From a virus: 64,000 nt of DNA. Shown here piece by piece: positions 1 to 64,000 of the stretch. The stretch is from positions 124,001-188,000 of IMG/VR virus record IMGVR_UViG_3300009430_000004. One strand, 5' to 3'. The number at the start of each line of letters is the position of its first letter. Within the stretch, counting starts at the first letter, position 1. Under the pieces are notes generated by a model. It was not told where the DNA came from and searched no databases. It worked only from the letters and a program-made list of their open reading frames with translations. A program made the translations under genes and the position numbers.

Positions 1-3
1 AGA

Positions 4-2085
4 ATGCTCAATGGACTACCTGATATTGAAGATTTTGATTATATCTTCGTTGATGAAATAACCTGCACTGAGCTAAGTCTTAATCCTAATACCCCAATAC
101 ATGAGTATACTAAGGAGGAGATAATAAGACTTGAAAGCTATGGCATATTAGAATCAATAAAGAAAGAATATCTAACTAAGAAGTATTTAAATTATCTTGG
201 ACCTAATAGTATAGATATAGTTAGGGCAAGGAGTGCCAGAAACTTCAGTATTTTGAGAATGTCTCAGAGTATGTCAGAGAGTTTTTATGAAGAGTTTAAT
301 AACATATATGAACAGTGTAGAGAATACTTTATGTCTGTTCTATATATAAAAGAGTATGGTAAGGAGTATGACTTATATGATAACTTCATGGCAATGATGA
401 TATTCATAATGTCAATACAAAGACTTATCACAAATACTTTTAAATATGGTATTGAGCGAGATTTCTACGACCTAGGATCAATAGAAATGATGTTCAATGC
501 TTACAATGTTCCGTTCATAGCGGAACTGCCTATAGAATATCAACGTATTCTCCTTCGTAACCTAAATAACCTTCTAAGGTATAAATCTACTGATAAGGTT
601 CTATATGATGTTTGTACTCTATTGGGTTTTGAACGTATAAGAATATTTAAGTATTATCTTATGAAGGAACATGCTCTCGATGTCAATGAGAACCCATTGT
701 TTGTTTATAAAACTATTAAGGATGAGCATGGTAATGACATAGTGGTTGAAGATAAAGAGCAGATGTACCGATTCTATTTCCAGACAGTTGACCTTAAGGA
801 AAGAAATGTTGCACTTGCACTCACCGACTCGACAGCTAAACTTGATTATAATCAAGTAACTGTAGAAGACCCATATTGGTGGGAAGACGAAGATCTTAGG
901 GAAGCACTGTACAATACTGAGTTCAATTATGTTGAAACTAAATTCTTGAATATGAATATAATGTACAAATTGACAGAAATGTTATTTGAGGTTATATATA
1001 CATTCAGAATGTTGGTTGATAAAAAAACAGAAGTTGATCGTATTACAATACAACTTCCGAAGATATTCGATAAGAAGGAGATTAAATTATTTGATTTGGC
1101 TATCTTCTTATCTGCTTTACTATGTAAGAAGAATAAGATGAGTGGGAACATCCTACACACCCCATCTAAGATTCTATCAGTAATGGGATTTAATTTCAGT
1201 GCTGATATGAATAAGGTGAGAGAATATATTGATAAAAACCCTCGTCTATTTGACAGAGAAACGCTGAAAAGATATCTTGAGAGATTGAATATTTATAATC
1301 CTCAGGATGTAAATGCGGTATTTACTAATGTTAAGAAGTTTAACGATTTCATTGTAGACAAGATGGCTAAGAGCCAGAATATTGAAGAGTATAGAGCATA
1401 TCAACAATTACACAAGACTCTCATGATAACAAATGAGACAACAGACTTATTCAAAAAAGATGATGGTACTATTGCTGAAACATTCCTTGATTATCTTGAG
1501 TATAGCGACTTTGACCTATATACTTTCGTAACAACATGCGATGAGTCTAAAATTTCTGAGTATATTGAACACGGCTTATTTAAACTAAATGAGCTCATGA
1601 CAACCTTAAAATATACTTATATACTTAATGACTCAAACAATGCATTGCTTAATGCTGTAATAACATTAATTCGTTTCTTCAAGTCATATACAACAGACTT
1701 GAGTAACTTCAATATCTTATATCTAATGGATAGTCGATATTACAATATGATAAAGTTAATCAATGACATCCATTTTATAGATAAATGCAACTGTATTAAA
1801 GAGCCAATGAAGGCTATAAAATTAAAAGAAAAACTTACTCCAAAGAGTAAAATATGGCATAATGATTTGGAGCAATTCAAATACAAGGTTAAATCTGTTA
1901 GTGTTGATGCAACTATTAGTGATGAGAAGCATTTCGAAAATGTTATTTCATCAATTAATGCAAATTATAAAATTTACTCCAAATTGATGCTAGATTATAT
2001 GGATACCTTAGGTATATTTAAGACGAATATGGTAACTGATAGGCTACCAATGACGGATAAAATCCGTCTCATTTATGAAGAATAG
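4..2085 (+). CDS. Large virion protein candidate, possibly baseplate or tail (5' end may be cut)
   Basis: A 693-residue acidic, Tyr/Asn/Leu-rich protein with no signal peptide or membrane segment. Around residues 180-225 a segment (ending LLGFERIRIFKYYLMKEH) resembles the stretch found in baseplate-type proteins of large phages, but I recognise no catalytic motif. The reading frame is open to the first base of the window and no ribosome binding site can be seen, so the true start may lie upstream. It is followed by a late-type promoter and another likely virion protein, which supports a structural role by inference only. Function is not established. Confidence 0.55.
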   Translation: MLNGLPDIEDFDYIFVDEITCTELSLNPNTPIHEYTKEEIIRLESYGILESIKKEYLTKKYLNYLGPNSIDIVRARSARNFSILRMSQSMSESFYEEFNNIYEQCREYFMSVLYIKEYGKEYDLYDNFMAMMIFIMSIQRLITNTFKYGIERDFYDLGSIEMMFNAYNVPFIAELPIEYQRILLRNLNNLLRYKSTDKVLYDVCTLLGFERIRIFKYYLMKEHALDVNENPLFVYKTIKDEHGNDIVVEDKEQMYRFYFQTVDLKERNVALALTDSTAKLDYNQVTVEDPYWWEDEDLREALYNTEFNYVETKFLNMNIMYKLTEMLFEVIYTFRMLVDKKTEVDRITIQLPKIFDKKEIKLFDLAIFLSALLCKKNKMSGNILHTPSKILSVMGFNFSADMNKVREYIDKNPRLFDRETLKRYLERLNIYNPQDVNAVFTNVKKFNDFIVDKMAKSQNIEEYRAYQQLHKTLMITNETTDLFKKDDGTIAETFLDYLEYSDFDLYTFVTTCDESKISEYIEHGLFKLNELMTTLKYTYILNDSNNALLNAVITLIRFFKSYTTDLSNFNILYLMDSRYYNMIKLINDIHFIDKCNCIKEPMKAIKLKEKLTPKSKIWHNDLEQFKYKVKSVSVDATISDEKHFENVISSINANYKIYSKLMLDYMDTLGIFKTNMVTDRLPMTDKIRLIYEE

Positions 2086-2089
2086 CAAA

Positions 2090-2101
2090 AACATAAATAT
2101 A
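2090..2101 (+). promoter_or_regulatory. Late promoter match AACA-N6-TA
   Basis: AACA, six bases, TA; ends 31 nt before the ATG at 2132. Confidence 0.65.
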
Positions 2102-2131
2102 ATTAAATAGAATTCAGAAAGGGTGAAAAAG

Positions 2132-2995
2132 ATGAGCGATATTTTAAAATTACACGATAAAATCAATAGTAATGACACCTTATCATTTGAGTATAAGCCA
2201 TCTGTTCTTACAAGAACCCGAGTAATCGGCGGTTACGTCCATTTTACAGATAAGAATGGTATAAGCCAGTTAGGAGAAGTGCTCTTCGATGAAGAGAATC
2301 AGATAGTTCTTGGTGGTGCATTATTCGTTTTGGAAAAAGTATTCGGGGTGCAATCACCTCTTACAGTAGACTATCTGAATAATGTTATGGGTATAGCCAA
2401 TACTGGTACGCCAATTACAGACATTTATCCAAAAGATAACGTTGTTTGTTTATTTGGTGTAGGAACAGGAGGCTGTGGAGACTCAATTAATTCGGTAAGG
2501 GATGTTAAATTCTATGAAAGAGAAATCTTCGATATGGTTCCTTTCAGAGTAACAGACATAGCTTTATCTGAAACTGACCAACAGAAATATTGGTTCAAGA
2601 AAGTGTTAGGTAACGGAAAAACTGCTTACTACCTGAAAAATTTCGAAGCTTCACCTCAAATAAAGGTACTCTGGAAAGATGCACAGGGAGATGAAGATGG
2701 TACAGAAGTAGAAGCAGGAGTTCATAATACCACAAGAACGGAACCAATTGAATCATTTGTTGAAATGATTCTTAAGGTAACAAAGAAGGATATTAGAGAA
2801 TGGTTTGAAATGAATGGTCATATCGAACAAACTAGGGTTAATTCTATAGGCTTATTTACAGGTGTTAAAGGTCAATTGGCTAACATGAGCACAGATTACA
2901 AACAAGTAAAAATGTTCTCAAAACTTAACATCAATAACGAAATGTTAACCCTGTCAAAAGATTTAACAATTATTTATAGAATATACACATCTTAA
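2132..2995 (+). CDS. Putative virion structural protein
   Basis: A 287-residue soluble protein beginning MSDILKLHDK. The ATG at 2132 is chosen over the in-frame GTG at 2123 because GAAAGGGTG lies at the right distance from the ATG. A late promoter match sits 31 nt upstream of the start and a strong intrinsic terminator follows, so it is probably transcribed alone as a late gene. The glycine-rich middle (GVGTGGCGDS, about residues 112-121) and beta-rich composition fit a tail, sheath or capsid component, but no family is recognised with certainty. Confidence 0.6.
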   Translation: MSDILKLHDKINSNDTLSFEYKPSVLTRTRVIGGYVHFTDKNGISQLGEVLFDEENQIVLGGALFVLEKVFGVQSPLTVDYLNNVMGIANTGTPITDIYPKDNVVCLFGVGTGGCGDSINSVRDVKFYEREIFDMVPFRVTDIALSETDQQKYWFKKVLGNGKTAYYLKNFEASPQIKVLWKDAQGDEDGTEVEAGVHNTTRTEPIESFVEMILKVTKKDIREWFEMNGHIEQTRVNSIGLFTGVKGQLANMSTDYKQVKMFSKLNINNEMLTLSKDLTIIYRIYTS

Positions 2996-3011
2996 CAAAT
3001 AAAAGATAGAT

Positions 3012-3054
3012 ATAATAGAGTAGCTTATGTTACTCTATTATATTTCTCTTTTTT
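3012..3054 (+). terminator. Intrinsic terminator
   Basis: ATAATAGAGTA/TACTCTATTAT, 8-nt loop, then a T-rich run. Confidence 0.85.
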
Positions 3055-3066
3055 AACATCTATATA
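3055..3066 (+). promoter_or_regulatory. Late promoter match AACA-N6-TA
   Basis: AACATCTATATA, directly after the terminator of the upstream gene; ends 27 nt before the start of the beta' C-terminal fragment. Confidence 0.7.
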
Positions 3067-3092
3067 AGAAATTTATAGAAAGGGGAGATACG

Positions 3093-4301
3093 ATGAGTAA
3101 GTTACCTGATAAGGAGAAAGCTTATCTATTAAGCTTGAAACCTGAAGATATAACATTTGATTTATTAGTGGACTTATTTGCAGATACTGCAAAGGTTGTT
3201 GATGGAAAAGCAAAGACTATTCCTAGCAGGATTAAAACTCATGACGAGTTTGATTTAAATCCTGGTGAGTATTTCAACAAAGAAAAGGTTCATACAAATG
3301 CTGGTCTTTTCATATATAATAAACTTATTGTGGAAAGAAGATTATCTGGAGTGTTAGGCTATGTCAATACTCCACTAAATAAGGGAGCCGTTGAAAAAAT
3401 AGAGGATAAACTATCAAATGCATTACTTAATGATGAAATTACAGTTAATGATATGGTTGAATATCTGGACAGAACTCAATGGTTAGCAATGCAATTTCAT
3501 GCTGTTGTGAGTGGTTCATTCACGATGAATACCTTAAAACCAAATACTAAGGTAGTTAATGAAAGAAAGCGTTTATTAAAAGAAAACCGAGAAAAACTCC
3601 AGAATGGAGATGTTGATGCTGCGGTTAAGATTGAAAAACAATTATTGGCTGTTGCAGATAAGGAGCTTGCTGGTGACCCAGGTCTAGATTTATACAAGTC
3701 TGGGGCAAGAGGTTCATTCGGTAATAACTTTAAGAATATTAGTGTTATGAAAGGTCCCGTATTTAATCCAGTAACAGGTCAATTCGATATAGTTGAATCT
3801 AATTTTATGGAAGGTATCAATAAGGAAGAGCTTCCTATTTACGGCAATGCTATCATTACTGGAGCATATCCTAAAGCAATCGGTACTGCCGTTTCAGGAT
3901 ATTTCAGTAAACAGATTATAGCAGCTCTTCAAGCCGTTGTACTTGATAAAATAGGTTCAGATTGTGGTACTAAGGGGTATCAGAAAATAACAATACATCC
4001 AGGTTCAGAGAAAGATTTCTTATATCGTTTCGTCATAGAGGGAAGTAAGTTAGTTGAATTAACTGACAAGAATATTTCTAGCTATGTCGGTAAGGAAGTT
4101 AAGATGAGGTCACCTATGTATTGCATCGGCAAGAAGTTATGTAGAGCATGTGCTGGACGAATGTATGAAAAACTTGAAATTGATAATATTGGACTTACAG
4201 CAGCAAGAGTTTCCTCAACGCTGCTGAACTTATCAATGAAAAAGTTCCATGACTCCAGTGCAAAAATAACTCAAATAAAGATTAATGATTTAGTGTTATA
4301 A
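3093..4301 (+). CDS. rpoC: RNA polymerase beta' subunit, C-terminal fragment (phage multisubunit RNAP)
   Basis: A 402-residue protein colinear with the central to C-terminal part of bacterial beta'. KSGARGSFGN (near residue 203) matches the conserved SGARGS segment. It is followed by an MKG..FNP..G..D segment, SGYFSKQ, and DCGT with Cys291. MYCIGKKLCRACAG carries Cys344, Cys350 and Cys353, and together with Cys291 this rebuilds the second beta' zinc site. The end, SSTLLNLSMKKFHDSSA, corresponds to the bridge-helix/trigger-loop region (FHxGG in bacteria). The protein stops there, so the last part of beta' is missing or encoded elsewhere. A late promoter lies 27 nt before the ATG and a terminator directly follows. 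Known family: phiKZ/AR9-type split RNA polymerases. Late expression would favour the virion-packaged enzyme (inference). Confidence 0.9.
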   Translation: MSKLPDKEKAYLLSLKPEDITFDLLVDLFADTAKVVDGKAKTIPSRIKTHDEFDLNPGEYFNKEKVHTNAGLFIYNKLIVERRLSGVLGYVNTPLNKGAVEKIEDKLSNALLNDEITVNDMVEYLDRTQWLAMQFHAVVSGSFTMNTLKPNTKVVNERKRLLKENREKLQNGDVDAAVKIEKQLLAVADKELAGDPGLDLYKSGARGSFGNNFKNISVMKGPVFNPVTGQFDIVESNFMEGINKEELPIYGNAIITGAYPKAIGTAVSGYFSKQIIAALQAVVLDKIGSDCGTKGYQKITIHPGSEKDFLYRFVIEGSKLVELTDKNISSYVGKEVKMRSPMYCIGKKLCRACAGRMYEKLEIDNIGLTAARVSSTLLNLSMKKFHDSSAKITQIKINDLVL

Positions 4302-4305
4302 TAAG

Positions 4306-4335
4306 AGAGCATACCGTTTTGGTATGCTCTTTTTT
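4306..4335 (+). terminator. Intrinsic terminator
   Basis: AGAGCATACC/GGTATGCTCT with loop gtttt and T tail, straight after the beta' C-terminal gene. Confidence 0.9.
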
Positions 4336-4338
4336 ATT

Positions 4339-4348
4339 TATATATTAT
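4339..4348 (+). promoter_or_regulatory. Early-type element TATATATTAT
   Basis: TATATATTAT lies just after the terminator of the beta' C-terminal gene and 33 nt before the ATG at 4382. No CGTA upstream. Confidence 0.5.
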
Positions 4349-4381
4349 AGATTGGTAATAAAAAGTATAGGAGGTAAATAT

Positions 4382-4549
4382 ATGGAACCTGAAGAGTTTA
4401 AAAAGAGAATGTCTGAGATAAATTCTCATGATAATGACGAAGAGACTGACCATAAAAAGGCGGATATGTTAATGTGTGAAGTATTAGAAAGTTTAGGCTA
4501 TGGGGAAGGAGTTGAAATATTCAAAAATATGCCAAAATACTATGCTTAG
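4382..4549 (+). CDS. Small acidic protein, unknown function
   Basis: 55 residues starting MEPEEFKKRM, charged and helical, without known motifs. The start at 4382 is set by AGGAGGT at 4369-4375; the frame is open further upstream but has no ribosome binding site there. A TATATATTAT early-type promoter motif lies at 4339-4348, straight after the terminator of the preceding RNA polymerase gene. It lies between the two beta' fragments. Confidence 0.7.
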   Translation: MEPEEFKKRMSEINSHDNDEETDHKKADMLMCEVLESLGYGEGVEIFKNMPKYYA

Positions 4550-4578
4550 CACACCAAATAAAAAGTTATAAAGGATAT

Positions 4579-4590
4579 AACTATACAATA
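4579..4590 (+). promoter_or_regulatory. Late promoter variant AACT-N6-TA
   Basis: One mismatch to AACA-N6-TA, but at the usual distance (ends 26 nt before the ATG of the beta' N-terminal fragment). Confidence 0.4.
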
Positions 4591-4615
4591 GGTAACATGT
4601 TAAGGAGGCGGGGAA

Positions 4616-6028
4616 ATGAAGCGAAACAATGTTCGACTCATCAAATTAAATTGGAATGAGGAGTGTGAAAAAGATTTTATTATAGGTAAGGGTTTTGAAA
4701 TAACCCAACCCGCATTTAAGGGTGAAGAAAAATGTATGTATGGAACCCACTCCCCCCTATATGCAACTGACTGGGAAGATGAAGATGCTTTCTCTGAAAG
4801 ATATTCCTGTCAGTGTAAAAATCTTAGGGGTAGGGTGTATGAGGACGAGATATGTCCTGTATGTAATACAAAGGTTAGATTTAGAGATGTTGATTTAAAG
4901 ATGTTTGGATGGATAAAACTGTACAATCAGAATGTAATTCATCCAATATTTTATAAGATGATTAAATCGGTAATTGGAGATAAGCAATTTACTGAGATTA
5001 TAGAATTCGATAAAGACATGACCAAGAACGGAATAATTATAAATAAGAAAAGTAAGAATCCGTTTAAAGGTATAGGTCTTATCGAGTTTGAAGAAAGATT
5101 CGATGAGATTATGGCTTATTTCAGAGAGAAGAAAAAGAATAAGATTGACATTATAGATGAAATAATGAATGAAAGAGAAAAGGTATTCACATCATGTATA
5201 CCTGTTTACTCAGCAGTATTAAGACCTGTTTCATTCAGAGGTGAAACTTACTTCTATAATTCTATAGATAAGAAGTATAACTCAATCTTTTCATTGTCTC
5301 GTTTACTGAATAATACAGGTCCAGTATCCAGTAAAAAGAAGGTTAAGAAGAAAAAGATGGATGAACCTACAATACTACAAACACTTCAAAAGAAGTTGAT
5401 AGAACTGTGGGAATTAATATTCATGCAGATAAACCAGAAGGATGGTCATATAAAAGACCAAATACTAGGTGGAAGAATAAACTTCTCTGCAAGAAATGTT
5501 ATCATACCTGATCCTGACCTTAGAGCCGATGAAATTAGATTGTGTTACTTATCTTTCCTTGAATTATTCAAGTATCAAGTAATATCTCATCTAGTTAAGA
5601 TGAATGACATAACAGAAAACGAAGCTTATGAGCAGTGGTACAAAGCCACTATTATATATAACCCGAAGATATATGAATTAATGATGCACTTGGTTAAGAA
5701 GAGAAAACCTAAAGTGCTTATAAACAGAAACCCGACAATCAACTACGGGTCAATGTTATTGATGAAAGTTGTTGATATCAAGAATGAATATAAAGAAGAT
5801 TATACAATGAGTCTACCAATACAAATACTTGGTGTACTTAATGCAGACTTCGATGGAGACATTCTCAATATTATAGCAATGATGACCAAGAAAACTGCTA
5901 AGGCATTTGATAAGATATTCAATCCTAGAAAGAATATGTTTATTTCTAGAAATGATGGATTATTTAATGATGACTTTAATCTATTCAAAGACCAGTTAAC
6001 AGGTTTGAGGGAATTCAATTGTATCTAA
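4616..6028 (+). CDS. rpoC: RNA polymerase beta' subunit, N-terminal fragment with catalytic NADFDGD
   Basis: 470 residues that match the N-terminal part of beta'. A zinc ribbon is formed by Cys65, Cys67, Cys80 and Cys83 (CQC...CPVC). DQILGGRINFSARNVIIPDP corresponds to the LLGKRVDYSGRSVI segment, and INRNPTINYGSMLLM to LNRAPTLHR. The Mg-binding loop NADFDGD is at residues 409-415 and all three Asp are intact. The protein ends about 55 residues later, at the point where the separate C-terminal fragment would continue. The gene lies downstream of that fragment, so the natural N-to-C order is reversed. An AACT variant of the late promoter is 26 nt upstream of the ATG, the ribosome binding site is AAGGAGG, and a terminator follows. 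Confidence 0.92.
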   Translation: MKRNNVRLIKLNWNEECEKDFIIGKGFEITQPAFKGEEKCMYGTHSPLYATDWEDEDAFSERYSCQCKNLRGRVYEDEICPVCNTKVRFRDVDLKMFGWIKLYNQNVIHPIFYKMIKSVIGDKQFTEIIEFDKDMTKNGIIINKKSKNPFKGIGLIEFEERFDEIMAYFREKKKNKIDIIDEIMNEREKVFTSCIPVYSAVLRPVSFRGETYFYNSIDKKYNSIFSLSRLLNNTGPVSSKKKVKKKKMDEPTILQTLQKKLIELWELIFMQINQKDGHIKDQILGGRINFSARNVIIPDPDLRADEIRLCYLSFLELFKYQVISHLVKMNDITENEAYEQWYKATIIYNPKIYELMMHLVKKRKPKVLINRNPTINYGSMLLMKVVDIKNEYKEDYTMSLPIQILGVLNADFDGDILNIIAMMTKKTAKAFDKIFNPRKNMFISRNDGLFNDDFNLFKDQLTGLREFNCI

Positions 6029-6060
6029 GAGGTAGGCTTATCCTACCTCTATTTTATTTT
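6028..6060 (+). terminator. Intrinsic terminator
   Basis: AGAGGTAGG/CCTACCTCT then ATTTTATTTT, at the stop codon of the beta' N-terminal gene. A second hairpin TCGGAAA/TTTCCGA (about 6060-6091) follows. Confidence 0.85.
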
Positions 6061-6138
6061 CGGAAAGGAAGTGTAACTAACCGTTTCCGATTTTAATCCA
6101 ATAAGATAAACAATATATTGGTATCAAGGGGAGAATTG

Positions 6139-6162
6139 ATGAAACGGGAGGTATACGAATGA
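6139..6162 (+). other. Seven-codon leader ORF overlapping the next start codon
   Basis: ATG at 6139 with AAGGGGAG just upstream encodes MKREVYE. Its stop TGA overlaps the ATG at 6159 (ATGA). The inner ribosome binding site of the downstream gene, GGGAGGT, lies inside this ORF. This could couple translation of the next gene to the leader, or be chance. Confidence 0.35.
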
Positions 6163-6371
6163 AGAAAAATTTATCAATTTCTTTCAATACAATAAATGAT
6201 TCCTTTATGGTATTAAAAGTAATGGGAGGCTCATTGCATCTCCCAGTAAATCAAGATGATAAAGTTTCAGATATGTGTGAAAATGTTAATGACTTTCTTA
6301 CAGAGTTATTTAATATCCAAGGTGTAGAAGAAATATTTGAAAAATATGGTGCTAAATTTGAGAAAGTTTAA
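6159..6371 (+). CDS. Small protein, unknown function
   Basis: 70 residues (MKKNLSISFN...), acidic in the C-terminal half, no recognised domain. The start is supported by GGGAGGT 8 nt upstream. It overlaps the seven-codon leader ORF by 4 nt. A strong intrinsic terminator begins at its stop codon, so it forms a single-gene unit. Confidence 0.7.
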   Translation: MKKNLSISFNTINDSFMVLKVMGGSLHLPVNQDDKVSDMCENVNDFLTELFNIQGVEEIFEKYGAKFEKV

Positions 6372-6417
6372 ATTAATTATTCCTGTGAAATATCAGGAAT
6401 AATTAATTTTTTATTTT
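6371..6417 (+). terminator. Intrinsic terminator
   Basis: 15-bp stem AATTAATTATTCCTG/CAGGAATAATTAATT with T tail. Confidence 0.85.
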
Positions 6418-6423
6418 CTCTAA

Positions 6424-6435
6424 AACTGTTAATTA
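6424..6435 (+). promoter_or_regulatory. Late promoter variant AACT-N6-TA
   Basis: AACT, GTTAAT, TA; 21 nt before the ATG at 6456. Confidence 0.35.
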
Positions 6436-6455
6436 ATTAATGGAGGTGTATAAAA

Positions 6456-6959
6456 ATGAGTGATAATCAAAACCAACAAGGAACTGACATATTTGATAAG
6501 ATATTCGGTTCTTATTTAGGAATTGACGAAGAGTCTCTGAAGAAAAGAGCAAAGGAATTCATTGACAACAAAGAAATTGAAGTGACTCAATTTGCTTTTA
6601 ATGAATTAGTCACTAGAATATTAGTAGAACAGGGTTTAATAACCAAGGGAGAATTTAATAGTCGATATAACCAAATAATTGCTGGATATTTGACTATAGT
6701 GTTAGATTCAGCACAAAAGGAGAAAGAGACATTAGTAAATACTCAAGATAATGAAGTTCCCTTTAAGAAACAGGACATTCGATTTAGGGAAATACTGATT
6801 GAAACTATTAAGGAGAAGATAATTAACCTTCTTGATAAAAAACAAGAGGTTGAAATAAAAAATGGTGATGAGGAGGATGAAGTACATGGCACAACACAAA
6901 TCAGGATCGACCCAGGGCATAATAGCTCCATCGGGAATGAGAATGCCGACGGAAAATGA
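6456..6959 (+). CDS. Hypothetical phage protein
   Basis: 167 residues, mostly helical and charged, beginning MSDNQNQQGTDIFDKIFGSY. There is no recognised domain. GGAGGTG gives a good ribosome binding site. An AACT-N6-TA variant of the late promoter lies at 6424-6435. The last 74 bases overlap the next gene in another frame, which means the two are translated from one mRNA. Confidence 0.7.
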   Translation: MSDNQNQQGTDIFDKIFGSYLGIDEESLKKRAKEFIDNKEIEVTQFAFNELVTRILVEQGLITKGEFNSRYNQIIAGYLTIVLDSAQKEKETLVNTQDNEVPFKKQDIRFREILIETIKEKIINLLDKKQEVEIKNGDEEDEVHGTTQIRIDPGHNSSIGNENADGK

Positions 6960-7278
6960 TTTAAGAAATATGGCTGCACAAGCAGTAATGGAGCAGGTTG
7001 GTGCTAATATAATATTAGACCATATTGACGCCATTGAAAATGCATTAGTTGAATGCGGGTTAGTTTCCGAGGAGAAATTTAAGGAAATACTTACAAAATC
7101 TAGAATAGACTCTCTGGAAAAAAATATAAAGGATTTAGAGACTTATATAGCTGAGGCTGAAAAAGGAAACGGTCCTATGAAGATTTATGACATCAAGTTA
7201 AGACGATATATAATTGAAGAATACAGAAGACATATAGACGAAATTAAAAAAGTTAAGGTTAGTAAAATTCTTGAGTAG
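6886..7278 (+). CDS. Hypothetical phage protein with helical region
   Basis: 130 residues from the ATG at 6886 (MAQHKSGSTQG). This start is preferred because AGGAGG lies 9 nt upstream; upstream in-frame ATG codons overlap that site. The C-terminal half is a probable coiled coil (SLEKNIKDLETYIAEAEKG). It overlaps the upstream gene by 74 nt and is co-transcribed with it. No function is recognised. Confidence 0.7.
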   Translation: MAQHKSGSTQGIIAPSGMRMPTENDLRNMAAQAVMEQVGANIILDHIDAIENALVECGLVSEEKFKEILTKSRIDSLEKNIKDLETYIAEAEKGNGPMKIYDIKLRRYIIEEYRRHIDEIKKVKVSKILE

Positions 7279-7297
7279 GTAATAGGGGGTCGGGGTA

Positions 7298-7801
7298 ATG
7301 TATAAATGGAATGGTGAGGAATGGTATAAAGCCGCACCTTTACACAAGAGAATACGCAAATGGTTCTTTTGGTTAGGTGGCTGGGAGAAACCTAATTGCT
7401 TAGGTTGGAGGGTATTCGATAAAGATTATCTTCCAAGTAAAAAGATGACAAGGGAAGAACTCGATAAACATGTTGAAATCATAAATAATATGAAGACAAG
7501 TGAAGAACGAGATGAATATAAAAGAAAACATTTCAAGAGAATTAAAAGGAAGCTTAGGGAAATTACTCCTTGCTCCTTCTTTGGAAATACTTTAACAATA
7601 CAAAACTTTGGTGTGTATATTTCAGTGAGAAGCGGATATTTAGTAATAAACTGGAATAAGCATATGGGAAGAAAATGTTATATATCCCCAAATGGCACTC
7701 CAGGAAGTGCACATACATGGTATTGGGGTACACCATCAGATATAAAGAAATTCTCTGATGAGAAGAGAGCAAGACAGGCTGAATTTTATAGATACAAGTA
7801 G
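7298..7801 (+). CDS. Hypothetical phage protein, basic and Trp-rich
   Basis: 167 residues with many Trp, Lys and Arg, beginning MYKWNGEEWYKAAP. The C-terminal half (FGVYISVRSGYLVINWNKH) looks beta-rich. The ribosome binding site is TAGGGGGT, 19 nt after the previous gene, so it is the last gene of that operon. Its stop codon lies in the stem of an intrinsic terminator. No family is recognised. Confidence 0.65.
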   Translation: MYKWNGEEWYKAAPLHKRIRKWFFWLGGWEKPNCLGWRVFDKDYLPSKKMTREELDKHVEIINNMKTSEERDEYKRKHFKRIKRKLREITPCSFFGNTLTIQNFGVYISVRSGYLVINWNKHMGRKCYISPNGTPGSAHTWYWGTPSDIKKFSDEKRARQAEFYRYK

Positions 7802-7826
7802 GGGTTTTCCCTACTTGTATTTTTTT
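7792..7826 (+). terminator. Intrinsic terminator
   Basis: ATACAAGTAGGG/CCCTACTTGTAT with T tail; the stem includes the stop codon. Confidence 0.9.
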
Positions 7827-7827
7827 C

Positions 7828-7860
7828 CGTATTTTTGGAGCAAACACATATATATTATTA
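7828..7860 (+). promoter_or_regulatory. Two-part early promoter overlapping a late match
   Basis: CGTA at 7828 and TATATATTATTA at 7849, exactly 21 nt apart, the same spacing as five minus-strand copies. AACA-N6-TA (7843-7854) overlaps it. Drives the gene at 7930. Confidence 0.7.
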
Positions 7861-7929
7861 ATATAAGATGTAAATATATAATGCATCTAATCTATCCACT
7901 ATATAGTGGTATTCTATGGAGGGACAACC

Positions 7930-8601
7930 ATGATAAAATTTGAAAACTTAGACCTGCACGTTGATGCAAACATATTTCCAGAAAGATATAGAAAGGAAGC
8001 AATAGATTTCTTAACCCAGTTGGATAGAGAAGACTATGATACTCTATATTATGCTTGGAATGGTGAAAACTCTTTCGACACAATAGCAATGCTTAAAGGA
8101 ACACATTTCACAACTATGAAAACATTCATATTTGCTGAATTATACAGACTTCATACTAAAAAGGAGGGTATCACCGTTCAGTTTATAAAGAGTGTTTTCT
8201 TGAATGATCTTGGTGCAAAAGACATTATGACATGTCAGTTAAAAAGATACATTTCTTGTTACGAAACATATAATGATGCAAAGGATATGTTTGTAAACTG
8301 TGACGAAACTGATGTAATTAATGCCTTTAGAAGCCTAGCAATGGGTGCAGGTGTTCGATTACAAGAAATGGGTATGTCACCTTTTAACGGAAATAAAGTT
8401 CATTTAGGATTCTCACCAGATGGTTTATTTGAACTGATGGAGCTTGTTTGTGATGAAAGTCATGGACTTGATATGGGAGGATGTAATTGTAAAACCCATG
8501 AGACATATAATATCAAAATTATATCAGCTCTTGCTGCAATTGCGTTACTTAAGGGGCATCTTGAGAAAGGTTTAACAATGAAGGAGGTTGCTTGTGAATA
8601 G
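7930..8601 (+). CDS. Hypothetical phage protein
   Basis: 223 residues from the ATG at 7930 (MIKFENLDLH), chosen over 7906 because GGAGGG lies just upstream. There is no membrane segment or known motif; Cys-containing CNCKTHE lies near the C terminus. Upstream are both a full two-part early promoter (CGTA at 7828, TATATATTATTA at 7849) and an overlapping AACA-N6-TA late match, so it may be transcribed in more than one phase. Its last codons contain AAGGAGG, which serves the small downstream ORF. Confidence 0.7.
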   Translation: MIKFENLDLHVDANIFPERYRKEAIDFLTQLDREDYDTLYYAWNGENSFDTIAMLKGTHFTTMKTFIFAELYRLHTKKEGITVQFIKSVFLNDLGAKDIMTCQLKRYISCYETYNDAKDMFVNCDETDVINAFRSLAMGAGVRLQEMGMSPFNGNKVHLGFSPDGLFELMELVCDESHGLDMGGCNCKTHETYNIKIISALAAIALLKGHLEKGLTMKEVACE

Positions 8602-8677
8602 GGTAAAGATGTTTGGCTTATGGATACAAAAGTTGATTACAGTACCTGGAAGGGTAATAGAACGACATAAGAAATAA
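8594..8677 (+). CDS. 27-residue basic peptide, GTG start, translationally coupled
   Basis: GTG at 8594 lies 6 nt after a perfect AAGGAGG inside the end of the upstream gene and overlaps that gene's stop. It encodes a short amphipathic, basic peptide (MNRVKMFGLWIQKLITVPGR...). An intrinsic terminator begins at the last codons. The size is small, but start signal and placement are good. Function unknown. Confidence 0.5.
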   Translation: MNRVKMFGLWIQKLITVPGRVIERHKK

Positions 8678-8706
8678 GGACTCATCGTGAGTCCTTATTT
8701 TTTTTC
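8672..8706 (+). terminator. Intrinsic terminator
   Basis: AAATAAGGACTCA/TGAGTCCTTATTT, 3-nt loop, T run. Confidence 0.9.
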
Positions 8707-8736
8707 TATGCTCCGTTATATTTTTTTCTTTTCATC

Positions 8737-8748
8737 AACATTTAATTA
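8737..8748 (+). promoter_or_regulatory. Late promoter match AACA-N6-TA
   Basis: AACATTTAATTA; ends 30 nt before the ATG at 8778. Confidence 0.65.
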
Positions 8749-8777
8749 ATTAAATAAACAGTAAAGAGGTGAGAGAT

Positions 8778-10022
8778 ATGAATTACGCAATGGCGTCAAC
8801 ATCGTTAGCTCATACGTATGGAAATATAACTGCATTTATGACTGAGTTCGTAAAAGGGTTATTCCCTAAGAATTATTTCAAAACAGTCCACATAAGTTCT
8901 TCTATTGCTTATAGGCAGTTTAACGTTTTCCAAAATACTAATAAAGAGTTTATAAAGAAAAATAAGCCTATGCTTATAATACGACCAAGAATAGATATAA
9001 GTGATAATGATACATTCCTAAATAATACTTTCCTTACAACAAGGATAGATGATACTGTAACGGATTTGGATTTTAGTAATCTTCAACCGTTTATAGAAGA
9101 CAAAGAAAAGGGTGTATTCATACGATATCTTTTAAACAGATTGAAGATGAGTTTTGACATCACTATTATCACAGAAACACAGATGGAGCAAATCAACCAG
9201 GCACATTTTATAAAGAATAGAATTAGACAGGATAGACCTTTTTTCTTGTCAACATCTCTCGAAAGTTATGTGCCTAAGGAGTTCATGCAAATGCTCTCCA
9301 AGAATATAAATGTACCAATGTACGATGAAAATAATAACATAAAACCATTCTTGGATTATGTAAACGGTACATCGGTATATCCAATAACGTATAAGATGAA
9401 AAACTCTTCAGGTAATGATGAGTTCTTTAGATTTTATCCAGCTAATTTGGATACAATTTTAACTGGTTTATCAACAGACGATGGGTCTAAAAAAGGTTTT
9501 GTTTCTGACGCATTCGCTGTTAATTTCAGTTTAACTACGGAATTTTATACCGCTGGTTTATATTATTATTTGACCACCAACAAGAAGATAATAGAGGATG
9601 TTGAAATTTCAATTTTGAATGATGATACAAGTATTATTCCTGTATTTACTGTAAGTAATATCTATGATGTGAATTTACCTCATGGGTGGAATATGTACAC
9701 AGCTCCAATGTATAAAGTAGAGGTTGATAAAGTACCTGACACAATGAATATAAGTTCTTTATTCAACCAAAGCCTAGTAAAGACTATAGCTTATCATCTT
9801 GAAAAGGGGATACCTCTATCAACCTTCATTCACACCACTGTGATGAAGGACAATACAATTTTAGACCCCACTAAAGGGGAGTATAAAATAGACTTCGAAA
9901 AAATGGAATTAATTACTTATAACACAAATAAAGTATCCACATATAGACTAATAATTCATGTGAATACTTTGTATATCAATAATTTATTGGTTGATATCTT
10001 GAGACTAGACGAAGAGAGGTGA
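8778..10022 (+). CDS. Putative virion structural protein
   Basis: 414 residues from the ATG at 8778. The upstream GTG at 8769 is rejected because AAAGAGGTG is best spaced for the ATG. Soluble, Asn/Thr/Phe-rich and beta-rich, with no catalytic motif seen. A late promoter match (8737-8748) lies 30 nt upstream. The size, composition and late signal suggest a virion component such as a tail or neck protein, without a firm family assignment. It ends 7 nt before the next gene, which is probably in the same operon. Confidence 0.6.
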   Translation: MNYAMASTSLAHTYGNITAFMTEFVKGLFPKNYFKTVHISSSIAYRQFNVFQNTNKEFIKKNKPMLIIRPRIDISDNDTFLNNTFLTTRIDDTVTDLDFSNLQPFIEDKEKGVFIRYLLNRLKMSFDITIITETQMEQINQAHFIKNRIRQDRPFFLSTSLESYVPKEFMQMLSKNINVPMYDENNNIKPFLDYVNGTSVYPITYKMKNSSGNDEFFRFYPANLDTILTGLSTDDGSKKGFVSDAFAVNFSLTTEFYTAGLYYYLTTNKKIIEDVEISILNDDTSIIPVFTVSNIYDVNLPHGWNMYTAPMYKVEVDKVPDTMNISSLFNQSLVKTIAYHLEKGIPLSTFIHTTVMKDNTILDPTKGEYKIDFEKMELITYNTNKVSTYRLIIHVNTLYINNLLVDILRLDEER

Positions 10023-10029
10023 TAACCTC

Positions 10030-10581
10030 ATGGAGGGATTCAGGATTAAAATTATGGGCAATCAAAATATATACACTAATGAGGTAAATAACTTTTATTT
10101 ACCAAGGTACACCACCGTAGTACCTATAAATAGTGCTACTGCCGATATGGCAGAAAAAATACAATTTTTAGGGTTCACCATTGAAGATTTCGATGATGAA
10201 CAAATGAGAGTAACACTTCCATATCATTGGACTCACTTTGAGGTGAGTGATGAGCAGGAAGTAATAGTTGATGTGTTAGGTAGAATACGGGTTGTTATTG
10301 ATCCACATCGAAATAAAATGGAATTACTGCGAAGATTTGGATATGCAATTAATCATGTCAATATACCTGATAAAAAGGTATCTGGAATGCAGTGTTTCAT
10401 AACCGATATGAATAAGCCTGTGACTCAAATAGATATAAACCCACAACAATATCAACAATATTTAGATGAAGCTGGAGGCTCTGTTGACAATCTATTGAAT
10501 ATTTGCATAACTCAATGTCAAAATATACTAGATAAAGAGTTTCCAGACTGGAGAAATGAATTAGCTTATTGGAATGAATAA
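10030..10581 (+). CDS. Hypothetical phage protein, probably structural operon
   Basis: 183 residues (MEGFRIKIMGNQNIY...), with no recognised domain. The ribosome binding site GAGGTGAT overlaps the stop codon of the upstream gene and can pair with ACCTC just before the ATG (GAGGT gata ACCTC), so initiation may depend on ribosomes finishing the upstream gene. A strong terminator overlaps the end of the gene. Confidence 0.65.
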   Translation: MEGFRIKIMGNQNIYTNEVNNFYLPRYTTVVPINSATADMAEKIQFLGFTIEDFDDEQMRVTLPYHWTHFEVSDEQEVIVDVLGRIRVVIDPHRNKMELLRRFGYAINHVNIPDKKVSGMQCFITDMNKPVTQIDINPQQYQQYLDEAGGSVDNLLNICITQCQNILDKEFPDWRNELAYWNE

Positions 10582-10613
10582 TTAGATGGCATCCCAGCCA
10601 TCTAATTATTTTT
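10577..10613 (+). terminator. Intrinsic terminator
   Basis: 14-bp stem AATAATTAGATGGC/GCCATCTAATTATT, then T-rich. Confidence 0.85.
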
Positions 10614-10618
10614 ATATT

Positions 10619-10630
10619 TATATATTATTA
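10619..10630 (+). promoter_or_regulatory. Early-type element TATATATTATTA (ppk1)
   Basis: Follows the terminator of the upstream gene; 43 nt before the ppk1 ATG. No CGTA at the expected distance. Confidence 0.5.
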
Positions 10631-10673
10631 CAACAGATAAAAATACAGCGTACGTTATAAGGAGGGTAAAAAA

Positions 10674-12833
10674 ATGTCACATAGTGTTGCTATAACAGAT
10701 GTTTATAGAAGAGAGCTTTCAGAGTTTAATTCTAAATTCAACGACCCAAAGTTTTATATAAATAGAGAGTTAAGTTGGATAGAGTTTAACAAGAGAGTTT
10801 TACACCAAGCACTAAGAAAAGATATTCCTCTATTGGAAAGATTAAAGTTTCTAGGTATAACTAATTCAAATCTTGATGAATTCATAATGGTGAGATTTTC
10901 ATCTGTAATGAATAGAGTTATCAATGATTCTGAGGATGAAGATATATCAGGACTTAAACCCATAGATGAGTATCAGGAATTATTGGACCAAATCATGGAA
11001 TTTAAAAGTGTTCAAGCAGACTGTTATGATAGATTATCTAAAAAGTTAATTAAGACTAATATAATAATTAGTCAATATCAACAACTGAGCAAGAAGGAAA
11101 AGGAGCATGCAGAGAAGCTATTCTATAAAAATATCTTCCCATTACTAACTCCTATCACCTATGACACGACTAAAGATTTTCCATTGATAAGGTCTAAGCA
11201 ACTTAATATAGTTGTAGCATTAGAAGACAGAAAAAATGCTAATCTAAATGTAATCTCGATAATTCCCATTGATAGTGGATTGGATAGATTATATAAGATT
11301 GAAACCGACAATAAAGACGAGGATATTAAGTATATTTTATTAGAAGAGATAATTCATGCGTTCCTAAATAAGATATTCGTTAATAAGAATATCATATATA
11401 GTGGATGTATGAGAATTCTAAGGGAGGCTAATATTGAATTAGAACACAATAAAGACGTCTATATAATAGATAGGATGAAGCAAACCCTTATTCAAAGAGA
11501 GTTTAGTCGTCCGATATTCATGGATGTTCATGAGTCAATTCCTAGACATGTCCTAAAGATATTGACTAAGATATTTGATGTTGATAAGAAGCATGTCTTC
11601 AAATCAAAAGGTTTAGTAGACCCATCATTCTTAGCATCAATGCCTATAAAGAGCCATGCTTTGGAATACGAACACTTTGAACCACAATACCCTCAAGAGT
11701 TAATAGGTGAACATGATATGTTTACAGCCATAGATACAAATGACATAATCCTACATCATCCATATGAAAGCTTTGGACCTGTTATAAAATTCCTGGAACA
11801 TGCTGCTCAAGATGATAGTGTTTTAGTAATAAAACAAACTCTTTATAGAGTATCATCATATGAGTCACCAATAGTTGAAGCTTTATGTAAAGCTGCACAG
11901 AATGGTAAACAGGTTAGTGTTCTATTAGAGATTAAGGCTAGATTTGATGAAGATAGGAATATGTCCCTGATTGAGAAATTGAAATTATCTGGTTGTAAAA
12001 TAATCTATGGAGTTGAAGAGTTAAAAACTCACTGTAAGTTAATTCTTGTGGTTAGAAAAACAAGTAAAGGATTAAAGACATATTGTCATATAGGAACTGG
12101 TAATTATAATGATAAGACAGCAAAGATTTATACAGACTTATCTTATTTCACTTCAAATAATAAGATAGGTGAAGACCTGTTGTCAATATTTAATATATTA
12201 TCAGGATTTTCAGAACCTGCGAGTGAAGGAAACAAAATATTCTTCTCTCCATTCAATCTTAGAAGCAAATTATATACTCTGATTGATAGAGAGATAGAAA
12301 ATGCACGAAAGGGAAAGAAAGCATTTATAACTCTTAAATTAAATTCTCTATCTGATAAAGGAATGATACGGAAATTATACCAAGCTGCTTCATTCGGTGT
12401 TAAGATAACAATATTCTGTCGAGGAGTTTGTTCAATGAAACCTATCAATAAGAATATAACAATTAAAAGTCTTATAGGTAGATACCTTGAGCATAGTAGA
12501 ATATATTACTTTTACAATAATGATAAGTCTGAGATTTATATATCAAGTGCAGACTTGTTAACAAGAAACTTGGACAGAAGAGTAGAACTCTTAGTACCAT
12601 TAACAGATAGTGAAGTTAGGACAAAATTATTTGGCATTATAAGTGCTTATTTCAAAGACACTTGTAATACCTATATCATGAATTATAAGGGAGAGTATCA
12701 GCTATTAGCCAAGGAAGAATGTTTTAATCTGCATGAGTTCTTTATGGATGAAGCTATTAATAACTATAAGCTGAGAAATATTCCCAAGATAACATTTAAA
12801 AATAAAAAGAAATATGGGGATAGCAATGTTTAA
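10674..12833 (+). CDS. ppk1: Polyphosphate kinase (PPK1 family)
   Basis: 719 residues, close to the usual length of bacterial PPK1 (E. coli 688). It makes polyphosphate reversibly from ATP through a phosphohistidine. The N-terminal domain carries the family signature NRELSWIEFNKRVL, then LLERLKFLGITNSNLDEF. The catalytic half has RFDEDRNM, GVEELKTHCKL with the expected phosphorylated His453, then YCHIGTGNYNDKTA with His472, spaced 19 residues as in E. coli (435/454). The C-terminal domain has SSADLLTRNLDRRVELLVP. All hallmark residues are intact, so it is probably active. An early-type TATATATTATTA motif lies at 10619 and a good ribosome binding site (AAGGAGG) precedes the ATG. A PPK1 inside a phage genome is unusual. 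Confidence 0.95.
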   Translation: MSHSVAITDVYRRELSEFNSKFNDPKFYINRELSWIEFNKRVLHQALRKDIPLLERLKFLGITNSNLDEFIMVRFSSVMNRVINDSEDEDISGLKPIDEYQELLDQIMEFKSVQADCYDRLSKKLIKTNIIISQYQQLSKKEKEHAEKLFYKNIFPLLTPITYDTTKDFPLIRSKQLNIVVALEDRKNANLNVISIIPIDSGLDRLYKIETDNKDEDIKYILLEEIIHAFLNKIFVNKNIIYSGCMRILREANIELEHNKDVYIIDRMKQTLIQREFSRPIFMDVHESIPRHVLKILTKIFDVDKKHVFKSKGLVDPSFLASMPIKSHALEYEHFEPQYPQELIGEHDMFTAIDTNDIILHHPYESFGPVIKFLEHAAQDDSVLVIKQTLYRVSSYESPIVEALCKAAQNGKQVSVLLEIKARFDEDRNMSLIEKLKLSGCKIIYGVEELKTHCKLILVVRKTSKGLKTYCHIGTGNYNDKTAKIYTDLSYFTSNNKIGEDLLSIFNILSGFSEPASEGNKIFFSPFNLRSKLYTLIDREIENARKGKKAFITLKLNSLSDKGMIRKLYQAASFGVKITIFCRGVCSMKPINKNITIKSLIGRYLEHSRIYYFYNNDKSEIYISSADLLTRNLDRRVELLVPLTDSEVRTKLFGIISAYFKDTCNTYIMNYKGEYQLLAKEECFNLHEFFMDEAINNYKLRNIPKITFKNKKKYGDSNV

Positions 12834-13161
12834 AAAGATTCAATTATTACTACTGAAATTTAAACTGAGAATGTATGAGAGTGAAGCTAAATGGTATGAG
12901 GAGAGAGGTTGTTATGATGACTGGTATCATGAACATGGAATACCGAATCTAAAAAGGGATATTAAGGAGCTTGAAATAACTATCAAGAATCCTCAGCAAA
13001 GGACATTTTGTTATTGCCCTAATGAAGAATGTAATAATGAATTAATTAGTAGTGATAGTTTTGTAAGTGACGATGAGGTCGTCACTTACATATGCACAAA
13101 ATGTGGCACTGTATCTAAATGGTATTTTGATGCACCGTGTCCAATACTAATAAAGGAATAA
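12826..13161 (+). CDS. Zinc-ribbon protein
   Basis: 111 residues from the ATG at 12826, overlapping the ppk1 stop codon (an in-frame ATG also exists at 12814). A basic helical N-terminal half is followed by a likely zinc ribbon: CYCPNEEC around residue 64 and CTKCG around residue 95. The overlap with ppk1 indicates co-translation and possibly a related task, though that is inference. A bidirectional terminator follows. Confidence 0.65.
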   Translation: MFKKIQLLLLKFKLRMYESEAKWYEERGCYDDWYHEHGIPNLKRDIKELEITIKNPQQRTFCYCPNEECNNELISSDSFVSDDEVVTYICTKCGTVSKWYFDAPCPILIKE

Positions 13162-13166
13162 AAAGA

Positions 13167-13199
13167 TGAGATGTGTATATTACACATCTCATTTTTTTT
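13167..13199. terminator. Terminator between convergent genes
   Basis: TGAGATGTGTA/TACACATCTCA, 3-nt loop; T run on the plus side and an A-rich flank for the minus side. Confidence 0.85.
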
Positions 13200-13599
13200 C
13201 CTCTTTGTCGTCTTTTTTCTCAGTAGGGGAATCTTGGTCTGAAATACTCGAAAAATCTATCTTAATACCCTTTTTGATTTTTATAGCAGTCTCAACGAGC
13301 TTGATACACTTTGCTAACGTTGTAACATTTCCAAATAATTCAAATCCAAGTATACCGCTTATGAAAGCAAAGAATATTATTGTACTTACGTTTAATTTTG
13401 ATAACCACGTCGACTCCAAAAATATGAAGAGGAACGCAGTCCAGATTGCCCCTATTAACATTCTACATAGTCTCATCCTAGGTTCCTTATTGGTCATAGT
13501 GTCATATAGGTCCTTTATAAATGCACCAAAGAAACCGATCATGAAGTAGAATAACAGATTAATAGCAATTGTCATTAAATCTGCATAATTTAATTGCAT
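13189..13599 (-). CDS. Putative holin-like membrane protein
   Basis: 136 residues with an N-terminal hydrophobic segment (about 8-29), a polar segment (DLYDTMTNKEPR), two further hydrophobic stretches (about 46-62 and 70-92), and a highly charged C-terminal tail ending in EKKDDKEEKK. Three short transmembrane segments and a charged tail are typical of phage holins, which permeabilise the cell membrane for endolysin access. No sequence family is identified with certainty and the gene is not next to the amidases, so the role is inferred. A late promoter match is at 13676-13687. Confidence 0.5.
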   Translation of the reverse strand: MQLNYADLMTIAINLLFYFMIGFFGAFIKDLYDTMTNKEPRMRLCRMLIGAIWTAFLFIFLESTWLSKLNVSTIIFFAFISGILGFELFGNVTTLAKCIKLVETAIKIKKGIKIDFSSISDQDSPTEKKDDKEEKK

Positions 13600-13675
13600 A
13601 TTACTCAGAACCCCTTCCCTTTAAGAAAAAACCTATTATTCTTTGTATTAACACAAGAGGGTAAAAAGTTTTTCC

Positions 13676-13687
13676 TAAAAAAGTGTT
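13676..13687 (-). promoter_or_regulatory. Late promoter match AACA-N6-TA
   Basis: Minus-strand AACACTTTTTTA; 77 nt before the holin-like gene, farther than usual. Confidence 0.45.
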
Positions 13688-13730
13688 ATTTCTAATCATT
13701 TATACAAACCACAGTAAAAAGATATCCTTG

Positions 13731-14717
13731 TTAATCCTTTTTATTTTGCAAAATATATAAGTCATAAAGCTTATTATAAATAAATATCAGAGCGATTATT
13801 GCCAGTAGCATCAGAGCACTCATTGTCACAACTGTTATGTCCTTTATTAAAAGTCTTGTAGTGTAGTATCTGATAATTTCTGATTTTCGCTCATCTAGAT
13901 ATTTAAAATTATTGATATGTGATTTCTTTATTTGGTCATATAAATTAAAACCCTGGGTAATGATAATTTTATCATTCTCATTCTTTATACCACCAGATCC
14001 TATATCAGGTATACCAAATATGTCACCTCTACGTGTTATATATGAAGGAGTAAGAAATTCATAGGTTTTCAATCCTTCTATTCCCTCACTGTCAAACACC
14101 TCTTTTAATGCATCTAGTGTCATACTCGTTATCATTTTATGTTTAGGATTTTCCGACGGTAAGAATTCCCAGAAAATTATCTTATCTGACATTATAAGTA
14201 TTTCATCTACAGCAGCTTTAGCTAGTTTTTTATTAGCATGCATGTCATATTCAATATCCCAGGTTCTCTTATCACCAAACTTACTACAATTAGGTGAGAA
14301 ATCACCATTTATACCCCACGGCAAAGCAGCCCATGGGTCATTATTGTCATTTTCTATACCATTTAAATACACCCCTGTAAAATTAGCCCTGATTATTTCA
14401 GAGAATTTAGTATTCGGTATATTATTATCCAACTCATATTTGAGTTTATCCAAATCAGGATATGCCTGACGGAGTTGTTTTTCGATGTTAGTGGCTAATT
14501 CTTTACTCTGCATTAAAGATTTCTGACGATTTTCTTCAATAAGAGTAGTAACTAATTTCCACTCCATTTCTCGAACAACTTCAAGCCGTCTTTGACGATC
14601 CATCATCTCACTATTAACATCCACCTTATACAAATAGAAATTTGTTGATAGAAGTATCAACAAAATTAGAATTGTTGGCAGAATCGCATTAACGATTTTC
14701 TTCATCATATTACTCAT
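13731..14717 (-). CDS. Two-TM membrane protein with large extracytoplasmic domain
   Basis: 328 residues from the ATG at 14717 (MSNMMKKIVNAILPT). The frame is open further upstream, but that would start inside a terminator hairpin. One TM lies at about residues 6-26 and a second near the C terminus (about 292-316), with a charged coiled-coil-prone segment and a roughly 250-residue domain between them. This is the layout of a sensor-type extracytoplasmic module without cytoplasmic output domain. It might act in lysis, adsorption or superinfection exclusion; none of these is shown. A late promoter match lies at 14778-14789. Confidence 0.6.
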   Translation of the reverse strand: MSNMMKKIVNAILPTILILLILLSTNFYLYKVDVNSEMMDRQRRLEVVREMEWKLVTTLIEENRQKSLMQSKELATNIEKQLRQAYPDLDKLKYELDNNIPNTKFSEIIRANFTGVYLNGIENDNNDPWAALPWGINGDFSPNCSKFGDKRTWDIEYDMHANKKLAKAAVDEILIMSDKIIFWEFLPSENPKHKMITSMTLDALKEVFDSEGIEGLKTYEFLTPSYITRRGDIFGIPDIGSGGIKNENDKIIITQGFNLYDQIKKSHINNFKYLDERKSEIIRYYTTRLLIKDITVVTMSALMLLAIIALIFIYNKLYDLYILQNKKD

Positions 14718-14777
14718 TTCCTCCCTTAGACAAAGGATAAGAAAACTTGCGGTTTGTAGTTTTGTATTTCTATCTTT

Positions 14778-14789
14778 TACTTTAATGTT
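14778..14789 (-). promoter_or_regulatory. Late promoter match AACA-N6-TA
   Basis: Minus-strand AACATTAAAGTA between the terminator at 14801-14831 and the membrane protein gene; 61 nt before the ATG at 14717. Confidence 0.55.
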
Positions 14790-14800
14790 GACAAAAGATA

Positions 14801-14831
14801 ATGACTGGATATCATTTAGATATCCAGTCAT
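14801..14831 (-). terminator. Terminator hairpin
   Basis: 13-bp stem ATGACTGGATATC/GATATCCAGTCAT at the end of the tail operon; the minus-side T run is short. Confidence 0.65.
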
Positions 14832-14834
14832 TTT

Positions 14835-15512
14835 TTATACATGTGCTATATATATTTCCCCGAGCTCAGCACCAGCAATATAGTCAAATTTAGTTAGGAT
14901 AAATCTGACTTTAATACCCCAATTTGCTGAGGTTTTATTAACATTAGAGAATCTATACATTGTTTTATTGTTAAATGCTACAGTCATATCTTCCCATGTT
15001 GGAGCAGCATCAAAAGCATTATTGCATACTAAAACTTGTACTCCAACTAAACCAGGGTTAATTTTTTTTATCCTAGCATCAACTTTAACTCTAGTTGGCA
15101 TTATTGAAGTCTGTATAGCATTCTTAGTGTCAACATTTATTGACGTTATAGTCGATATTAACACTGGTGAAGATTGATATATAACTCCACCTTCATTAAT
15201 TGTGACTCTTACAAATTTCACTGAATTTTCAGCAGGGTATTGAAATGTTACCCTAAAACTTTTATTCAAATCCGCTGGTAGTATATTAGGAGCACTATGA
15301 CTTGCAGCCCAAGCACCATTAAAAACTTCCAACCCTGTTATAGCTACAGGAAAAGGATTATTAAATTCACTATTATCAGCCATTAGAATACCCACTGATG
15401 CCGAAGCAACCTGTTGTGTTAAATGACGCAAAGTAAATTCCACTTGTACAGGACCATTAGGTACTACTCTCAATATACCATCAATTGGTTTTAAAATTTC
15501 TAATTTAGGCAT
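14835..15512 (-). CDS. Putative tail-associated protein, beta-sandwich-like
   Basis: 225 residues from the second ATG (15512), which is 9 nt from GGAGG. Val/Ile/Asn-rich alternating strands (for example FTLRHLTQQVASASVGILMA) suggest one or two immunoglobulin-like domains. It is last in a three-gene minus-strand cluster with 8-nt and 14-nt spacing, followed by a hairpin terminator. A tail or fibre-associated role is inferred from neighbours. Confidence 0.55.
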   Translation of the reverse strand: MPKLEILKPIDGILRVVPNGPVQVEFTLRHLTQQVASASVGILMADNSEFNNPFPVAITGLEVFNGAWAASHSAPNILPADLNKSFRVTFQYPAENSVKFVRVTINEGGVIYQSSPVLISTITSINVDTKNAIQTSIMPTRVKVDARIKKINPGLVGVQVLVCNNAFDAAPTWEDMTVAFNNKTMYRFSNVNKTSANWGIKVRFILTKFDYIAGAELGEIYIAHV

Positions 15513-15526
15513 ATACATTCACCTCC

Positions 15527-16198
15527 CTACATAATTATTTTCCCAGGCATAAATGCTCCTGAGTATATAGTAACGTTATCCGCCGTTATCAAATCGTCAA
15601 CGTATAAATGATTCAACTTGATAGGCTTTGGGAAATAAGAAGATAATTGATATACTATACTCAATACATCTTCAACTACAGAGTCTTTATTAGCCTCTAT
15701 ATTGATACCCATAGTCATCAAGTGATTGGTAAGTGTTGACCTTGAGTTGTAATCAGTAAATACTTCATCAGTTGTTGTTATAGGTAATACAACTGCGTAT
15801 GATCCGTTTTCTAATTTAACCTTTTGGAATGCCGCATACTTTCCATCACCTTTATCCTGATATTGTTCATACCATATAATATTGGCAGGTTCATCAGGTT
15901 GTGTTGTTTTAAGTTGCACCATCTTTTTATTAACTTTTTTACCTGTAATATATTCACTTACAGTATCCTCCACCCATCTGGTATGGTTGAATACTCCTGT
16001 TACACCATCCTCCTGACATCTAAATAATTCAAACCTATGAGTTGAATTATTATAAACCATTGTCAGGTCAGTTCTATTATATATTTTATTCTGATTGTAA
16101 GGTTTAACCTCTAAATCTCCAAATATATAAGAATTTAATAGTTGGATTAGATTAGGGTTAGTATTCTGTAAATTCTTTATAAGTCTTAAACTAGGCAT
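15527..16198 (-). CDS. Tail-associated protein with adaptor-like YNRTD...VTGVFN...W motif
   Basis: 223 residues, start at 16198 (MPSLRLIKN) after a G-rich ribosome binding site. Residues about 36-82 carry Y-N-R-T-D-L, FELFRCQEDGVTGVFN and a Trp. The same arrangement (Y-R-N-D-V, LHVCKKESVTGVFN, W) occurs in the protein at 39784-40272, so the two share a small domain, probably a carbohydrate-binding or attachment module of tail proteins. It is the second gene of the 16830-14835 operon. Confidence 0.6.
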   Translation of the reverse strand: MPSLRLIKNLQNTNPNLIQLLNSYIFGDLEVKPYNQNKIYNRTDLTMVYNNSTHRFELFRCQEDGVTGVFNHTRWVEDTVSEYITGKKVNKKMVQLKTTQPDEPANIIWYEQYQDKGDGKYAAFQKVKLENGSYAVVLPITTTDEVFTDYNSRSTLTNHLMTMGINIEANKDSVVEDVLSIVYQLSSYFPKPIKLNHLYVDDLITADNVTIYSGAFMPGKIIM

Positions 16199-16212
16199 TT
16201 CTCCCACCCCCT

Positions 16213-16830
16213 TTATTCTACGACTATTAAGATACTATGGAGAATATTCCTGATAGGCAAATCTCCATTTCTTGCATCTTTTGTTATATTTATAGCTTCG
16301 ATTGAAACCTGATATAGTAGAGCTGTATCTGCACTATAATAATCGAATGGAGTAATTATCATACCGTTCAATTCACTGATGGGTTTAGTTATTGTAAAAA
16401 CTTGTTCAAACGCCCCATTTTTAAATTTGACATCTATCGAAATAGTTGGTTCATACTCTACTAAAGTATCAGAATCTGTTAATACAAGTGAGTCCATATC
16501 TATGGACACTAACATTTTTCTCACATTGTTAGGTTTAATCATAATAGGCGTATTCATTATAGGAGAGTATGTTCCTATAACCTCAGGTAATTCCACACCA
16601 TCAAGTTGTAGTGAGAACATCTCACCATAAATATTTAGATTATATGACATTAGAGTCACATGGTCTATATGCTGATTTAACCTAGCCAAACTATCATATG
16701 AGATTACATCACCAGTATTTGTTTTAATTGATATTTGTCCTGTTTCTTTATGAATCATAACTTCTTGCGGTAATGCTTCTGCCTTATGTCTTCTTGATAA
16801 CATAGACACTGCGAAACGGTTTAAAAGCAT
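16213..16830 (-). CDS. Putative tail/virion protein
   Basis: 205 residues (MLLNRFAVSML...), beta-rich with no catalytic motifs. The ribosome binding site is AGAGGTG. A clear late promoter match (16863-16874) lies 33 nt upstream, which makes this the first gene of a three-gene late operon. Structural role inferred. Confidence 0.55.
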   Translation of the reverse strand: MLLNRFAVSMLSRRHKAEALPQEVMIHKETGQISIKTNTGDVISYDSLARLNQHIDHVTLMSYNLNIYGEMFSLQLDGVELPEVIGTYSPIMNTPIMIKPNNVRKMLVSIDMDSLVLTDSDTLVEYEPTISIDVKFKNGAFEQVFTITKPISELNGMIITPFDYYSADTALLYQVSIEAINITKDARNGDLPIRNILHSILIVVE

Positions 16831-16862
16831 AGTTTTTCACCTCTTTTTCACTAACTTATTTT

Positions 16863-16874
16863 TATTATAATGTT
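16863..16874 (-). promoter_or_regulatory. Late promoter match AACA-N6-TA
   Basis: Minus-strand AACATTATAATA; ends 33 nt before the ATG at 16830, first gene of a three-gene tail operon. Confidence 0.7.
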
Positions 16875-16893
16875 TTAATATACAAAATAAAGT

Positions 16894-16922
16894 CTCCATA
16901 CTAACGTTTCATTAGTATGGAG
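16894..16922 (-). terminator. Terminator hairpin
   Basis: CTCCATACTAA/TTAGTATGGAG behind the 882-residue protein gene, followed on the minus strand by ACTTTATTTTG. Confidence 0.7.
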
Positions 16923-16929
16923 AATATTA

Positions 16930-19578
16930 TTATTGGTCTGGCATGTCAGGGTTAATAGGTAAGTAGTCCTTAACATTAACTTGGTCATCAGGGTTGAATA
17001 ACAATCTTGCCATCCCATCAAATAGAACGGGATACGTTATAACATCTACATTATCTATCTGAGATTCATCTGGATTGATAAAAGCAAATCTCATGCAAAT
17101 TTCGTAGAATTTTGTTAAATCCTGAGACAAACCACCTATAACCTGACTCATAATATCTTCAAGACTATCTTCGAGCACTGTATGTGTGTCTATAATCTTA
17201 TTACGTAAGTCTTCAACAGCTCCCCACAGATAATCATTTATAGAATTCATATTAGCAATCAATGAGAAATATTCATTATCTCTATCTTTCTCAACAATCA
17301 CTAGATTTTTTCTTGTTTTAATATTCTTAATAAATATCTTAGTAGGGGATATTATATCAATATTTTTCTTATTGAGTTTTAAACCATTCAGGTACACATC
17401 GTACCATTTTAAATCTAGAGGTTTGTCGATTGTATTAGAAAGATCCACAAATCCTCTTTCATCAATTGTTGGCTGATAATGAACCTGTTTGTATTTACAT
17501 GGCGTACATTCAATTATAAATTTATCACCAACATGTTTAACCATATTGAAACCAACAGAGAACTTATCTGTTAATTGGTCACTGAAATCTATATTATAGA
17601 TATCCATCGGTAAGAAACAACCATCTTTGAACACCCTATAATACCTTGAATCATTCTTTGAATCTAAATCGAATATAGCAACATCACCAGTTTTTCTTAT
17701 TGAATCAATCTTCCATCTATAGAAGAATGAGTGTTTCTTAACATATAGTGTTAATGGAACACCAACTAGGTCAGGTTTAACTATTTTTATATAACAATCA
17801 CCAGTTATCTCTTTAAATGACCTAGGGTTTATCTCAACCTCATGTAGATGCTCATCATACATAATCATAGTAAAATTAGACATATCTACATATTGCTTAC
17901 CAACCGATGTTGTGAAGAACAAGTCATTTACACTAACTTTTGTCGCCTTATTATCGAATCTGACAAGTTTCCTTTCGCCAAGATATCCAAAGGACATTTC
18001 CCTCTCTGATTTGTATTGACCAAATTTCTCTATTTCGATAACACTATCAGGTTTAATAAGGTTTGTTGGTATATAATAATAAGCATATTTAGAGCTTGTA
18101 TATACCTTGTCAGCAACCCACAGTTTACCATCTATAAAGAACCTCATTTCATATAAATCAGTGTTAAATTCCCACTTGAATATGAATACGTACCTTGGTT
18201 CTGTAAAGACTTCTCTCTGACTTACATCAGTAATCTCTGTATAATTATCGGTCCTATACTTAGCATTTAAATCCATTTTAGATATATCTAAGTAAAAACC
18301 ATTTGAAGTTATCTGTTTATTAAGATAAGCCCTGAATACCTCATTATCATTTCTTATCATTTCCTTGAGCTCATTTATTTTATAATTGAGTGTATCCCTT
18401 GTTTGTCCATAACTAGACTTATTAAAATCTGCAATATCATATGTGAATTCAGCAGGTTTAAAGTTCTTAATTATGACTGGAATAGTGTTATTTTTGTACT
18501 TATCAAGGATATTGGATGTGAAGTTGTAGTACAATGATAATTCATTCATATACTTCAATCCAACAGTTCTTGTGTCATCGAAATAAAGTACATAAACAGA
18601 AAGTTCCTCATTGCCATAGTTATTCTCAACTTCATACATGTTAGGGTAATATAACTTAGCTCTAATATCATGAGCAAAGTATTTCTTCCCATTAACATTC
18701 CTAAAAAATATAAGATTTTCCTTAGGTATTGGCATATCTTGTACAGGAATCGAGAAATATTTCTCACCTGCTGGTATTGTAATTACATCAAGAAGATGTC
18801 TCAAACCAAATACATTCAAATGAATATATTTATCATTGAAACTCTGGAAATTGTTGTTATAAAACTTCAATAATCCCTCTGATGTCGTGGTGTCAGTAAT
18901 TACAGAACCGAATAATAACTGGTTGTTGTTTATGAATGTGATATACTGGCTTTCGGTCTTTAAATTATTTGCAAAGTTGAATCTCTGTAAAGCCAAATTA
19001 TCATAATACTTTTCCAATACATAAGGATTGGTATTGTATATACCATATGAACAGTTTGGCACAAGAAATATTGTTATACTGGCATCTTTATTTAGTAATT
19101 CTTTGAAGTATGCTTCAGGAATTCCAGTGGCATTAGTTTCATCCTGTATATCAAATACAAAATAAGTTACATCTTCCTTACATACAACTGAAATGGTATC
19201 AAAGAACTTACCATCAATAAATACCATATACACGTAACTAAATAGTTCAGGATGATTAGCAACATCAAACAGATTCAACTCTTTATTATAATACTGAGAA
19301 CGCTTAAATTCTAATCTATTTTGATTTGTTATAAAGCTTCCCTGAACAAAACCAACATATTTCTTACCGTAATATTTCATATCTGTTAGAATTCTATTCA
19401 TCTGAATTAGAGAACTCATTTTAAGGTCATATCTCCTATAATCTACCATGTCTAACTGAAGACTATATAGAAAGGAGAATGAGTTATGTTTAATATCTTC
19501 GAGCGTTTTCTCTACTACCTTTAAATCAAATGTATTATTTGAAAAGGCTTCATTGTTATACTCATATATCGTAGGCAT
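16930..19578 (-). CDS. Large tail/baseplate structural protein candidate
   Basis: 882 residues, rich in Tyr, Phe, Asn and Asp, without membrane segments. The C terminus has a helical region (LWGAVEDLRNKIIDTHTVLE...) followed by an acidic Pro-rich tail. GAGGGGTGAG precedes the ATG, and an AACT variant of the late promoter is 28 nt upstream. A terminator lies just beyond the stop. It lies between tail-fibre and tail-adaptor genes, so a baseplate or tail-tip role is likely; no family is recognised. Confidence 0.6.
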   Translation of the reverse strand: MPTIYEYNNEAFSNNTFDLKVVEKTLEDIKHNSFSFLYSLQLDMVDYRRYDLKMSSLIQMNRILTDMKYYGKKYVGFVQGSFITNQNRLEFKRSQYYNKELNLFDVANHPELFSYVYMVFIDGKFFDTISVVCKEDVTYFVFDIQDETNATGIPEAYFKELLNKDASITIFLVPNCSYGIYNTNPYVLEKYYDNLALQRFNFANNLKTESQYITFINNNQLLFGSVITDTTTSEGLLKFYNNNFQSFNDKYIHLNVFGLRHLLDVITIPAGEKYFSIPVQDMPIPKENLIFFRNVNGKKYFAHDIRAKLYYPNMYEVENNYGNEELSVYVLYFDDTRTVGLKYMNELSLYYNFTSNILDKYKNNTIPVIIKNFKPAEFTYDIADFNKSSYGQTRDTLNYKINELKEMIRNDNEVFRAYLNKQITSNGFYLDISKMDLNAKYRTDNYTEITDVSQREVFTEPRYVFIFKWEFNTDLYEMRFFIDGKLWVADKVYTSSKYAYYYIPTNLIKPDSVIEIEKFGQYKSEREMSFGYLGERKLVRFDNKATKVSVNDLFFTTSVGKQYVDMSNFTMIMYDEHLHEVEINPRSFKEITGDCYIKIVKPDLVGVPLTLYVKKHSFFYRWKIDSIRKTGDVAIFDLDSKNDSRYYRVFKDGCFLPMDIYNIDFSDQLTDKFSVGFNMVKHVGDKFIIECTPCKYKQVHYQPTIDERGFVDLSNTIDKPLDLKWYDVYLNGLKLNKKNIDIISPTKIFIKNIKTRKNLVIVEKDRDNEYFSLIANMNSINDYLWGAVEDLRNKIIDTHTVLEDSLEDIMSQVIGGLSQDLTKFYEICMRFAFINPDESQIDNVDVITYPVLFDGMARLLFNPDDQVNVKDYLPINPDMPDQ

Positions 19579-19605
19579 TTATCTCACCCCTCTATAATTT
19601 ACTAT

Positions 19606-19617
19606 TAATATAAAGTT
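19606..19617 (-). promoter_or_regulatory. Late promoter variant AACT-N6-TA
   Basis: Minus-strand AACTTTATATTA, 28 nt before the ATG at 19578. Confidence 0.4.
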
Positions 19618-19634
19618 TAAATAAAATAAAATAA

Positions 19635-19661
19635 ATAGTGGTGACTCATCGTCACCACTAT
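19635..19661 (-). terminator. Intrinsic terminator
   Basis: ATAGTGGTGAC/GTCACCACTAT followed by TTATTTTATTTT on the minus strand. Confidence 0.8.
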
Positions 19662-19663
19662 TA

Positions 19664-19849
19664 TTATGCCTCTTCTGTTTTTTCAGCAGTTGCCGCAGTC
19701 GCAAGTATAGGGTTCTGCGGTGTTGCAATTATAGTTTCATACTCAGCCTGAGTTATCAGACCTTTTGTAACAGCATTCTGAAGCTGTTCTTGTGTTACTG
19801 AACGGTTCTTCCAGCAATTTAAGAAATATGTGTAATATCTACTAGCCAT
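19664..19849 (-). CDS. xkdX: XkdX-like small tail protein
   Basis: 61 residues. The pattern W..R.VT.EQL..AV.KGLIT..EYE.I matches the short XkdX family (PBSX-type phages: ...LWTKEQVKNAVGKGWITEEEY...). Such genes typically sit next to tail-fibre genes; their exact role is not defined. An Ala/Thr/Glu-rich C-terminal extension follows the core. It lies 16 nt after the upstream gene and is followed by a terminator. Confidence 0.65.
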   Translation of the reverse strand: MASRYYTYFLNCWKNRSVTQEQLQNAVTKGLITQAEYETIIATPQNPILATAATAEKTEEA

Positions 19850-19865
19850 TTAAAACCATCCTCCT

Positions 19866-20192
19866 TTATAAGCCGAATACGACTTCATTAATAATCATCT
19901 GGGTATCACGCAATTGTTCTTCCAGCATCTTTATTCTTTGGTCTGAAGAATAATATGGTACGTAATTAGGATTGCGGAAGAATCCTTCGCTCTTTGTATA
20001 ACAATATTCGTGAGGAACAACACCTTCTGGAATTAGACTAACTTCAATGGCTTCTAGCCTTTCCTGAGGATCAACTACAAACCTTTTTGTATCTTGATTA
20101 TTCTTATCTACCAAAAGACCATGTTGTACTCTTTCTACTGTTATAGCAGTAGCCATAAATTCTTTTGTTGCCTTATCAACCACAATAAGCAT
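19866..20192 (-). CDS. Small tail-fibre-associated protein
   Basis: 108 residues. The N-terminal half is beta-rich and the C terminus ends in a short helix (RIKMLEEQLRDTQMIINEVV) suited to coiled-coil contact. It sits directly before the XkdX-like gene, the place of XkdW in PBSX-type phages, though sequence similarity is not obvious. GGAGGT lies upstream of the ATG, and a late promoter match at 20218-20229 overlaps the end of the preceding fibre gene's transcript. Confidence 0.55.
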   Translation of the reverse strand: MLIVVDKATKEFMATAITVERVQHGLLVDKNNQDTKRFVVDPQERLEAIEVSLIPEGVVPHEYCYTKSEGFFRNPNYVPYYSSDQRIKMLEEQLRDTQMIINEVVFGL

Positions 20193-20217
20193 ATTATTAC
20201 CTCCAATCTAATTTTAT

Positions 20218-20229
20218 TACTAATCTGTT
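20218..20229 (-). promoter_or_regulatory. Late promoter match AACA-N6-TA
   Basis: Minus-strand AACAGATTAGTA, 26 nt before the ATG at 20192, just behind the fibre gene ending at 20233. Confidence 0.6.
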
Positions 20230-20232
20230 CTA

Positions 20233-22188
20233 CTAATAAGTTGACAATTTATCTATCATGGCAACGTTAGGATTTATATATGGAGTATACTTTACTATGC
20301 CGTTTCCTACGATGGAACCAATTGGTTTTCGAGATCCATCATTTGCTGCGGATAGATTACCTGCTCCACCATCCCCACCGTTCCTATATACAGCACCTAC
20401 ACCAGATGTTACTGAATTAGGGGCTTTCATAGCTCCCGATAGTAGTATTTTACTTGATGAAATTGCAACACCTATAACTCTAGGTAGTTTTACAGTGCAG
20501 AAATAGTTAGTAATTATATGTATACCTCGTGCTGAATCATATGTGGATGAGTAGTAGCTAAACACTAAGAAAGAACCATTAATTATAAAGTACCCTGCAT
20601 TACCACCACCGAAACCTCCCCATCCTGTTGTAGGCATAAACGCAACCCAATGGACAGCATTATTATCCCAATCGACTGAAAATAACGCCAAATAGGTCTT
20701 TGAGCTAACACTGACAACAAAGTAACTTCCACCTTCCCACATCTGTTGTATACGTTTCTTATTCTGTTGATAGTTTCTTGAATTATATGACCAGTTTGTA
20801 TAAAGTTCCCCTATGGTTTCCCATGATGATGCTGTTGGTGATGTATTACCAAATATTCTTGCTGTTACACCATCACCATAAACAACGACAGCCTTTGTAT
20901 CAGATACCTTAGCTGCACTTATATCTGGTGTTCCATCTGCAAATCTATAGTCAAACTTATATTGCAAATCAGTATTACCATTGGCATAGAAAAATGCTGC
21001 CTGACATATATTAGGTCCAGATTCGTCCCAGTTATAAGTTACACATAGACGCCCGCCACCTAGGTGGGTTATTGCACCGTTATAGTCCATATTCTTACCA
21101 GGCATCATGACGACGGTCATTCCATGGTAGAAATAAGTACCACTGGTATACATTAAGGACACCTTAAGACCATCACCACTACTACCCAGTATTGCAAATC
21201 TATTACTATCAATACCTTCAATATCCCTAATACTATATCCACTTCCCCCATCCAATGTAACCGCATTGTTTGACCATATGGTCATTATACCAGAATCTAC
21301 GTTAATAGCTATACGTGTGAAATTGTATGTTGGGTTCGAATCGTATGTTACTAAAACGACATAAGCCGTAGCATTCTTATAATTCCCATCAATTTTTGCA
21401 CACGCACAAAATGAACCTGCACTTATTGAATATACTGCTGGGTTACCATGAGGTTCCAAAGCCCCAGTTGTGGGGTGTATTCCCATTGTCTGAAGGTAAA
21501 AAGTTGAAAGGTTGTTATACGGGCATGTTATAACCAAAACCTTATCATCAGATATCTTTTCAACACACATTATCAGGTAATCAGGACCTAAATAGTTACT
21601 TGAAAATGTCTTTGCTATATAGCTACCTGCTGCATATGAGGTTATAGGAGCAAATACTGCTGGGTCACCTGGATTAGGCCCGCTAGCAACTACAGTAGCA
21701 AGTTTTCCAGGAACTAAATTTGTTGCGTTAGTTTCTAATATCACAGGTTCAGTTGAACTAAATGTTGTTCCATAAAAGAAGAAACTATTTGGACCTAGAG
21801 CAACTCCGATAGGATGCATATTCCCTATATGTGTGTATAAAGGATATGTCAATACTGATGTAGCTGTATAAGGATAATATTCTGCACCAGTAACAAGATT
21901 TGCCCACCCATAATACATTCCCTGAACACATACATCACATGCAACACCAGGACCTGCTGGTCCACCTATAGCTATTCCTATAGGAATTTCATCCATATTA
22001 TATACAAATGGAATTATTTTACCGTCTTCTCTAAGTGATACTAAATTACCTGGGTTTACAGTTGTTTCACCAACTAAAAATGTTTTTATTATTGATTGTG
22101 GTCTTTTATTGTACATTTTGGAGAGGGAGTCTCCACCGACTCCCCCTAACATTCCATGTGCACTTAAGACATTATTAATATTAGGCAT
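20233..22188 (-). CDS. Putative receptor-binding / tail-fibre protein
   Basis: 651 residues, rich in Gly, Ser, Thr and Tyr. The N-terminal part (about 1-170) has a capsid-decoration-like fold pattern (GETTVNPGNLVSLREDGKIIPF). The rest is made of repeating beta-strand units of about 50 residues such as DSNRFAILGSSGDG, suggestive of a propeller-like or repeat head. The ATG lies 1 nt from the upstream stop, with the ribosome binding site AAGGTGG in that gene. It is the last gene of the tail-fibre operon. Confidence 0.6.
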   Translation of the reverse strand: MPNINNVLSAHGMLGGVGGDSLSKMYNKRPQSIIKTFLVGETTVNPGNLVSLREDGKIIPFVYNMDEIPIGIAIGGPAGPGVACDVCVQGMYYGWANLVTGAEYYPYTATSVLTYPLYTHIGNMHPIGVALGPNSFFFYGTTFSSTEPVILETNATNLVPGKLATVVASGPNPGDPAVFAPITSYAAGSYIAKTFSSNYLGPDYLIMCVEKISDDKVLVITCPYNNLSTFYLQTMGIHPTTGALEPHGNPAVYSISAGSFCACAKIDGNYKNATAYVVLVTYDSNPTYNFTRIAINVDSGIMTIWSNNAVTLDGGSGYSIRDIEGIDSNRFAILGSSGDGLKVSLMYTSGTYFYHGMTVVMMPGKNMDYNGAITHLGGGRLCVTYNWDESGPNICQAAFFYANGNTDLQYKFDYRFADGTPDISAAKVSDTKAVVVYGDGVTARIFGNTSPTASSWETIGELYTNWSYNSRNYQQNKKRIQQMWEGGSYFVVSVSSKTYLALFSVDWDNNAVHWVAFMPTTGWGGFGGGNAGYFIINGSFLVFSYYSSTYDSARGIHIITNYFCTVKLPRVIGVAISSSKILLSGAMKAPNSVTSGVGAVYRNGGDGGAGNLSAANDGSRKPIGSIVGNGIVKYTPYINPNVAMIDKLSTY

Positions 22189-22189
22189 A

Positions 22190-24694
22190 CTATGACACCA
22201 CCTTACTTAATATATTTCCGTTACCATCATATGACATTGTCCATGTCTTAGTGAGTATAACGGTCACTCCATCAGCAGCAAAATACTGCCAAGTGTCAGT
22301 TGTATAGTTAGGACTCGCTCCACCCGATAGTGTACTCTTCATATATAGAGTACCATCGGCAGGTCTCTTGTATTCAACAACAGTTGCTACCCCATTTGAA
22401 TCATGATTACTCATATATTGATTGTAAAAATCTAATTCTTTAAAATTGTCTATATCAATTATTTTCTTCCACGGTCCCCAAACTCCACCAGCCATTGCCC
22501 TATACCAAGAATTTATACCGCTGAAATCTGTTAGATATTGTACAGCGTGAATTTCATTATGTCTTAATACAGTTAAATACTTCCAAGGATGCCCGTCATT
22601 TGGTACATTAGACATATTGTAGCCCATATAGAAACCTGTGGTTATTACATCATTGGCGTTCCCGTATGTTACATCGGTACATGTTCCTCCCAATCCATAC
22701 CCACTTGGAGCAAATGATGAAGCATGTTTACCATCTAGTAAGTCAGCATCCATTCCCGTTCCAGAACCTTGATATCCACCATTCCATATAACATTACCGT
22801 TAATCATAACAGCGGCATTGTAAACACCTGCACTATTAACTCCTGTCATAAAGTTAATTGTATCAGGAGAATCGTTACCAACATATATTCTTAATTCAGT
22901 AGCTTCAGCACCGTCCTTACTTATTAATTTAATACCAGCACAGTCTCCTCCACCACCAAATGCATCATTTGGGAATCCTATTCCGTTACCATCCCCAGCG
23001 GCGAGCCATAGTTTTCCTGACATTGAACCACCAGACAGATTTAATTTTGTACCAGGGTCAAAGTTACCAGTATGCCATAATTCATGCCACGCTCCCCATG
23101 AACCATTACTCTTTAGACGGAAAAACTTACGAGCACTACCTGAACCAACAAACTCTTGAACTAACCAGTTAGGATTGGTATCACCATTATATCTCCACAC
23201 CCATAAATGTCCCCATAACCCTCCAGGGACATTTGTTGTTACCGTTGGATTAACATGGTAAAATCCTGGGTATATTGCATCATTTAGGTCAGCAACCTGA
23301 CCACCCCCAGCATTGCTTCTATAATCCCCATCGTGTAAGAAATACTGTCTATTAGAACCTGCTAATTGTGAAATACCATGTACACCATCAAGAGTGTCAG
23401 CATCTAAACCCGAACCGTCCCCATCATTTCCAGAAGACCATACTTTTTCTGGAGTTAATGCAACTTCTTTGGATATATCAGCAGGTTTAGCAACGTCATC
23501 AATTGCAACAACCCTATTAACCCTAGTTCCTTCTGCACTTGTATCACAAGCAAATACAGAGAAACCTTGCCAATAATCTTGTCTTGGGAACCACATGCAT
23601 AGGTGGTTATTATAATTGAATAATCTTATCTCAGGTATATATCTACCAGTACATATACCACCAAAGTTGATGATGGTGTTATTATAGATATATCCCTGTA
23701 CTTTGATATTGAATGGTATACACCCACCATAGGAGTTACCAACAATTTCAAACAGGAAAGACGCACCTGCCCAGTCAGCAGACCATATATCGGTGCGGAT
23801 TAACGTACCATTTATGAAATCTCTTTTTGAGCTAATATATTCCAAATCGGAAGCATGTAATCCATCTAGTATATCAGCATCTAACCCAGAACCAGATCCA
23901 TCATTGCCTGCGTTCCATACAACAAATTGACCCTCATTAGCATAATATTCTCCATTAGTGATGAAATGTAATTTACTATCTTTTTCGTAGAATGCACACT
24001 CACCACCATTAGAACCTACACCTCCAAGATAATTCCACCCCTCAGCGGCACTCCTCGGTCTCCATGAACTACTACCATCGGGAAATTTATCATGGGTATC
24101 AAGTCTTCTCCACGATGACCAATTACTCCCACTTCTAAAAACTCTTGTCCATACCCCAACACCATCAAAGTCATATGCTGTTTGGGCTATCCAGTTATCG
24201 TCATGACGCATTACTAAATAGTGACAGTGATTGGCTGAACCAAGAGGGGGTCTATTAGGATTATTATGACCCCTATAAAATCCTGTAACTTTTAATGTAT
24301 TAAGGTCTTGCTGGTCAATCCATGTAGCAGCAGTACCCAATCCATAACCAGATGGGGCATAATTCGCAGGATTTAAATTACCAGCGTGCCACACCGTATT
24401 TCCATTTACTCTAATATTTGCATCAGTATCTATAAAACCATTTTCACTATGCCATATATTCTGCTGAGTGAATCCTGGTCTATGAAATGATAATGCTGCA
24501 ATATTAGAACCATTTGATTTTATTTCTAGTGTGCAATTATTCCACATAGGTGTTCCTTCAACACCATGTTGCACCGTTAGTTTTCCCATTGTATCGCCTG
24601 TTTTATTAACTTTGCCATCGAGGCTTTGATCTACATAATCGGTCGTAGCTATATATTTATTACCTACACGGCTACCACCTCTCATATCTGACAT
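22190..24694 (-). CDS. Tail fibre with DADxLDGxHAS repeats and pyocin-knob-like domains
   Basis: 834 residues. N terminus MSDMRGGSRVG is like that of the protein at 27999-30650. At least three copies of GSGLDADxLDGxH (around residues 270, 427 and 655) alternate with knob-like domains of the pattern TGFYxGxN...HYLVMRHDDNWIAQ...W.RVFRSGSNWSSWRRL. These are features of trimeric long tail fibres and R-type pyocin fibres. The ribosome binding site is GGGAGGGG, 13 nt after the upstream gene. Together with 24708-27986 it forms the second copy of a two-gene fibre module. Confidence 0.8.
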   Translation of the reverse strand: MSDMRGGSRVGNKYIATTDYVDQSLDGKVNKTGDTMGKLTVQHGVEGTPMWNNCTLEIKSNGSNIAALSFHRPGFTQQNIWHSENGFIDTDANIRVNGNTVWHAGNLNPANYAPSGYGLGTAATWIDQQDLNTLKVTGFYRGHNNPNRPPLGSANHCHYLVMRHDDNWIAQTAYDFDGVGVWTRVFRSGSNWSSWRRLDTHDKFPDGSSSWRPRSAAEGWNYLGGVGSNGGECAFYEKDSKLHFITNGEYYANEGQFVVWNAGNDGSGSGLDADILDGLHASDLEYISSKRDFINGTLIRTDIWSADWAGASFLFEIVGNSYGGCIPFNIKVQGYIYNNTIINFGGICTGRYIPEIRLFNYNNHLCMWFPRQDYWQGFSVFACDTSAEGTRVNRVVAIDDVAKPADISKEVALTPEKVWSSGNDGDGSGLDADTLDGVHGISQLAGSNRQYFLHDGDYRSNAGGGQVADLNDAIYPGFYHVNPTVTTNVPGGLWGHLWVWRYNGDTNPNWLVQEFVGSGSARKFFRLKSNGSWGAWHELWHTGNFDPGTKLNLSGGSMSGKLWLAAGDGNGIGFPNDAFGGGGDCAGIKLISKDGAEATELRIYVGNDSPDTINFMTGVNSAGVYNAAVMINGNVIWNGGYQGSGTGMDADLLDGKHASSFAPSGYGLGGTCTDVTYGNANDVITTGFYMGYNMSNVPNDGHPWKYLTVLRHNEIHAVQYLTDFSGINSWYRAMAGGVWGPWKKIIDIDNFKELDFYNQYMSNHDSNGVATVVEYKRPADGTLYMKSTLSGGASPNYTTDTWQYFAADGVTVILTKTWTMSYDGNGNILSKVVS

Positions 24695-24707
24695 AATAAC
24701 CCCTCCC

Positions 24708-27700
24708 TTACAAATTCATTTTTTCTTTTATATTTCCATTAATTATTAGTTTGTCTTTTACTTCTTGCATTTGAGTTCTACACATTTTGTCAAACTCTGC
24801 ATCTGTAAGAGCATATTTGCAAACTATTAAATCCTGATAGAAGGTATAACATAAGCCTTCCAACCACCACCCACCTAACTTAAGGTCATGTCCCCAGTTG
24901 TTAACATAGTGATTTGCTGGTACTGTACCAAGAGTTTTAGAGGCAAAAGCCTTTTGCCCGTTCATGAAGTATGCATTGACTGTTATGGTTGACCCACTCT
25001 TTATAATTCCCATAATAACAGGTCTACCACTATAGTAATAATCTCTGTTTATGGCACCATTTGTAAACCCAAAGGTTCCCATTGTATTATCATGTGCTAC
25101 CATATGATCTCCATTGAATTCTTTACCCCAGTAGAAATATCCAGCACCCTCTCCACCTAGTGAATCTATATTGTATCCTGTATATGTGTAGTCGTGCCCA
25201 AACATAGGATATTTCTTATATACTATTGACCAATCACCATTCCAGTCTAGTCCTAAATCCCTGTGTAGATTATAATGCAGTTTACCATAACCCCTATCCC
25301 CTACAAAGAATGGTGGTTTAAATGGTAAATTTACAACCATAGGGAATGCTACAAAGATGTCAAATGATATATCAGTCCATGTGGACCATCCACCGATGTG
25401 AAGTGTATTACCCGCTGGTTGAGTAGCTATATCCCCAGTAACAATATATTCTTTCCATTGGGTTGTTAATTGCAGTTGTTGAATTATTGCCTGACCTGCA
25501 CTATTATTTCCGATTATAAGAGGAACACTACATGGTTTAGTAGCTTTCAACCATATCGAACAAGTGAATCTTCCAGGAAATAATCTATTTTGTCTACACC
25601 CAAAGTAACTATCTATACTGCTATGAGGGTGTACTCTAACAGCTTTTTTTCCACCAAATGGATCTATTTGATTAAATGTAAGAGTTACGTTTTCTTTAGC
25701 ATCCCAAGCACTAAAATCCAATGGTGTTGAAACATAATTTGTCATTGCTTTACCAACAAATGCTTTTCCTCCCTCAAATAATACATTACTACCATCTGGG
25801 TTATCAGCATCTTTGTGATAGTATTGATCTTTTAAATTATCTGATAATGGGAAATAATACGCATTTTTAGGTATATAAGCAAATTTCTCCATTATTTCAG
25901 TATTAAATATATTTCCCTCTGATGTAAGAGAGAATCTTCTTTGTGATAATTTATTTATCTCATCAGCAGACAATCCCCAATTATATATTGTAACATCTCT
26001 AAATATCGCATTGGCACAACTGAGGTAAGGTTCATAACCTCTGGCACCCAATGTCCAATAAGGAATTTGTGTTAATTTATCAGGTTGATAATAACCCTGA
26101 TTAGATCCCCATTTCACATTGTTTATATATACATCAACCTGAGATGTATTTTTATATACAAATGTAATTTGACAATCGTCTTGATAAGGTGGCATATCAG
26201 CACGAGCTATTTGACATATATGACCACAGTAATTATCCCCTATATATTTCCATAGTGAACCCATATAAATTATATTACGCTCACTACCCTCAGAAGCAAA
26301 TCTTCCACCTTTAGTTAGTAAATTTGCTCTAAATGATACTGAAAATGGGAATGTTTTGGGCCATGGAAGTCCAATTCCATTAAACCCAGACCAGCTTCCA
26401 CTACTCTTAGAGCCTCTAATGAATGCTGTGGAATATTCTCTTCCTTCTTCAAGCTGCATACATGTCCAGTCTATTATGATAGGTTCACCGACTTGAGCTG
26501 AAGGTGAAAAGAAGCTAGTGTAAATTGCATCGTATCTTTCAGCAGGGTCATCTCCCGTTCTATAACCACAGGTACGCTTCCATCCATCTCCAACATCTTC
26601 TGTATATAGATCATACCATCGTGCTATATTACTTGCATATACTGATACCACAACATCGTCTTTATTAAGACAACGCCAGTAAATACTAAACGCATAAGCA
26701 GTATTTGCTTTGAAAGTGTGTACAGAACTGTGTATTCCATGAGACCAACGTTCTGTTCTAAATCCATTAACTGAACTCTCTGTTGGAGTCATTGATACTC
26801 TGTAAATAGGTTGGTCCATATACTTTTCTTTTATGACTTCTATTGAAGCTGGCACACCATAGTTATTATAAACACTAATTCCAGCATCAAGATTGTAAAT
26901 ATTTGTTGTAGAATCATCTACAGCTATACCATTTTGAGTCAATCTATGGTTTGTAAATAGCTCAATATCATGACCTGTTGACGTTTCAGCATAAATTCCA
27001 TCAATAGCCGAATCAAATACTGGATACCAATCCCTTCCGTTATCACTAACCTCAGTTTTAGTATTATAATATGAACGCCCATCACCCCAATAATGGAATA
27101 TTTTTAATTTTCGTACGTCATACACAGTCAACATATCAACTGTAATATACTTTGGAGCCCCATCAGCAAGCAACTCGAAATATTTTGCACAGTCAGTAGT
27201 ACCATCTGTCATTGAGAATAAATGTTGTGTCAAATGTGCGACAGGGCTTGTTTCTATCATAGGCTTTCCTTTAGCAACATTATTGCCTCTGAAATCAAAT
27301 GCCTGTATTTGCACCCAGTGATTACCTCCATTTGCTGTACTACCGTTAATCCAGTCCCTTATATATCTTATCTTCTTAGGGCAATAATATAATGGTTTTA
27401 ACCCTTGTATTGAAACTGCTGTATCATCAAATGGGAAATGTATTATTCCCTTTGGGATTGTAGTTTTAAAGTATATCCCTGTATCAGCAGTTTCACCACT
27501 TCTATAATCTTCAAATATTGCACTACCAGTGCCTTTTTGGATTATACCAGCCCATGCAGAACGGTAATTCCAATTTAGATATCTAAATCCTAATTTCTTT
27601 AATACTGGATATAATTTAGCATTTCCACTACTAGATGGATCATCATATGTTGTAAATATCAAAGTGTATCCATCTGGTGTATTAGTTATAAAATCTGCTA

Positions 27701-27986
27701 ATCTATCCGACTCTTCGGCTTGGTAGCTACCAAGTCCACCATGAGTGTCATATGATGTTGTATCAACAAAATCACCCCACTCATTTAATCTTACGAGGAT
27801 TATCCCTCTTGTATAATCGGCTCTTCTCACACCATCAATATTCGTATAAACAGAAATGTCAGCAGGACCTCCGATACCTGCTGACCTAATTTCTATTGTC
27901 GTTGTTTTACAAACAGCGGGAAGGCGTTCATTCACCTCCCCAGCTATTAGTAGGTCATTTTCTACTAATCTTCCCACTACTGGCAT
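24708..27986 (-). CDS. Tail protein with ILEI-like, discoidin-like and LamG-like domains
   Basis: 1092 residues. The N-terminal leader (ENDLLIAGEVNERLPAV) is shared with 30688-33723. Residues about 28-155 fit the ILEI/FAM3-like domain pattern (IEIRSAGIGGPADI...RGIILVRLN...G.FVDTTSYDTHGG...LADFI...GY.L). It is followed by a discoidin-like region (VQIQAFDFRGNNVAKGKP, SDNGRDWYPVFDS) and then concanavalin/LamG-like beta-sandwich units (SADEINKL, NGDWSIVYKKYP). Such domains bind carbohydrates on cell surfaces; a receptor- or polysaccharide-binding role is inferred. It lies within the fibre operon with 12-13 nt gaps. Confidence 0.75.
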   Translation of the reverse strand: MPVVGRLVENDLLIAGEVNERLPAVCKTTTIEIRSAGIGGPADISVYTNIDGVRRADYTRGIILVRLNEWGDFVDTTSYDTHGGLGSYQAEESDRLADFITNTPDGYTLIFTTYDDPSSSGNAKLYPVLKKLGFRYLNWNYRSAWAGIIQKGTGSAIFEDYRSGETADTGIYFKTTIPKGIIHFPFDDTAVSIQGLKPLYYCPKKIRYIRDWINGSTANGGNHWVQIQAFDFRGNNVAKGKPMIETSPVAHLTQHLFSMTDGTTDCAKYFELLADGAPKYITVDMLTVYDVRKLKIFHYWGDGRSYYNTKTEVSDNGRDWYPVFDSAIDGIYAETSTGHDIELFTNHRLTQNGIAVDDSTTNIYNLDAGISVYNNYGVPASIEVIKEKYMDQPIYRVSMTPTESSVNGFRTERWSHGIHSSVHTFKANTAYAFSIYWRCLNKDDVVVSVYASNIARWYDLYTEDVGDGWKRTCGYRTGDDPAERYDAIYTSFFSPSAQVGEPIIIDWTCMQLEEGREYSTAFIRGSKSSGSWSGFNGIGLPWPKTFPFSVSFRANLLTKGGRFASEGSERNIIYMGSLWKYIGDNYCGHICQIARADMPPYQDDCQITFVYKNTSQVDVYINNVKWGSNQGYYQPDKLTQIPYWTLGARGYEPYLSCANAIFRDVTIYNWGLSADEINKLSQRRFSLTSEGNIFNTEIMEKFAYIPKNAYYFPLSDNLKDQYYHKDADNPDGSNVLFEGGKAFVGKAMTNYVSTPLDFSAWDAKENVTLTFNQIDPFGGKKAVRVHPHSSIDSYFGCRQNRLFPGRFTCSIWLKATKPCSVPLIIGNNSAGQAIIQQLQLTTQWKEYIVTGDIATQPAGNTLHIGGWSTWTDISFDIFVAFPMVVNLPFKPPFFVGDRGYGKLHYNLHRDLGLDWNGDWSIVYKKYPMFGHDYTYTGYNIDSLGGEGAGYFYWGKEFNGDHMVAHDNTMGTFGFTNGAINRDYYYSGRPVIMGIIKSGSTITVNAYFMNGQKAFASKTLGTVPANHYVNNWGHDLKLGGWWLEGLCYTFYQDLIVCKYALTDAEFDKMCRTQMQEVKDKLIINGNIKEKMNL

Positions 27987-27998
27987 TTTACATCACTC

Positions 27999-30650
27999 CT
28001 AACCTGTATATACAAAGTCTAGGGAATTTAATGTTGAATTATACTGCAATTCAAATTTTCTCTTAATTGAGATATCACCTAATGCCATTAATTTAGGTGC
28101 ATCAACTATTACTGCTCCCGCTGAAGCTAATGCTATAACATCACTCGCATAATGTATATCATCGTTACCAACGCCTATTACAAGAGCACCATTTTCAACA
28201 GCATCACCCCAGAATGCATAGGTATTATTATCATCATACCATCTTATCCACGCTGAGTCTGAACCATTATTGATATTAGAATTAAATACTATACCAACAT
28301 TTCCACCAGGTGCTGCTGGACAGAATCCTATATCTGCTGACCTTGATGGTGCTGACATGTTAGCCCATATTTCACTAAAATGGAATCCATCAAGCTTATC
28401 AGCATTAACTGTAGCTGGATTAAAGTTACCTGCGTGCCATACTGTATTACCTTGTACTTTAAGTATAGCATATGGTGTAGCTTCATTTGTTGGTCTGAAT
28501 ATATTGATAGAGTCATGGTCCGAATATATATACATCGAACTGACTCCCTCTTTAAGGAAACCTATACCTGGGTTTTTTGACCCATTGGATCTAACTTCGA
28601 ATGCAATAGTTATACCCTCAGCCCCCCCAGTAGTATTGATATTGTCTGTTGGGCTTGAACTACTACCAGCTATGAATTTACCTGATGTGTTAAAGTAGTT
28701 ACCAGTTATAGTATCCCCAGTATCATTAATCTTTGAATTTGGATCGAAGTTTTTACTCGTCCATACACAATGCCAAGATGTCCAACCATTTGCATCATTC
28801 CATCCACCTCTTTGCCACATATCACCATAATGTGACGTATAAATTTGTTGTATACCATAAGTCCCATTATTATGAGACCTATAAACAAGTAATGTACCAT
28901 ATTGATATACTTGGTCTGCTGGTGGACAATTCGTTGATGCACCAAAATCACCGATAGCATACACCCCAGGATTTACATATTGATTCCAATTAGTGTCACG
29001 AATATCAGCATTTGTTGTATACATAAGATCCCAAAGATGTCTTCCATCGAGAGTATCGGCATCTAATCCTGAATTATGACCATCGTTACCTGAATGCCAA
29101 ACTGTATTTCCATCGAAAAGCATATTTGCACCAATTCTTGGAATTACAAGATTGTGAACACCAGTTTTTAATATTATGCCAAAGTGCCCAGCTAATTGGA
29201 CAGCACCTGCAATCTCAGACTCTTCAACTTTGACAGATGTTCTGGATAAGCCATACCAAGGTGCACCCGCAGCATCATTGTCCCCAACACTATCAACATA
29301 GAATTTTGCTTGAACTGCTGGTGCATATAATGTACCTGTCATAGTGTCTCCACCTTTACCCACTTTACTACCAATTTGGTTAGCAATAGATGTAGCAAAG
29401 TTAGGGTCATTACCCAATGCTGTTGCCAGTTCATTAAGAGTATTTAATGTATCAGGTGATGAACTGATAAGATTAGCTATTTTTGTATCAGTGTAACTAT
29501 TAGCTGCGGTTAAAGCTGAATCAGCTCTAGTTTGAGCACCCGATGTAGTTTCAAAACCACTGTCATTAACTAATTGGCTAGTGTGTGAAACGTCTAATCT
29601 CCTCCATTCAGTCCATACACTGTTGGATAGAGTTCTAACGTAAGTTCCACTATTGTTAAAGTCCACACATATCTGTGTTAACCATGCATTATGGTGTTGC
29701 ATTACTATGAAATACTTATGATTATGTGAACCAGGAGGGCAGTTAGCCATTGCATAACCCTGGTAAAAACCAGTGCTTCTTACAGTATTCATATCTGCAC
29801 TTTCAACCCATTGTGCAGTTGTTCCTAATCCATATCCTGCTGGTGCAAATGAAGCTGCATGATAACCATCTAATGTATCAGCATCTAATCCTGAGTTATG
29901 ACCATCATTGGCAGCATTCCAATAAGGTACTGTATTATCACTACTCTTATATAGCTGACCAGTGTTATCCATTTTAGCAACTGTTGCCTGAGCACCATTA
30001 CCGAAATGAACACCGTTACCTCTATAGTGATTTAGATGCAGCCAACATTCAACCTTAGGATCTAAGTGTAAGTTTCCGTCAGTGGCTGCAACACCAGCTT
30101 TACTACTGTCAATCCATGTTTTTCCACCTATCTGAAGGGACTCCTCCCACCCAGAGTTTGGGAAAATTAATGCACCATCAGCGTCTAGGGTATCCCCTGA
30201 TTTACTAAGTTTTCTAGCTGGGTCAAAATTATTATTTGACCATAATCTAGACCATGCTTTCCAATCTGTCCCAGTTGAATACCCACCTCTAACCCAAGTA
30301 TCAGAATTACCAGATGAATGTGATATATACATCTGTCCGATAAAATCACTTGAGCCTACATGAGTACCATATACTACAAGAACACCCCATTGATAACACC
30401 CAGCAGGGTAGTTAGAGTTTCCTCCACCATAAATATTGTCTATACTATATATACCAGGGGTTGTCAAGCTATTCCAATCGCCGACAAATTTCCCCATAGC
30501 TCGAAGCATACTAGATACTTCAAATCCATCGAGCAGGTCAGCATTTATGCCAGACCCATGCCCATGGACTAATTTTATTAAGTCAAGAAGATTTCCATGG
30601 TGGGCTGTTATATACCCACCAGTTTTACTTCCACCTCTATTACTTGCCAT
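27999..30650 (-). CDS. Tail fibre with DADxLDG repeats
   Basis: 883 residues. Start MASNRGGSKTG resembles 22190-24694. It carries repeated HNSGLDADTLDG and related motifs (four copies), knob-like segments (TGFYQGYAMANCPPG...), a helical stalk-like region (TRADSALTAANSYTDTKIANL), and GDTMTGTL motifs common in phage fibre shafts. A late promoter match at 30689-30700 lies 39 nt upstream of the ATG, so this gene can be transcribed separately from the two fibre genes before it. Confidence 0.8.
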   Translation of the reverse strand: MASNRGGSKTGGYITAHHGNLLDLIKLVHGHGSGINADLLDGFEVSSMLRAMGKFVGDWNSLTTPGIYSIDNIYGGGNSNYPAGCYQWGVLVVYGTHVGSSDFIGQMYISHSSGNSDTWVRGGYSTGTDWKAWSRLWSNNNFDPARKLSKSGDTLDADGALIFPNSGWEESLQIGGKTWIDSSKAGVAATDGNLHLDPKVECWLHLNHYRGNGVHFGNGAQATVAKMDNTGQLYKSSDNTVPYWNAANDGHNSGLDADTLDGYHAASFAPAGYGLGTTAQWVESADMNTVRSTGFYQGYAMANCPPGSHNHKYFIVMQHHNAWLTQICVDFNNSGTYVRTLSNSVWTEWRRLDVSHTSQLVNDSGFETTSGAQTRADSALTAANSYTDTKIANLISSSPDTLNTLNELATALGNDPNFATSIANQIGSKVGKGGDTMTGTLYAPAVQAKFYVDSVGDNDAAGAPWYGLSRTSVKVEESEIAGAVQLAGHFGIILKTGVHNLVIPRIGANMLFDGNTVWHSGNDGHNSGLDADTLDGRHLWDLMYTTNADIRDTNWNQYVNPGVYAIGDFGASTNCPPADQVYQYGTLLVYRSHNNGTYGIQQIYTSHYGDMWQRGGWNDANGWTSWHCVWTSKNFDPNSKINDTGDTITGNYFNTSGKFIAGSSSSPTDNINTTGGAEGITIAFEVRSNGSKNPGIGFLKEGVSSMYIYSDHDSINIFRPTNEATPYAILKVQGNTVWHAGNFNPATVNADKLDGFHFSEIWANMSAPSRSADIGFCPAAPGGNVGIVFNSNINNGSDSAWIRWYDDNNTYAFWGDAVENGALVIGVGNDDIHYASDVIALASAGAVIVDAPKLMALGDISIKRKFELQYNSTLNSLDFVYTG

Positions 30651-30687
30651 GATTATTCAACTCCTTTCATAAATAGTAAGGATTCTA

Positions 30688-33600
30688 TTAAGTTAATGTT
30701 GAAACCTCTACAATTCTATTTTGAGGTTGCACCAATCTATTAGTAAATTTAGCCCTGTTCTTAAATAAGTTATCAAGTTCTGTATCTGTCATACCCCTCT
30801 TACAAACAATCAAATCACGAAAGAATGAGTTACATGGAGTTGTCGGACTATTCTCACTATCCCATCCCCAACCCCCTAGGTTTAAATCGTAACCAAACTT
30901 AGTTACATAACCATTAGGAGCCATGGAATATCCCGAAATAACTCTTGTGTATACACCCTCTGTGTATGACCATTCTTTTATTGTCAAAGTTGAGCCTGAT
31001 TTAACAAGACTAATCATTCTTGGATTATTATAATATTTAGCTGGGTCTATATCTGTTGGTGAAGCTTCAGAAATCTTATTTACCTGATGAGTTTTCCCCC
31101 ACCAAATGTAGTTACCACCAACAGTGTTATCTCCACACCCCAAGGAATCTAAATTAAAACTACCAAACTTATCATCTGATGTACCAACAGGTATCTTGAA
31201 ATAAACTATCGACCAATCACCATTCCAATTTAAACCTAAGTCTCGATGAAGATTAAAGGCTAATAATGATCTTTCTCGGATTCCATCAACAAATGGTGTG
31301 ATAAAAGGTCGTTTTTCCCATTGTACTCCACTAACATAGATAAGCCCTTTATCAGGAGAATATCCCCATACTAATGCATCAGCCGCTATACCCCAGTCAC
31401 AACTGTCAAAGAACTTTGTTGTTAGAGATATCCTATGCCAAATATCATCCTCTATCAAATGAGCATTGTACTTATCACTTGAAGAAACCCATGTAGCCCA
31501 GTCGGTTTTTAAAATAGCAAATGAATAAGGATTAATTCCTGCTTTATTTATTACTTTAACATATGCTGATGAAGTGATATAATCACCTATATTACCACTG
31601 AAAGCACCATTATAGACACCTTCCCATCCATGCCACTGTTCACTATCACCAGTCTTTTCAAATTCCCATGTTGTTGGACCTATATACGGTCTTATTGTAT
31701 TCTTTCGTATAATCCCTCTAACTGTCCAGGGGTCGGTATGTCCACCAACAGTAGCCCATAGGTTCTCTGTTCTTCCACCAACCCATGCATACCCATCTTC
31801 AAATACTACATTTTCCTCTATTGCTGCTTTAAATTGTCCAGTTGTATCCTTAGTATTAATACTAAGAGGGAAATATACAGCGTCAGAAGGTATATATGGA
31901 GGTAGTTCTTTTACCTTCGTTCTTAATTCACCAGTGCTAGTTATAGGCATCATGCTACCAGTTAGACTTTGGATTTCACTCAGAGTTAAACATCTGTTAT
32001 ACACATGCATATCCCTAACACTACAATTAGATTTTTCATTGAAGTAAATTTTATTAGCTGAGAATTCTATTGGAATTTCAGCGGTCATATATAATACTTG
32101 TGGTGCTGAAGTTAATGGTGTTCCATCAACTAAACCGAATGCTCCTGCCAATCCACCATCTATATACCACATTTCAACTAGATTCCATCCTTTAACTAAT
32201 GGTATATCTACAACGGGGTTTGACGGCACATTCCAACCACCAACCCAAACTACTGGTCCATTATTAATTCTCATAGCACCCCAGTCATCAGCAATATATT
32301 TATGCTGAACTGTTACTGCTTCTGAGCAATACACAAATGTTCTCCATACAATCCCAGCATTATACTGAGATATATTCATATTAAAATCAGGGGTATCATC
32401 ATCTAAATCCTTAAATGATGGGTCAGTGTATTCACTTATTTCATACCCTCCCCTGCCGATACCAACCCCTTTTACTGTATATCGAGTCCATTTATTTTTA
32501 TACTCAGTTGTTTCTAGACCATTCTTATAAATTTTAAACTCATTGCCTGTCTTTGTTAGAATAAGTTTATTGAACTTATTGTCAAGGATATGCTTCTTCT
32601 CTGACACTAAGGTGAAATCACCATAGAAATCAAATCTTGATGTTATTTCTAGCTTAGCATCTCCTCGTTCACCATTTATTCTAGCTGTCGGACAATTTCT
32701 TTTCTCAAGTTGTATATCAGCGAAATCAACGGTTGTATGTGAAAGCTGACTATTCATGAATACCCCACTGAATCGTCTATGAGGACCTTCAACGAACGTA
32801 TATGGGGCATATGCCTGTTTCCACCCATCTTCTAGATCCTCAGTATAAATTGGGAGGGTACAACGCCAAGCCCCATTATCAAGGAACCACCACCCTATAG
32901 AAAATGGTATACCATTCCCCTTGATAACTTTAAATTTGAATGACCAAACCCATGTTTCACCAGTATTATATGTGATTTCTGGTCCTTCATATGATATGGG
33001 CCAATCTCCTCCATTACCGTCTTTTCTAATACACCTAATTCCATTTCCATAAGGTGTTTTGATGTATTCATGAAAAGTCTGACCATCTCCAGTACCAACA
33101 ACCCAATTTTTATATCCATTAGAAAAATTCCCATTTTCAATGTAATTCTTACTAGCCTCATGAATGGAAATAAAATCCTGTCCCAATGGGAATACACAGT
33201 TTGTAGCTTTTACATTAGGGTTATCTAGCATTATATAATTGATATCCCTAAATTCGATTTTATAACTCTCCCAACGACCAAAATCCTCTATTTGAAACCA
33301 CGCTCTCAAGGAATGTACAAAGTCACTAGGTAATGTAAATTTAATAGCGAAATCCACCCACTGACCATTAATATCTCCAGTTCTCCAAGTTTTAGCGATT
33401 ACCCATCTATGAGGATTGGGTTCTACACTCATATAGTGGAATCCTATACTGGTCAAGGATTCATCATCTGGTGTTTTCCAGCATTTTATTTTTCCAGTTA
33501 TCAGAAATGTTGAACCATCATAATCATAGTAATCTGTGAATGTTGGTCCATGTACATCTCTTGTACTTGTAATAACTTTATCTATATAATATTCTGTAAG

Positions 33601-33723
33601 TCTATCGTGACAATTCCCATCAAACGGGAAATGGTGTATTAAACCATTTGTTACAAGGGGAAGTCGTTCTTCGACTTCCCCAGCAATTAATAAATCTCCA
33701 TCCTTAAAACGCCCTGCAATCAT
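30688..33723 (-). CDS. Tail protein with LamG/concanavalin-like domains
   Basis: 1011 residues. The leader DGDLLIAGEVEERLPLV is shared with 24708-27986, and so are later segments such as NLHRDLGLxWNGDWSIVY and FxxDLIVCKxxxTDxE, so the two are paralogues. Several beta-sandwich domains of about 150 residues resemble carbohydrate-binding/LamG modules (LIHHFPFDGNCHDRL near residue 28). This copy lacks the ILEI-like insertion. The ribosome binding site is AAGGAGGG, 12 nt after the upstream fibre gene. Confidence 0.75.
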   Translation of the reverse strand: MIAGRFKDGDLLIAGEVEERLPLVTNGLIHHFPFDGNCHDRLTEYYIDKVITSTRDVHGPTFTDYYDYDGSTFLITGKIKCWKTPDDESLTSIGFHYMSVEPNPHRWVIAKTWRTGDINGQWVDFAIKFTLPSDFVHSLRAWFQIEDFGRWESYKIEFRDINYIMLDNPNVKATNCVFPLGQDFISIHEASKNYIENGNFSNGYKNWVVGTGDGQTFHEYIKTPYGNGIRCIRKDGNGGDWPISYEGPEITYNTGETWVWSFKFKVIKGNGIPFSIGWWFLDNGAWRCTLPIYTEDLEDGWKQAYAPYTFVEGPHRRFSGVFMNSQLSHTTVDFADIQLEKRNCPTARINGERGDAKLEITSRFDFYGDFTLVSEKKHILDNKFNKLILTKTGNEFKIYKNGLETTEYKNKWTRYTVKGVGIGRGGYEISEYTDPSFKDLDDDTPDFNMNISQYNAGIVWRTFVYCSEAVTVQHKYIADDWGAMRINNGPVVWVGGWNVPSNPVVDIPLVKGWNLVEMWYIDGGLAGAFGLVDGTPLTSAPQVLYMTAEIPIEFSANKIYFNEKSNCSVRDMHVYNRCLTLSEIQSLTGSMMPITSTGELRTKVKELPPYIPSDAVYFPLSINTKDTTGQFKAAIEENVVFEDGYAWVGGRTENLWATVGGHTDPWTVRGIIRKNTIRPYIGPTTWEFEKTGDSEQWHGWEGVYNGAFSGNIGDYITSSAYVKVINKAGINPYSFAILKTDWATWVSSSDKYNAHLIEDDIWHRISLTTKFFDSCDWGIAADALVWGYSPDKGLIYVSGVQWEKRPFITPFVDGIRERSLLAFNLHRDLGLNWNGDWSIVYFKIPVGTSDDKFGSFNLDSLGCGDNTVGGNYIWWGKTHQVNKISEASPTDIDPAKYYNNPRMISLVKSGSTLTIKEWSYTEGVYTRVISGYSMAPNGYVTKFGYDLNLGGWGWDSENSPTTPCNSFFRDLIVCKRGMTDTELDNLFKNRAKFTNRLVQPQNRIVEVSTLT
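30689..30700 (-). promoter_or_regulatory. Late promoter match AACA-N6-TA inside the end of a fibre gene
   Basis: Minus-strand AACATTAACTTA uses the last codons of the gene ending at 30688; 39 nt before the ATG at 30650. Confidence 0.6.
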
Positions 33724-33735
33724 ATATATCCCTCC

Positions 33736-36700
33736 TTAAATGAATACAATGTCTAATGCATTTTCTGAGGAATTGTGTCTTAGCTCTATTTTGTTATTAA
33801 TAGCTATAACACCTGCACTTAATCTATTATTGGTTACATTATCAGCATCACTTCTTAGGAATTGACTAGCATGTAAACCATCTACTGTATCTGAGTTACC
33901 GCCATTAGCTGGTAATGTAGTCGGAATATCTTCCATTCTAGCAACCCTTTTCCAAGCTTCCCAAGTACCAGATTCTTTATTTCTAAACCACATATTACCA
34001 GACCTCCACGATATTGCAATCTGTGTTGCCCATTGATGTTGAGGTCCACTAAATTGATTATGGATTACAGATTTATCTGATTCACCATCTTCTGTTGGCA
34101 CATTTACATCACAATGATAGAACCCACTATGATCTAATGTATTGGCATCTCGAGATGTTATATGAGATAATGCTAAGTTAGAAACATGATAACCATCAAT
34201 GGTATCTGCATTACCTCCATTAGCTGGTAATGTAGTAGGAAGATCCTGCATTGTAGCCATCCTAGTCCATGGTTGCCAATCATCATCCCATCCACCTCTG
34301 AAGTAAATATCCTTGTTTTGATGAGACATATACATCTGATTTACGGCATTTCCAGCACTTTTAAGACCCTTGAATACAACAAGAGTACCATATTGATATG
34401 CATTAGCTGGAGGTGTATTTACACAACCAGTAAATTCAGAAATCGTATACATGCCAGGCTTTCTTAATGTATTAAAATCGCCTTTAAATATAGTGCCATC
34501 ACCAACAGCTCTCATGAAATCTTCAGACTCAATTCCGTCAAACTTATCAGCATCAAGCCCTGAACCAGCACCGTCATTACCTGAGTTCCAATTAGTTACC
34601 CATGGACACCATGTACCGTGAGTCTTTTCTCTTATATACATTGTATTACCATTGTTAGTCGTTGAAAATGCTAATTGTGTAACATAATCTTTATCGGCTG
34701 AACATATTACCAAAATCTTATGCCAGTCGAGTCCTGCAACACCATATGCAGGATTTGGTACATCATACCATCCATTATCTAACAACGTATTTAAATCATA
34801 ACCTGCTGGTAATCTTTTTGCACCATTACCTAAGCCATATCCAGAAGGTGCGAAGTAGTCACGAATGTTTTTACCACTCATTATTATATCTTTAAGAGTC
34901 ATTGTACCAACAGGTGACATTCGGGCCCCTTCATGCCAACCGTTTCCATCGTCCCATCCCCATGTAAAGTAATCTTGGTTTTCAATTCCATCATCACTTA
35001 TACCAAATCTCATTTCTGAGAAATTGTTATTCTCAATGTGCTTAATATATCCAGGGTCATTTGCTTGTGATGGGAAGTAAATTATTGAGTCTGTTCCTTG
35101 TTTACTAACAATCAAGGTTTTACTAACTGTCATATTACCAGCAGTTGTAGTATCGGTATCTGACCTCATAAACTGAGATGCGTGAATTCCATCCACTGTA
35201 TCTGCGTCAATATTTGAGTTGTGACCAGTATTAAGGTCAGTTAAATCAAAAATCGTTGAAGCCGCTATATGCCAAACTAGATGTGCTCCTGCTGTTGGTG
35301 CAGGTCCCCCGTCAACTGCTAGGAAACCACCATCATTAAATATACCAGTTTCACCGCAAATATGGACCCTAATATACGTCTCCCACTTACCAGTACCAAC
35401 ATTAGTTGATAACCAATAGTGTAATGTATTATCACCACTATCGTTAGAATAATAATTCAGATGATAACCCACTGGAAGTTTTGCTTTAAAAACCATTATG
35501 AATACGCCATTAATTCTACTATAGAAACGCTGAACCACACCTCCATAATGAGGGGATGTTGGGTTACCATTATGTCTAATTTCTAATACTTTTTTGGTCT
35601 TATTTGGAGCAGTATTCATATCAATTCTATTTATTGCAACACCATCACTACCTGCTGAGTTATTATAAATAAAATATCCATTTAAACCACTAGCAAATTC
35701 TTCATCTAATAATAGTTTTTTACCTTGTCTAACAGCATATGCTATAGGATTGATTGCACCCATGCCGTTATTACCAAGTATAACTTGCAGAAGTTTATAT
35801 CCCTCTGAGTTAAAACTATTAGCATCAAGAGGTCCTTCAACTGTTAAATAGTTATTGATGGTGTCACCATTTTTATTAACAGCATCAGTTATTCCAATAT
35901 CAGCTATTGTGGATGGATTGTCAGCGGAAGTCACTCTACCTTTACCATCAACAGTCACTCTCTTATATGTGCCAGGATTAACACCAGTATTTTCTAATGT
36001 TAACTCAAGATAAGCTTCACTTTCACCGAGAGTTGCAGTTCCAGTAGCATCACCATAGATACTTAATCCATGGGTATGTGTTTTCATTGATCTAAGATTT
36101 AATTCATTGGCAAGCCCATCAATTGTAGAAATTGAGGGTCTTCCGTAGTTTATATAATCTCCTGGACGAAGAGTATGTCCAGTACATAATTTAAGAGTTC
36201 CTTCTTCAGCATTTCTAACTGCTATCAATAGATGATTGGAGTCTAAACCTCCAACAACCATGGTTGAATAGTCAGCTACAAAAAGGGTTACATCAGAAGC
36301 ATTACCACCAGGAGTATGCTTAGCATATAATGCTATCCAACCACCCGCAGGTCCACTCATTAAAATACCACCATCATCTACAGTTACAGGTGGACACCCA
36401 GCTAATCCTGCAATAACAGTACCAACTGGAGGCATAAAAATATCTATATATGCCGATACATTATTTTCTTTATCCATCGGTATAACTATAAATCTATTTG
36501 TCCATTTTACTTTTGAGTTGTTCCATGATATAACACCCCCACCAGTTATGGCAAAGTGTGCTTGCATGTAGTCAACAATCTTTTGGTCTCTGGCATCAAC
36601 TTCATCTTTTCTATAAGCATCGGCTATACCATAACCTGCTATAGTAGTAGGACTAGAAGCACCAGTGATACGACCTTGAGCATTGACTGTGAACATAGTA

Positions 36701-37521
36701 TAGGTTCCAGGGGTAACCCCTGTGTCGGTAAGATATAATGTATTACCGTTTTTAGATAATCCTGTGCCAGGAATAATCTGACCAGCACCACTAAATTGAA
36801 CGAAATTAAGGTTTGTTACACCAACTTGAATTCCATCATCAGTAGTTAATACCCAACCAGAATCTTTATTCCAAGTACCATCTTCAACAAATACGAACAT
36901 ACCTTTCTTTATAGTAGCCGTACTGTTACAATCAGTTGCTCTTTCCCAAGCACCTGCATGAGCAATCCATATACCATTTTGATTAGGTGTTGCTTGGTCT
37001 TTTACAAGAACTCTATCATTTTCATTAAGTTGTATATCATCAATTACATGAAGTCCAGCTAACGATATATCTCCTCTTGTTGCAATTCTAACAGAGTCTT
37101 TAACATCCAAACCAAGTATTACATTATCAACATAGTTCTTTGTTGCGGGATGCATAGGCTGAGTAGGGTCAGCGTGAAGTATTAAGTATCCACGCATAGA
37201 GTCCCCGTCTTTATTAACAGGGTCATAGCCTCTTACTGTATCTGCGTCCAAACCGCTATTTAATCCATCAACTGTTTTCAATAATGCCAATATATTTGCG
37301 GCATTGAAATCAACTGCTGGAAGCTTTGTTGCCAAAGCGGCAGCTACTGTTTGAGCAAATGTTGGGTCGTTGTTAATTGAGGCGTATAAGTCCTTTAATG
37401 ATATAACATTATCGAACCATTGATATCCTTTTATATCTGCTATTGTGCTAGTAACCAATCCTAACCATTCTATTATACTGACTGGTCTTTGGGGATGCAT
37501 TACTAAATTTTTATCAGCCAT
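33736..37521 (-). CDS. Long tail fibre protein (largest gene of the window)
   Basis: 1261 residues. The N-terminal region is specific. It is followed by a conserved tail-fibre shaft domain (DVKDSVRIATRGDI...NENDRVLVKDQATPNQNGIW...AGAWERATD) seen in many myophage fibres, then VTPGTYTMFTVNAQGRITG repeats. The C-terminal half has five DADTxDG-type repeats (for example NGGNSDTVDGLHASQFLRS) and knob-like segments. It is the first gene of the fibre block, with a late promoter match 30 nt upstream and AAGGAGTG before the ATG. Confidence 0.8.
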   Translation of the reverse strand: MADKNLVMHPQRPVSIIEWLGLVTSTIADIKGYQWFDNVISLKDLYASINNDPTFAQTVAAALATKLPAVDFNAANILALLKTVDGLNSGLDADTVRGYDPVNKDGDSMRGYLILHADPTQPMHPATKNYVDNVILGLDVKDSVRIATRGDISLAGLHVIDDIQLNENDRVLVKDQATPNQNGIWIAHAGAWERATDCNSTATIKKGMFVFVEDGTWNKDSGWVLTTDDGIQVGVTNLNFVQFSGAGQIIPGTGLSKNGNTLYLTDTGVTPGTYTMFTVNAQGRITGASSPTTIAGYGIADAYRKDEVDARDQKIVDYMQAHFAITGGGVISWNNSKVKWTNRFIVIPMDKENNVSAYIDIFMPPVGTVIAGLAGCPPVTVDDGGILMSGPAGGWIALYAKHTPGGNASDVTLFVADYSTMVVGGLDSNHLLIAVRNAEEGTLKLCTGHTLRPGDYINYGRPSISTIDGLANELNLRSMKTHTHGLSIYGDATGTATLGESEAYLELTLENTGVNPGTYKRVTVDGKGRVTSADNPSTIADIGITDAVNKNGDTINNYLTVEGPLDANSFNSEGYKLLQVILGNNGMGAINPIAYAVRQGKKLLLDEEFASGLNGYFIYNNSAGSDGVAINRIDMNTAPNKTKKVLEIRHNGNPTSPHYGGVVQRFYSRINGVFIMVFKAKLPVGYHLNYYSNDSGDNTLHYWLSTNVGTGKWETYIRVHICGETGIFNDGGFLAVDGGPAPTAGAHLVWHIAASTIFDLTDLNTGHNSNIDADTVDGIHASQFMRSDTDTTTAGNMTVSKTLIVSKQGTDSIIYFPSQANDPGYIKHIENNNFSEMRFGISDDGIENQDYFTWGWDDGNGWHEGARMSPVGTMTLKDIIMSGKNIRDYFAPSGYGLGNGAKRLPAGYDLNTLLDNGWYDVPNPAYGVAGLDWHKILVICSADKDYVTQLAFSTTNNGNTMYIREKTHGTWCPWVTNWNSGNDGAGSGLDADKFDGIESEDFMRAVGDGTIFKGDFNTLRKPGMYTISEFTGCVNTPPANAYQYGTLVVFKGLKSAGNAVNQMYMSHQNKDIYFRGGWDDDWQPWTRMATMQDLPTTLPANGGNADTIDGYHVSNLALSHITSRDANTLDHSGFYHCDVNVPTEDGESDKSVIHNQFSGPQHQWATQIAISWRSGNMWFRNKESGTWEAWKRVARMEDIPTTLPANGGNSDTVDGLHASQFLRSDADNVTNNRLSAGVIAINNKIELRHNSSENALDIVFI

Positions 37522-37550
37522 AAAAAATCACTCCTTTCTAGCTATTTCTT

Positions 37551-37562
37551 TATTAAATTGTT
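37551..37562 (-). promoter_or_regulatory. Late promoter match AACA-N6-TA
   Basis: Minus-strand AACAATTTAATA, 30 nt before the ATG of the largest fibre gene. Confidence 0.7.
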
Positions 37563-37600
37563 TTTAATAACCAAAATTATTCCGAGTTAAAGGGCAAATG

Positions 37601-37640
37601 TGGGATGTAAGCAAGCTTAAAAGCAATTGCTTACATCCCA
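37601..37640 (-). terminator. Terminator hairpin
   Basis: 14-bp stem TGGGATGTAAGCAA/TTGCTTACATCCCA behind the SH3-type amidase gene; weak T tail. Confidence 0.7.
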
Positions 37641-37651
37641 TATTTAGCATT

Positions 37652-38440
37652 TTATAACTTTCGTATATAAGTTGCACTCACAAATCCTATACCTGACGAA
37701 ATAACTGTTGTAGGCACAGGAATTGACCACCAACCATTTTGGAGGTTCATTAATTTAACTCTAGTATTCATTTCTAATTCACAGATAACAGGGTAATTTG
37801 TGCCCCTACCTGATCTCACATTAAGCATTTTAGCAGTTGTTACTCCATATACTTCATTTGATGGAACTGCTGCTTCAGGTAATATAGCAATTCCTAAGTG
37901 GTCAAGGATACCATAAGCAATCGCAATACCCATCTTCTGTTGTTCTGGGATAGTATCCACTATCTGTTTGTCAACATCATTGTCGATGAAGGCTCCTTCA
38001 ACGATAATTGCAGTCATATCAGTTTGTCTGATTACACCGTAGTAATCTGTTTTCCCATTTGTGCTTTTTTTTGAGAATGTTGGGTTAGGTCTAAAGTTTT
38101 GACCTGTTACAGTATGAACTCTTTCAACAACTTTTTTAGCTAAATCAGTGCCTTTTCCGTAGAAAATGCTATGGATAGCCTCAGCTCCGTCTCCACCACC
38201 AGCATTGTAATGGATTGAAACAAAATAGTCAGCTCCCCATTTATTAGCCATGTCGCATCTTTCTGTAAGTCCAACATACCTATCATCGCTTCGTGTTAAT
38301 CCCACTGTTAACCCATGCCGAACAAGTACCTCTTTACATTTTAGTGTTGTAACAAGATTCATGTTCTTTTCAACAAGACCATTTGCTACAGCACCAGGTT
38401 CATTTCCACCATGTCCAGCGTCTAACCATACCTTTGGCAT
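37652..38440 (-). CDS. Endolysin: N-acetylmuramoyl-L-alanine amidase (Amidase_3) with SH3-like domain
   Basis: 262 residues. It cleaves the amide bond between MurNAc and the peptide stem. Residues 1-180 form the zinc-dependent Amidase_3 domain: DAGHGG, LVEKN, SIHYNAGG and VEGAFIDN supply the His/Glu/His zinc ligands and catalytic Glu. A C-terminal bacterial SH3-like domain (about 198-262; AKMLNVRSGRGTNYPVI...NGWWSI) should bind the wall. There is no signal peptide, so export would need a holin. A late promoter match lies 24 nt upstream of the ATG and a terminator downstream. It is paralogous to the neighbouring amidase. Confidence 0.93.
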   Translation of the reverse strand: MPKVWLDAGHGGNEPGAVANGLVEKNMNLVTTLKCKEVLVRHGLTVGLTRSDDRYVGLTERCDMANKWGADYFVSIHYNAGGGDGAEAIHSIFYGKGTDLAKKVVERVHTVTGQNFRPNPTFSKKSTNGKTDYYGVIRQTDMTAIIVEGAFIDNDVDKQIVDTIPEQQKMGIAIAYGILDHLGIAILPEAAVPSNEVYGVTTAKMLNVRSGRGTNYPVICELEMNTRVKLMNLQNGWWSIPVPTTVISSGIGFVSATYIRKL

Positions 38441-38463
38441 ATTATCAGCCCCTTTCTTTTTAT

Positions 38464-38475
38464 TAATTTAATGTT
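38464..38475 (-). promoter_or_regulatory. Late promoter match AACA-N6-TA
   Basis: Minus-strand AACATTAAATTA, 24 nt before the ATG of the SH3-type amidase. Confidence 0.7.
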
Positions 38476-38491
38476 TGTGATATGAAAAAAA

Positions 38492-38532
38492 TACATAAAA
38501 AATAAGGAATCGTGATATAAAACACGATTCCT
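38492..38532 (-). terminator. Intrinsic terminator
   Basis: AGGAATCGTG/CACGATTCCT with a T run on the minus strand, behind the second amidase. Confidence 0.9.
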
Positions 38533-38537
38533 CACCT

Positions 38538-39692
38538 TTAACCTTCTACCAATACTCTGTAGGTATTTGGTCCTACAACGCTATCATCAGCAATGTGATG
38601 ATTCCATTGATATTCTTTAATTTTTCCTGCTGTAAGCGGTCCGAAACATCCATCTGGATCTGCCCCAACAGCAGTTTGAACCCATCTAACAGCCTCTCCC
38701 CTACTACCAATTCTAAGAACTGGCATCTTAGCATAGGTACTCTTTGTTAAAGCACCAACACTACCATCAACATCAAGAAGATTTCCATTCTTGTCTGTTA
38801 TTCCAAGAGCTCTTGTTAACTCTTGGTATGCTCTAACTTTACTAGAGCCACCAGGAACAGGTTTATTTAGTTCTGCAATAGCTTCATTAAGCTTTCCTAA
38901 TGTCTTAGGACCTGCAACACCATCATCTTCTCCTGCACCAAGATACTTTAATTGGAATGCTTTAACAGCAGCTTCTGTTCTTGGACCAAAATCTCCATCA
39001 GCAGATAGTTGATATCCAAGTTTAACGAGCTTTAATTGCATTTCCATAACTGTTGTACTCTTATCTCCTCTTCTGAGGCAAGTTATTCCAGGGTTTGCTT
39101 TTGGCTTCTGTACAGGAATTACTGGTGCACCATTTTGAGTAGGCATTCCAGCGGCATCCAATATGCCATGAGCTATAGCAATCCCAAATCTTTGTTGTTC
39201 TTCAACAGTATCCACTATTTTACTATCGGCACTATCAACAAATGCTCCTTCAACAATTACAGGAGGTGCATTGTTACCTCTAATAACGCCATAATAGTCA
39301 GTTCCTCTTGAATTTAATCTTGTGTAGGTTGGCTTTGGTCTAGTATTTTGTCCTAATTCGGACACGATTCTGTTAACGATACGTGATGCTAAAATATCAT
39401 CTGTCATTCCGTGGAAGATACTATGGATGGCTTCCACCCCATCCCCACCACCAGCATTGTAGTGAATGGACACAAAGAAATCAGGTCCCCAAGCATTTGA
39501 CAAAGCACATCTTTCATCAAGATCGAGATAAATGTCAGTTGTTCGGGACATTCCAACAATAACACCATGTCTCTCAAGTTCTACCTTACAAGCAATTGCT
39601 GTTGTGAGATTCATGTGTTTTTCAATTAAGTTACCAGAAACGGCACCAGGATCAGAGCCACCATGACCAGGGTCTAACCATACTTTTAGCAT
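38538..39692 (-). CDS. Endolysin: N-acetylmuramoyl-L-alanine amidase (Amidase_3) with peptidoglycan-binding repeats
   Basis: 384 residues. The N-terminal Amidase_3 domain (DPGHGG, LIEKH, SIHYNAGG, VEGAFVDS) is clearly related to that of 37652-38440. The C-terminal half differs: two PG_binding_1-type repeats, LRRGDKSTTVMEMQLKLVKLG...GDFGPRTEAAVKAFQ (about 205-265) and LRIGSRGEAVRWVQTAVG...GPLTAGKIKEYQ (about 325-375). No signal peptide. It has its own late promoter (39724-39735) and terminator, so each lysin is a separate transcription unit. Confidence 0.93.
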   Translation of the reverse strand: MLKVWLDPGHGGSDPGAVSGNLIEKHMNLTTAIACKVELERHGVIVGMSRTTDIYLDLDERCALSNAWGPDFFVSIHYNAGGGDGVEAIHSIFHGMTDDILASRIVNRIVSELGQNTRPKPTYTRLNSRGTDYYGVIRGNNAPPVIVEGAFVDSADSKIVDTVEEQQRFGIAIAHGILDAAGMPTQNGAPVIPVQKPKANPGITCLRRGDKSTTVMEMQLKLVKLGYQLSADGDFGPRTEAAVKAFQLKYLGAGEDDGVAGPKTLGKLNEAIAELNKPVPGGSSKVRAYQELTRALGITDKNGNLLDVDGSVGALTKSTYAKMPVLRIGSRGEAVRWVQTAVGADPDGCFGPLTAGKIKEYQWNHHIADDSVVGPNTYRVLVEG

Positions 39693-39723
39693 GGGTTGTC
39701 ACTCCTTCTTTGTTATAGATTCT

Positions 39724-39735
39724 TAATAGAATGTT
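39724..39735 (-). promoter_or_regulatory. Late promoter match AACA-N6-TA
   Basis: Minus-strand AACATTCTATTA, 32 nt before the ATG of the second amidase. Confidence 0.7.
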
Positions 39736-39774
39736 AAAAAAATAAAAGTTAAATGGTGATTAACACCATTTAAC
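39735..39774 (-). terminator. Intrinsic terminator
   Basis: GTTAAATGGTG/CACCATTTAAC, then TTTTATTTTTTT on the minus strand. Confidence 0.9.
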
Positions 39775-39783
39775 CTTATTTTC

Positions 39784-40272
39784 TTATTTGTGGACTTCAA
39801 ATAAAATCAACTCACCAGTATTTAACCCAAACTTTAATGTTATTGTTAATCTATCAGAGTTTAAAGTCCAATCTCTAGTCCTAAAGAGCCTACCCCTAAC
39901 ACTGTGATATATAACTAATGAATCCTTATCAACATCATACAATGGTTGATTAATAGGACATACAGTAGTTCCATCACCAGGAGATTTGAATTCTGACTCT
40001 AATATGACAGAATTTCTTTCTAATCTGAAAGTATAAATATCCCAATCATCAGGGTTGAAAACACCAGTAACTGATTCTTTTTTACATACGTGAAGTTTAT
40101 ACTTACCATCAGCAGCGTCATTTCTATATATGACATCATTACGATAGTATATTTCGTTTTCCTTAAAATCACGCACTTTGTCGATATTGTATAACACAAC
40201 ATCAGAAATTAACCTGATAATATTGTTAGAATCAATATTCCTCAGATTATCTTTCATAATTTCAATACTCAT
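39784..40272 (-). CDS. Virion/tail protein with adaptor-like VTGVFN motif
   Basis: 162 residues (MSIEIMKDNLRNID...). Residues about 40-80 (YYRNDVIYRND...LHVCKKESVTGVFNPDDW) repeat the motif found in 15527-16198, so the two share a module. GGAGGG precedes the ATG, 13 nt after the upstream gene. Second gene of a late two-gene operon, with a terminator behind it. A tail attachment role is an inference. Confidence 0.6.
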   Translation of the reverse strand: MSIEIMKDNLRNIDSNNIIRLISDVVLYNIDKVRDFKENEIYYRNDVIYRNDAADGKYKLHVCKKESVTGVFNPDDWDIYTFRLERNSVILESEFKSPGDGTTVCPINQPLYDVDKDSLVIYHSVRGRLFRTRDWTLNSDRLTITLKFGLNTGELILFEVHK

Positions 40273-40285
40273 GTTCTATCCCTCC

Positions 40286-41236
40286 TTATTTATCGAGAGT
40301 CATAAGGTCGGCATAAATCTTAGCCCCATTAACGTCTACAATATCCTCAAGGACATATTGATTGTTTATATACGCCCCATTAGTAACTGACAAAACGTTG
40401 TAAAGAAAATAGGGAAATGATTCTAATGCCAGTAATGCTGCTGCATCATACATATGAATATATGCCTCCATGTAGCTCCTTACAGTTAAATCTTTAAGTC
40501 CTAGATTCATACCCTCTTTTGTTAGAGCCTTAACAAATGTTGAGAAGTCAGTGAAATCTTCTGGAACCATCATATCATTAATCTCTTTTAAAACGAAAGG
40601 ATTACCATTTACACAATTTTTAAGTGCATAGTTAGTAACCATTTCACTATCGGTTAAACCCAGCATATTGATAAGATAGAACTTGCTTGCAAGGAATAGT
40701 ACCTTATGCATTTTGCTCTTATCAACATTTAATGCATATTTCTTATTTAATACTCTAACGAACATGTTTGAGTACACCGCAGAACCGTTTGTAATGATAA
40801 CATTACGAGTTGCTATTTGCTTACTGTAATGATAGCAGAGCTTAGCAAGATATGCAGATTCAATCATTGTATAAAGTTTCTTAGGGTCAATGTTAACATT
40901 GCCGTTTTCTTTATTCATTGTACCATACACATCAACTACAACAACAGCTACTACTTTATCAGCAGCATTTTTAGTTAAGAAGAATGGCATACATGAAGGT
41001 ATTTTAGCCCCATCTGGTGAATACATAAGCATGATATCCCCAGTTTCAACTTCATTAAGAACTTTATACTTTAATGGGAATTTAAAGTTCTTGTTTATTA
41101 TCATAAATGCCTCTTCAAGGTTGTTCTTCTTGAGAACAGTTCCATTTTGTAATATTTTGGCTATATTGTTTGTAACTGCCCCGCTTTGATTAAGATTCCT
41201 ATATATGAAGGTATCTTGAAGCGTTTTGAATGACAT
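40286..41236 (-). CDS. Putative virion protein
   Basis: 316 residues from the ATG at 41236 (MSFKTLQDTF), preferred over the in-frame GTG at 41254 because AAAGGATG lies between them. Mixed alpha/beta, with a hydrophobic strand (KVVAVVVVDVYG) and a helical C-terminal half. No family recognised. A late promoter match at 41267-41278 lies 31 nt upstream. This is the rightmost gene of the late minus-strand block and diverges from the replication genes. Confidence 0.6.
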   Translation of the reverse strand: MSFKTLQDTFIYRNLNQSGAVTNNIAKILQNGTVLKKNNLEEAFMIINKNFKFPLKYKVLNEVETGDIMLMYSPDGAKIPSCMPFFLTKNAADKVVAVVVVDVYGTMNKENGNVNIDPKKLYTMIESAYLAKLCYHYSKQIATRNVIITNGSAVYSNMFVRVLNKKYALNVDKSKMHKVLFLASKFYLINMLGLTDSEMVTNYALKNCVNGNPFVLKEINDMMVPEDFTDFSTFVKALTKEGMNLGLKDLTVRSYMEAYIHMYDAAALLALESFPYFLYNVLSVTNGAYINNQYVLEDIVDVNGAKIYADLMTLDK

Positions 41237-41266
41237 ATTACCACATCCTTTCACACTTTTTAATAT

Positions 41267-41278
41267 TATTAGTATGTT
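41267..41278 (-). promoter_or_regulatory. Late promoter match AACA-N6-TA
   Basis: Minus-strand AACATACTAATA, 31 nt before the ATG at 41236. Confidence 0.7.
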
Positions 41279-41356
41279 TCCATAGTATGTAAGAAAAAAT
41301 AGTCTCTGATTATTAAAATATTTTTTGACAAACTTTAATATAAAACAAATTAAGAG

Positions 41357-41366
41357 TATATATTAT
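41357..41366 (+). promoter_or_regulatory. Early-type element TATATATTAT
   Basis: TATATATTAT, 20 nt before the ATG of the Cas4/RecB-like nuclease gene. It starts the replication operon. Confidence 0.5.
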
Positions 41367-41386
41367 ATAACCGAGGAGGGGTGAAA

Positions 41387-42043
41387 ATGTATAATAGTGG
41401 GCATACTCAGTATTTTAATAGTGATAATATAGAAGTGCCTAGTGCAACGACCGTATTAAAGATTTTAAATAAACCTGCCCTTGTTAAATGGGCTAATTAT
41501 TTAGGCTTCAAGAGACAAAATGTCGATGAAGTGTTAGATGCATCAGCTACTATTGGCACATTAGTGCATCAATTGATATATAGTTACTTAATGGATAAGT
41601 ATGTTATATGGATTGGGACAAGAAAATGTGGTAAAGCTACTGCAATGATGTATATGAACAGCTTCCTTGAATGGAAAAGGACACATGAAGTGAAACCTAC
41701 ATTCATGGAAAAACAATTTACCAGCAAAAGATTTGGTGGTACAATAGATTTTTACGGTGAAGTCGATGGTAAAAAGACAGTATTAGACTTCAAAACATCA
41801 AAGAAACCTTATTCGTCTATGTTCCTTCAGTTAGCAGCTTACTGTATAATGTTAGAAGAGGCTGGATATGAAGTAGAACAATTGGCGATTATAATTATTA
41901 ATAACTCAGGTTATAATGAAAAGTTTATAACAAGGGAGGAGATACAAAGGTATATTGACGTATTCATAAAACTCGTGGAAGTATTTCATAACTGGTACGA
42001 CTTGAATATAGAGCATGGATGGGGGGATATACTTGCAAAATAA
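41387..42043 (+). CDS. PD-(D/E)XK nuclease, Cas4/RecB-like
   Basis: 218 residues from the ATG at 41387 (GAGGAGGGG upstream; the GTG at 41381 overlaps it). The motifs of the RecB/Cas4 nuclease fold are all present in order: GTLVHQLI with its His, FGGTIDFYGEVDG, VLDFKTSKKP (catalytic D-x-K) and QLAAYCIML. There is no Cys cluster, so no iron-sulphur site as in Cas4. It starts the replication/recombination operon with an SbcD-like nuclease and DnaB-like helicase, which suggests DNA end processing. A TATATATTAT motif lies just upstream. Confidence 0.85.
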   Translation: MYNSGHTQYFNSDNIEVPSATTVLKILNKPALVKWANYLGFKRQNVDEVLDASATIGTLVHQLIYSYLMDKYVIWIGTRKCGKATAMMYMNSFLEWKRTHEVKPTFMEKQFTSKRFGGTIDFYGEVDGKKTVLDFKTSKKPYSSMFLQLAAYCIMLEEAGYEVEQLAIIIINNSGYNEKFITREEIQRYIDVFIKLVEVFHNWYDLNIEHGWGDILAK

Positions 42044-43220
42044 TCCGTATGTTGGAGCCATTTTCGCTGACGTTCATACAGGTGCGTTTAAACCTGTTAT
42101 ACTATACAATGAGTTTAAGGAAGAGGCTCTAGAATATCTAGAAGGACTAGCAATCCTTGATTTTATAGTTATTTGTGGAGATTTCTTCCACACTAAGTTA
42201 TCAATGAATTCAGACCACGCTAAGTATGCATTTCAAATACTGATGAGATTATTAGACATCTGTGAGAAGAAAAATGCTAAACTTAGGATAGTTAAAGGTA
42301 CTGAAAGTCATGACAATAAACAATTAGAAATATTTGAGTCTATAATCAAAATGAGCAAGTATGACTTTAAGATTATAGACACAGTTGGAACAGAAATGTT
42401 ATTTGACGATATGAAGGTTCTATATATACCAGAGGAATATGTAGAAGACAAGGATGAATATTATAAGGACTATTTTGACCAAGAATATGATATGATATTC
42501 GGACATGGTTTAGTGTCAGAAGTTGTATTCGTAGCTTCAAGGCAGGAGAGTGAAGAAACTATGGCTAAAGCTCCTGTATTTAAATCAGAAGAATTGCTCA
42601 GAATATGCAAAGGACCTGTATTCTTTGGACATATTCATACACCTCAGGTCATTAATGATAGATTTATTTATGTTGGTTCATTTTCAAGATGGAGTTTTGG
42701 TGAAGAAGAAGATAAAGGGTTTTATACCGTATCATATGAAACTGACAGCAGTAATTTCATGACAGAGTTTATTGTCAATAAGAAAGCGAGGAAATATGAT
42801 ACTATTACTATAGACTATACTTCGCCAATATTTGATAAATCTGAAACTGAACAAGTAGATTATCTAATTAAGTTAGCAAATTCTCTTGTAATTGATTATT
42901 TGAGACTTGAGATAAATATACCTGAGGAATACGACAAATCGCCATTATTGGTGAATATGATTAATGATGTCTTTAATAAATATCCAAATATAAAGACAAA
43001 GATTAATAACAACAAGAAGCTTCGACAAAAGAAAGAAACAGAAGAAAAGATAAATCTATTATTAACACGATATGGATTTATATTCGATAAAACGCTGAGC
43101 CATGAGGAGAAACTTTCATTGTTTATTAAAGAAAAATACAACAGAAACATTCCTGTAAATAAGATGAGACAATATCTTTATGAGCAGTTAAGAGTTAGGG
43201 GGTCTCAGCATGGTGTCTAG
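42033..43220 (+). CDS. sbcD: SbcD/Mre11-like exonuclease subunit
   Basis: 395 residues from a TTG at 42033, chosen because ATGGGGGGAT precedes it; an in-frame ATG at 42015 would put the ribosome binding site inside the gene. Calcineurin-like phosphoesterase motifs occur in order: DVHTG, GDFFHTK, GTESHD (GNHD in most members), GHGLV and GHIHTP. These bind the two metals of Mre11/SbcD/T4 gp47 nucleases, which work with an SbcC/gp46 ATPase not seen in this window. It overlaps the upstream gene by 11 nt and the downstream one by 11 nt. Confidence 0.85.
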   Translation: MQNNPYVGAIFADVHTGAFKPVILYNEFKEEALEYLEGLAILDFIVICGDFFHTKLSMNSDHAKYAFQILMRLLDICEKKNAKLRIVKGTESHDNKQLEIFESIIKMSKYDFKIIDTVGTEMLFDDMKVLYIPEEYVEDKDEYYKDYFDQEYDMIFGHGLVSEVVFVASRQESEETMAKAPVFKSEELLRICKGPVFFGHIHTPQVINDRFIYVGSFSRWSFGEEEDKGFYTVSYETDSSNFMTEFIVNKKARKYDTITIDYTSPIFDKSETEQVDYLIKLANSLVIDYLRLEINIPEEYDKSPLLVNMINDVFNKYPNIKTKINNNKKLRQKKETEEKINLLLTRYGFIFDKTLSHEEKLSLFIKEKYNRNIPVNKMRQYLYEQLRVRGSQHGV

Positions 43221-44868
43221 AAATAATAAATTCAAGCTAGTTGAATATGAGCAAAAGAAAATACCACTAAAATTCGATATTACAATGCTAAATATGTTAG
43301 TAGGATACTTGTTTAAGAAGTCAGCACAGATTACTAGAAAGTCCTTAACAAGTATGAATAAGTTATTTACAATAATAGATGAAAGGGTATATGAAGGCAA
43401 TGAGCAACTAGAGGCTAGACTTAATTTTATAAATAGAGCATTGAAAGCAAGACTTGAGCTCGGCATGGAGAATGAAAATGTAATAATTAACTTTTGTCGA
43501 ACTGACAACTATAATAAAGAGAATGACGAAATAATAAAGAACCTTGAAATATATAAGAGAATTAATTTCGAGGAAATAAAGTTTATAAATAAGGCAGTAG
43601 AAGATAGACTTCAATATGCCGACTTATTTAATTACAAAGACCACCTATATTCAACGGTGGAGAAATTAGACTCAGGTGATTATGACTCATTTCAAGAAAT
43701 AAATAATGAGTTGCTGAGTATATGTAAGGTTATAGTTAATAATAGTAGAAAGATTAAGGTTGTTGAAGAAGTTGATACATTCAGCTTAGACCCTGAAACT
43801 TTCGAAGATAATGTAACTGATATAGTTAATAGACTGAAAGACCCATCAAGAATACTCAAGACAGGACTTCAGAAGCTTAATCAAATATTAGCTCCTGGAT
43901 ACCAGTCTAAGAGACTTTATATGTATATGGGTCTTCCAGCAGGATTTAAGTCAGGTATCTTGTTGAAAACTGCAAGAGATATTAAGAAGTTCAACAAGGG
44001 TGTAATGACAAAGAAAGCAGGAAAGAGTCCATGTGTGTTATTAGTCACCATGGAAAACTCTGTGGAAGAATCAATTGAACGTCTATTTAATATGACAGTT
44101 ACCCCTGATGATATCAGAAACTTCACAGCTAAACAAGTTGTTAAGATGCTTAAGGAACAAGGGGAACTCATACTTAAAGATGACGAAGATATTGATATCA
44201 TCATTAAATACTATCCAAATAGAAGTATTGATACCAATGACCTCTATACAATTATAGAGGAATTATCAGATGACAACAAAGAAGTTATAGCTTTAATTCT
44301 TGACTATATTAAGAGAATCAGACCTGCTGAAAAAGCAAAGGATGAAAAAGAAGAATTAAAGAATGTAACAAACGAATTAAAGAATTTGGCAACAGAGTTA
44401 GATATACCAGTTATAACAGCTCATCAGTTAAATAGGGCAGGTGCTGGAGCAGTAGATGCCGCAATGCAAGCTAATAAAGAAGACTTAGCAAGATTTGTTG
44501 GTAGAGCTAATGTAGGTAGTGCTTGGGAAGTTGTAGAAAACTCAGACTGGTGCTGTATTATTAACGTTGAGAAGAAACGTGATACTGGTCAATATTATCT
44601 AACATTCAAGAGAGTTAAGATAAGGTATAGAGACCCTAATGATTTAGGTTACTTCAATCATCCATTCGTTATGGGTAATAGGATGCAGCTTATTGATGAC
44701 ATGGGTCTTGATAAACCATTATCTGAAGAAAGCTTATCATCAGACTTCGAGGGTGTTGAGCTTGGAAACAAGAAAGGTAAGAGAAATGCAACTGAACGTG
44801 AGGTCATTGATGATGACAATGATAGTGATATCTTTGAATTTGCATGTGCAATAAATTCAAGAAAATAA
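43210..44868 (+). CDS. dnaB: DnaB-like replicative helicase
   Basis: 552 residues. The N-terminal 200 residues are helical and phage-specific. The RecA-like helicase core has a Walker A at residues 241-248 (GLPAGFKS, where the usual Gly before Lys is Phe), an E-containing motif (LLVTMENSVEE), Walker B (VIALILDYIKRI) and a DnaB motif H4-like segment (PVITAHQLNRAG). The C terminus is acidic. It unwinds DNA at the phage fork. The ATG has AGGGGGT upstream and overlaps the sbcD-like gene. No primase domain is present. Confidence 0.85.
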   Translation: MVSRNNKFKLVEYEQKKIPLKFDITMLNMLVGYLFKKSAQITRKSLTSMNKLFTIIDERVYEGNEQLEARLNFINRALKARLELGMENENVIINFCRTDNYNKENDEIIKNLEIYKRINFEEIKFINKAVEDRLQYADLFNYKDHLYSTVEKLDSGDYDSFQEINNELLSICKVIVNNSRKIKVVEEVDTFSLDPETFEDNVTDIVNRLKDPSRILKTGLQKLNQILAPGYQSKRLYMYMGLPAGFKSGILLKTARDIKKFNKGVMTKKAGKSPCVLLVTMENSVEESIERLFNMTVTPDDIRNFTAKQVVKMLKEQGELILKDDEDIDIIIKYYPNRSIDTNDLYTIIEELSDDNKEVIALILDYIKRIRPAEKAKDEKEELKNVTNELKNLATELDIPVITAHQLNRAGAGAVDAAMQANKEDLARFVGRANVGSAWEVVENSDWCCIINVEKKRDTGQYYLTFKRVKIRYRDPNDLGYFNHPFVMGNRMQLIDDMGLDKPLSEESLSSDFEGVELGNKKGKRNATEREVIDDDNDSDIFEFACAINSRK

Positions 44869-44886
44869 AGTGATGGGGGTTATAAA

Positions 44887-45213
44887 ATGTCTACAAATAT
44901 TACTAGATTAAAAGAGTTGATTGGCAAAGAAATGGACATGGGACTTATCTATTGGGAGGAATATGATTTCAAAAAGACACACAATCACATGAATATCGGA
45001 ACGTACAAAATCGAGTATAAAAAGATTCTGAAAGAACAGTTCGATATTGAAACTCCATACAATAAGCTAAGTGAAGAAGAAACTGCTAAAGTCTTAGATG
45101 GGTTTGAGAAAAAATTCCGTGTATCAACCGAGCTATTTAAACTCAGAAATACAGTACATCAATTCAGAGCACCACAATTACAATTGTGGATACAACTTAG
45201 TAAGAAGAAGTAA
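44887..45213 (+). CDS. Hypothetical small protein
   Basis: 108 residues, charged and helical (MSTNITRLKELIGKEMD...), no known motif. The ribosome binding site GATGGGGG lies after the helicase stop, so it belongs to the replication operon. It might be a helicase partner such as a loader, but nothing in the sequence proves this. Confidence 0.65.
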   Translation: MSTNITRLKELIGKEMDMGLIYWEEYDFKKTHNHMNIGTYKIEYKKILKEQFDIETPYNKLSEEETAKVLDGFEKKFRVSTELFKLRNTVHQFRAPQLQLWIQLSKKK

Positions 45214-45229
45214 TGGGGGTATACTGAAT

Positions 45230-45457
45230 ATGAAAAAGAAGATATTAAGATTTATTCAGTTTATTACCAATGTACACAGAATACACCATATTACGTATTC
45301 TTATGGATGGACATTTAAACCGATACCAATTGGATACTTTGATGGATATAAAGAGAAAGACTGTAAAGAAAACTGGTGGGCTCTAAAGAAAATCAAAGGA
45401 TTCCATGTTATAAAAAGAAAAGATTTTCATGATTGTACCACAACGGGTACATATTAA
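45230..45457 (+). CDS. Small basic protein, unknown
   Basis: 75 residues from the ATG at 45230 (MKKKILRFIQF), rich in Lys, His, Trp and Tyr. ATGGGGGT precedes it at normal spacing. The frame is open upstream but overlaps the previous gene there. It is the last gene of the replication operon; a terminator lies 18 nt downstream. Function unknown. Confidence 0.6.
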   Translation: MKKKILRFIQFITNVHRIHHITYSYGWTFKPIPIGYFDGYKEKDCKENWWALKKIKGFHVIKRKDFHDCTTTGTY

Positions 45458-45475
45458 TATAAAAAAATAAAATCG

Positions 45476-45504
45476 GGGTAGCTTATGCTACCCTTAATTT
45501 TTTT
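45476..45504. terminator. Terminator between convergent genes
   Basis: GGGTAGC/GCTACCC, loop ttat, T run; ends the replication operon. Confidence 0.8.
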
Positions 45505-45784
45505 GGCTTATTGACCTATTCTTAACCTCTATCTTCGTCCAATACCCATGAAGATGAGGGGTTGTTCGTATCATATTGAAAAATGAGCTCGGAATATCTC
45601 GTTTATATGTATTACAACTTATTATATGTTTAAGTATATCCAATGACACTATATTCTGTCGTATTAAACTGAACTCAAAATCCTCATTAAAGAATTCATA
45701 TATAACATGATAATACACTGATAATTTAACCCTTTCAGCAATAGTTAGGTCTTCTCCATTTACAGTCTTAATTATACTCTCCAT
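45494..45784 (-). CDS. Hypothetical early-type protein
   Basis: 96 residues from the ATG at 45784, six bases beyond AGGGGGT; the ATG at 45790 touches that site. Helical, with no known motif. It is transcribed from a full two-part early promoter at 45900-45933, possibly after a short ORF (45796-45897). It converges on the replication operon and shares its terminator. Confidence 0.6.
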   Translation of the reverse strand: MESIIKTVNGEDLTIAERVKLSVYYHVIYEFFNEDFEFSLIRQNIVSLDILKHIISCNTYKRDIPSSFFNMIRTTPHLHGYWTKIEVKNRSISQKN

Positions 45785-45795
45785 ACTCATACCCC

Positions 45796-45897
45796 CTAAA
45801 ACCTTTGTCGGAACATAAAAAATATAAGTCCAAAAGATAAACTTATAATTTTTCCAATAGAATATAATAATAGATGCCGTACCTTAACGTCATCCAT
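45796..45897 (-). CDS. Possible 33-residue membrane peptide
   Basis: ATG at 45897 opens a 33-codon frame with a hydrophobic stretch (HLLLYSIGKIISLSFGLIFFMF) flanked by charged residues, MDDVKVR before and RQRF after. It ends just before the ribosome binding site of the next gene. The start lies only 3 nt from the TATATATTATAA element, so it would have to be leaderless or nearly so. No ribosome binding site is visible, so translation is doubtful. Confidence 0.3.
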   Translation of the reverse strand: MDDVKVRHLLLYSIGKIISLSFGLIFFMFRQRF

Positions 45898-45899
45898 TA

Positions 45900-45933
45900 T
45901 TATAATATATATTTTCTGGATTTGAATATACGA
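45900..45933 (-). promoter_or_regulatory. Two-part early promoter (CGTA + 21 nt + TATATATTATAA)
   Basis: Minus strand: TCGTATA begins at 45933 and TATATATTATAA at 45911, with the standard 21-nt spacing. It precedes the genes at 45897 and 45784. Confidence 0.65.
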
Positions 45934-46362
45934 TTATAGTCCAGCCTCTCTATTATTGAGTTTTAGAGCATCATCCTCTAAAATAAGTATTTCATTGATT
46001 ACATCAAATATGTCCATTGTGAACAATTTTAATGTTTTCATAGTAAACTGAGACGCACTTGTCAGATTATTTATTCTAAGAATCATAGACCATAACTCAG
46101 TTGTCCCATAAATTTCAAAACTTAATCTTTTTGGTTGAAATTTATATTTAGCGAACTCCTCTTCTGATAAAGTAACAGTTGATATTATCTTTCTAAGATG
46201 GTCATGATATTTATCTAACAACGATGTATAATTAACGATTATTCTAGTATTGTTATTATCAATAAAAGAACTTTTTAAGTGTAGCTTAGCATGGGATATG
46301 TCTTGAGTTTTACCAAACTCAATGAGGTCTTGAATAGTATTACACTTTGTTATTGTTAACAT
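45934..46362 (-). CDS. Baseplate wedge gp53-like protein
   Basis: 142 residues. The C-terminal half, FQPKRLSFEIYGTTELWSMILRINNL followed by a hydrophobic pattern and a short helical end, resembles the gp53 baseplate wedge family of T4-type phages (PkrlsydlYGtpdlwwlll.iN). AGGAGGTG precedes the ATG, 11 nt after the upstream gene. Being in an operon with a late-type promoter variant fits a virion role. The assignment rests on pattern similarity only. Confidence 0.5.
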   Translation of the reverse strand: MLTITKCNTIQDLIEFGKTQDISHAKLHLKSSFIDNNNTRIIVNYTSLLDKYHDHLRKIISTVTLSEEEFAKYKFQPKRLSFEIYGTTELWSMILRINNLTSASQFTMKTLKLFTMDIFDVINEILILEDDALKLNNREAGL

Positions 46363-46373
46363 TTTTTCACCTC

Positions 46374-46742
46374 CTAAACGTTATCTGTAATATATACAGC
46401 CCTAATGTTTCTATCCATAAAACAACAAATAAATCTAGCACCTGAATGTATGATGCCGTTTATATCAGCTTTAAATTGTAAATCCGTATTAGCAAACCTA
46501 GGTATGGTTATCCAGTTTTGTGTGGTAACTGAATTAGTTGGTGAAGGTTTGCACTCTTCGTCGTTCAAGAATATATTGCTATTGAACACGACATTGTTAG
46601 TCGAGGGGTTACCCTTGCCTATTAATGGCATAATTTTTGGGACATTCATCTTAAATGAACCGCTACCGTGACTATGATTTCCAATCAAAAAACAATACTC
46701 CATTTGATTTATATCATATTCTTCCAGACAATCCATAATCAT
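46374..46742 (-). CDS. Putative small virion protein
   Basis: 122 residues from the ATG at 46742 (AGAGGTGAT upstream; the GTG at 46751 overlaps it). Beta-rich, with GNHSHGSGSF near the N terminus and no known family. A TACA-N6-TA variant of the late promoter is positioned 30 nt upstream. Co-transcribed with the gp53-like gene, hence a baseplate or tail role is likely but unproven. Confidence 0.55.
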   Translation of the reverse strand: MIMDCLEEYDINQMEYCFLIGNHSHGSGSFKMNVPKIMPLIGKGNPSTNNVVFNSNIFLNDEECKPSPTNSVTTQNWITIPRFANTDLQFKADINGIIHSGARFICCFMDRNIRAVYITDNV

Positions 46743-46771
46743 CTTAATCACCTCTTTCTAATATATTTCCT

Positions 46772-46783
46772 TATATTAATGTA
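46772..46783 (-). promoter_or_regulatory. Late promoter variant TACA-N6-TA
   Basis: Minus-strand TACATTAATATA, 30 nt before the ATG at 46742. Confidence 0.35.
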
Positions 46784-46784
46784 G

Positions 46785-46816
46785 AAAAAAATAAGAAGAG
46801 GTGTAACCCTCTTCTT
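46785..46816 (-). terminator. Intrinsic terminator
   Basis: AAGAAGAGG/CCTCTTCTT with a T run on the minus strand. Confidence 0.8.
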
Positions 46817-47102
46817 AACAAGCGACAACAAACCATAAAATCAATACGGGATGTATCATATAAGATCCATAAAACTCAATCCTAAATTCATGAGAATCAA
46901 CACCAAATTTTTCCTCACAGAATAATTTGAATTTTTCAATATCTTCAGGTGTTACATCTTCATATTTTACGTCCATACCTGCTTCTTTTAAAGCCTCTGT
47001 AAATCTCTCATTAGGTGTCAACTCACGAAATGAAGGTTGGTCATACTTCGATTTGTATTCATCATCAAATTTGATAATAGCCTTTTTCTTTTCGGCTTCC
47101 AT
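46815..47102 (-). CDS. Hypothetical small protein
   Basis: 95 residues, acidic and helical (MEAEKKKAIIKFDDEYKSKYD...), with a hydrophobic last segment (MIHPVLILWFVVAC) that could be a membrane anchor or a buried strand. GGAGGG precedes the ATG, 11 nt after the upstream gene. A terminator follows the stop codon. Its region VTPEDIEKFKLFCEEKFGVDSHEFRI resembles KLSEEETAKVLDGFEKKFRVSTELFKLR of the protein at 44887-45213, so the two may be distant paralogues. Confidence 0.6.
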   Translation of the reverse strand: MEAEKKKAIIKFDDEYKSKYDQPSFRELTPNERFTEALKEAGMDVKYEDVTPEDIEKFKLFCEEKFGVDSHEFRIEFYGSYMIHPVLILWFVVAC

Positions 47103-47113
47103 TGTTATCCCTC

Positions 47114-47719
47114 CTACAGATTAATCTTGATGCAAATCTTTTCAGCTCTTAATTTAGCTTTATCAAGATGACCCATCAATATAAATAAATGTTGAGGTTT
47201 TGAAACTGAAAATCCATTAATGGAAATTGCGTGTTTACTTATCTCCAAATGCCATGATGCTAGAGTTAAATCTTCTACTATCACGGAATGTAAGTAAATT
47301 TCTTTCTCAAGTAGAATATCAATTATTGAACACATTAATACATTATCAACCTTTGTCTTACATAAGGTAAGGACATTCTTTACATCTAAAGAATCACCAT
47401 ATAGAATATTACTTCTGAGGTATGTTAACTGAAATATTGGTCCAGCATCTAATAGTTTGAAATCAAATATTGGATCAAGTCCAGTTGGCTTAGTTTGTTC
47501 ATATATGTCCAACACATTGGTTGGGAATAGCAATTCCATTATATCTGAATCAATTTTTCTAGCAGCTTTATTTACTGCTTCGATATCAATATCTTTTTCC
47601 ATTCCAGAAAGTTTTCTTAATATTTCTCCGAATTTGTCTTGGGGGTTTGATTTTAAATCAATACCTATAAACCCAATTGTTGGTTCTGTTCCATTCATCT
47701 TTGCTTTTTCATTAAACAT
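47114..47719 (-). CDS. Hypothetical protein
   Basis: 201 residues (MFNEKAKMNGTEPTIGFIGID...), soluble, mixed alpha/beta, with no known motif. GGGAG precedes the ATG. It is the first gene of a two-gene minus-strand unit, divergent from the Dda/RecD-like helicase. An imperfect early-type element (TGTATATTATTT, minus strand) lies in the shared upstream region at about 47785-47796. Confidence 0.6.
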   Translation of the reverse strand: MFNEKAKMNGTEPTIGFIGIDLKSNPQDKFGEILRKLSGMEKDIDIEAVNKAARKIDSDIMELLFPTNVLDIYEQTKPTGLDPIFDFKLLDAGPIFQLTYLRSNILYGDSLDVKNVLTLCKTKVDNVLMCSIIDILLEKEIYLHSVIVEDLTLASWHLEISKHAISINGFSVSKPQHLFILMGHLDKAKLRAEKICIKINL

Positions 47720-47832
47720 GTTTCCACATCTCCCTTTGTCATATTTTTTTAGTTTATTTGATTTTTACTATCTTTAATACATTTAAATAATATACAAATA
47801 AATCGGCGTTTGTTGATTAGAGGTGATGAAGA

Positions 47833-49005
47833 ATGGGAATAGAATTAAATTCGCAACAAACCGATACAGTTGATAGATTAGTTAAATGGTGGCATAGTAG
47901 AGATAAACAAACCTTTGAGATATCAGGACCTGCTGGTTCTGGTAAGACTACATTGGTTTATTATCTAATTGAGCGAATAGGGATAGACCCTAAAAAAGTA
48001 TTATTTATGGCTTATGTTGGCAAGGCAACAATGGCACTTGCTAGAAAAGGAAATTTTGCTAAGACTATACATAGCACTATTTATAGATTAGTTGAAGTTC
48101 CTAAACTAGATAATGAAGGAAATCCTATAAAGAAAAATAATAGGGTTGTAACAACAACTGTTTTTCAGAAGAAGGATAAGATAGATGATGATATACAGGC
48201 GTTAGTTATTGATGAGGGTTCTATGGTAAATAAACAGATAGCTGAGGATATACTTAGCTTTAATTTGCCAATAATTGTACTAGGAGACCTAAACCAGCTA
48301 CCCCCTGTATTCGGAGACTCTTATTTCTTACAAAAACCTGATAGTGTACTTACTCAAGTTATGAGACAGATGGAAAATGACCCAATAGTACATTTAAGTC
48401 AGAGAGCTATAAGAGGAGAATATCTAAACATAGGTAAATATGGACCTATGTGTTTTGTTATTGATAAGGAAGTTATCAATGATAATTTATTAATTAAGTC
48501 TGATATAGTTATCTGTGGAAAAAATAAAACAAGAGAAGATATCAATAACTATGTAAGACGACAAATTAAAGGAATTAAATCTGACATACCAGTTATGGGA
48601 GAAAAACTTATATGTAGACAGAATAACTGGAACCTATCTGTTGGAGGGGATATATTCCTCATAAACGGTTTAATAGGTTATATGGAGGGTATCTATCTTG
48701 ATACCTATAATAAGAAGTCTATTTGCATAGATTTCAGACCAGAGTTTATGGAAGATGACTACTTTGAGAAGATACCAATGGACTATGAATACTTATTCCA
48801 GACTTATGAGGAAAAAAAACGAGGCAAGAGAAGTTACTATAATAAGTTTGAATTTGCATATGCCATTACTGCACACTTAGCACAAGGTTCGCAGTATGAT
48901 AAAGTAATGATATATGACGAAAGAATAGGTGACAGAGATTACTATAGGAAATGGTTGTACACAGCCATAACTAGGGCTGTTAAAGGATTAGTAGTAGCTG
49001 TATAA
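47833..49005 (+). CDS. SF1B DNA helicase, RecD2/Dda-like
   Basis: 390 residues. Walker A GPAGSGKT at residues 32-39, followed by further superfamily 1 motifs: Ia (MAYVGKATMAL), II (VIDEGSM), III (GDLNQLPPV), V (YAITAHLAQGSQYDKVMI) and VI (WLYTAITRA). This is the arrangement of RecD-type and T4 Dda helicases, 5'-to-3' enzymes that act in replication start and recombination. The size is close to Dda (439 aa). AGAGGTGATG precedes the ATG. It is the only gene in its unit. Confidence 0.9.
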   Translation: MGIELNSQQTDTVDRLVKWWHSRDKQTFEISGPAGSGKTTLVYYLIERIGIDPKKVLFMAYVGKATMALARKGNFAKTIHSTIYRLVEVPKLDNEGNPIKKNNRVVTTTVFQKKDKIDDDIQALVIDEGSMVNKQIAEDILSFNLPIIVLGDLNQLPPVFGDSYFLQKPDSVLTQVMRQMENDPIVHLSQRAIRGEYLNIGKYGPMCFVIDKEVINDNLLIKSDIVICGKNKTREDINNYVRRQIKGIKSDIPVMGEKLICRQNNWNLSVGGDIFLINGLIGYMEGIYLDTYNKKSICIDFRPEFMEDDYFEKIPMDYEYLFQTYEEKKRGKRSYYNKFEFAYAITAHLAQGSQYDKVMIYDERIGDRDYYRKWLYTAITRAVKGLVVAV

Positions 49006-49121
49006 AAAAAATAATATGCGGGAGGTCTATCTATCCAGATATAACCTCCCTCTTCCTTAGGGTAATTGATAATTAGACTATATTTTTTAGTGTCTCAATT
49101 ATCATTTATGTGTATACACAA
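49004..49121 (-). ncRNA. Candidate small RNA, minus strand
   Basis: The gap between the Dda/RecD-like gene and the Lys-tailed gene holds, on the minus strand, a full early promoter (49122-49155) followed by about 110 nt without a start signal for translation. An 11-bp hairpin with one bulge pairs GATAATT-AGAC (49068-49078) with GTCT-c-AATTATC (49092-49103). GGGAGGT/ACCTCCC (49020-49026 with 49044-49050) is followed, after about 8 nt, by a run of eight T in the minus direction. The 3' hairpin may also end the plus-strand helicase transcript, so the end of the RNA is less certain than for the candidate at 59519-59687. Confidence 0.4.
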
Positions 49122-49155
49122 TTATAATATATATCTGTGTTGGACTACTTTACGG
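49122..49155 (-). promoter_or_regulatory. Two-part early promoter upstream of candidate small RNA
   Basis: Minus strand: CCGTAAAG then TATATATTATAA at the standard 21-nt spacing. TGTGTATACACA (12-nt palindrome) follows directly. Confidence 0.6.
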
Positions 49156-49186
49156 TTTTCCTAAATACAGAAAAAATAATTTAGAT

Positions 49187-49221
49187 TATATATTATATGT
49201 AGGTATCAGAACAAATTTATA
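49187..49221 (+). promoter_or_regulatory. Early-type element plus late match
   Basis: TATATATTAT at 49187-49196, and AACAAATTTATA at 49210-49221, 18 nt before the ATG at 49239. Confidence 0.5.
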
Positions 49222-49238
49222 AGAAGGGATGGGTTTAT

Positions 49239-49400
49239 ATGGAACCACCAAAGGTTTTAGCAGACCTTATGAAACCTTTGACTCAAAGGAACATACAATT
49301 GGCGACAGAAACGCCAGAAGAAAAAATGCAACGAATAAAAGACCAATTTGGTCTTTACCATGGTCCTGGTAAAAGGAAGAAAAAGAAGAAGAAAAAATAA
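49239..49400 (+). CDS. Small protein with polybasic tail
   Basis: 53 residues from the ATG at 49239: MEPPKVLADLMKPLTQRN... ending in a run of Lys/Arg (KRKKKKKKK). AGAAGGGATGGG lies upstream. Both an early-type TATATATTAT motif (49187) and an AACA-N6-TA match (49210-49221) precede it. The basic tail suggests nucleic-acid contact. Function unknown. Confidence 0.6.
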   Translation: MEPPKVLADLMKPLTQRNIQLATETPEEKMQRIKDQFGLYHGPGKRKKKKKKK

Positions 49401-49422
49401 ATATAAAAGGAGGGTGGGTTAA

Positions 49423-49701
49423 ATGGATTTAGAAAAATTGCAACAAATTATTGCTTACCTTGGAGGAGAGAATAAAATAGCAGGATTTGTATTTGACAAT
49501 AGTGGAAGAAGACTATTTGAGAAAGATTTCAGTCTTGCTAAATATCTCATTCCTGATACTGAAGTTTTAGTATTTGTGGAAAAGGATGGTTATGGAAACA
49601 CGTTTAAAGTGTTTAAAGCAGTTAGTGATATCCAGACTGTAATAGGAGTCGATGATGTTGCTACCATAGACCACATAGATACAAGATTTATAAGCATGTA
49701 A
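49423..49701 (+). CDS. Hypothetical small protein
   Basis: 92 residues (MDLEKLQQIIAYLGG...), alpha/beta, with no known domain. AAAGGAGGGTGGG precedes the ATG, 22 nt after the Lys-tailed gene. It is followed by a very strong 15-bp hairpin terminator. Confidence 0.65.
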   Translation: MDLEKLQQIIAYLGGENKIAGFVFDNSGRRLFEKDFSLAKYLIPDTEVLVFVEKDGYGNTFKVFKAVSDIQTVIGVDDVATIDHIDTRFISM

Positions 49702-49706
49702 AAAGA

Positions 49707-49748
49707 ATATGTATATAGTAGGATTTTATTCTACTATATACATATTTT
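49707..49748 (+). terminator. Intrinsic terminator
   Basis: 15-bp stem ATATGTATATAGTAG/CTACTATATACATAT with T tail. Confidence 0.85.
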
Positions 49749-49773
49749 TAATCTATATAAAGGAGGTGGGGTA

Positions 49774-50088
49774 GTGTTTGGTTTGAAAGATTCAAATATG
49801 CCTGTAACAGAATTTGATAGAGACCCTAGGAAACAAGAACTATTAGACAGATATAATCATGGAGACCCTATAGTAAAGAATGTAGTAGATAGACTCAATG
49901 ATTTAAAGTTTAATAAATCAGAAACAATTGATTGGGTCCGATATACTATCGTTAAAGAATTTGAGGATGTTATCTATTATTGCATGAAAGCTTATCAGGC
50001 TATATTGTCAGAGAAGGTTTCAAATGCTGGTAGTATATTTATCGTAGACAAATTATTTACGGTGGATGAGTTGACAAAAAAGGATTAG
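49774..50088 (+). CDS. Hypothetical small protein, GTG start
   Basis: 104 residues starting with GTG at 49774, placed by AGGAGGTGGGG just upstream. Charged and helical (MFGLKDSNMPVTEFDRDPRKQ...), with no known motif. It is the first gene after the terminator of the previous unit. Confidence 0.6.
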   Translation: MFGLKDSNMPVTEFDRDPRKQELLDRYNHGDPIVKNVVDRLNDLKFNKSETIDWVRYTIVKEFEDVIYYCMKAYQAILSEKVSNAGSIFIVDKLFTVDELTKKD

Positions 50089-50153
50089 ACCAAATAAATT
50101 ATAAATTATAATTGGGATAACAGTTAATTAAGAAATTTAACTGATATTTCAGT

Positions 50154-50167
50154 TATATATTATTATG
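50154..50167 (+). promoter_or_regulatory. Early-type element TATATATTATTATG
   Basis: Upstream of the gene at 50226, with about 58 nt between. No CGTA at the set distance. Confidence 0.45.
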
Positions 50168-50225
50168 CTGTAATCAGTAAATAAATAATCAAAAAAATAA
50201 TTATATTATTAGGAGGTAAACAATC

Positions 50226-50705
50226 ATGGCTAAAGGAAAAAGAAAATTCGTTGAGAAAATCGCTCGTATTAAGGAGCTTCAGAAAGAGGCTGAAAAGGAA
50301 AGAAGAAAGGCGATAATTGAGTGTGCTCACCAAAATGAAAAAGGCAAGCTCAAGATTCACCCAGTTAACGAAAAGGGTGATTATGAATGTAAATACTGTG
50401 AAGAGCAGTTCAACATGAACTCCATCAGCAGAAGTAACATTGAGGACGCAATCGAAACAATGCACAATGCTATTCAGCAAATCAGATGTTTCTCTGATCC
50501 TGAGGACGATGCTAAGCTTGTAAGATTACTTGGCGAACTTGACTTCAACATGCAGGAAGTTGGCGAGCTCTATGAGAGAATCGTTAACCTATACGGCAAG
50601 AACAAGAAGAAGAACAGGGGTGACAAGTACAAAGATCATGATAGCTTCGGTAGCTACGGTGCATCCTCATTAAGCTTCATTGGTGGCGGAAAGAAAAATA
50701 AATAG
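50226..50705 (+). CDS. Small charged Cys-containing protein, probably highly expressed
   Basis: 159 residues. A basic N-terminal helix is followed by a possible zinc site (CAHQNEKG...H...CKYC, about residues 36-61), a helical middle and a Gly/Ser/Lys-rich tail. Its codons differ from those of the neighbours: many C-ending codons (AAC, TTC, GGC, ATC, GAC) and AAG, as in strongly expressed genes or recent arrivals. AGGAGGT precedes the ATG, an early-type TATATATTATTATG element is at 50154, and a 32-nt perfect palindrome downstream can act as terminator. Function unknown. Confidence 0.65.
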   Translation: MAKGKRKFVEKIARIKELQKEAEKERRKAIIECAHQNEKGKLKIHPVNEKGDYECKYCEEQFNMNSISRSNIEDAIETMHNAIQQIRCFSDPEDDAKLVRLLGELDFNMQEVGELYERIVNLYGKNKKKNRGDKYKDHDSFGSYGASSLSFIGGGKKNK

Positions 50706-50737
50706 TAGAAAGCTGCATCAGTCTTTTTAGGTAGCGG

Positions 50738-50780
50738 ATGTGTAAGATGGAGTACTCCATCTTACACATTCATTTTTGTC
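50738..50780 (+). terminator. Terminator, 32-nt perfect palindrome
   Basis: Two perfect inverted halves of 16 nt (50738-50753 and 50754-50769), then TCATTTTTG. Confidence 0.75.
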
Positions 50781-50854
50781 TGTTTTACAGACAATTATTT
50801 TTTGTATCAAAAGAAATTCCAATACGTAAGGGCGTAATAAATTACAAACTAACA

Positions 50855-50866
50855 AACATTATATTG
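50855..50866 (+). promoter_or_regulatory. Late promoter variant AACA-N6-TG
   Basis: AACATTATATTG ends 27 nt before the ATG of the gyrB-like gene; the last base deviates from the usual A or T. Confidence 0.3.
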
Positions 50867-50892
50867 GAGTATATTTAAGAAGGGGTGATATA

Positions 50893-53319
50893 ATGGAAAA
50901 GTTTGTAGATGATGTTATAGAGCATAAAGAGGATGACATCGAGAAAATACAGACTAAACCCAATATGTATATCAGCTACTCAGGTAGAAGGGGTTCTAAA
51001 CAGTTAGCTTATGAAAACATCAATAATGGTATTGATGAATGCATTAACCCTAATTCACCTGGAGATGAGATTGATATTGTAATTGATGAGACTGAAAACT
51101 CAATAAGTGTAACCGATAATGGTAGAGGAATTCAGTTTGAAAAGATGGAACTTGTCTGTACAAAGTTACAGGCTGGAAGTAAATTTACTAGAGAGGGAAG
51201 CGGTGGTTCTGCTGGTGAAAACGGTGTAGGTATGACCGCTATGAATGCTCTCTCAGACTGGTTTGAAATCATTTCATATAGATATGGTGAAAGAGCCAAG
51301 GTAAGATTTGAGTTAGGAAAGCTAGTTCAACCTCTTACTGTAAAGAAAGTATCTGGGGATAAACATGGAACAACGGTCGCATTTAGACCATCATCTATGT
51401 TCCTAGGAGAAGATTGTGCTATAGACTCTGATGAGTTATTGGCATGGACTGAAAAAATTATTTGTTTAGTACCACCTGAAATAAAGGTAAACTTTAATGT
51501 GATTAAGAAAGGAAAAGAATCAACAATCCAAAAGAAATTTAGAAATAAAAATGGTCTTTACGACTATTGCAAGAAGTTGGCTAAAAAGCCGCTTATAGAC
51601 CCAATTCATTTTATGAGAACAATGAAAATGATGGAGAGAGTGAATACAATAACACCATCTAATTTAGATGATGCTATGAAATCACCAAACTCGACATTTA
51701 AAGACGTAGAACGCTTTATTGGGCTAGAAGTGGCATTTACGTTCAATTCTGGTAGTGTAGACATGGTTGCTGATTCATTCTGTAATTTTATTAACACAGT
51801 AGAGAATGGTGTGCATGTAGATGCAGTTAAAACAGGTATATTACAATACCTAACTAAACAGACAAAAGATATGATGTCTGAGAAGGAAGCTAAGAATATT
51901 GATATAACCTTTGGTGATGCAGCTCAAGGTTTAGTATTAACAGTATACTTGAGCACTAATATGCAACCTCAGTTTGCATCTCAGACTAAAGAGAAGTTAA
52001 CAAATAACGATTTCTTCAAACCTCTAAGAGATATGTCTTATAGAGCTTTGGATGAATATTTTAAGAAGAATACAAAAGAGCTGAAGAAGCTTACTGATAT
52101 GATAAAGACTAATGCTAAGGCTAGAATAGAAGCCAACAAGGTTAGAAACTCAGTCATTAAAGGTGAGACAACTTCACTCGATGAGCATAAATTAAAGAAC
52201 TTTGCTCCTGCAAATAATAAGGGTAGAAATGAGTATAGAGAGTTATTCTTGATAGAAGGAGACTCAGCAATGGGCTCTGCTAGACAAGGAAGATTCGATA
52301 ATGACACTCAAGCACTATTTGCCCTTAAGGGAGTCCCCCTAAACTCATTTAGCTTAAAGCTTGACAAAGTATTATTAAATGATGAGTTTAGAGGATTAAC
52401 AAAAGTCTTAGGTTGTAACATAGGAGAAAGATTTGACATAACTAAGTTGAAGTATAAGAAGATTATCATCATGACTGACGCAGATATTGACGGTAATAGA
52501 ATTACATCACTTATTTGTGCATTCTTCTTAGTGCATATGCCTGAGATAGTAAAACAAGGTTATCTGTATAAAGCAGTTACGCCTTTATATAAAATAAAGG
52601 ATAATAAGAAACCTTTCATACTCAATAAACAAGAGTACATTGAAGTCTTTGAGGAAAGAGTTAGAAAGAACATCAGACTTATTAATCCTGAAACAAAGGT
52701 TGTATTCAAGGAAAAAGATATGAAGGAATTCTTGTTAAATAACAGAGAATACCTTGAAGAATTAGATAGAGTAGCAAATCATTTCGCAGTACATCCTATG
52801 ATAGTTGAATTCTTAGCTATACATATGGATGATAGCGACTTCCTCAAAAAGCTTAGAAAGAAATTCCCTGAATTGAAAGTTGATGAAGACAATGTATTGT
52901 CAGGTATATATGAAGGTAGATATCAGAATATAATACTTGATAAGATATTCAATAAAAGAGTCAACACTTTGAAGACTCTTATTAGAGAAGTCAATCAGAA
53001 TAAAGCTTATTACATTCTTCATGAAGTTAGAGGTAAGGAGTTCGAAGATAGAGGGTTAATGTCAATCGGTGAGTTGTTAACATTATGTGAAAAGTTCCAA
53101 CCTGAGATAGAAATGAGGTATAAGGGACTTGGTGAGTTAGACCCAGCTAAACTAAGAGAAACAACTCTTGACCCGAATAATAGAATACTTATCAAACTTA
53201 CTCTTGAAGACTTGGAAGCAGAGTTAACTAAGTTTAGAATATTACACGGAGATGACTCTGAAGAAAGAAAGAAGCTTATGGCACACTTCAAAATCAATAG
53301 GGAAGATCTTGATAACTAA
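50893..53319 (+). CDS. gyrB: Type IIA DNA topoisomerase, ATPase/TOPRIM subunit (GyrB/ParE-like)
   Basis: 808 residues. The GHKL ATPase domain has NNGIDEC (Glu-bearing N-box), VTDNGRGI and GSAGENGVGMTAMNALS. The TOPRIM domain has FLIEGDSAMGSARQGR with Glu455 and MTDADIDGN with Asp529/531/533. The C terminus has RYKGLGELDP-type KGLGELDPAKLRETT. With the next gene it forms an A2B2 topoisomerase that relieves or introduces supercoils during replication of a very large genome. It is longer than Firmicute GyrB (about 640) because of insertions between TOPRIM and tail. Whether gyrase or topo IV cannot be told from this subunit. Confidence 0.93.
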   Translation: MEKFVDDVIEHKEDDIEKIQTKPNMYISYSGRRGSKQLAYENINNGIDECINPNSPGDEIDIVIDETENSISVTDNGRGIQFEKMELVCTKLQAGSKFTREGSGGSAGENGVGMTAMNALSDWFEIISYRYGERAKVRFELGKLVQPLTVKKVSGDKHGTTVAFRPSSMFLGEDCAIDSDELLAWTEKIICLVPPEIKVNFNVIKKGKESTIQKKFRNKNGLYDYCKKLAKKPLIDPIHFMRTMKMMERVNTITPSNLDDAMKSPNSTFKDVERFIGLEVAFTFNSGSVDMVADSFCNFINTVENGVHVDAVKTGILQYLTKQTKDMMSEKEAKNIDITFGDAAQGLVLTVYLSTNMQPQFASQTKEKLTNNDFFKPLRDMSYRALDEYFKKNTKELKKLTDMIKTNAKARIEANKVRNSVIKGETTSLDEHKLKNFAPANNKGRNEYRELFLIEGDSAMGSARQGRFDNDTQALFALKGVPLNSFSLKLDKVLLNDEFRGLTKVLGCNIGERFDITKLKYKKIIIMTDADIDGNRITSLICAFFLVHMPEIVKQGYLYKAVTPLYKIKDNKKPFILNKQEYIEVFEERVRKNIRLINPETKVVFKEKDMKEFLLNNREYLEELDRVANHFAVHPMIVEFLAIHMDDSDFLKKLRKKFPELKVDEDNVLSGIYEGRYQNIILDKIFNKRVNTLKTLIREVNQNKAYYILHEVRGKEFEDRGLMSIGELLTLCEKFQPEIEMRYKGLGELDPAKLRETTLDPNNRILIKLTLEDLEAELTKFRILHGDDSEERKKLMAHFKINREDLDN

Positions 53320-53320
53320 T

Positions 53321-53347
53321 GGGCTAGAAATCTAGCCCTATTTTTTT
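53321..53347 (+). terminator. Intrinsic terminator
   Basis: GGGCTAGA/TCTAGCCC with T run, between the two topoisomerase genes. Confidence 0.85.
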
Positions 53348-53351
53348 AAAA

Positions 53352-53361
53352 TATATATTAT
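53352..53361 (+). promoter_or_regulatory. Early-type element TATATATTAT
   Basis: Follows the terminator of the gyrB-like gene; 32 nt before the ATG of the gyrA-like gene. Confidence 0.5.
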
Positions 53362-53393
53362 TGATATAGCAATGATGAGGGAGGTAATTGTTA

Positions 53394-55793
53394 ATGGGAA
53401 AGAAAGAAAAAAAGAAACGTAATAAAACTGCCGATTATAACGGCAATATAGAAATACGTAATATAGGAAATGAATGTACAGCACTTATGAAGATATTCGG
53501 TGCTAACAATAATCTTATGAGGCATCTTCCATTCGTAACAGATGGATTAAAGCCTGGTGAGAGAAGAATACTTTATACAATGTATGAGGAGCTTAAAGCT
53601 GTATATAATGGTAGATTTAAAAAGGTATCTGCTATTGTAGGGCAGACATTATTCTATCACCCACACGGTGAAGCTCCAGTATATGATACAATAACAAAAT
53701 TAGGTCAGCCATGGAATAACATTCAATGTCTAGTAGATGGAGGAGGAAACTTCGGTTCACCTATGGGAGATGATGCAGGAGCTTCTCGTTACATTGAGGC
53801 AAGATTGAGCTTCTATTCCCATAAGTGTTTCTTTGAAGAGTTTAGTCCTAACATAGTAGATATGAAGCTCAATTATCTTAATGATAGAAGAGAGCCTGAA
53901 TATCTTCCATCAAGATATCCAAATGTGCTGATTAATAATACCTTTGGTATAGGTTATGGAGTTGCATGTGGTCTTCCTACTTATAATCTAAAAGAAGTTT
54001 TAGCTTTAACCATAAAACTTTTGGATGACCCAGATTATGAAGATGTAACTCTTATACCTGATAGTCCAACAGGGGCTTATGTTATAGATGAAGGACAATT
54101 TAAAGAAATATCTGAGACTGGAAAAGGTAAGTTTAAAATGAGAGGTGTTATGGACATTAATGAAACTGAGAACACCTTGACTATTAGATCAGTACCTCTA
54201 CAAGTTTCAGCAATTGATGTTAAAAATGACATCATATCATTATTTGAGGAAAATAAGATACAGGGACTAAAGGATATTAGGGACGACTCTGATATCGGTT
54301 ATATCGAGTTGGTTCTATATCTTAAGAAAGAAGTAGACCCAGTATCCATAATGCATACTATATACACTAAGACAAATATGGAGAAGACATTCCCTGTAAA
54401 CTTCAAATTAATTGATGATTATGAGGATTTCGACTTCAATGTAAGGTCTTTACTTCTTAACTGGATTGACTTCAGAAGAGAAACAAAAAGAAGACTTTAC
54501 AATCATAAGCTCATTAGAGCTAGAGAAAGACAGCATATTCTCGAGATACTATTATTCATATTAAATAAGGATAATGCTGAGAAAACTCTGAAGATTGTAA
54601 AGCAGTCTGAAAATAAGAAAGAAATTATAAGTAAGCTTATGAAAGAATATGGTATATCATCATTACAAGCGGATACTATTTCGGAGATGAAAATGACTGC
54701 ATTCTCAAAGGAAGCTTATAAGAGATACGTGGAAGAGAAGAAAGATATTGACGACAAAGTTGAAAAGTTTGAGAAAATAGTACGTTCCTCAAAGAAAATA
54801 GACAAGATGATTAAAGAAGAACTTGAGGAAGGTATCAAACTATTCGGAGAGGATAGAAGAAGTAAGGTAATCACAATTGATGGTGAAACTAAGATAAGAG
54901 ATACTAATCACTTAGTTGTATTGACATTGAATGGTTTCATTAAGAAACTACCTGATAAGTCAACAACTATAGGATTTATCAATCAAGGTGACTATCCAAT
55001 TGAAATTATCGAGATTAAGAATACTTCTGATTTACTAATCTTCGATGAGACAGGAAAGATTTCTAAGTTGCCAATACATCTATTACCTAATAATGATTTG
55101 AACGGTGAGGGTGATAAGATAAGCAAGTATTGTGCAATCAATGGAAAGATTACAACAATAATTCCAAAACCTACAGATTTAGTGTTGTCTCAAGTTAAAG
55201 TACCAATATACTTCTTAATGGTTACAAAGAAAGGTGTCATCAAGAAGACTTTAGCTAATCATTATACTAACATCAAGAATGAGTTGTTAGGTATGATAGT
55301 TAAAGATGGTGATGAACTGAAATCAGTTAAGTTGTTAGCTGGAGATAAGAATGTCGTTATTTATACTAATAAAGGTTTTGGTGTAAGAATATCTTCAACT
55401 GAAATAAAAGAAACTAGCAGAATGAGTATAGGTGTTAAAGCTATTGAAATGGGACTTGATGAAGAAGTCATAGGGATGGATATAGTTAATGAGAAAGATA
55501 AATATCTATTCTGCTTAACCAATAAAGGCACAGGAAAGAAATCTTCATTGGACACTTTTGCTGTGATGGATAGGAATAGTAAACCTCTAAGATTAGTTAC
55601 TTTGGATGCTGACGAGGATTTAATGTTGGTTAGAGTGGTTAAGGGTAACGAGGTTTATAAAGCATATCTAAAGAATACAGTTGAAGAAATCAAATTGCAG
55701 GATGTAATAGAATTACCTAGATTATCTAAAGGTAAGAAACTAATTCCTGTAAGAAAAGGTGAGGTAATAATTGATATAAAAGAAGTGAAGTAG
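53394..55793 (+). CDS. gyrA: Type IIA DNA topoisomerase, cleavage subunit (GyrA/ParC-like)
   Basis: 799 residues from the ATG at 53394; the TTG at 53388 is less well placed relative to GGGAGGT. The winged-helix domain has DGLKPGERRILYTM, YHPHGEAPVYDTI and the active-site Tyr133 in DAGASRYIEARLS. It is followed by the tower and coiled coil, then a C-terminal beta-pinwheel with repeated strands (VVLTLNGFIKKLP, FLMVTKKGVIKKT, VVIYTNKGFGVRIS). No GyrA-box (QRRGGKG) is visible, so negative supercoiling is uncertain and a topo IV-like activity is possible. It has its own TATATATTAT promoter motif after the gyrB-like gene's terminator. Confidence 0.93.
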   Translation: MGKKEKKKRNKTADYNGNIEIRNIGNECTALMKIFGANNNLMRHLPFVTDGLKPGERRILYTMYEELKAVYNGRFKKVSAIVGQTLFYHPHGEAPVYDTITKLGQPWNNIQCLVDGGGNFGSPMGDDAGASRYIEARLSFYSHKCFFEEFSPNIVDMKLNYLNDRREPEYLPSRYPNVLINNTFGIGYGVACGLPTYNLKEVLALTIKLLDDPDYEDVTLIPDSPTGAYVIDEGQFKEISETGKGKFKMRGVMDINETENTLTIRSVPLQVSAIDVKNDIISLFEENKIQGLKDIRDDSDIGYIELVLYLKKEVDPVSIMHTIYTKTNMEKTFPVNFKLIDDYEDFDFNVRSLLLNWIDFRRETKRRLYNHKLIRARERQHILEILLFILNKDNAEKTLKIVKQSENKKEIISKLMKEYGISSLQADTISEMKMTAFSKEAYKRYVEEKKDIDDKVEKFEKIVRSSKKIDKMIKEELEEGIKLFGEDRRSKVITIDGETKIRDTNHLVVLTLNGFIKKLPDKSTTIGFINQGDYPIEIIEIKNTSDLLIFDETGKISKLPIHLLPNNDLNGEGDKISKYCAINGKITTIIPKPTDLVLSQVKVPIYFLMVTKKGVIKKTLANHYTNIKNELLGMIVKDGDELKSVKLLAGDKNVVIYTNKGFGVRISSTEIKETSRMSIGVKAIEMGLDEEVIGMDIVNEKDKYLFCLTNKGTGKKSSLDTFAVMDRNSKPLRLVTLDADEDLMLVRVVKGNEVYKAYLKNTVEEIKLQDVIELPRLSKGKKLIPVRKGEVIIDIKEVK

Positions 55794-55820
55794 GGGTATC
55801 CCCTACTTCACTCTTATTTT
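55785..55820 (+). terminator. Intrinsic terminator
   Basis: GTGAAGTAGGGG/CCCCTACTTCAC, 3-nt loop, then CTTATTTT; the stem includes the gyrA-like stop codon. Confidence 0.85.
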
Positions 55821-55836
55821 AAAGGAGTTGAAAATA

Positions 55837-56466
55837 ATGACAATCAATTTCTATGATGTTGTAACAAAAATGAATGAATTAAAGAATAAGGTATCATATA
55901 TAAGGATAGATTTTAATATTGAACAAATAAAACCTGAGAATCAAGATGCCCCTATAATAACACCAAGATACACGGTTGCTTTTATCGAGCCACCTAGATT
56001 TATTGTAAAGATAAAAATATATAAATCTTTGCATGATATGTTATTGAGGGAGATTGAATTTGACTTAAGTCAGTTCAATGTAGCATTTGAATATGTAAAG
56101 GCATTATGTATCACAGATGACCATGATCGTCATATTAGCACAATAGTCTATAATTATAATTCGGCTCAAATAGAACAACATATGGAGAAGGTAAAGAACT
56201 TCTACAGCTTCGTTGGTAATTTCAATATTAGGAATGGTGTCTATAGATCGGTTGAAGAAGCTTATAATTCCTTTGAAGCTTATAGTAGAAGATTCTATGC
56301 TTCATTTGCTTCCAGAATACCACCTATAGAGATGGGTAAGATAAATAATATGAAAGAAGAAATGAAGCAGTTATCAAGGATAATAATGGATGAGAAATAT
56401 ATGTATATTATAAAGGACACATTAAACTTCTCATTGTTGGATGATGAGAAACTATACTGGTTATAA
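55837..56466 (+). CDS. Hypothetical protein
   Basis: 209 residues from the ATG at 55837 (MTINFYDVVTKMNEL), with AAAGGAG upstream. Soluble, mixed alpha/beta, with no known motif. It lies between two intrinsic terminators, just behind the topoisomerase genes. No clear promoter of its own is seen, so read-through is possible. Confidence 0.6.
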   Translation: MTINFYDVVTKMNELKNKVSYIRIDFNIEQIKPENQDAPIITPRYTVAFIEPPRFIVKIKIYKSLHDMLLREIEFDLSQFNVAFEYVKALCITDDHDRHISTIVYNYNSAQIEQHMEKVKNFYSFVGNFNIRNGVYRSVEEAYNSFEAYSRRFYASFASRIPPIEMGKINNMKEEMKQLSRIIMDEKYMYIIKDTLNFSLLDDEKLYWL

Positions 56467-56496
56467 AAGGAGGATTATCCTCCTTTATTTTTTTTC
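56466..56496 (+). terminator. Intrinsic terminator
   Basis: AAAGGAGGA/TCCTCCTTT with T run. The AAGGAGG in the stem is not followed by a start codon. Confidence 0.85.
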
Positions 56497-56507
56497 CAAT
56501 TAATTGG

Positions 56508-56519
56508 AACAAATTAGTA
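56508..56519 (+). promoter_or_regulatory. Late promoter match AACA-N6-TA
   Basis: AACAAATTAGTA, 26 nt before the ATG at 56545. Confidence 0.6.
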
Positions 56520-56544
56520 ATTACCATAAGAAGGGGAGATGGGG

Positions 56545-57063
56545 ATGGATAGACAACCAAGGATTATAGATGAAACCTTTTTAATGGAGTTCGCTAAATC
56601 CTATAACACACTGAAAGACGATGGCATGATTCCAGTTGGCATCAAAAAGAAGCTAATGGTTGAATTTGAATGCAAAGAATCGTCTTACTACAGATATCTT
56701 CAACTAGCAAGAGATAAAGGGTATGTGTCCGACAGTTATGAGGAGAACACGACAGCTATGAGAAAAAGAGAAGCCAAACTCAGAGAAGCTCATAAAGTTA
56801 TTGAACCTGATATGGCTGCAACTCTTAGAGAGATACTGTACGGTAATGAAACAAAGGTAGAGGAGAAAGCTCCTGAAAAAGAAAGCGACATATTTATAAG
56901 TTTACATAGTGGTTATGAAGACTCTAAAGATGCTGAAAAATATTTTGTTGTAAAAGAGGAGTCAAGTATCGCTCAACCCACGCCAGAACCGCCCAGTAGG
57001 GTTAAACCTTCAATCGGTACTATCTTGATGGATTACGTCAAGAAAATTTTCACAAAAAGATAA
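56545..57063 (+). CDS. Hypothetical protein with HTH-like N-terminal region
   Basis: 172 residues from the ATG at 56545 (the ATG at 56539 touches the ribosome binding site AAGGGGAG). Residues about 20-60 (IKKKLMVEFECKESSYYRYLQLARDKGYV) look like a helix-turn-helix or winged-helix DNA-binding segment. A charged linker and a Pro-rich stretch (PTPEPPSRVKP) precede a short basic helix at the C terminus. A late promoter match (56508-56519) is 26 nt upstream. A role as phage regulator or terminase-like small subunit is possible but not shown. Confidence 0.55.
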   Translation: MDRQPRIIDETFLMEFAKSYNTLKDDGMIPVGIKKKLMVEFECKESSYYRYLQLARDKGYVSDSYEENTTAMRKREAKLREAHKVIEPDMAATLREILYGNETKVEEKAPEKESDIFISLHSGYEDSKDAEKYFVVKEESSIAQPTPEPPSRVKPSIGTILMDYVKKIFTKR

Positions 57064-57103
57064 GATATACGGCTAAAAACCGTATATCTTATCTTATTTT
57101 TTT
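57062..57103. terminator. Terminator between convergent genes
   Basis: AAGATATACGG/CCGTATATCTT with T run on both sides. Confidence 0.85.
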
Positions 57104-58268
57104 ATGCTTCTTCCTTTTCATAAAGGACATTAAATACTTCCCTTATATCCATCTTACCATCAAACATATCCTCATTGAACTTTCTTAACCAAGCTGAAAG
57201 CATTTGTTGCTTCTCATATGTTGGGTCATTGAGGTAGTTTTCATAGTAACCTTTATAAGCTGCAAGGTTATCCTTTAATTCTTCCTTCAAATCCTTCGGA
57301 AGGTTTGGATCATCCAAATCCCTTTCGAGTTTGTTAATCATATTCTTCATTCTTGTCTGATTCTTAGGATGTACACCTATGAATGTAGACATGATATTCT
57401 GCATAATTCCAGCTATGTCATCAATAACATTAAGAACTGGAACATTTCTAACTATTCTGTTGTACATTTTATTTGGGTCATTCTGCAACTTATCTAACGC
57501 TGTTGCAAGTGGCTGTGCATACCCATATGATGCAGCAAAGCTATCAGAGAATCTCTCCATACCATATCTAAATAGGTTTGATATGTCGAAATTAACAACC
57601 TGTTGAGCCATAGCAAGTGGGCTACCAAGTAATGGTCCAGAAATGTGATAAAGAAGTCTATTAAGCCCAGCACCTATATTATAGAATACTGATAGATACT
57701 TCTTAAAGAACCTTTCAACACCCATTCTGATTTCAGTTATTAACTGTACAACCCAATGCTGAACAGCCCAGCCTATAGGACTGTATAACAGAGTTGGTAT
57801 TGTGCATAGGAAGTAAAATGGAGATGTGTCAAAATTGTGTCCTATCTCATGAAGTATGATAGCCATCATTTCTTTCTCATTCAATTTAGTCTGAGAAATA
57901 AGTGCTGTGTCAAGGAACACATAGATTTTCAATCTCTCATTGATAAATTTACCTGATTCTTCCCTTTTCTCGATGTTCTTAAGATACATCATAGGGAAAG
58001 ATGATATTGGTGTGCAGGCATTAGGTACTGAATCTTGCCAGTGAATTTTAATATACTTAACTCCAAAGAAATCAGCAAGAATCTTCTGTAATTTCTGGTT
58101 AGGTTCTGATTTATCTATATCAGTCATCGCCCTGAAAATACTCTTATCGTTATCCTTTCTGATTATCTCTGCAATTTTAGCAAGTTCTGCCTCCGCTGCT
58201 TCGAATTGTTTAGGCTTACCTAGATAAGCTTCCATAACAGGGTTATTTTTTCTTGAAAAAATAGCCAC
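57102..58268 (-). CDS. Zinc metalloprotease, M48-like (HEIGH motif)
   Basis: 388 residues with a GTG start at 58268. The zinc motif HEIGH is at residues 140-144, a candidate third ligand Glu238 lies in MERFSDSFAASYGY, and HPKNQTRMKNM follows, an order typical of M48-type gluzincins. Hydrophobic segments around residues 150-178 could be membrane-associated. It may mature or degrade virion or host proteins. A late promoter match (58305-58316) lies 37 nt upstream, divergent from that of the next gene. It is not a usual prohead protease family. Confidence 0.8.
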   Translation of the reverse strand: MAIFSRKNNPVMEAYLGKPKQFEAAEAELAKIAEIIRKDNDKSIFRAMTDIDKSEPNQKLQKILADFFGVKYIKIHWQDSVPNACTPISSFPMMYLKNIEKREESGKFINERLKIYVFLDTALISQTKLNEKEMMAIILHEIGHNFDTSPFYFLCTIPTLLYSPIGWAVQHWVVQLITEIRMGVERFFKKYLSVFYNIGAGLNRLLYHISGPLLGSPLAMAQQVVNFDISNLFRYGMERFSDSFAASYGYAQPLATALDKLQNDPNKMYNRIVRNVPVLNVIDDIAGIMQNIMSTFIGVHPKNQTRMKNMINKLERDLDDPNLPKDLKEELKDNLAAYKGYYENYLNDPTYEKQQMLSAWLRKFNEDMFDGKMDIREVFNVLYEKEEA

Positions 58269-58304
58269 AATTTTATCATCCCTTTCATTTATTAGTTTTC
58301 CATT

Positions 58305-58332
58305 TAATTTATTGTTTTAAAACAATTAAATA
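58305..58332. promoter_or_regulatory. Divergent pair of late promoters around a palindrome
   Basis: TTGTTTTAAAACAA (58312-58325) carries AACA on each strand. Plus AACAATTAAATA (58321-58332) is 27 nt before the ATG at 58359; minus AACAATAAATTA (58316-58305) is 37 nt before the GTG at 58268. Confidence 0.7.
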
Positions 58333-58358
58333 AGATAAAATAATAAAGGGGTGATATT

Positions 58359-59519
58359 ATGGCAAATGATAGAGTATTATTAAATGAATTATACCCTTTA
58401 ATAGAGAAGGGTCTATCCAAAAAAGAAAATACCCAGAAGCTTAAGCTGGCTGTAAGCCAATTCCTTGATAGGAACAATGAAAAATTAACCACTAATGGTC
58501 CAGTATATAGAATTATATTCTCAGAAGAGGATGCTAATAAACTATACGAAGCTATAGAAGTTGACCCGCTTACAATCAAGGGAATAATTAATAGGTCACC
58601 GACAATTAAGAGTCAGTGGCAGATAATGAATAATCCTTTCAACTCTGCAATAGCCTTGACTATTAGATATTATAAGGTTAACAAGAACCCTGAAATGGTT
58701 AATGCAACGCTTATATATTTAACAATGTCAATGTATCCATCATTACACTATAAGTATTTTCAATATGAACCTAATGAAAATATAATGAATTATACCATCA
58801 ATAATCTATCAAATAAGTTTAAAATCAAACAAACTGGTACAATTTATGCTGCCTTAGTAGATACTGTACAAGTTAGTGATAGGACTTATACTGACGATTT
58901 GATACGTGGTACTGATAAGGATATCGTTGACTATATCGAAGCAGTTAAGACAAGAATGAATAGTTTGCTTAGAAAAATATCAAATGAATTTTATGAGAAT
59001 GATAAAAAAAAGAATTATCTTAATACTGAAAGCGATAGCTTCGAAGAAGATAATTATCATGAAGCTGATAGCAATATCTACGCTGTGGAACGTGTTACTA
59101 ACAATGTCGTCCTAAAACTTATAGTTAATGGACCAAATATACAGCTAGTTAATATTGCGGCTAAAATGAGCCAAGTAAGTGTTAGTGAACTGAGGAATTA
59201 TGTTAATACCTTGGTTATCGGGGAGAATCGTGAACAAATTAAGACTGTTGTTGAATGTATTTTATTCTTATATTTATTTGATTCACAGAACAAAGTTGAG
59301 GATATAGGAAGCAATAAATTCCTATTCTATTGTCTTGAAGTATATAAGAAATCTAATACTACAGACGAGAATATCATAAAGATTAAGAAGATTCTTGATG
59401 AATGGTTGGAAGACTTAGGAACATACAAAAAAACTCAGAGACTTGCTACTATCAATAATTTTAGAAGGGCTTTGTTTACCTTCTTCGTTCTAAGTATTCA
59501 ACATACGGGAAATAGCTAG
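58359..59519 (+). CDS. Hypothetical late protein, possibly virion-associated
   Basis: 386 residues, highly charged and helical, with no known motif. The ATG follows AAAGGGGTG, and a late promoter match (58321-58332) lies 27 nt upstream as one half of a divergent promoter pair shared with the metalloprotease gene. A length and expression class like those of virion genes is the only hint to function. Confidence 0.55.
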   Translation: MANDRVLLNELYPLIEKGLSKKENTQKLKLAVSQFLDRNNEKLTTNGPVYRIIFSEEDANKLYEAIEVDPLTIKGIINRSPTIKSQWQIMNNPFNSAIALTIRYYKVNKNPEMVNATLIYLTMSMYPSLHYKYFQYEPNENIMNYTINNLSNKFKIKQTGTIYAALVDTVQVSDRTYTDDLIRGTDKDIVDYIEAVKTRMNSLLRKISNEFYENDKKKNYLNTESDSFEEDNYHEADSNIYAVERVTNNVVLKLIVNGPNIQLVNIAAKMSQVSVSELRNYVNTLVIGENREQIKTVVECILFLYLFDSQNKVEDIGSNKFLFYCLEVYKKSNTTDENIIKIKKILDEWLEDLGTYKKTQRLATINNFRRALFTFFVLSIQHTGNS

Positions 59520-59687
59520 AAAAAAAAGCGGGGTCAGAGATAAAAGCATAAAGCCTGGCGTATAGCCCCCCATTGACCCCCCCATCATGTGGGAAATTAA
59601 ACCATGTAAACCATGGATGATGGCTGTTTAAATAGTCACCACATTATCATTTCCCAAGGAATTGACATATTATATATACACACATGA
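59519..59687 (-). ncRNA. Candidate structured small RNA, minus strand
   Basis: No ORF with a ribosome binding site lies between 59520 and 59760. On the minus strand a full early promoter (59688-59721) is followed by about 165 nt rich in self-complementarity: GGGAAAT/ATTTCCC (59591-59597 with 59649-59655), TTAAAC/GTTTAA, and CCATCAT/ATGATGG (59582-59588 with 59617-59623). A GC-rich stem GGGGTCA/TGACCCC (59530-59536 with 59574-59580) is followed, in minus direction, by GC and a run of eight or more T. Promoter, structure and terminator-like end together support a stable untranslated RNA. The promoter start and the fold are inferred, not measured. Confidence 0.5.
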
Positions 59688-59721
59688 TAATAATATATAT
59701 TTTATTAGTGTGACTTTACGA
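59688..59721 (-). promoter_or_regulatory. Two-part early promoter upstream of candidate small RNA
   Basis: Minus strand: TCGTAAAG then TATATATTATTA at the standard spacing, immediately behind the terminator of the DUF4116 gene. Confidence 0.65.
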
Positions 59722-59731
59722 ATTATAAAAA

Positions 59732-59765
59732 AATAAGGAAGATGATTAATTTCATCTTCCTTATT
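59732..59765 (-). terminator. Intrinsic terminator (DUF4116 gene)
   Basis: 14-bp stem AATAAGGAAGATGA/TCATCTTCCTTATT with a T run on the minus strand. Confidence 0.9.
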
Positions 59766-60300
59766 TTTCTAACTCATTTATTAACTTATTCATTATAACA
59801 GTATTACTTATATATCGTAATACAGTTGGATCATTACTTAATGCCTGCCTGCATATATCTTCAGTTTGAATCTTGCAGAATTGTAATGCTCTAGGAGTTT
59901 TCTTAACAGCTTCCATGCATATTTCTTCAGTCTGTTCTTTTACAAATTGTAATGCAGTACCATTCTGCCTAACAGCTTCTATACACAGCTCATGAGTTTG
60001 GTTATCCTTTATCATATTAAGTATCCTACCATTACGCTTAACAGCTTCAAGCTTCATTTCATATGTAGGATTCATTATAAACTGATATGACAAAGGATTG
60101 TTTCTAATAGCCATTAGACATAATTCCTCAGTTTGGCTTTTAACATATTCCAAGGCATCACCATTCTGTGTAATGGCTACACGACATGCTTCCTCAGTTT
60201 GTGGACTAAAATACCTCAATAACAATCCGTCACGCCTTAAATCGTCAATAATAACAGATGGTAAATGATAGTGGTTTCCTCTCATAGCAAATTCTCCCAT
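59761..60300 (-). CDS. DUF4116-repeat protein
   Basis: 179 residues made almost wholly of repeats of about 24-26 residues with the pattern aLqyVKeQTEElCmeAVkqnp (for example LEYVKSQTEELCLMAIRNNP, LQFVKEQTEEICMEAVKKTP). This matches the DUF4116 repeat (Pfam PF13475) found in large viruses and phages; the function of the repeat is not known, though a helical protein-binding scaffold is likely. AGGAGGT precedes the ATG. It is transcribed alone from the early promoter at 60337-60370 and ends at a terminator. Confidence 0.8.
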   Translation of the reverse strand: MGEFAMRGNHYHLPSVIIDDLRRDGLLLRYFSPQTEEACRVAITQNGDALEYVKSQTEELCLMAIRNNPLSYQFIMNPTYEMKLEAVKRNGRILNMIKDNQTHELCIEAVRQNGTALQFVKEQTEEICMEAVKKTPRALQFCKIQTEDICRQALSNDPTVLRYISNTVIMNKLINELEK

Positions 60301-60336
60301 AGATTTTATACCTCCTAATTATATTAGTATCTATAT

Positions 60337-60370
60337 TAATAATATATACTTAGCGTGTCGTAAAATACGA
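60337..60370 (-). promoter_or_regulatory. Two-part early promoter (DUF4116 gene)
   Basis: Minus strand: TCGTATT then TATATATTATTA at the standard spacing; ends 36 nt before the ATG at 60300. Confidence 0.7.
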
Positions 60371-60403
60371 AAAAAATAAGGATGGTGTAAAACCATCCTT
60401 ATT
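60370..60403 (-). terminator. Intrinsic terminator
   Basis: AATAAGGATGGT/ACCATCCTTATT with a T run on the minus strand, immediately before the next early promoter. Confidence 0.9.
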
Positions 60404-60542
60404 TTCTTTTTTTCTCTCTCTTAACGAATTTGTATGTTCCGTCATCATTCGTTACAAGCATCGGTGCATTATGAATTGCATACCCCATAAACACCACAGT
60501 TACTACAACACAGGCTATAAGAATCTTTACTACTAATGGCAT
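60399..60542 (-). CDS. Small single-pass membrane protein
   Basis: 47 residues from the ATG at 60542 with AGGGGTATGGGG upstream. MPLVVKILIACVVVTVVFMG is a clear transmembrane segment near the N terminus, followed by a polar part and a Lys/Arg-rich end (KFVKREKKRK). It has its own TATATATTATCA promoter element (60575-60586) and a strong terminator. Function unknown. Early single-TM proteins of this kind in phages often target host membranes, which is an inference. Confidence 0.65.
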   Translation of the reverse strand: MPLVVKILIACVVVTVVFMGYAIHNAPMLVTNDDGTYKFVKREKKRK

Positions 60543-60574
60543 ACCCCATACCCCTAATATATTATTTCATACTG

Positions 60575-60586
60575 TGATAATATATA
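60575..60586 (-). promoter_or_regulatory. Early-type element TATATATTATCA
   Basis: Minus strand, 32 nt before the ATG at 60542. Instead of CGTA a TTGACC (60608-60603) lies upstream, similar to a host sigma-A -35 box. Confidence 0.45.
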
Positions 60587-60599
60587 AATATAACTTCTA

Positions 60600-60938
60600 T
60601 TAGGTCAATACTATTTTATACCCAATAAACTTTTGTATTGCTTCTCTTACACTAGGCTTATAACAAGCCACACAATTATCAATCGCAGTTTCATAGAGAT
60701 TTATGGCAATTATAACGCCATTGTTGTCAAATTCTATATCCCCACGAGTTGCCCCTGGTAATCTTATTCCATAAAAATTTGGTATAGTATTATCACATAG
60801 CATATATGTGAATCCACCATAATCTATACAAGATTTATACACATCTAATAAGTGTTCATCCATAGTTCTAGTTAGATCATTTACATACCTATCATTATTA
60901 CACTTTTCATACGGCTTCGTTGATACTAACTCTTCCAT
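60600..60938 (-). CDS. Hypothetical early-type protein
   Basis: 112 residues from the ATG at 60938, selected by AGGAGGT five bases upstream; the longer frame to 61040 overlaps the upstream gene. Cys- and Tyr-containing (CIDYGGFTYMLCDN, CVACYKP), with no known family. It follows the gene at 60949-61347 by 10 nt and is probably co-transcribed with it. Confidence 0.6.
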   Translation of the reverse strand: MEELVSTKPYEKCNNDRYVNDLTRTMDEHLLDVYKSCIDYGGFTYMLCDNTIPNFYGIRLPGATRGDIEFDNNGVIIAINLYETAIDNCVACYKPSVREAIQKFIGYKIVLT

Positions 60939-60948
60939 AACAAACCTC

Positions 60949-61347
60949 CTAAAATGAATTAAGAATTTCGGTAAAATAGAATAGTAAATCATGTGTTCTG
61001 ACAATGTTATTATTAAGAATAACAGAATCAATATTGTCAACTATCTTTATATAATACCTCTTATCCTTTTGTACTATTAAACCTTTCTTTGGGTCCATCA
61101 TCTTGAGGATTCTCACAAATAAATCAACGGACTTTTTCTCATTATAGAAAAATATCAATGAATCCTCATAGTTTGTTTCAATTGTATTCACGACAATATC
61201 CTTAAATCCCTCTTGCTCATGATAATGTAGCATTGTCAAAGGATATATATTAACATCTGTACTCGTCTTTGTACCTAAAACCGTTCGTATTGCATTAGGT
61301 TGCTTCTCTATAAATAAAGTTTTTGGAAATGATTTAATAAAATCCAT
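60949..61347 (-). CDS. Hypothetical early-type protein
   Basis: 132 residues (MDFIKSFPKTLFIEK...), soluble, no known motif. GGAGGGG precedes the ATG. Upstream on the minus strand is CGTAAAG (61416) with a degenerate AT-rich second half (TTATATAAAATA) at the expected distance, so it probably belongs to the early class. Confidence 0.6.
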   Translation of the reverse strand: MDFIKSFPKTLFIEKQPNAIRTVLGTKTSTDVNIYPLTMLHYHEQEGFKDIVVNTIETNYEDSLIFFYNEKKSVDLFVRILKMMDPKKGLIVQKDKRYYIKIVDNIDSVILNNNIVRTHDLLFYFTEILNSF

Positions 61348-61386
61348 AATATCCCCTCCTATCTATTATATAATGGTTGGGAATAT

Positions 61387-61417
61387 TTTATATAAGAACT
61401 CAATTTTTTCTTTACGA
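61387..61417 (-). promoter_or_regulatory. Degenerate two-part early promoter
   Basis: Minus strand: TCGTAAAG is intact but the AT-rich half reads TTATATAAA. Precedes the gene at 61347. Confidence 0.4.
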
Positions 61418-61421
61418 AAAA

Positions 61422-61433
61422 AACAATTAAATA
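61422..61433 (+). promoter_or_regulatory. Late promoter match AACA-N6-TA
   Basis: AACAATTAAATA, 30 nt before the ATG of the beta C-terminal fragment and back-to-back with the minus-strand early element. Confidence 0.7.
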
Positions 61434-61462
61434 AGACTAACTAAATAGAAAGGGGTGAGTTT

Positions 61463-62182
61463 ATGGCTATAACAAAACAAACTAGAAAACAAATGGAAGC
61501 CTTAATATATTCCGTTTTCGATGCTCTCGACCCTTCCAAAACAAATAGTAATAAATACAAGGATTTCTTCGGGGAAATGTCGGATTCACAGTTCGATTCA
61601 TTTTTTAGAAATTTCTTTAAGGATGAAAATCAGTATTTAACTCTTGATGTTGTGGATTATGAGAGAGATTTTAAGATTGAAAATGTTGAGCAAGCAGCTA
61701 AGATACTTGGGGTTCCATTATTTGAGAAAGTAGTTATGCCATTTGTTAATAAAAATACAGATAAACCAGTCATTACTAAATATGAAGTACCTGTGGGATA
61801 TGTGCATGTTAAGAGGGTTCAGCAGATGCTCAGTAAGAAGAACACTACTTCTACTGAAATAGCTTCCCGTTCAGCATTAACAGGACAGGTTGTTGGAAAG
61901 GATAAGAATGCAAGAGACTCTGATGCTGAAAACTTCGCATTAGTTACGCTTAATGCTAATGAGACATTAAGAGAGTTTATGGGTCCAAGAGCTGACGACT
62001 TAGTAATGAAGAATGAAATGTACGCTTCAATAGCACAAAAGGGATATGTTTCCCTAGACCAATTAACTAACCATGTTGAAAATAAGACTACTTTAAATGC
62101 CCTCGATGTACATCTAATAGGTATGGGTATTAAGTCAGACCTTGTTACTCAAGGATTATTGGTTAAGAAATCACTAAAATAA
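61463..62182 (+). CDS. rpoB: RNA polymerase beta subunit, C-terminal fragment
   Basis: 239 residues. The segment VPVGYVHVKRVQQMLSKK, then SRSALTGQVVGKDKNAR, DAENFALVTLNANETLREFMGPRADD and KNEMYASI follows the order and spacing of the beta C-terminal region: [51 protein letters not shown], KSDD and KMYKNI in E. coli. The Gly-rich [13 protein letters not shown] core is reduced to QVVGKDKNARDS, as happens in divergent phage enzymes. It fits the split beta gene of phiKZ/AR9-type RNA polymerases. A late promoter match lies 30 nt upstream, so it may belong to the virion-packaged enzyme. The terminator behind it works in both directions. Confidence 0.82.
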   Translation: MAITKQTRKQMEALIYSVFDALDPSKTNSNKYKDFFGEMSDSQFDSFFRNFFKDENQYLTLDVVDYERDFKIENVEQAAKILGVPLFEKVVMPFVNKNTDKPVITKYEVPVGYVHVKRVQQMLSKKNTTSTEIASRSALTGQVVGKDKNARDSDAENFALVTLNANETLREFMGPRADDLVMKNEMYASIAQKGYVSLDQLTNHVENKTTLNALDVHLIGMGIKSDLVTQGLLVKKSLK

Positions 62183-62186
62183 AAAA

Positions 62187-62226
62187 AATAAGGTATGGAG
62201 AAATCCATACCTTATTTTTATTTTTT
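62187..62226. terminator. Terminator between convergent genes
   Basis: AATAAGGTATGGA/TCCATACCTTATT with T or A runs on both sides. Confidence 0.9.
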
Positions 62227-62545
62227 AATATGTTACTATATACTCATCATCTTCCCCATCGAATACACGTTTTGCTTCCATAACGGATTTGTATAAATCG
62301 AATAGAGTAATCGGATGAAAAGTATTAAGATACTCAATAAAAGTTCTTCCATCATTAACTATAGCCAAGGATTTATCACGATCAAATGTAATCGTAACCT
62401 TTTGAGTATTATCAAATTCATTGACAAATATAAACTTTGGAAAAACGTTATTAACGTTTACAAACCTAGTAGTTTGACAAACCTCATGATTTATTGATGT
62501 TCTAACCTTGTTGTACATTGACTGATAATCTTTTAATTCAAACAT
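62225..62545 (-). CDS. Hypothetical early-type protein
   Basis: 106 residues from the ATG at 62545 (MFELKDYQSM) with AGGAGGG at 8 nt; a GTG at 62554 overlaps that site. Acidic C terminus (DGEDDEYIVTY). No known family. It lies 19 nt after the gene at 62565-63152 and is likely in one operon with it. It converges on the beta-subunit gene and shares its terminator. Confidence 0.6.
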   Translation of the reverse strand: MFELKDYQSMYNKVRTSINHEVCQTTRFVNVNNVFPKFIFVNEFDNTQKVTITFDRDKSLAIVNDGRTFIEYLNTFHPITLFDLYKSVMEAKRVFDGEDDEYIVTY

Positions 62546-62564
62546 TTCTTTCACCCTCCTTATA

Positions 62565-63152
62565 TTAACCGTAAACTATAATGCCTTTTTTGGTACTGAT
62601 ACATCCAGTTAACCAACCAAAGGAATCTTGTTCACCTGCAAATACTCTATAACCTGCTCCTTCGACCTTCTTAATATTGGTCCAATTACATCTTCCATTA
62701 CTGGATATCAATGCACCGCAAGCTAACCCATCTATAATACGAGCAGCATCATCCTCATTATCACTATTCATGTCAATATATAATCGACCTTCATAGTCAT
62801 ATGACTTAACTTCAGATTCACCAGATTCAACTTTCTTGAGCATGTCAAGAAGTTCTGTCAAGTAATCCTTAGTTTCTGGATGTATCTTCTCTTCAAGAGG
62901 TGAAGGGTAATTATCAAAATGTCTCCAACCGAGACTGAGTAAGTATTCAAAAGCTTCAGCATTTCTATTACTGCTGAAATCTGAAACAGTCATTGAGATT
63001 TTGCTATAATCTGTTCTAACATTGAAAGTCTTAGCTTCCTCATCCTTTTGTCCGAGTTCTTTCCTTGTTAGGTTAACTCCATCAAAAGATACAATCTCAA
63101 GAATGCTACCCATATAGGTTTTAATAAAAACTGGTTTTTCTAATCTTATCAT
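62565..63152 (-). CDS. Hypothetical early-type protein
   Basis: 195 residues (MIRLEKPVFIKTYMG...), with an acidic middle. The Gly/Ala-rich C-terminal part (DGLACGALISSNGRCNWTNIKKVEGAGYRVF) looks beta-rich. GGGAGG precedes the ATG. It is the first gene after the full two-part early promoter at 63246-63279. No family is recognised. Confidence 0.6.
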   Translation of the reverse strand: MIRLEKPVFIKTYMGSILEIVSFDGVNLTRKELGQKDEEAKTFNVRTDYSKISMTVSDFSSNRNAEAFEYLLSLGWRHFDNYPSPLEEKIHPETKDYLTELLDMLKKVESGESEVKSYDYEGRLYIDMNSDNEDDAARIIDGLACGALISSNGRCNWTNIKKVEGAGYRVFAGEQDSFGWLTGCISTKKGIIVYG

Positions 63153-63245
63153 GATTTAATTCCTCCCACAGAATCAAAATATTTTTCACTAGCATCTATA
63201 TTTACTAGCGGAACATACAAATATATTATCTACGTATGTACACAA

Positions 63246-63279
63246 TAATAATATATATTCATCATGTTTTAATTTACGA
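63246..63279 (-). promoter_or_regulatory. Two-part early promoter
   Basis: Minus strand: TCGTAAAT then TATATATTATTA at the standard spacing; drives 63152 and 62545. The leader of about 95 nt holds no ORF with a ribosome binding site. Confidence 0.65.
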
Positions 63280-63294
63280 TTTTAATATTATAGG

Positions 63295-63306
63295 AACATA
63301 GAAATA
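63295..63306 (+). promoter_or_regulatory. Late promoter match AACA-N6-TA
   Basis: AACATAGAAATA, 28 nt before the ATG at 63334. Confidence 0.6.
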
Positions 63307-63333
63307 ATCGAAAATAATTGTGAGGTGATTATA

Positions 63334-63501
63334 ATGAGTGACAAAGGAGAATTGCACATTGTAACAGAAGTTGGGACATTTGGCGATTTAAATATAACCG
63401 ACCCAACAAAGAAAAAGGTGGCTAAAAAGGACGAAGATATGGATGCCCTTATAAGAGAAGCTCACCAGGAAAACATAAAAAATCTTGGACAGAAAAAGTA
63501 A
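63334..63501 (+). CDS. Small charged protein
   Basis: 55 residues from the ATG at 63334 (GTGAGGTGAT upstream): MSDKGELHIVTEVGTFGDLN..., Lys/Asp-rich. A late promoter match at 63295-63306 ends 28 nt before the ATG, the usual distance. A hairpin terminator follows. Function unknown. Confidence 0.6.
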   Translation: MSDKGELHIVTEVGTFGDLNITDPTKKKVAKKDEDMDALIREAHQENIKNLGQKK

Positions 63502-63503
63502 TT

Positions 63504-63536
63504 GGTATGGGAGTTAGTCTCCCATGCCTAATTTTT
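63504..63536 (+). terminator. Intrinsic terminator
   Basis: GGTATGGGAG/CTCCCATGCC (one G-T pair) then TAATTTTT. Confidence 0.8.
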
Positions 63537-63555
63537 ATCGTAAGGAGATGGTTAT

Positions 63556-63702
63556 ATGGAAATTCAAACAATTGGTAATGATGAGGTAAAAATAGAGCCT
63601 CTACCAATAGAAGTGATAGAACCAATCGAACCACCAGTAATTGATTGTTCTGCTGTATTTTCAGCATTAGGGGTTCCCCCTCATTTACTAGGGGTTAAAT
63701 AG
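63556..63702 (+). CDS. Small Pro/Glu/Ile-rich protein
   Basis: 48 residues from the ATG at 63556 with TAAGGAGATGG upstream. The central part repeats IEPLPIEVIEPIEPP. The end, CSAVFSALGVPPHLLGVK, is hydrophobic. No promoter of its own is seen after the terminator at 63504-63536, so expression may rely on read-through. Function unknown. Confidence 0.5.
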   Translation: MEIQTIGNDEVKIEPLPIEVIEPIEPPVIDCSAVFSALGVPPHLLGVK

Positions 63703-63723
63703 AAAGTTAATAGTTAAAATAAA

Positions 63724-63733
63724 TATATATTAT
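63724..63733 (+). promoter_or_regulatory. Early-type element TATATATTAT (tubulin-like gene)
   Basis: TATATATTAT, 50 nt before the ATG at 63784. Confidence 0.5.
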
Positions 63734-63783
63734 CTTTCTGTAATCAAACATAAATAATCTAAATATAAAGGAGATGTATATCA

Positions 63784-64000
63784 ATGTTAAAAGTTTGCGT
63801 AATCGGTATAGGTAATGCTGGAAACCAAATAGCTGAGTTGGCTAAAAAGGAAAGAAACATTCCTGGGATTGCACTCAATTCAAGCGAGAAAGATATATCA
63901 ACACTATGTCACGTAGATAAGTTTATCGTAGGTGACGAAAAGGGTGCTGGTAAAGATCGTAATATCGCCAAAGAGTTTATGAGACAGAATATTCAAACAC
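63784..64000 (+). CDS. Tubulin/FtsZ-like GTPase, N-terminal part (runs off the window)
   Basis: 72 codons are visible before the window ends. MLKVCVIGIGNAGNQIAELAKKE followed by GIALNSSEKD is the first strand, nucleotide-binding turn and second strand of the tubulin/FtsZ fold (bacterial FtsZ: KVIGVGGGGNNAV...FIAINTD). VGDEKGAGKDRNIAKEF matches the next FtsZ loop. The GTP signature GGGTG would lie beyond the window. Phage tubulins such as PhuZ form the spindle that centres the phage nucleus in phiKZ-type phages; that role is inferred here. AAAGGAGATG precedes the ATG and a TATATATTATC element lies at 63724. Confidence 0.75.
   Translation, partial: MLKVCVIGIGNAGNQIAELAKKERNIPGIALNSSEKDISTLCHVDKFIVGDEKGAGKDRNIAKEFMRQNIQT

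Follow-up and report, generated by a model that had tools for sequence, protein, structure and literature searches.

Viral ppk1 as such is already known, from virome surveys and from Vibrio phage GR7B. Viral ppk1 has been recorded in viromes, and viral ppk1 and ppk2 were detected in reservoir-sediment metatranscriptomes (PMC13188868), where the passages on them present both as contig annotations and give no lineage, core-gene status or promoter class. Such genes have so far been listed in viromes as auxiliary genes, presumably topping up the host. Among isolated phages, Vibrio phages vB_VcorM_GR7B and GR11A also encode a full-length polyphosphate kinase 1 (PPK1), in a genome of roughly 200 kb. 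The phage studied here shares its type of RNA polymerase with Bacillus phages AR9 and PBS1 and Yersinia phage phiR1-37, and with AR9/PBS1 also an upstream neighbour gene and an early promoter sequence; unlike the phage studied here, none of these has a PPK1 match. Our open-access search found no literature pairing "polyphosphate kinase" with "jumbo phage", and polyphosphate is unmentioned in the jumbo-phage reviews examined. What appears to be new, as far as found in the open-access literature searched, is a vertically inherited, early-promoter core PPK1 of a jumbo-phage branch.

PPK1 in an AR9-related jumbo phage

The window, i.e., the whole 64,000-nucleotide stretch analysed, corresponds to positions 124001-188000 of an IMG/VR virus record of 218,088 bases (IMGVR_UViG_3300009430_000004), for which a nucleotide search of known phage records returned no near match. 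The main features, in window coordinates, are:

3093-4301, plus strand: phage multisubunit RNA polymerase beta fragment (phrog_2962)
4616-6028, plus strand: phage RNA polymerase beta' fragment (PF00623; NADFDGD catalytic motif)
8769-10022, plus strand: conserved upstream neighbour of 417 aa, function unknown, clade marker (phrog_21946)
10576-10611, plus strand: predicted intrinsic terminator closing the upstream transcription unit (-18.9 kcal/mol, z -7.7)
10619-10628, plus strand: TATATATTAT, core of a putative AR9-type early (virion RNA polymerase) promoter, predicted +1 at 10635
10660-10665, plus strand: AGGAGG ribosome-binding site of ppk, read from the sequence
10674-12833, plus strand: polyphosphate kinase 1, 719 aa, ATG start (Pfam, NCBIfam and predicted fold concordant)
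12826-13161, plus strand: zinc-ribbon-like gene with a Cys-rich segment (111 aa from ATG 12826; 115 aa from 12814)
13160-13198, plus strand: predicted intrinsic terminator closing the ppk-zinc-ribbon unit (-20.7 kcal/mol, z -8.0)
50893-53319 and 53388-55793, plus strand: type II topoisomerase, gyrase B-like and gyrase A-like subunits

The split multisubunit RNA polymerase genes have their nearest counterparts in phiR1-37, vB_BpuM-BpSp, and further phages of the AR9/PBS1 type, and the record further encodes a DnaB-like helicase, an SbcD-like nuclease, an endolysin, and virion genes in a genome of about 33% G+C. Both a multisubunit RNA polymerase of its own and AR9-type early promoters were found, and these sequence features mark the record as a relative of the AR9/PBS1-type jumbo phages. 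The window also includes an M48-family peptidase-like protein on the minus strand (57102-58268; PF01435, E 6e-6).

The first-pass annotation had described a full-length PPK1 with all catalytic residues including H453, and domain, family, and residue comparisons bear this out. Pfam matches to each of the four PPK1 domains (N, middle, C1, C2) follow one another in the expected order across residues 28-680 (E 8.7e-30 to 8.5e-69), and the protein scores 727 bits against the NCBIfam equivalog TIGR03705 "polyphosphate kinase 1", well above the cut-off of 466. Alignment to E. coli PPK1 (1xdo) places phage H453 at E. coli H435 and H607 at the second active-site histidine H592, and pairs R392, R423, and R583 with R375, R405, and R564, respectively; these five columns were invariant across the rows scored (78 bacterial and 12 phage or phage-labelled). 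We take the catalytic status of these residues, with H435 as the phospho-histidine, from established knowledge of E. coli PPK1. A structure prediction from 9 phage sequences alone lacked depth and gave a pLDDT of 56, while an AlphaFold model built with 85 sequences after bacterial PPK1s were added reached 93.1. The best PDB match of this model is E. coli PPK1 1xdo over its length (E 8e-58, TM 0.84/0.88), with PLD-family structures matching more distantly, and the predicted fold is that of PPK1, with phospholipase-D-like catalytic domains; a search of a library of predicted viral structures gave no PPK1 match over the whole length. In close pairs, ppk has a dN/dS of 0.14-0.16, similar to that of the neighbour gene, which indicates purifying selection. 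As judged from these sequence features, the phage enzyme is very likely catalytically competent.

Compared to bacterial PPK1 (E. coli 1xdo/1xdp, TIGR03705), the phage protein thus shares domain order, fold, both histidines, and the checked arginines, but it is at most 43% identical to the sampled bacteria among the matches listed, falls on a separate branch, and has an early phage promoter in place of a bacterial context. The branch supplies biochemistry with PPK1s that are far from bacterial ones.

Distribution and inheritance of the phage ppk

To place this gene in a broader context, 2.9 million viral contigs were scanned with PPK1 and with the upstream phrog_21946 gene, yielding branch contigs of 65-264 kb; all phages of the ppk branch are metagenomic. 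PPK1 was identified on 14 distinct phage contigs, window included. Twelve phages carry ppk directly behind the phrog_21946 gene and in the same orientation, and in most of them a block of virion-type genes converges on it from the other side; in L011/L106 the two genes lie at opposite contig ends, and their adjacency assumes a circularly permuted genome. Two more distant relatives, G004 and G005 (L136, L135, L127), have ppk at another locus, and two partial, possibly incomplete contigs (G006 and G007) gave no ppk match. Homologues of phrog_21946 also occur in AR9, PBS1, and Staphylococcus jumbo phages (21-23% identity), there without a PPK1 match.

Beyond this branch, a PPK1 search of 50,697 phage records left only Vibrio phages GR7B/GR11A as credible carriers, in agreement with the earlier statement that PPK1 is rare in phages. 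The GR7B/GR11A protein shows about 33% identity and its gene lies in a different neighbourhood, and since GR7B falls outside this lineage in the tree (on a long branch), its ppk probably represents an independent gain.

Phylogenetic analysis placed the phage PPK1s (n = 14) on one side of a branch with 100/100 support, found in 100% of bootstrap trees, with all sampled bacteria apart. This grouping was recovered both in a 96-row tree and in a smaller, more careful one. The bacterial sample was picked by similarity from the matches listed, so that an unsampled closer donor is possible, and several rows had an unusual letter make-up. The closest bacterial PPK1s, both among the matches listed in the collection scan and in 399 Bacillota genomes, were from Clostridia (41-43% identity). 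The comparison with Firmicute PPK1 proposed in the first-pass annotation gave a divided answer: the best bacterial matches are indeed Clostridia, but the phage PPK1s make up a branch of their own that is not nested inside Bacillota. Distances between the phage PPK1s also correlate with those between the neighbour genes (Mantel rho 0.89, with 0 of 5000 permutations as high). These sequence comparisons indicate that ppk is old and maintained in the branch, and suggest that it represents a vertically inherited core gene in a single branch of the jumbo phages related to AR9.

Two further observations were made in these relatives. The RNA polymerase beta' gene is apparently broken up in L002 (492-2986), L004 (2616-3617), L100 (700-3862), and L107 (902-2530), with GIY-YIG-like homing endonuclease ORFs recognised by eye nearby, while the beta' gene of the window (4616-6028) is whole. 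AR9 and PBS1 DNA contains uracil, which lends interest to dCTP deaminase-like ORFs, also recognised by eye, near ppk in L005 (179-697), L107 (3624-4223), and L104 (2615-3196).

An early-type transcription unit

In AR9, 41 early transcription starts with the motif AAATATATATTAT-(6N)-G were mapped by dRNA-seq, and early transcription, which is independent of protein synthesis, was attributed to the RNA polymerase carried in the virion (PMC5312081). In the AR9 stretch, the sequence is exactly AAATATATATTAT at each of the four annotated early promoters. In the window, TATATATTAT lies 55 bp 5' of the ppk start, and it matches the core of the AR9 consensus while the first A's of the consensus differ and the predicted +1 is an A rather than a G; a G is found at this position in L002, L003, L004, L006, and L011. 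Exact copies of TATATATTAT are located 33-70 bp ahead of ppk in 10 of the 12 syntenic phages. L014 has a core with one mismatch, and in L005 the core precedes a two-gene unit in which ppk follows a small ORF. In G004 and G005, the sequence ahead of ppk has no early promoter core that could be recognised.

The window has 14 copies of TATATATTAT where 2.2 would be expected, nearly always in intergenic regions and mostly shortly ahead of a gene, and when spacing and purine were included, 46 sites were found across the whole record versus 7 for the reversed pattern used as a control. The motif is enriched in the relatives as well, and absent from the ~30-kb stretch with virion genes that follows ppk. 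A scan for sigma-70-type promoters around ppk returned 27 sites, hardly more than in shuffled sequences (21.5, sd 4.8). Sites of this type also show which genes this uncultured phage probably expresses early: early-type cores precede the gyrase A-like gene (at 53352), a Cas4/PD-(D/E)XK-like nuclease gene (at 41357), and the gene of a DUF4116 protein (at 60339).

Hairpins similar to the upstream terminator were found ahead of ppk in seven relatives, and the downstream terminator is overlapped by an opposite-strand terminator-like site facing the convergent genes. Because it has its own early-type promoter and flanking terminators, ppk reads as an insulated early-type unit. Assuming that AR9-type promoter specificity holds in the ppk branch, and by analogy with AR9, ppk is likely expressed early in infection.

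The second gene of this unit was considered separately. The downstream ORF has two possible starts, 12814 and ATG 12826, the second being the more plausible, and from either start it overlaps the PPK1 stop codon (12831-12833), as had been noted before. Since its start overlaps the ppk stop, translational coupling is plausible in the window's phage. The zinc-ribbon gene matches phrog_4005, of unknown function (E 5.8e-15), and a Pfam search assigned it to no family. A homologue was found in the window's phage only and in none of 11 relatives, and a Cys-rich gene behind ppk in L003 has no detectable similarity to it. The functional coupling to ppk that the first-pass annotation had put forward thus finds no echo among the relatives, and from its distribution the zinc-ribbon gene is best described as an accessory passenger, outside any conserved pair.

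Possible roles of PPK1 in infection

The PPK1 reaction is reversible. PPK1s are described as favouring the synthesis of polyphosphate, and PPK2s its degradation (PMC8776046). The PPK1 of M. tuberculosis favours ATP synthesis in vitro, with a kcat/Km of 5743 versus 35 per mM per s for polyphosphate synthesis (PMC3215733), so that the direction of the reaction is not readable from sequence. Exopolyphosphatase (PPX, PF02541) and PPK2 (PF03976) were both absent from the eight phage records searched, for which positive control genomes were used. Synthesis first is favoured because ATP is high early in infection, PPK1s prefer this direction, no phage exopolyphosphatase or PPK2 was found, and early expression is expected.

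The explanation that we consider best, and as a whole moderately probable, is that a competent PPK1, encoded by a core gene of the branch and expressed early, would initially synthesise polyphosphate. In this scenario, the virion-carried RNA polymerase would transcribe ppk within the first minutes of injection, while the takeover of the host is still under way, and the enzyme would exchange phosphate between polyphosphate and the ATP/NTP pool of the host, at first mainly making polyphosphate. The polymer would then store phosphate and energy and, as a polyanion, act on the chromatin, RNA, and proteins of the host, and the reverse reaction could later draw on it to recharge NDPs and dNDPs while phage DNA is being made. 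For net polyphosphate synthesis as the primary role, the chances seem slightly better than even; an energy or phosphate store and stress signalling by polyphosphate are possible, and an energy store and altered stress signalling had already been suggested from the first reading of the sequence. A PPK1 match was found in 61 of the 399 sampled Bacillota genomes and was missing from the other 338, hence the phage may bring an activity that its host lacks if this host belongs to the Bacillota, as its AR9-type relatives suggest. A conserved, insulated, early-promoter ppk points to a need for polyphosphate at the onset of infection, and an early, intact gene suggests that these phages alter host energy and phosphate chemistry from the start, which provides a concrete and testable link between polyphosphate and phage takeover.

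Use of the enzyme in reverse, i.e., tapping existing polyphosphate reserves of the host so that ADP, NDPs, and dNDPs are recharged as an energy and nucleotide supply for phage replication, is an alternative that we consider unlikely. With polyphosphate as the donor, the PPK1 of M. tuberculosis converts NDPs and dNDPs into virtually all NTPs and dNTPs, and its kinetics favour this direction; its H510 is linked to the reverse reaction (PMC3215733), and the residues corresponding to those of the M. tuberculosis reverse reaction are conserved in the phage PPK1, including H472, the counterpart of H510 by position. However, this use would require a polyphosphate-storing host, for which the scarcity of PPK1 among sampled Bacillota (the inferred host phylum) is unfavourable, and it runs against the described preference of PPK1s for synthesis, with the degradation-preferring PPK2 not found in the eight phage records.

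More doubtful still are readings in which polyphosphate acts primarily on DNA or on defence. A reading in which this jumbo-phage branch opens infection with polyphosphate synthesis, often in hosts without PPK1, and in which the polymer would be a signal or silencer of host or rival DNA and not a mere metabolic supplement, appears quite unlikely. Slightly less probable again is a role in counter-defence or silencing of rivals, with early polyphosphate and host nucleoid or RNA-binding proteins repressing genes of the host or of resident mobile elements, or polyphosphate buffering ATP against nucleotide-depleting defences. Polyphosphate in E. coli guides Hfq to the AT-rich DNA of prophages and mobile elements, which is thereby silenced (PMC10954037), and the early timing of ppk would fit such a function, but the phage genome is itself AT-rich and could be a target, and no link of ppk to a defence gene was seen. 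The relevance of Hfq-type polyphosphate silencing in these phages is speculation.

A late structural role, with polyphosphate or the enzyme taking part in DNA condensation, packaging, or virion metal content, is very improbable. While a large cluster of virion-type genes lies next to ppk, these are on the opposite strand and separated from it by terminators, and the early-type promoter found at ppk has no equivalent in the following ~30 kb. The ppk product would probably appear within the first minutes of infection, a timing that speaks against a role in packaging, and the DNA compaction suggested in the first-pass annotation is disfavoured by the early-type promoter and the terminator-bounded unit.

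Finally, although public phage records do hold contamination, as in Acinetobacter phage MD-2021a, the probability that ppk is a bacterial gene in a misassembled or contaminated contig, the outcome that would have undone the first reading, or a recent functionless stray capture is negligible given 14 contigs, a shared locus, a phage-only lineage, co-divergence, and purifying selection, and a bacterial or chimeric origin is excluded because relatives carry the same gene at the same place (12 phage contigs).

Several database entries are not credible phage carriers of PPK1. In "Acinetobacter phage MD-2021a", ppk sits among bacterial pqq, mod, and ent genes, and the PPK1s of two fecal scaffolds fall among Lachnospiraceae in the tree. 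The bacterial-looking public "phage" records, with pqq/mod/ent beside ppk or a Lachnospiraceae-placed PPK1, are L098 (CAKLQF020000010.1), L096, and L099 (MT835512.1, MT837100.1), and they would mislead counts of phage ppk.
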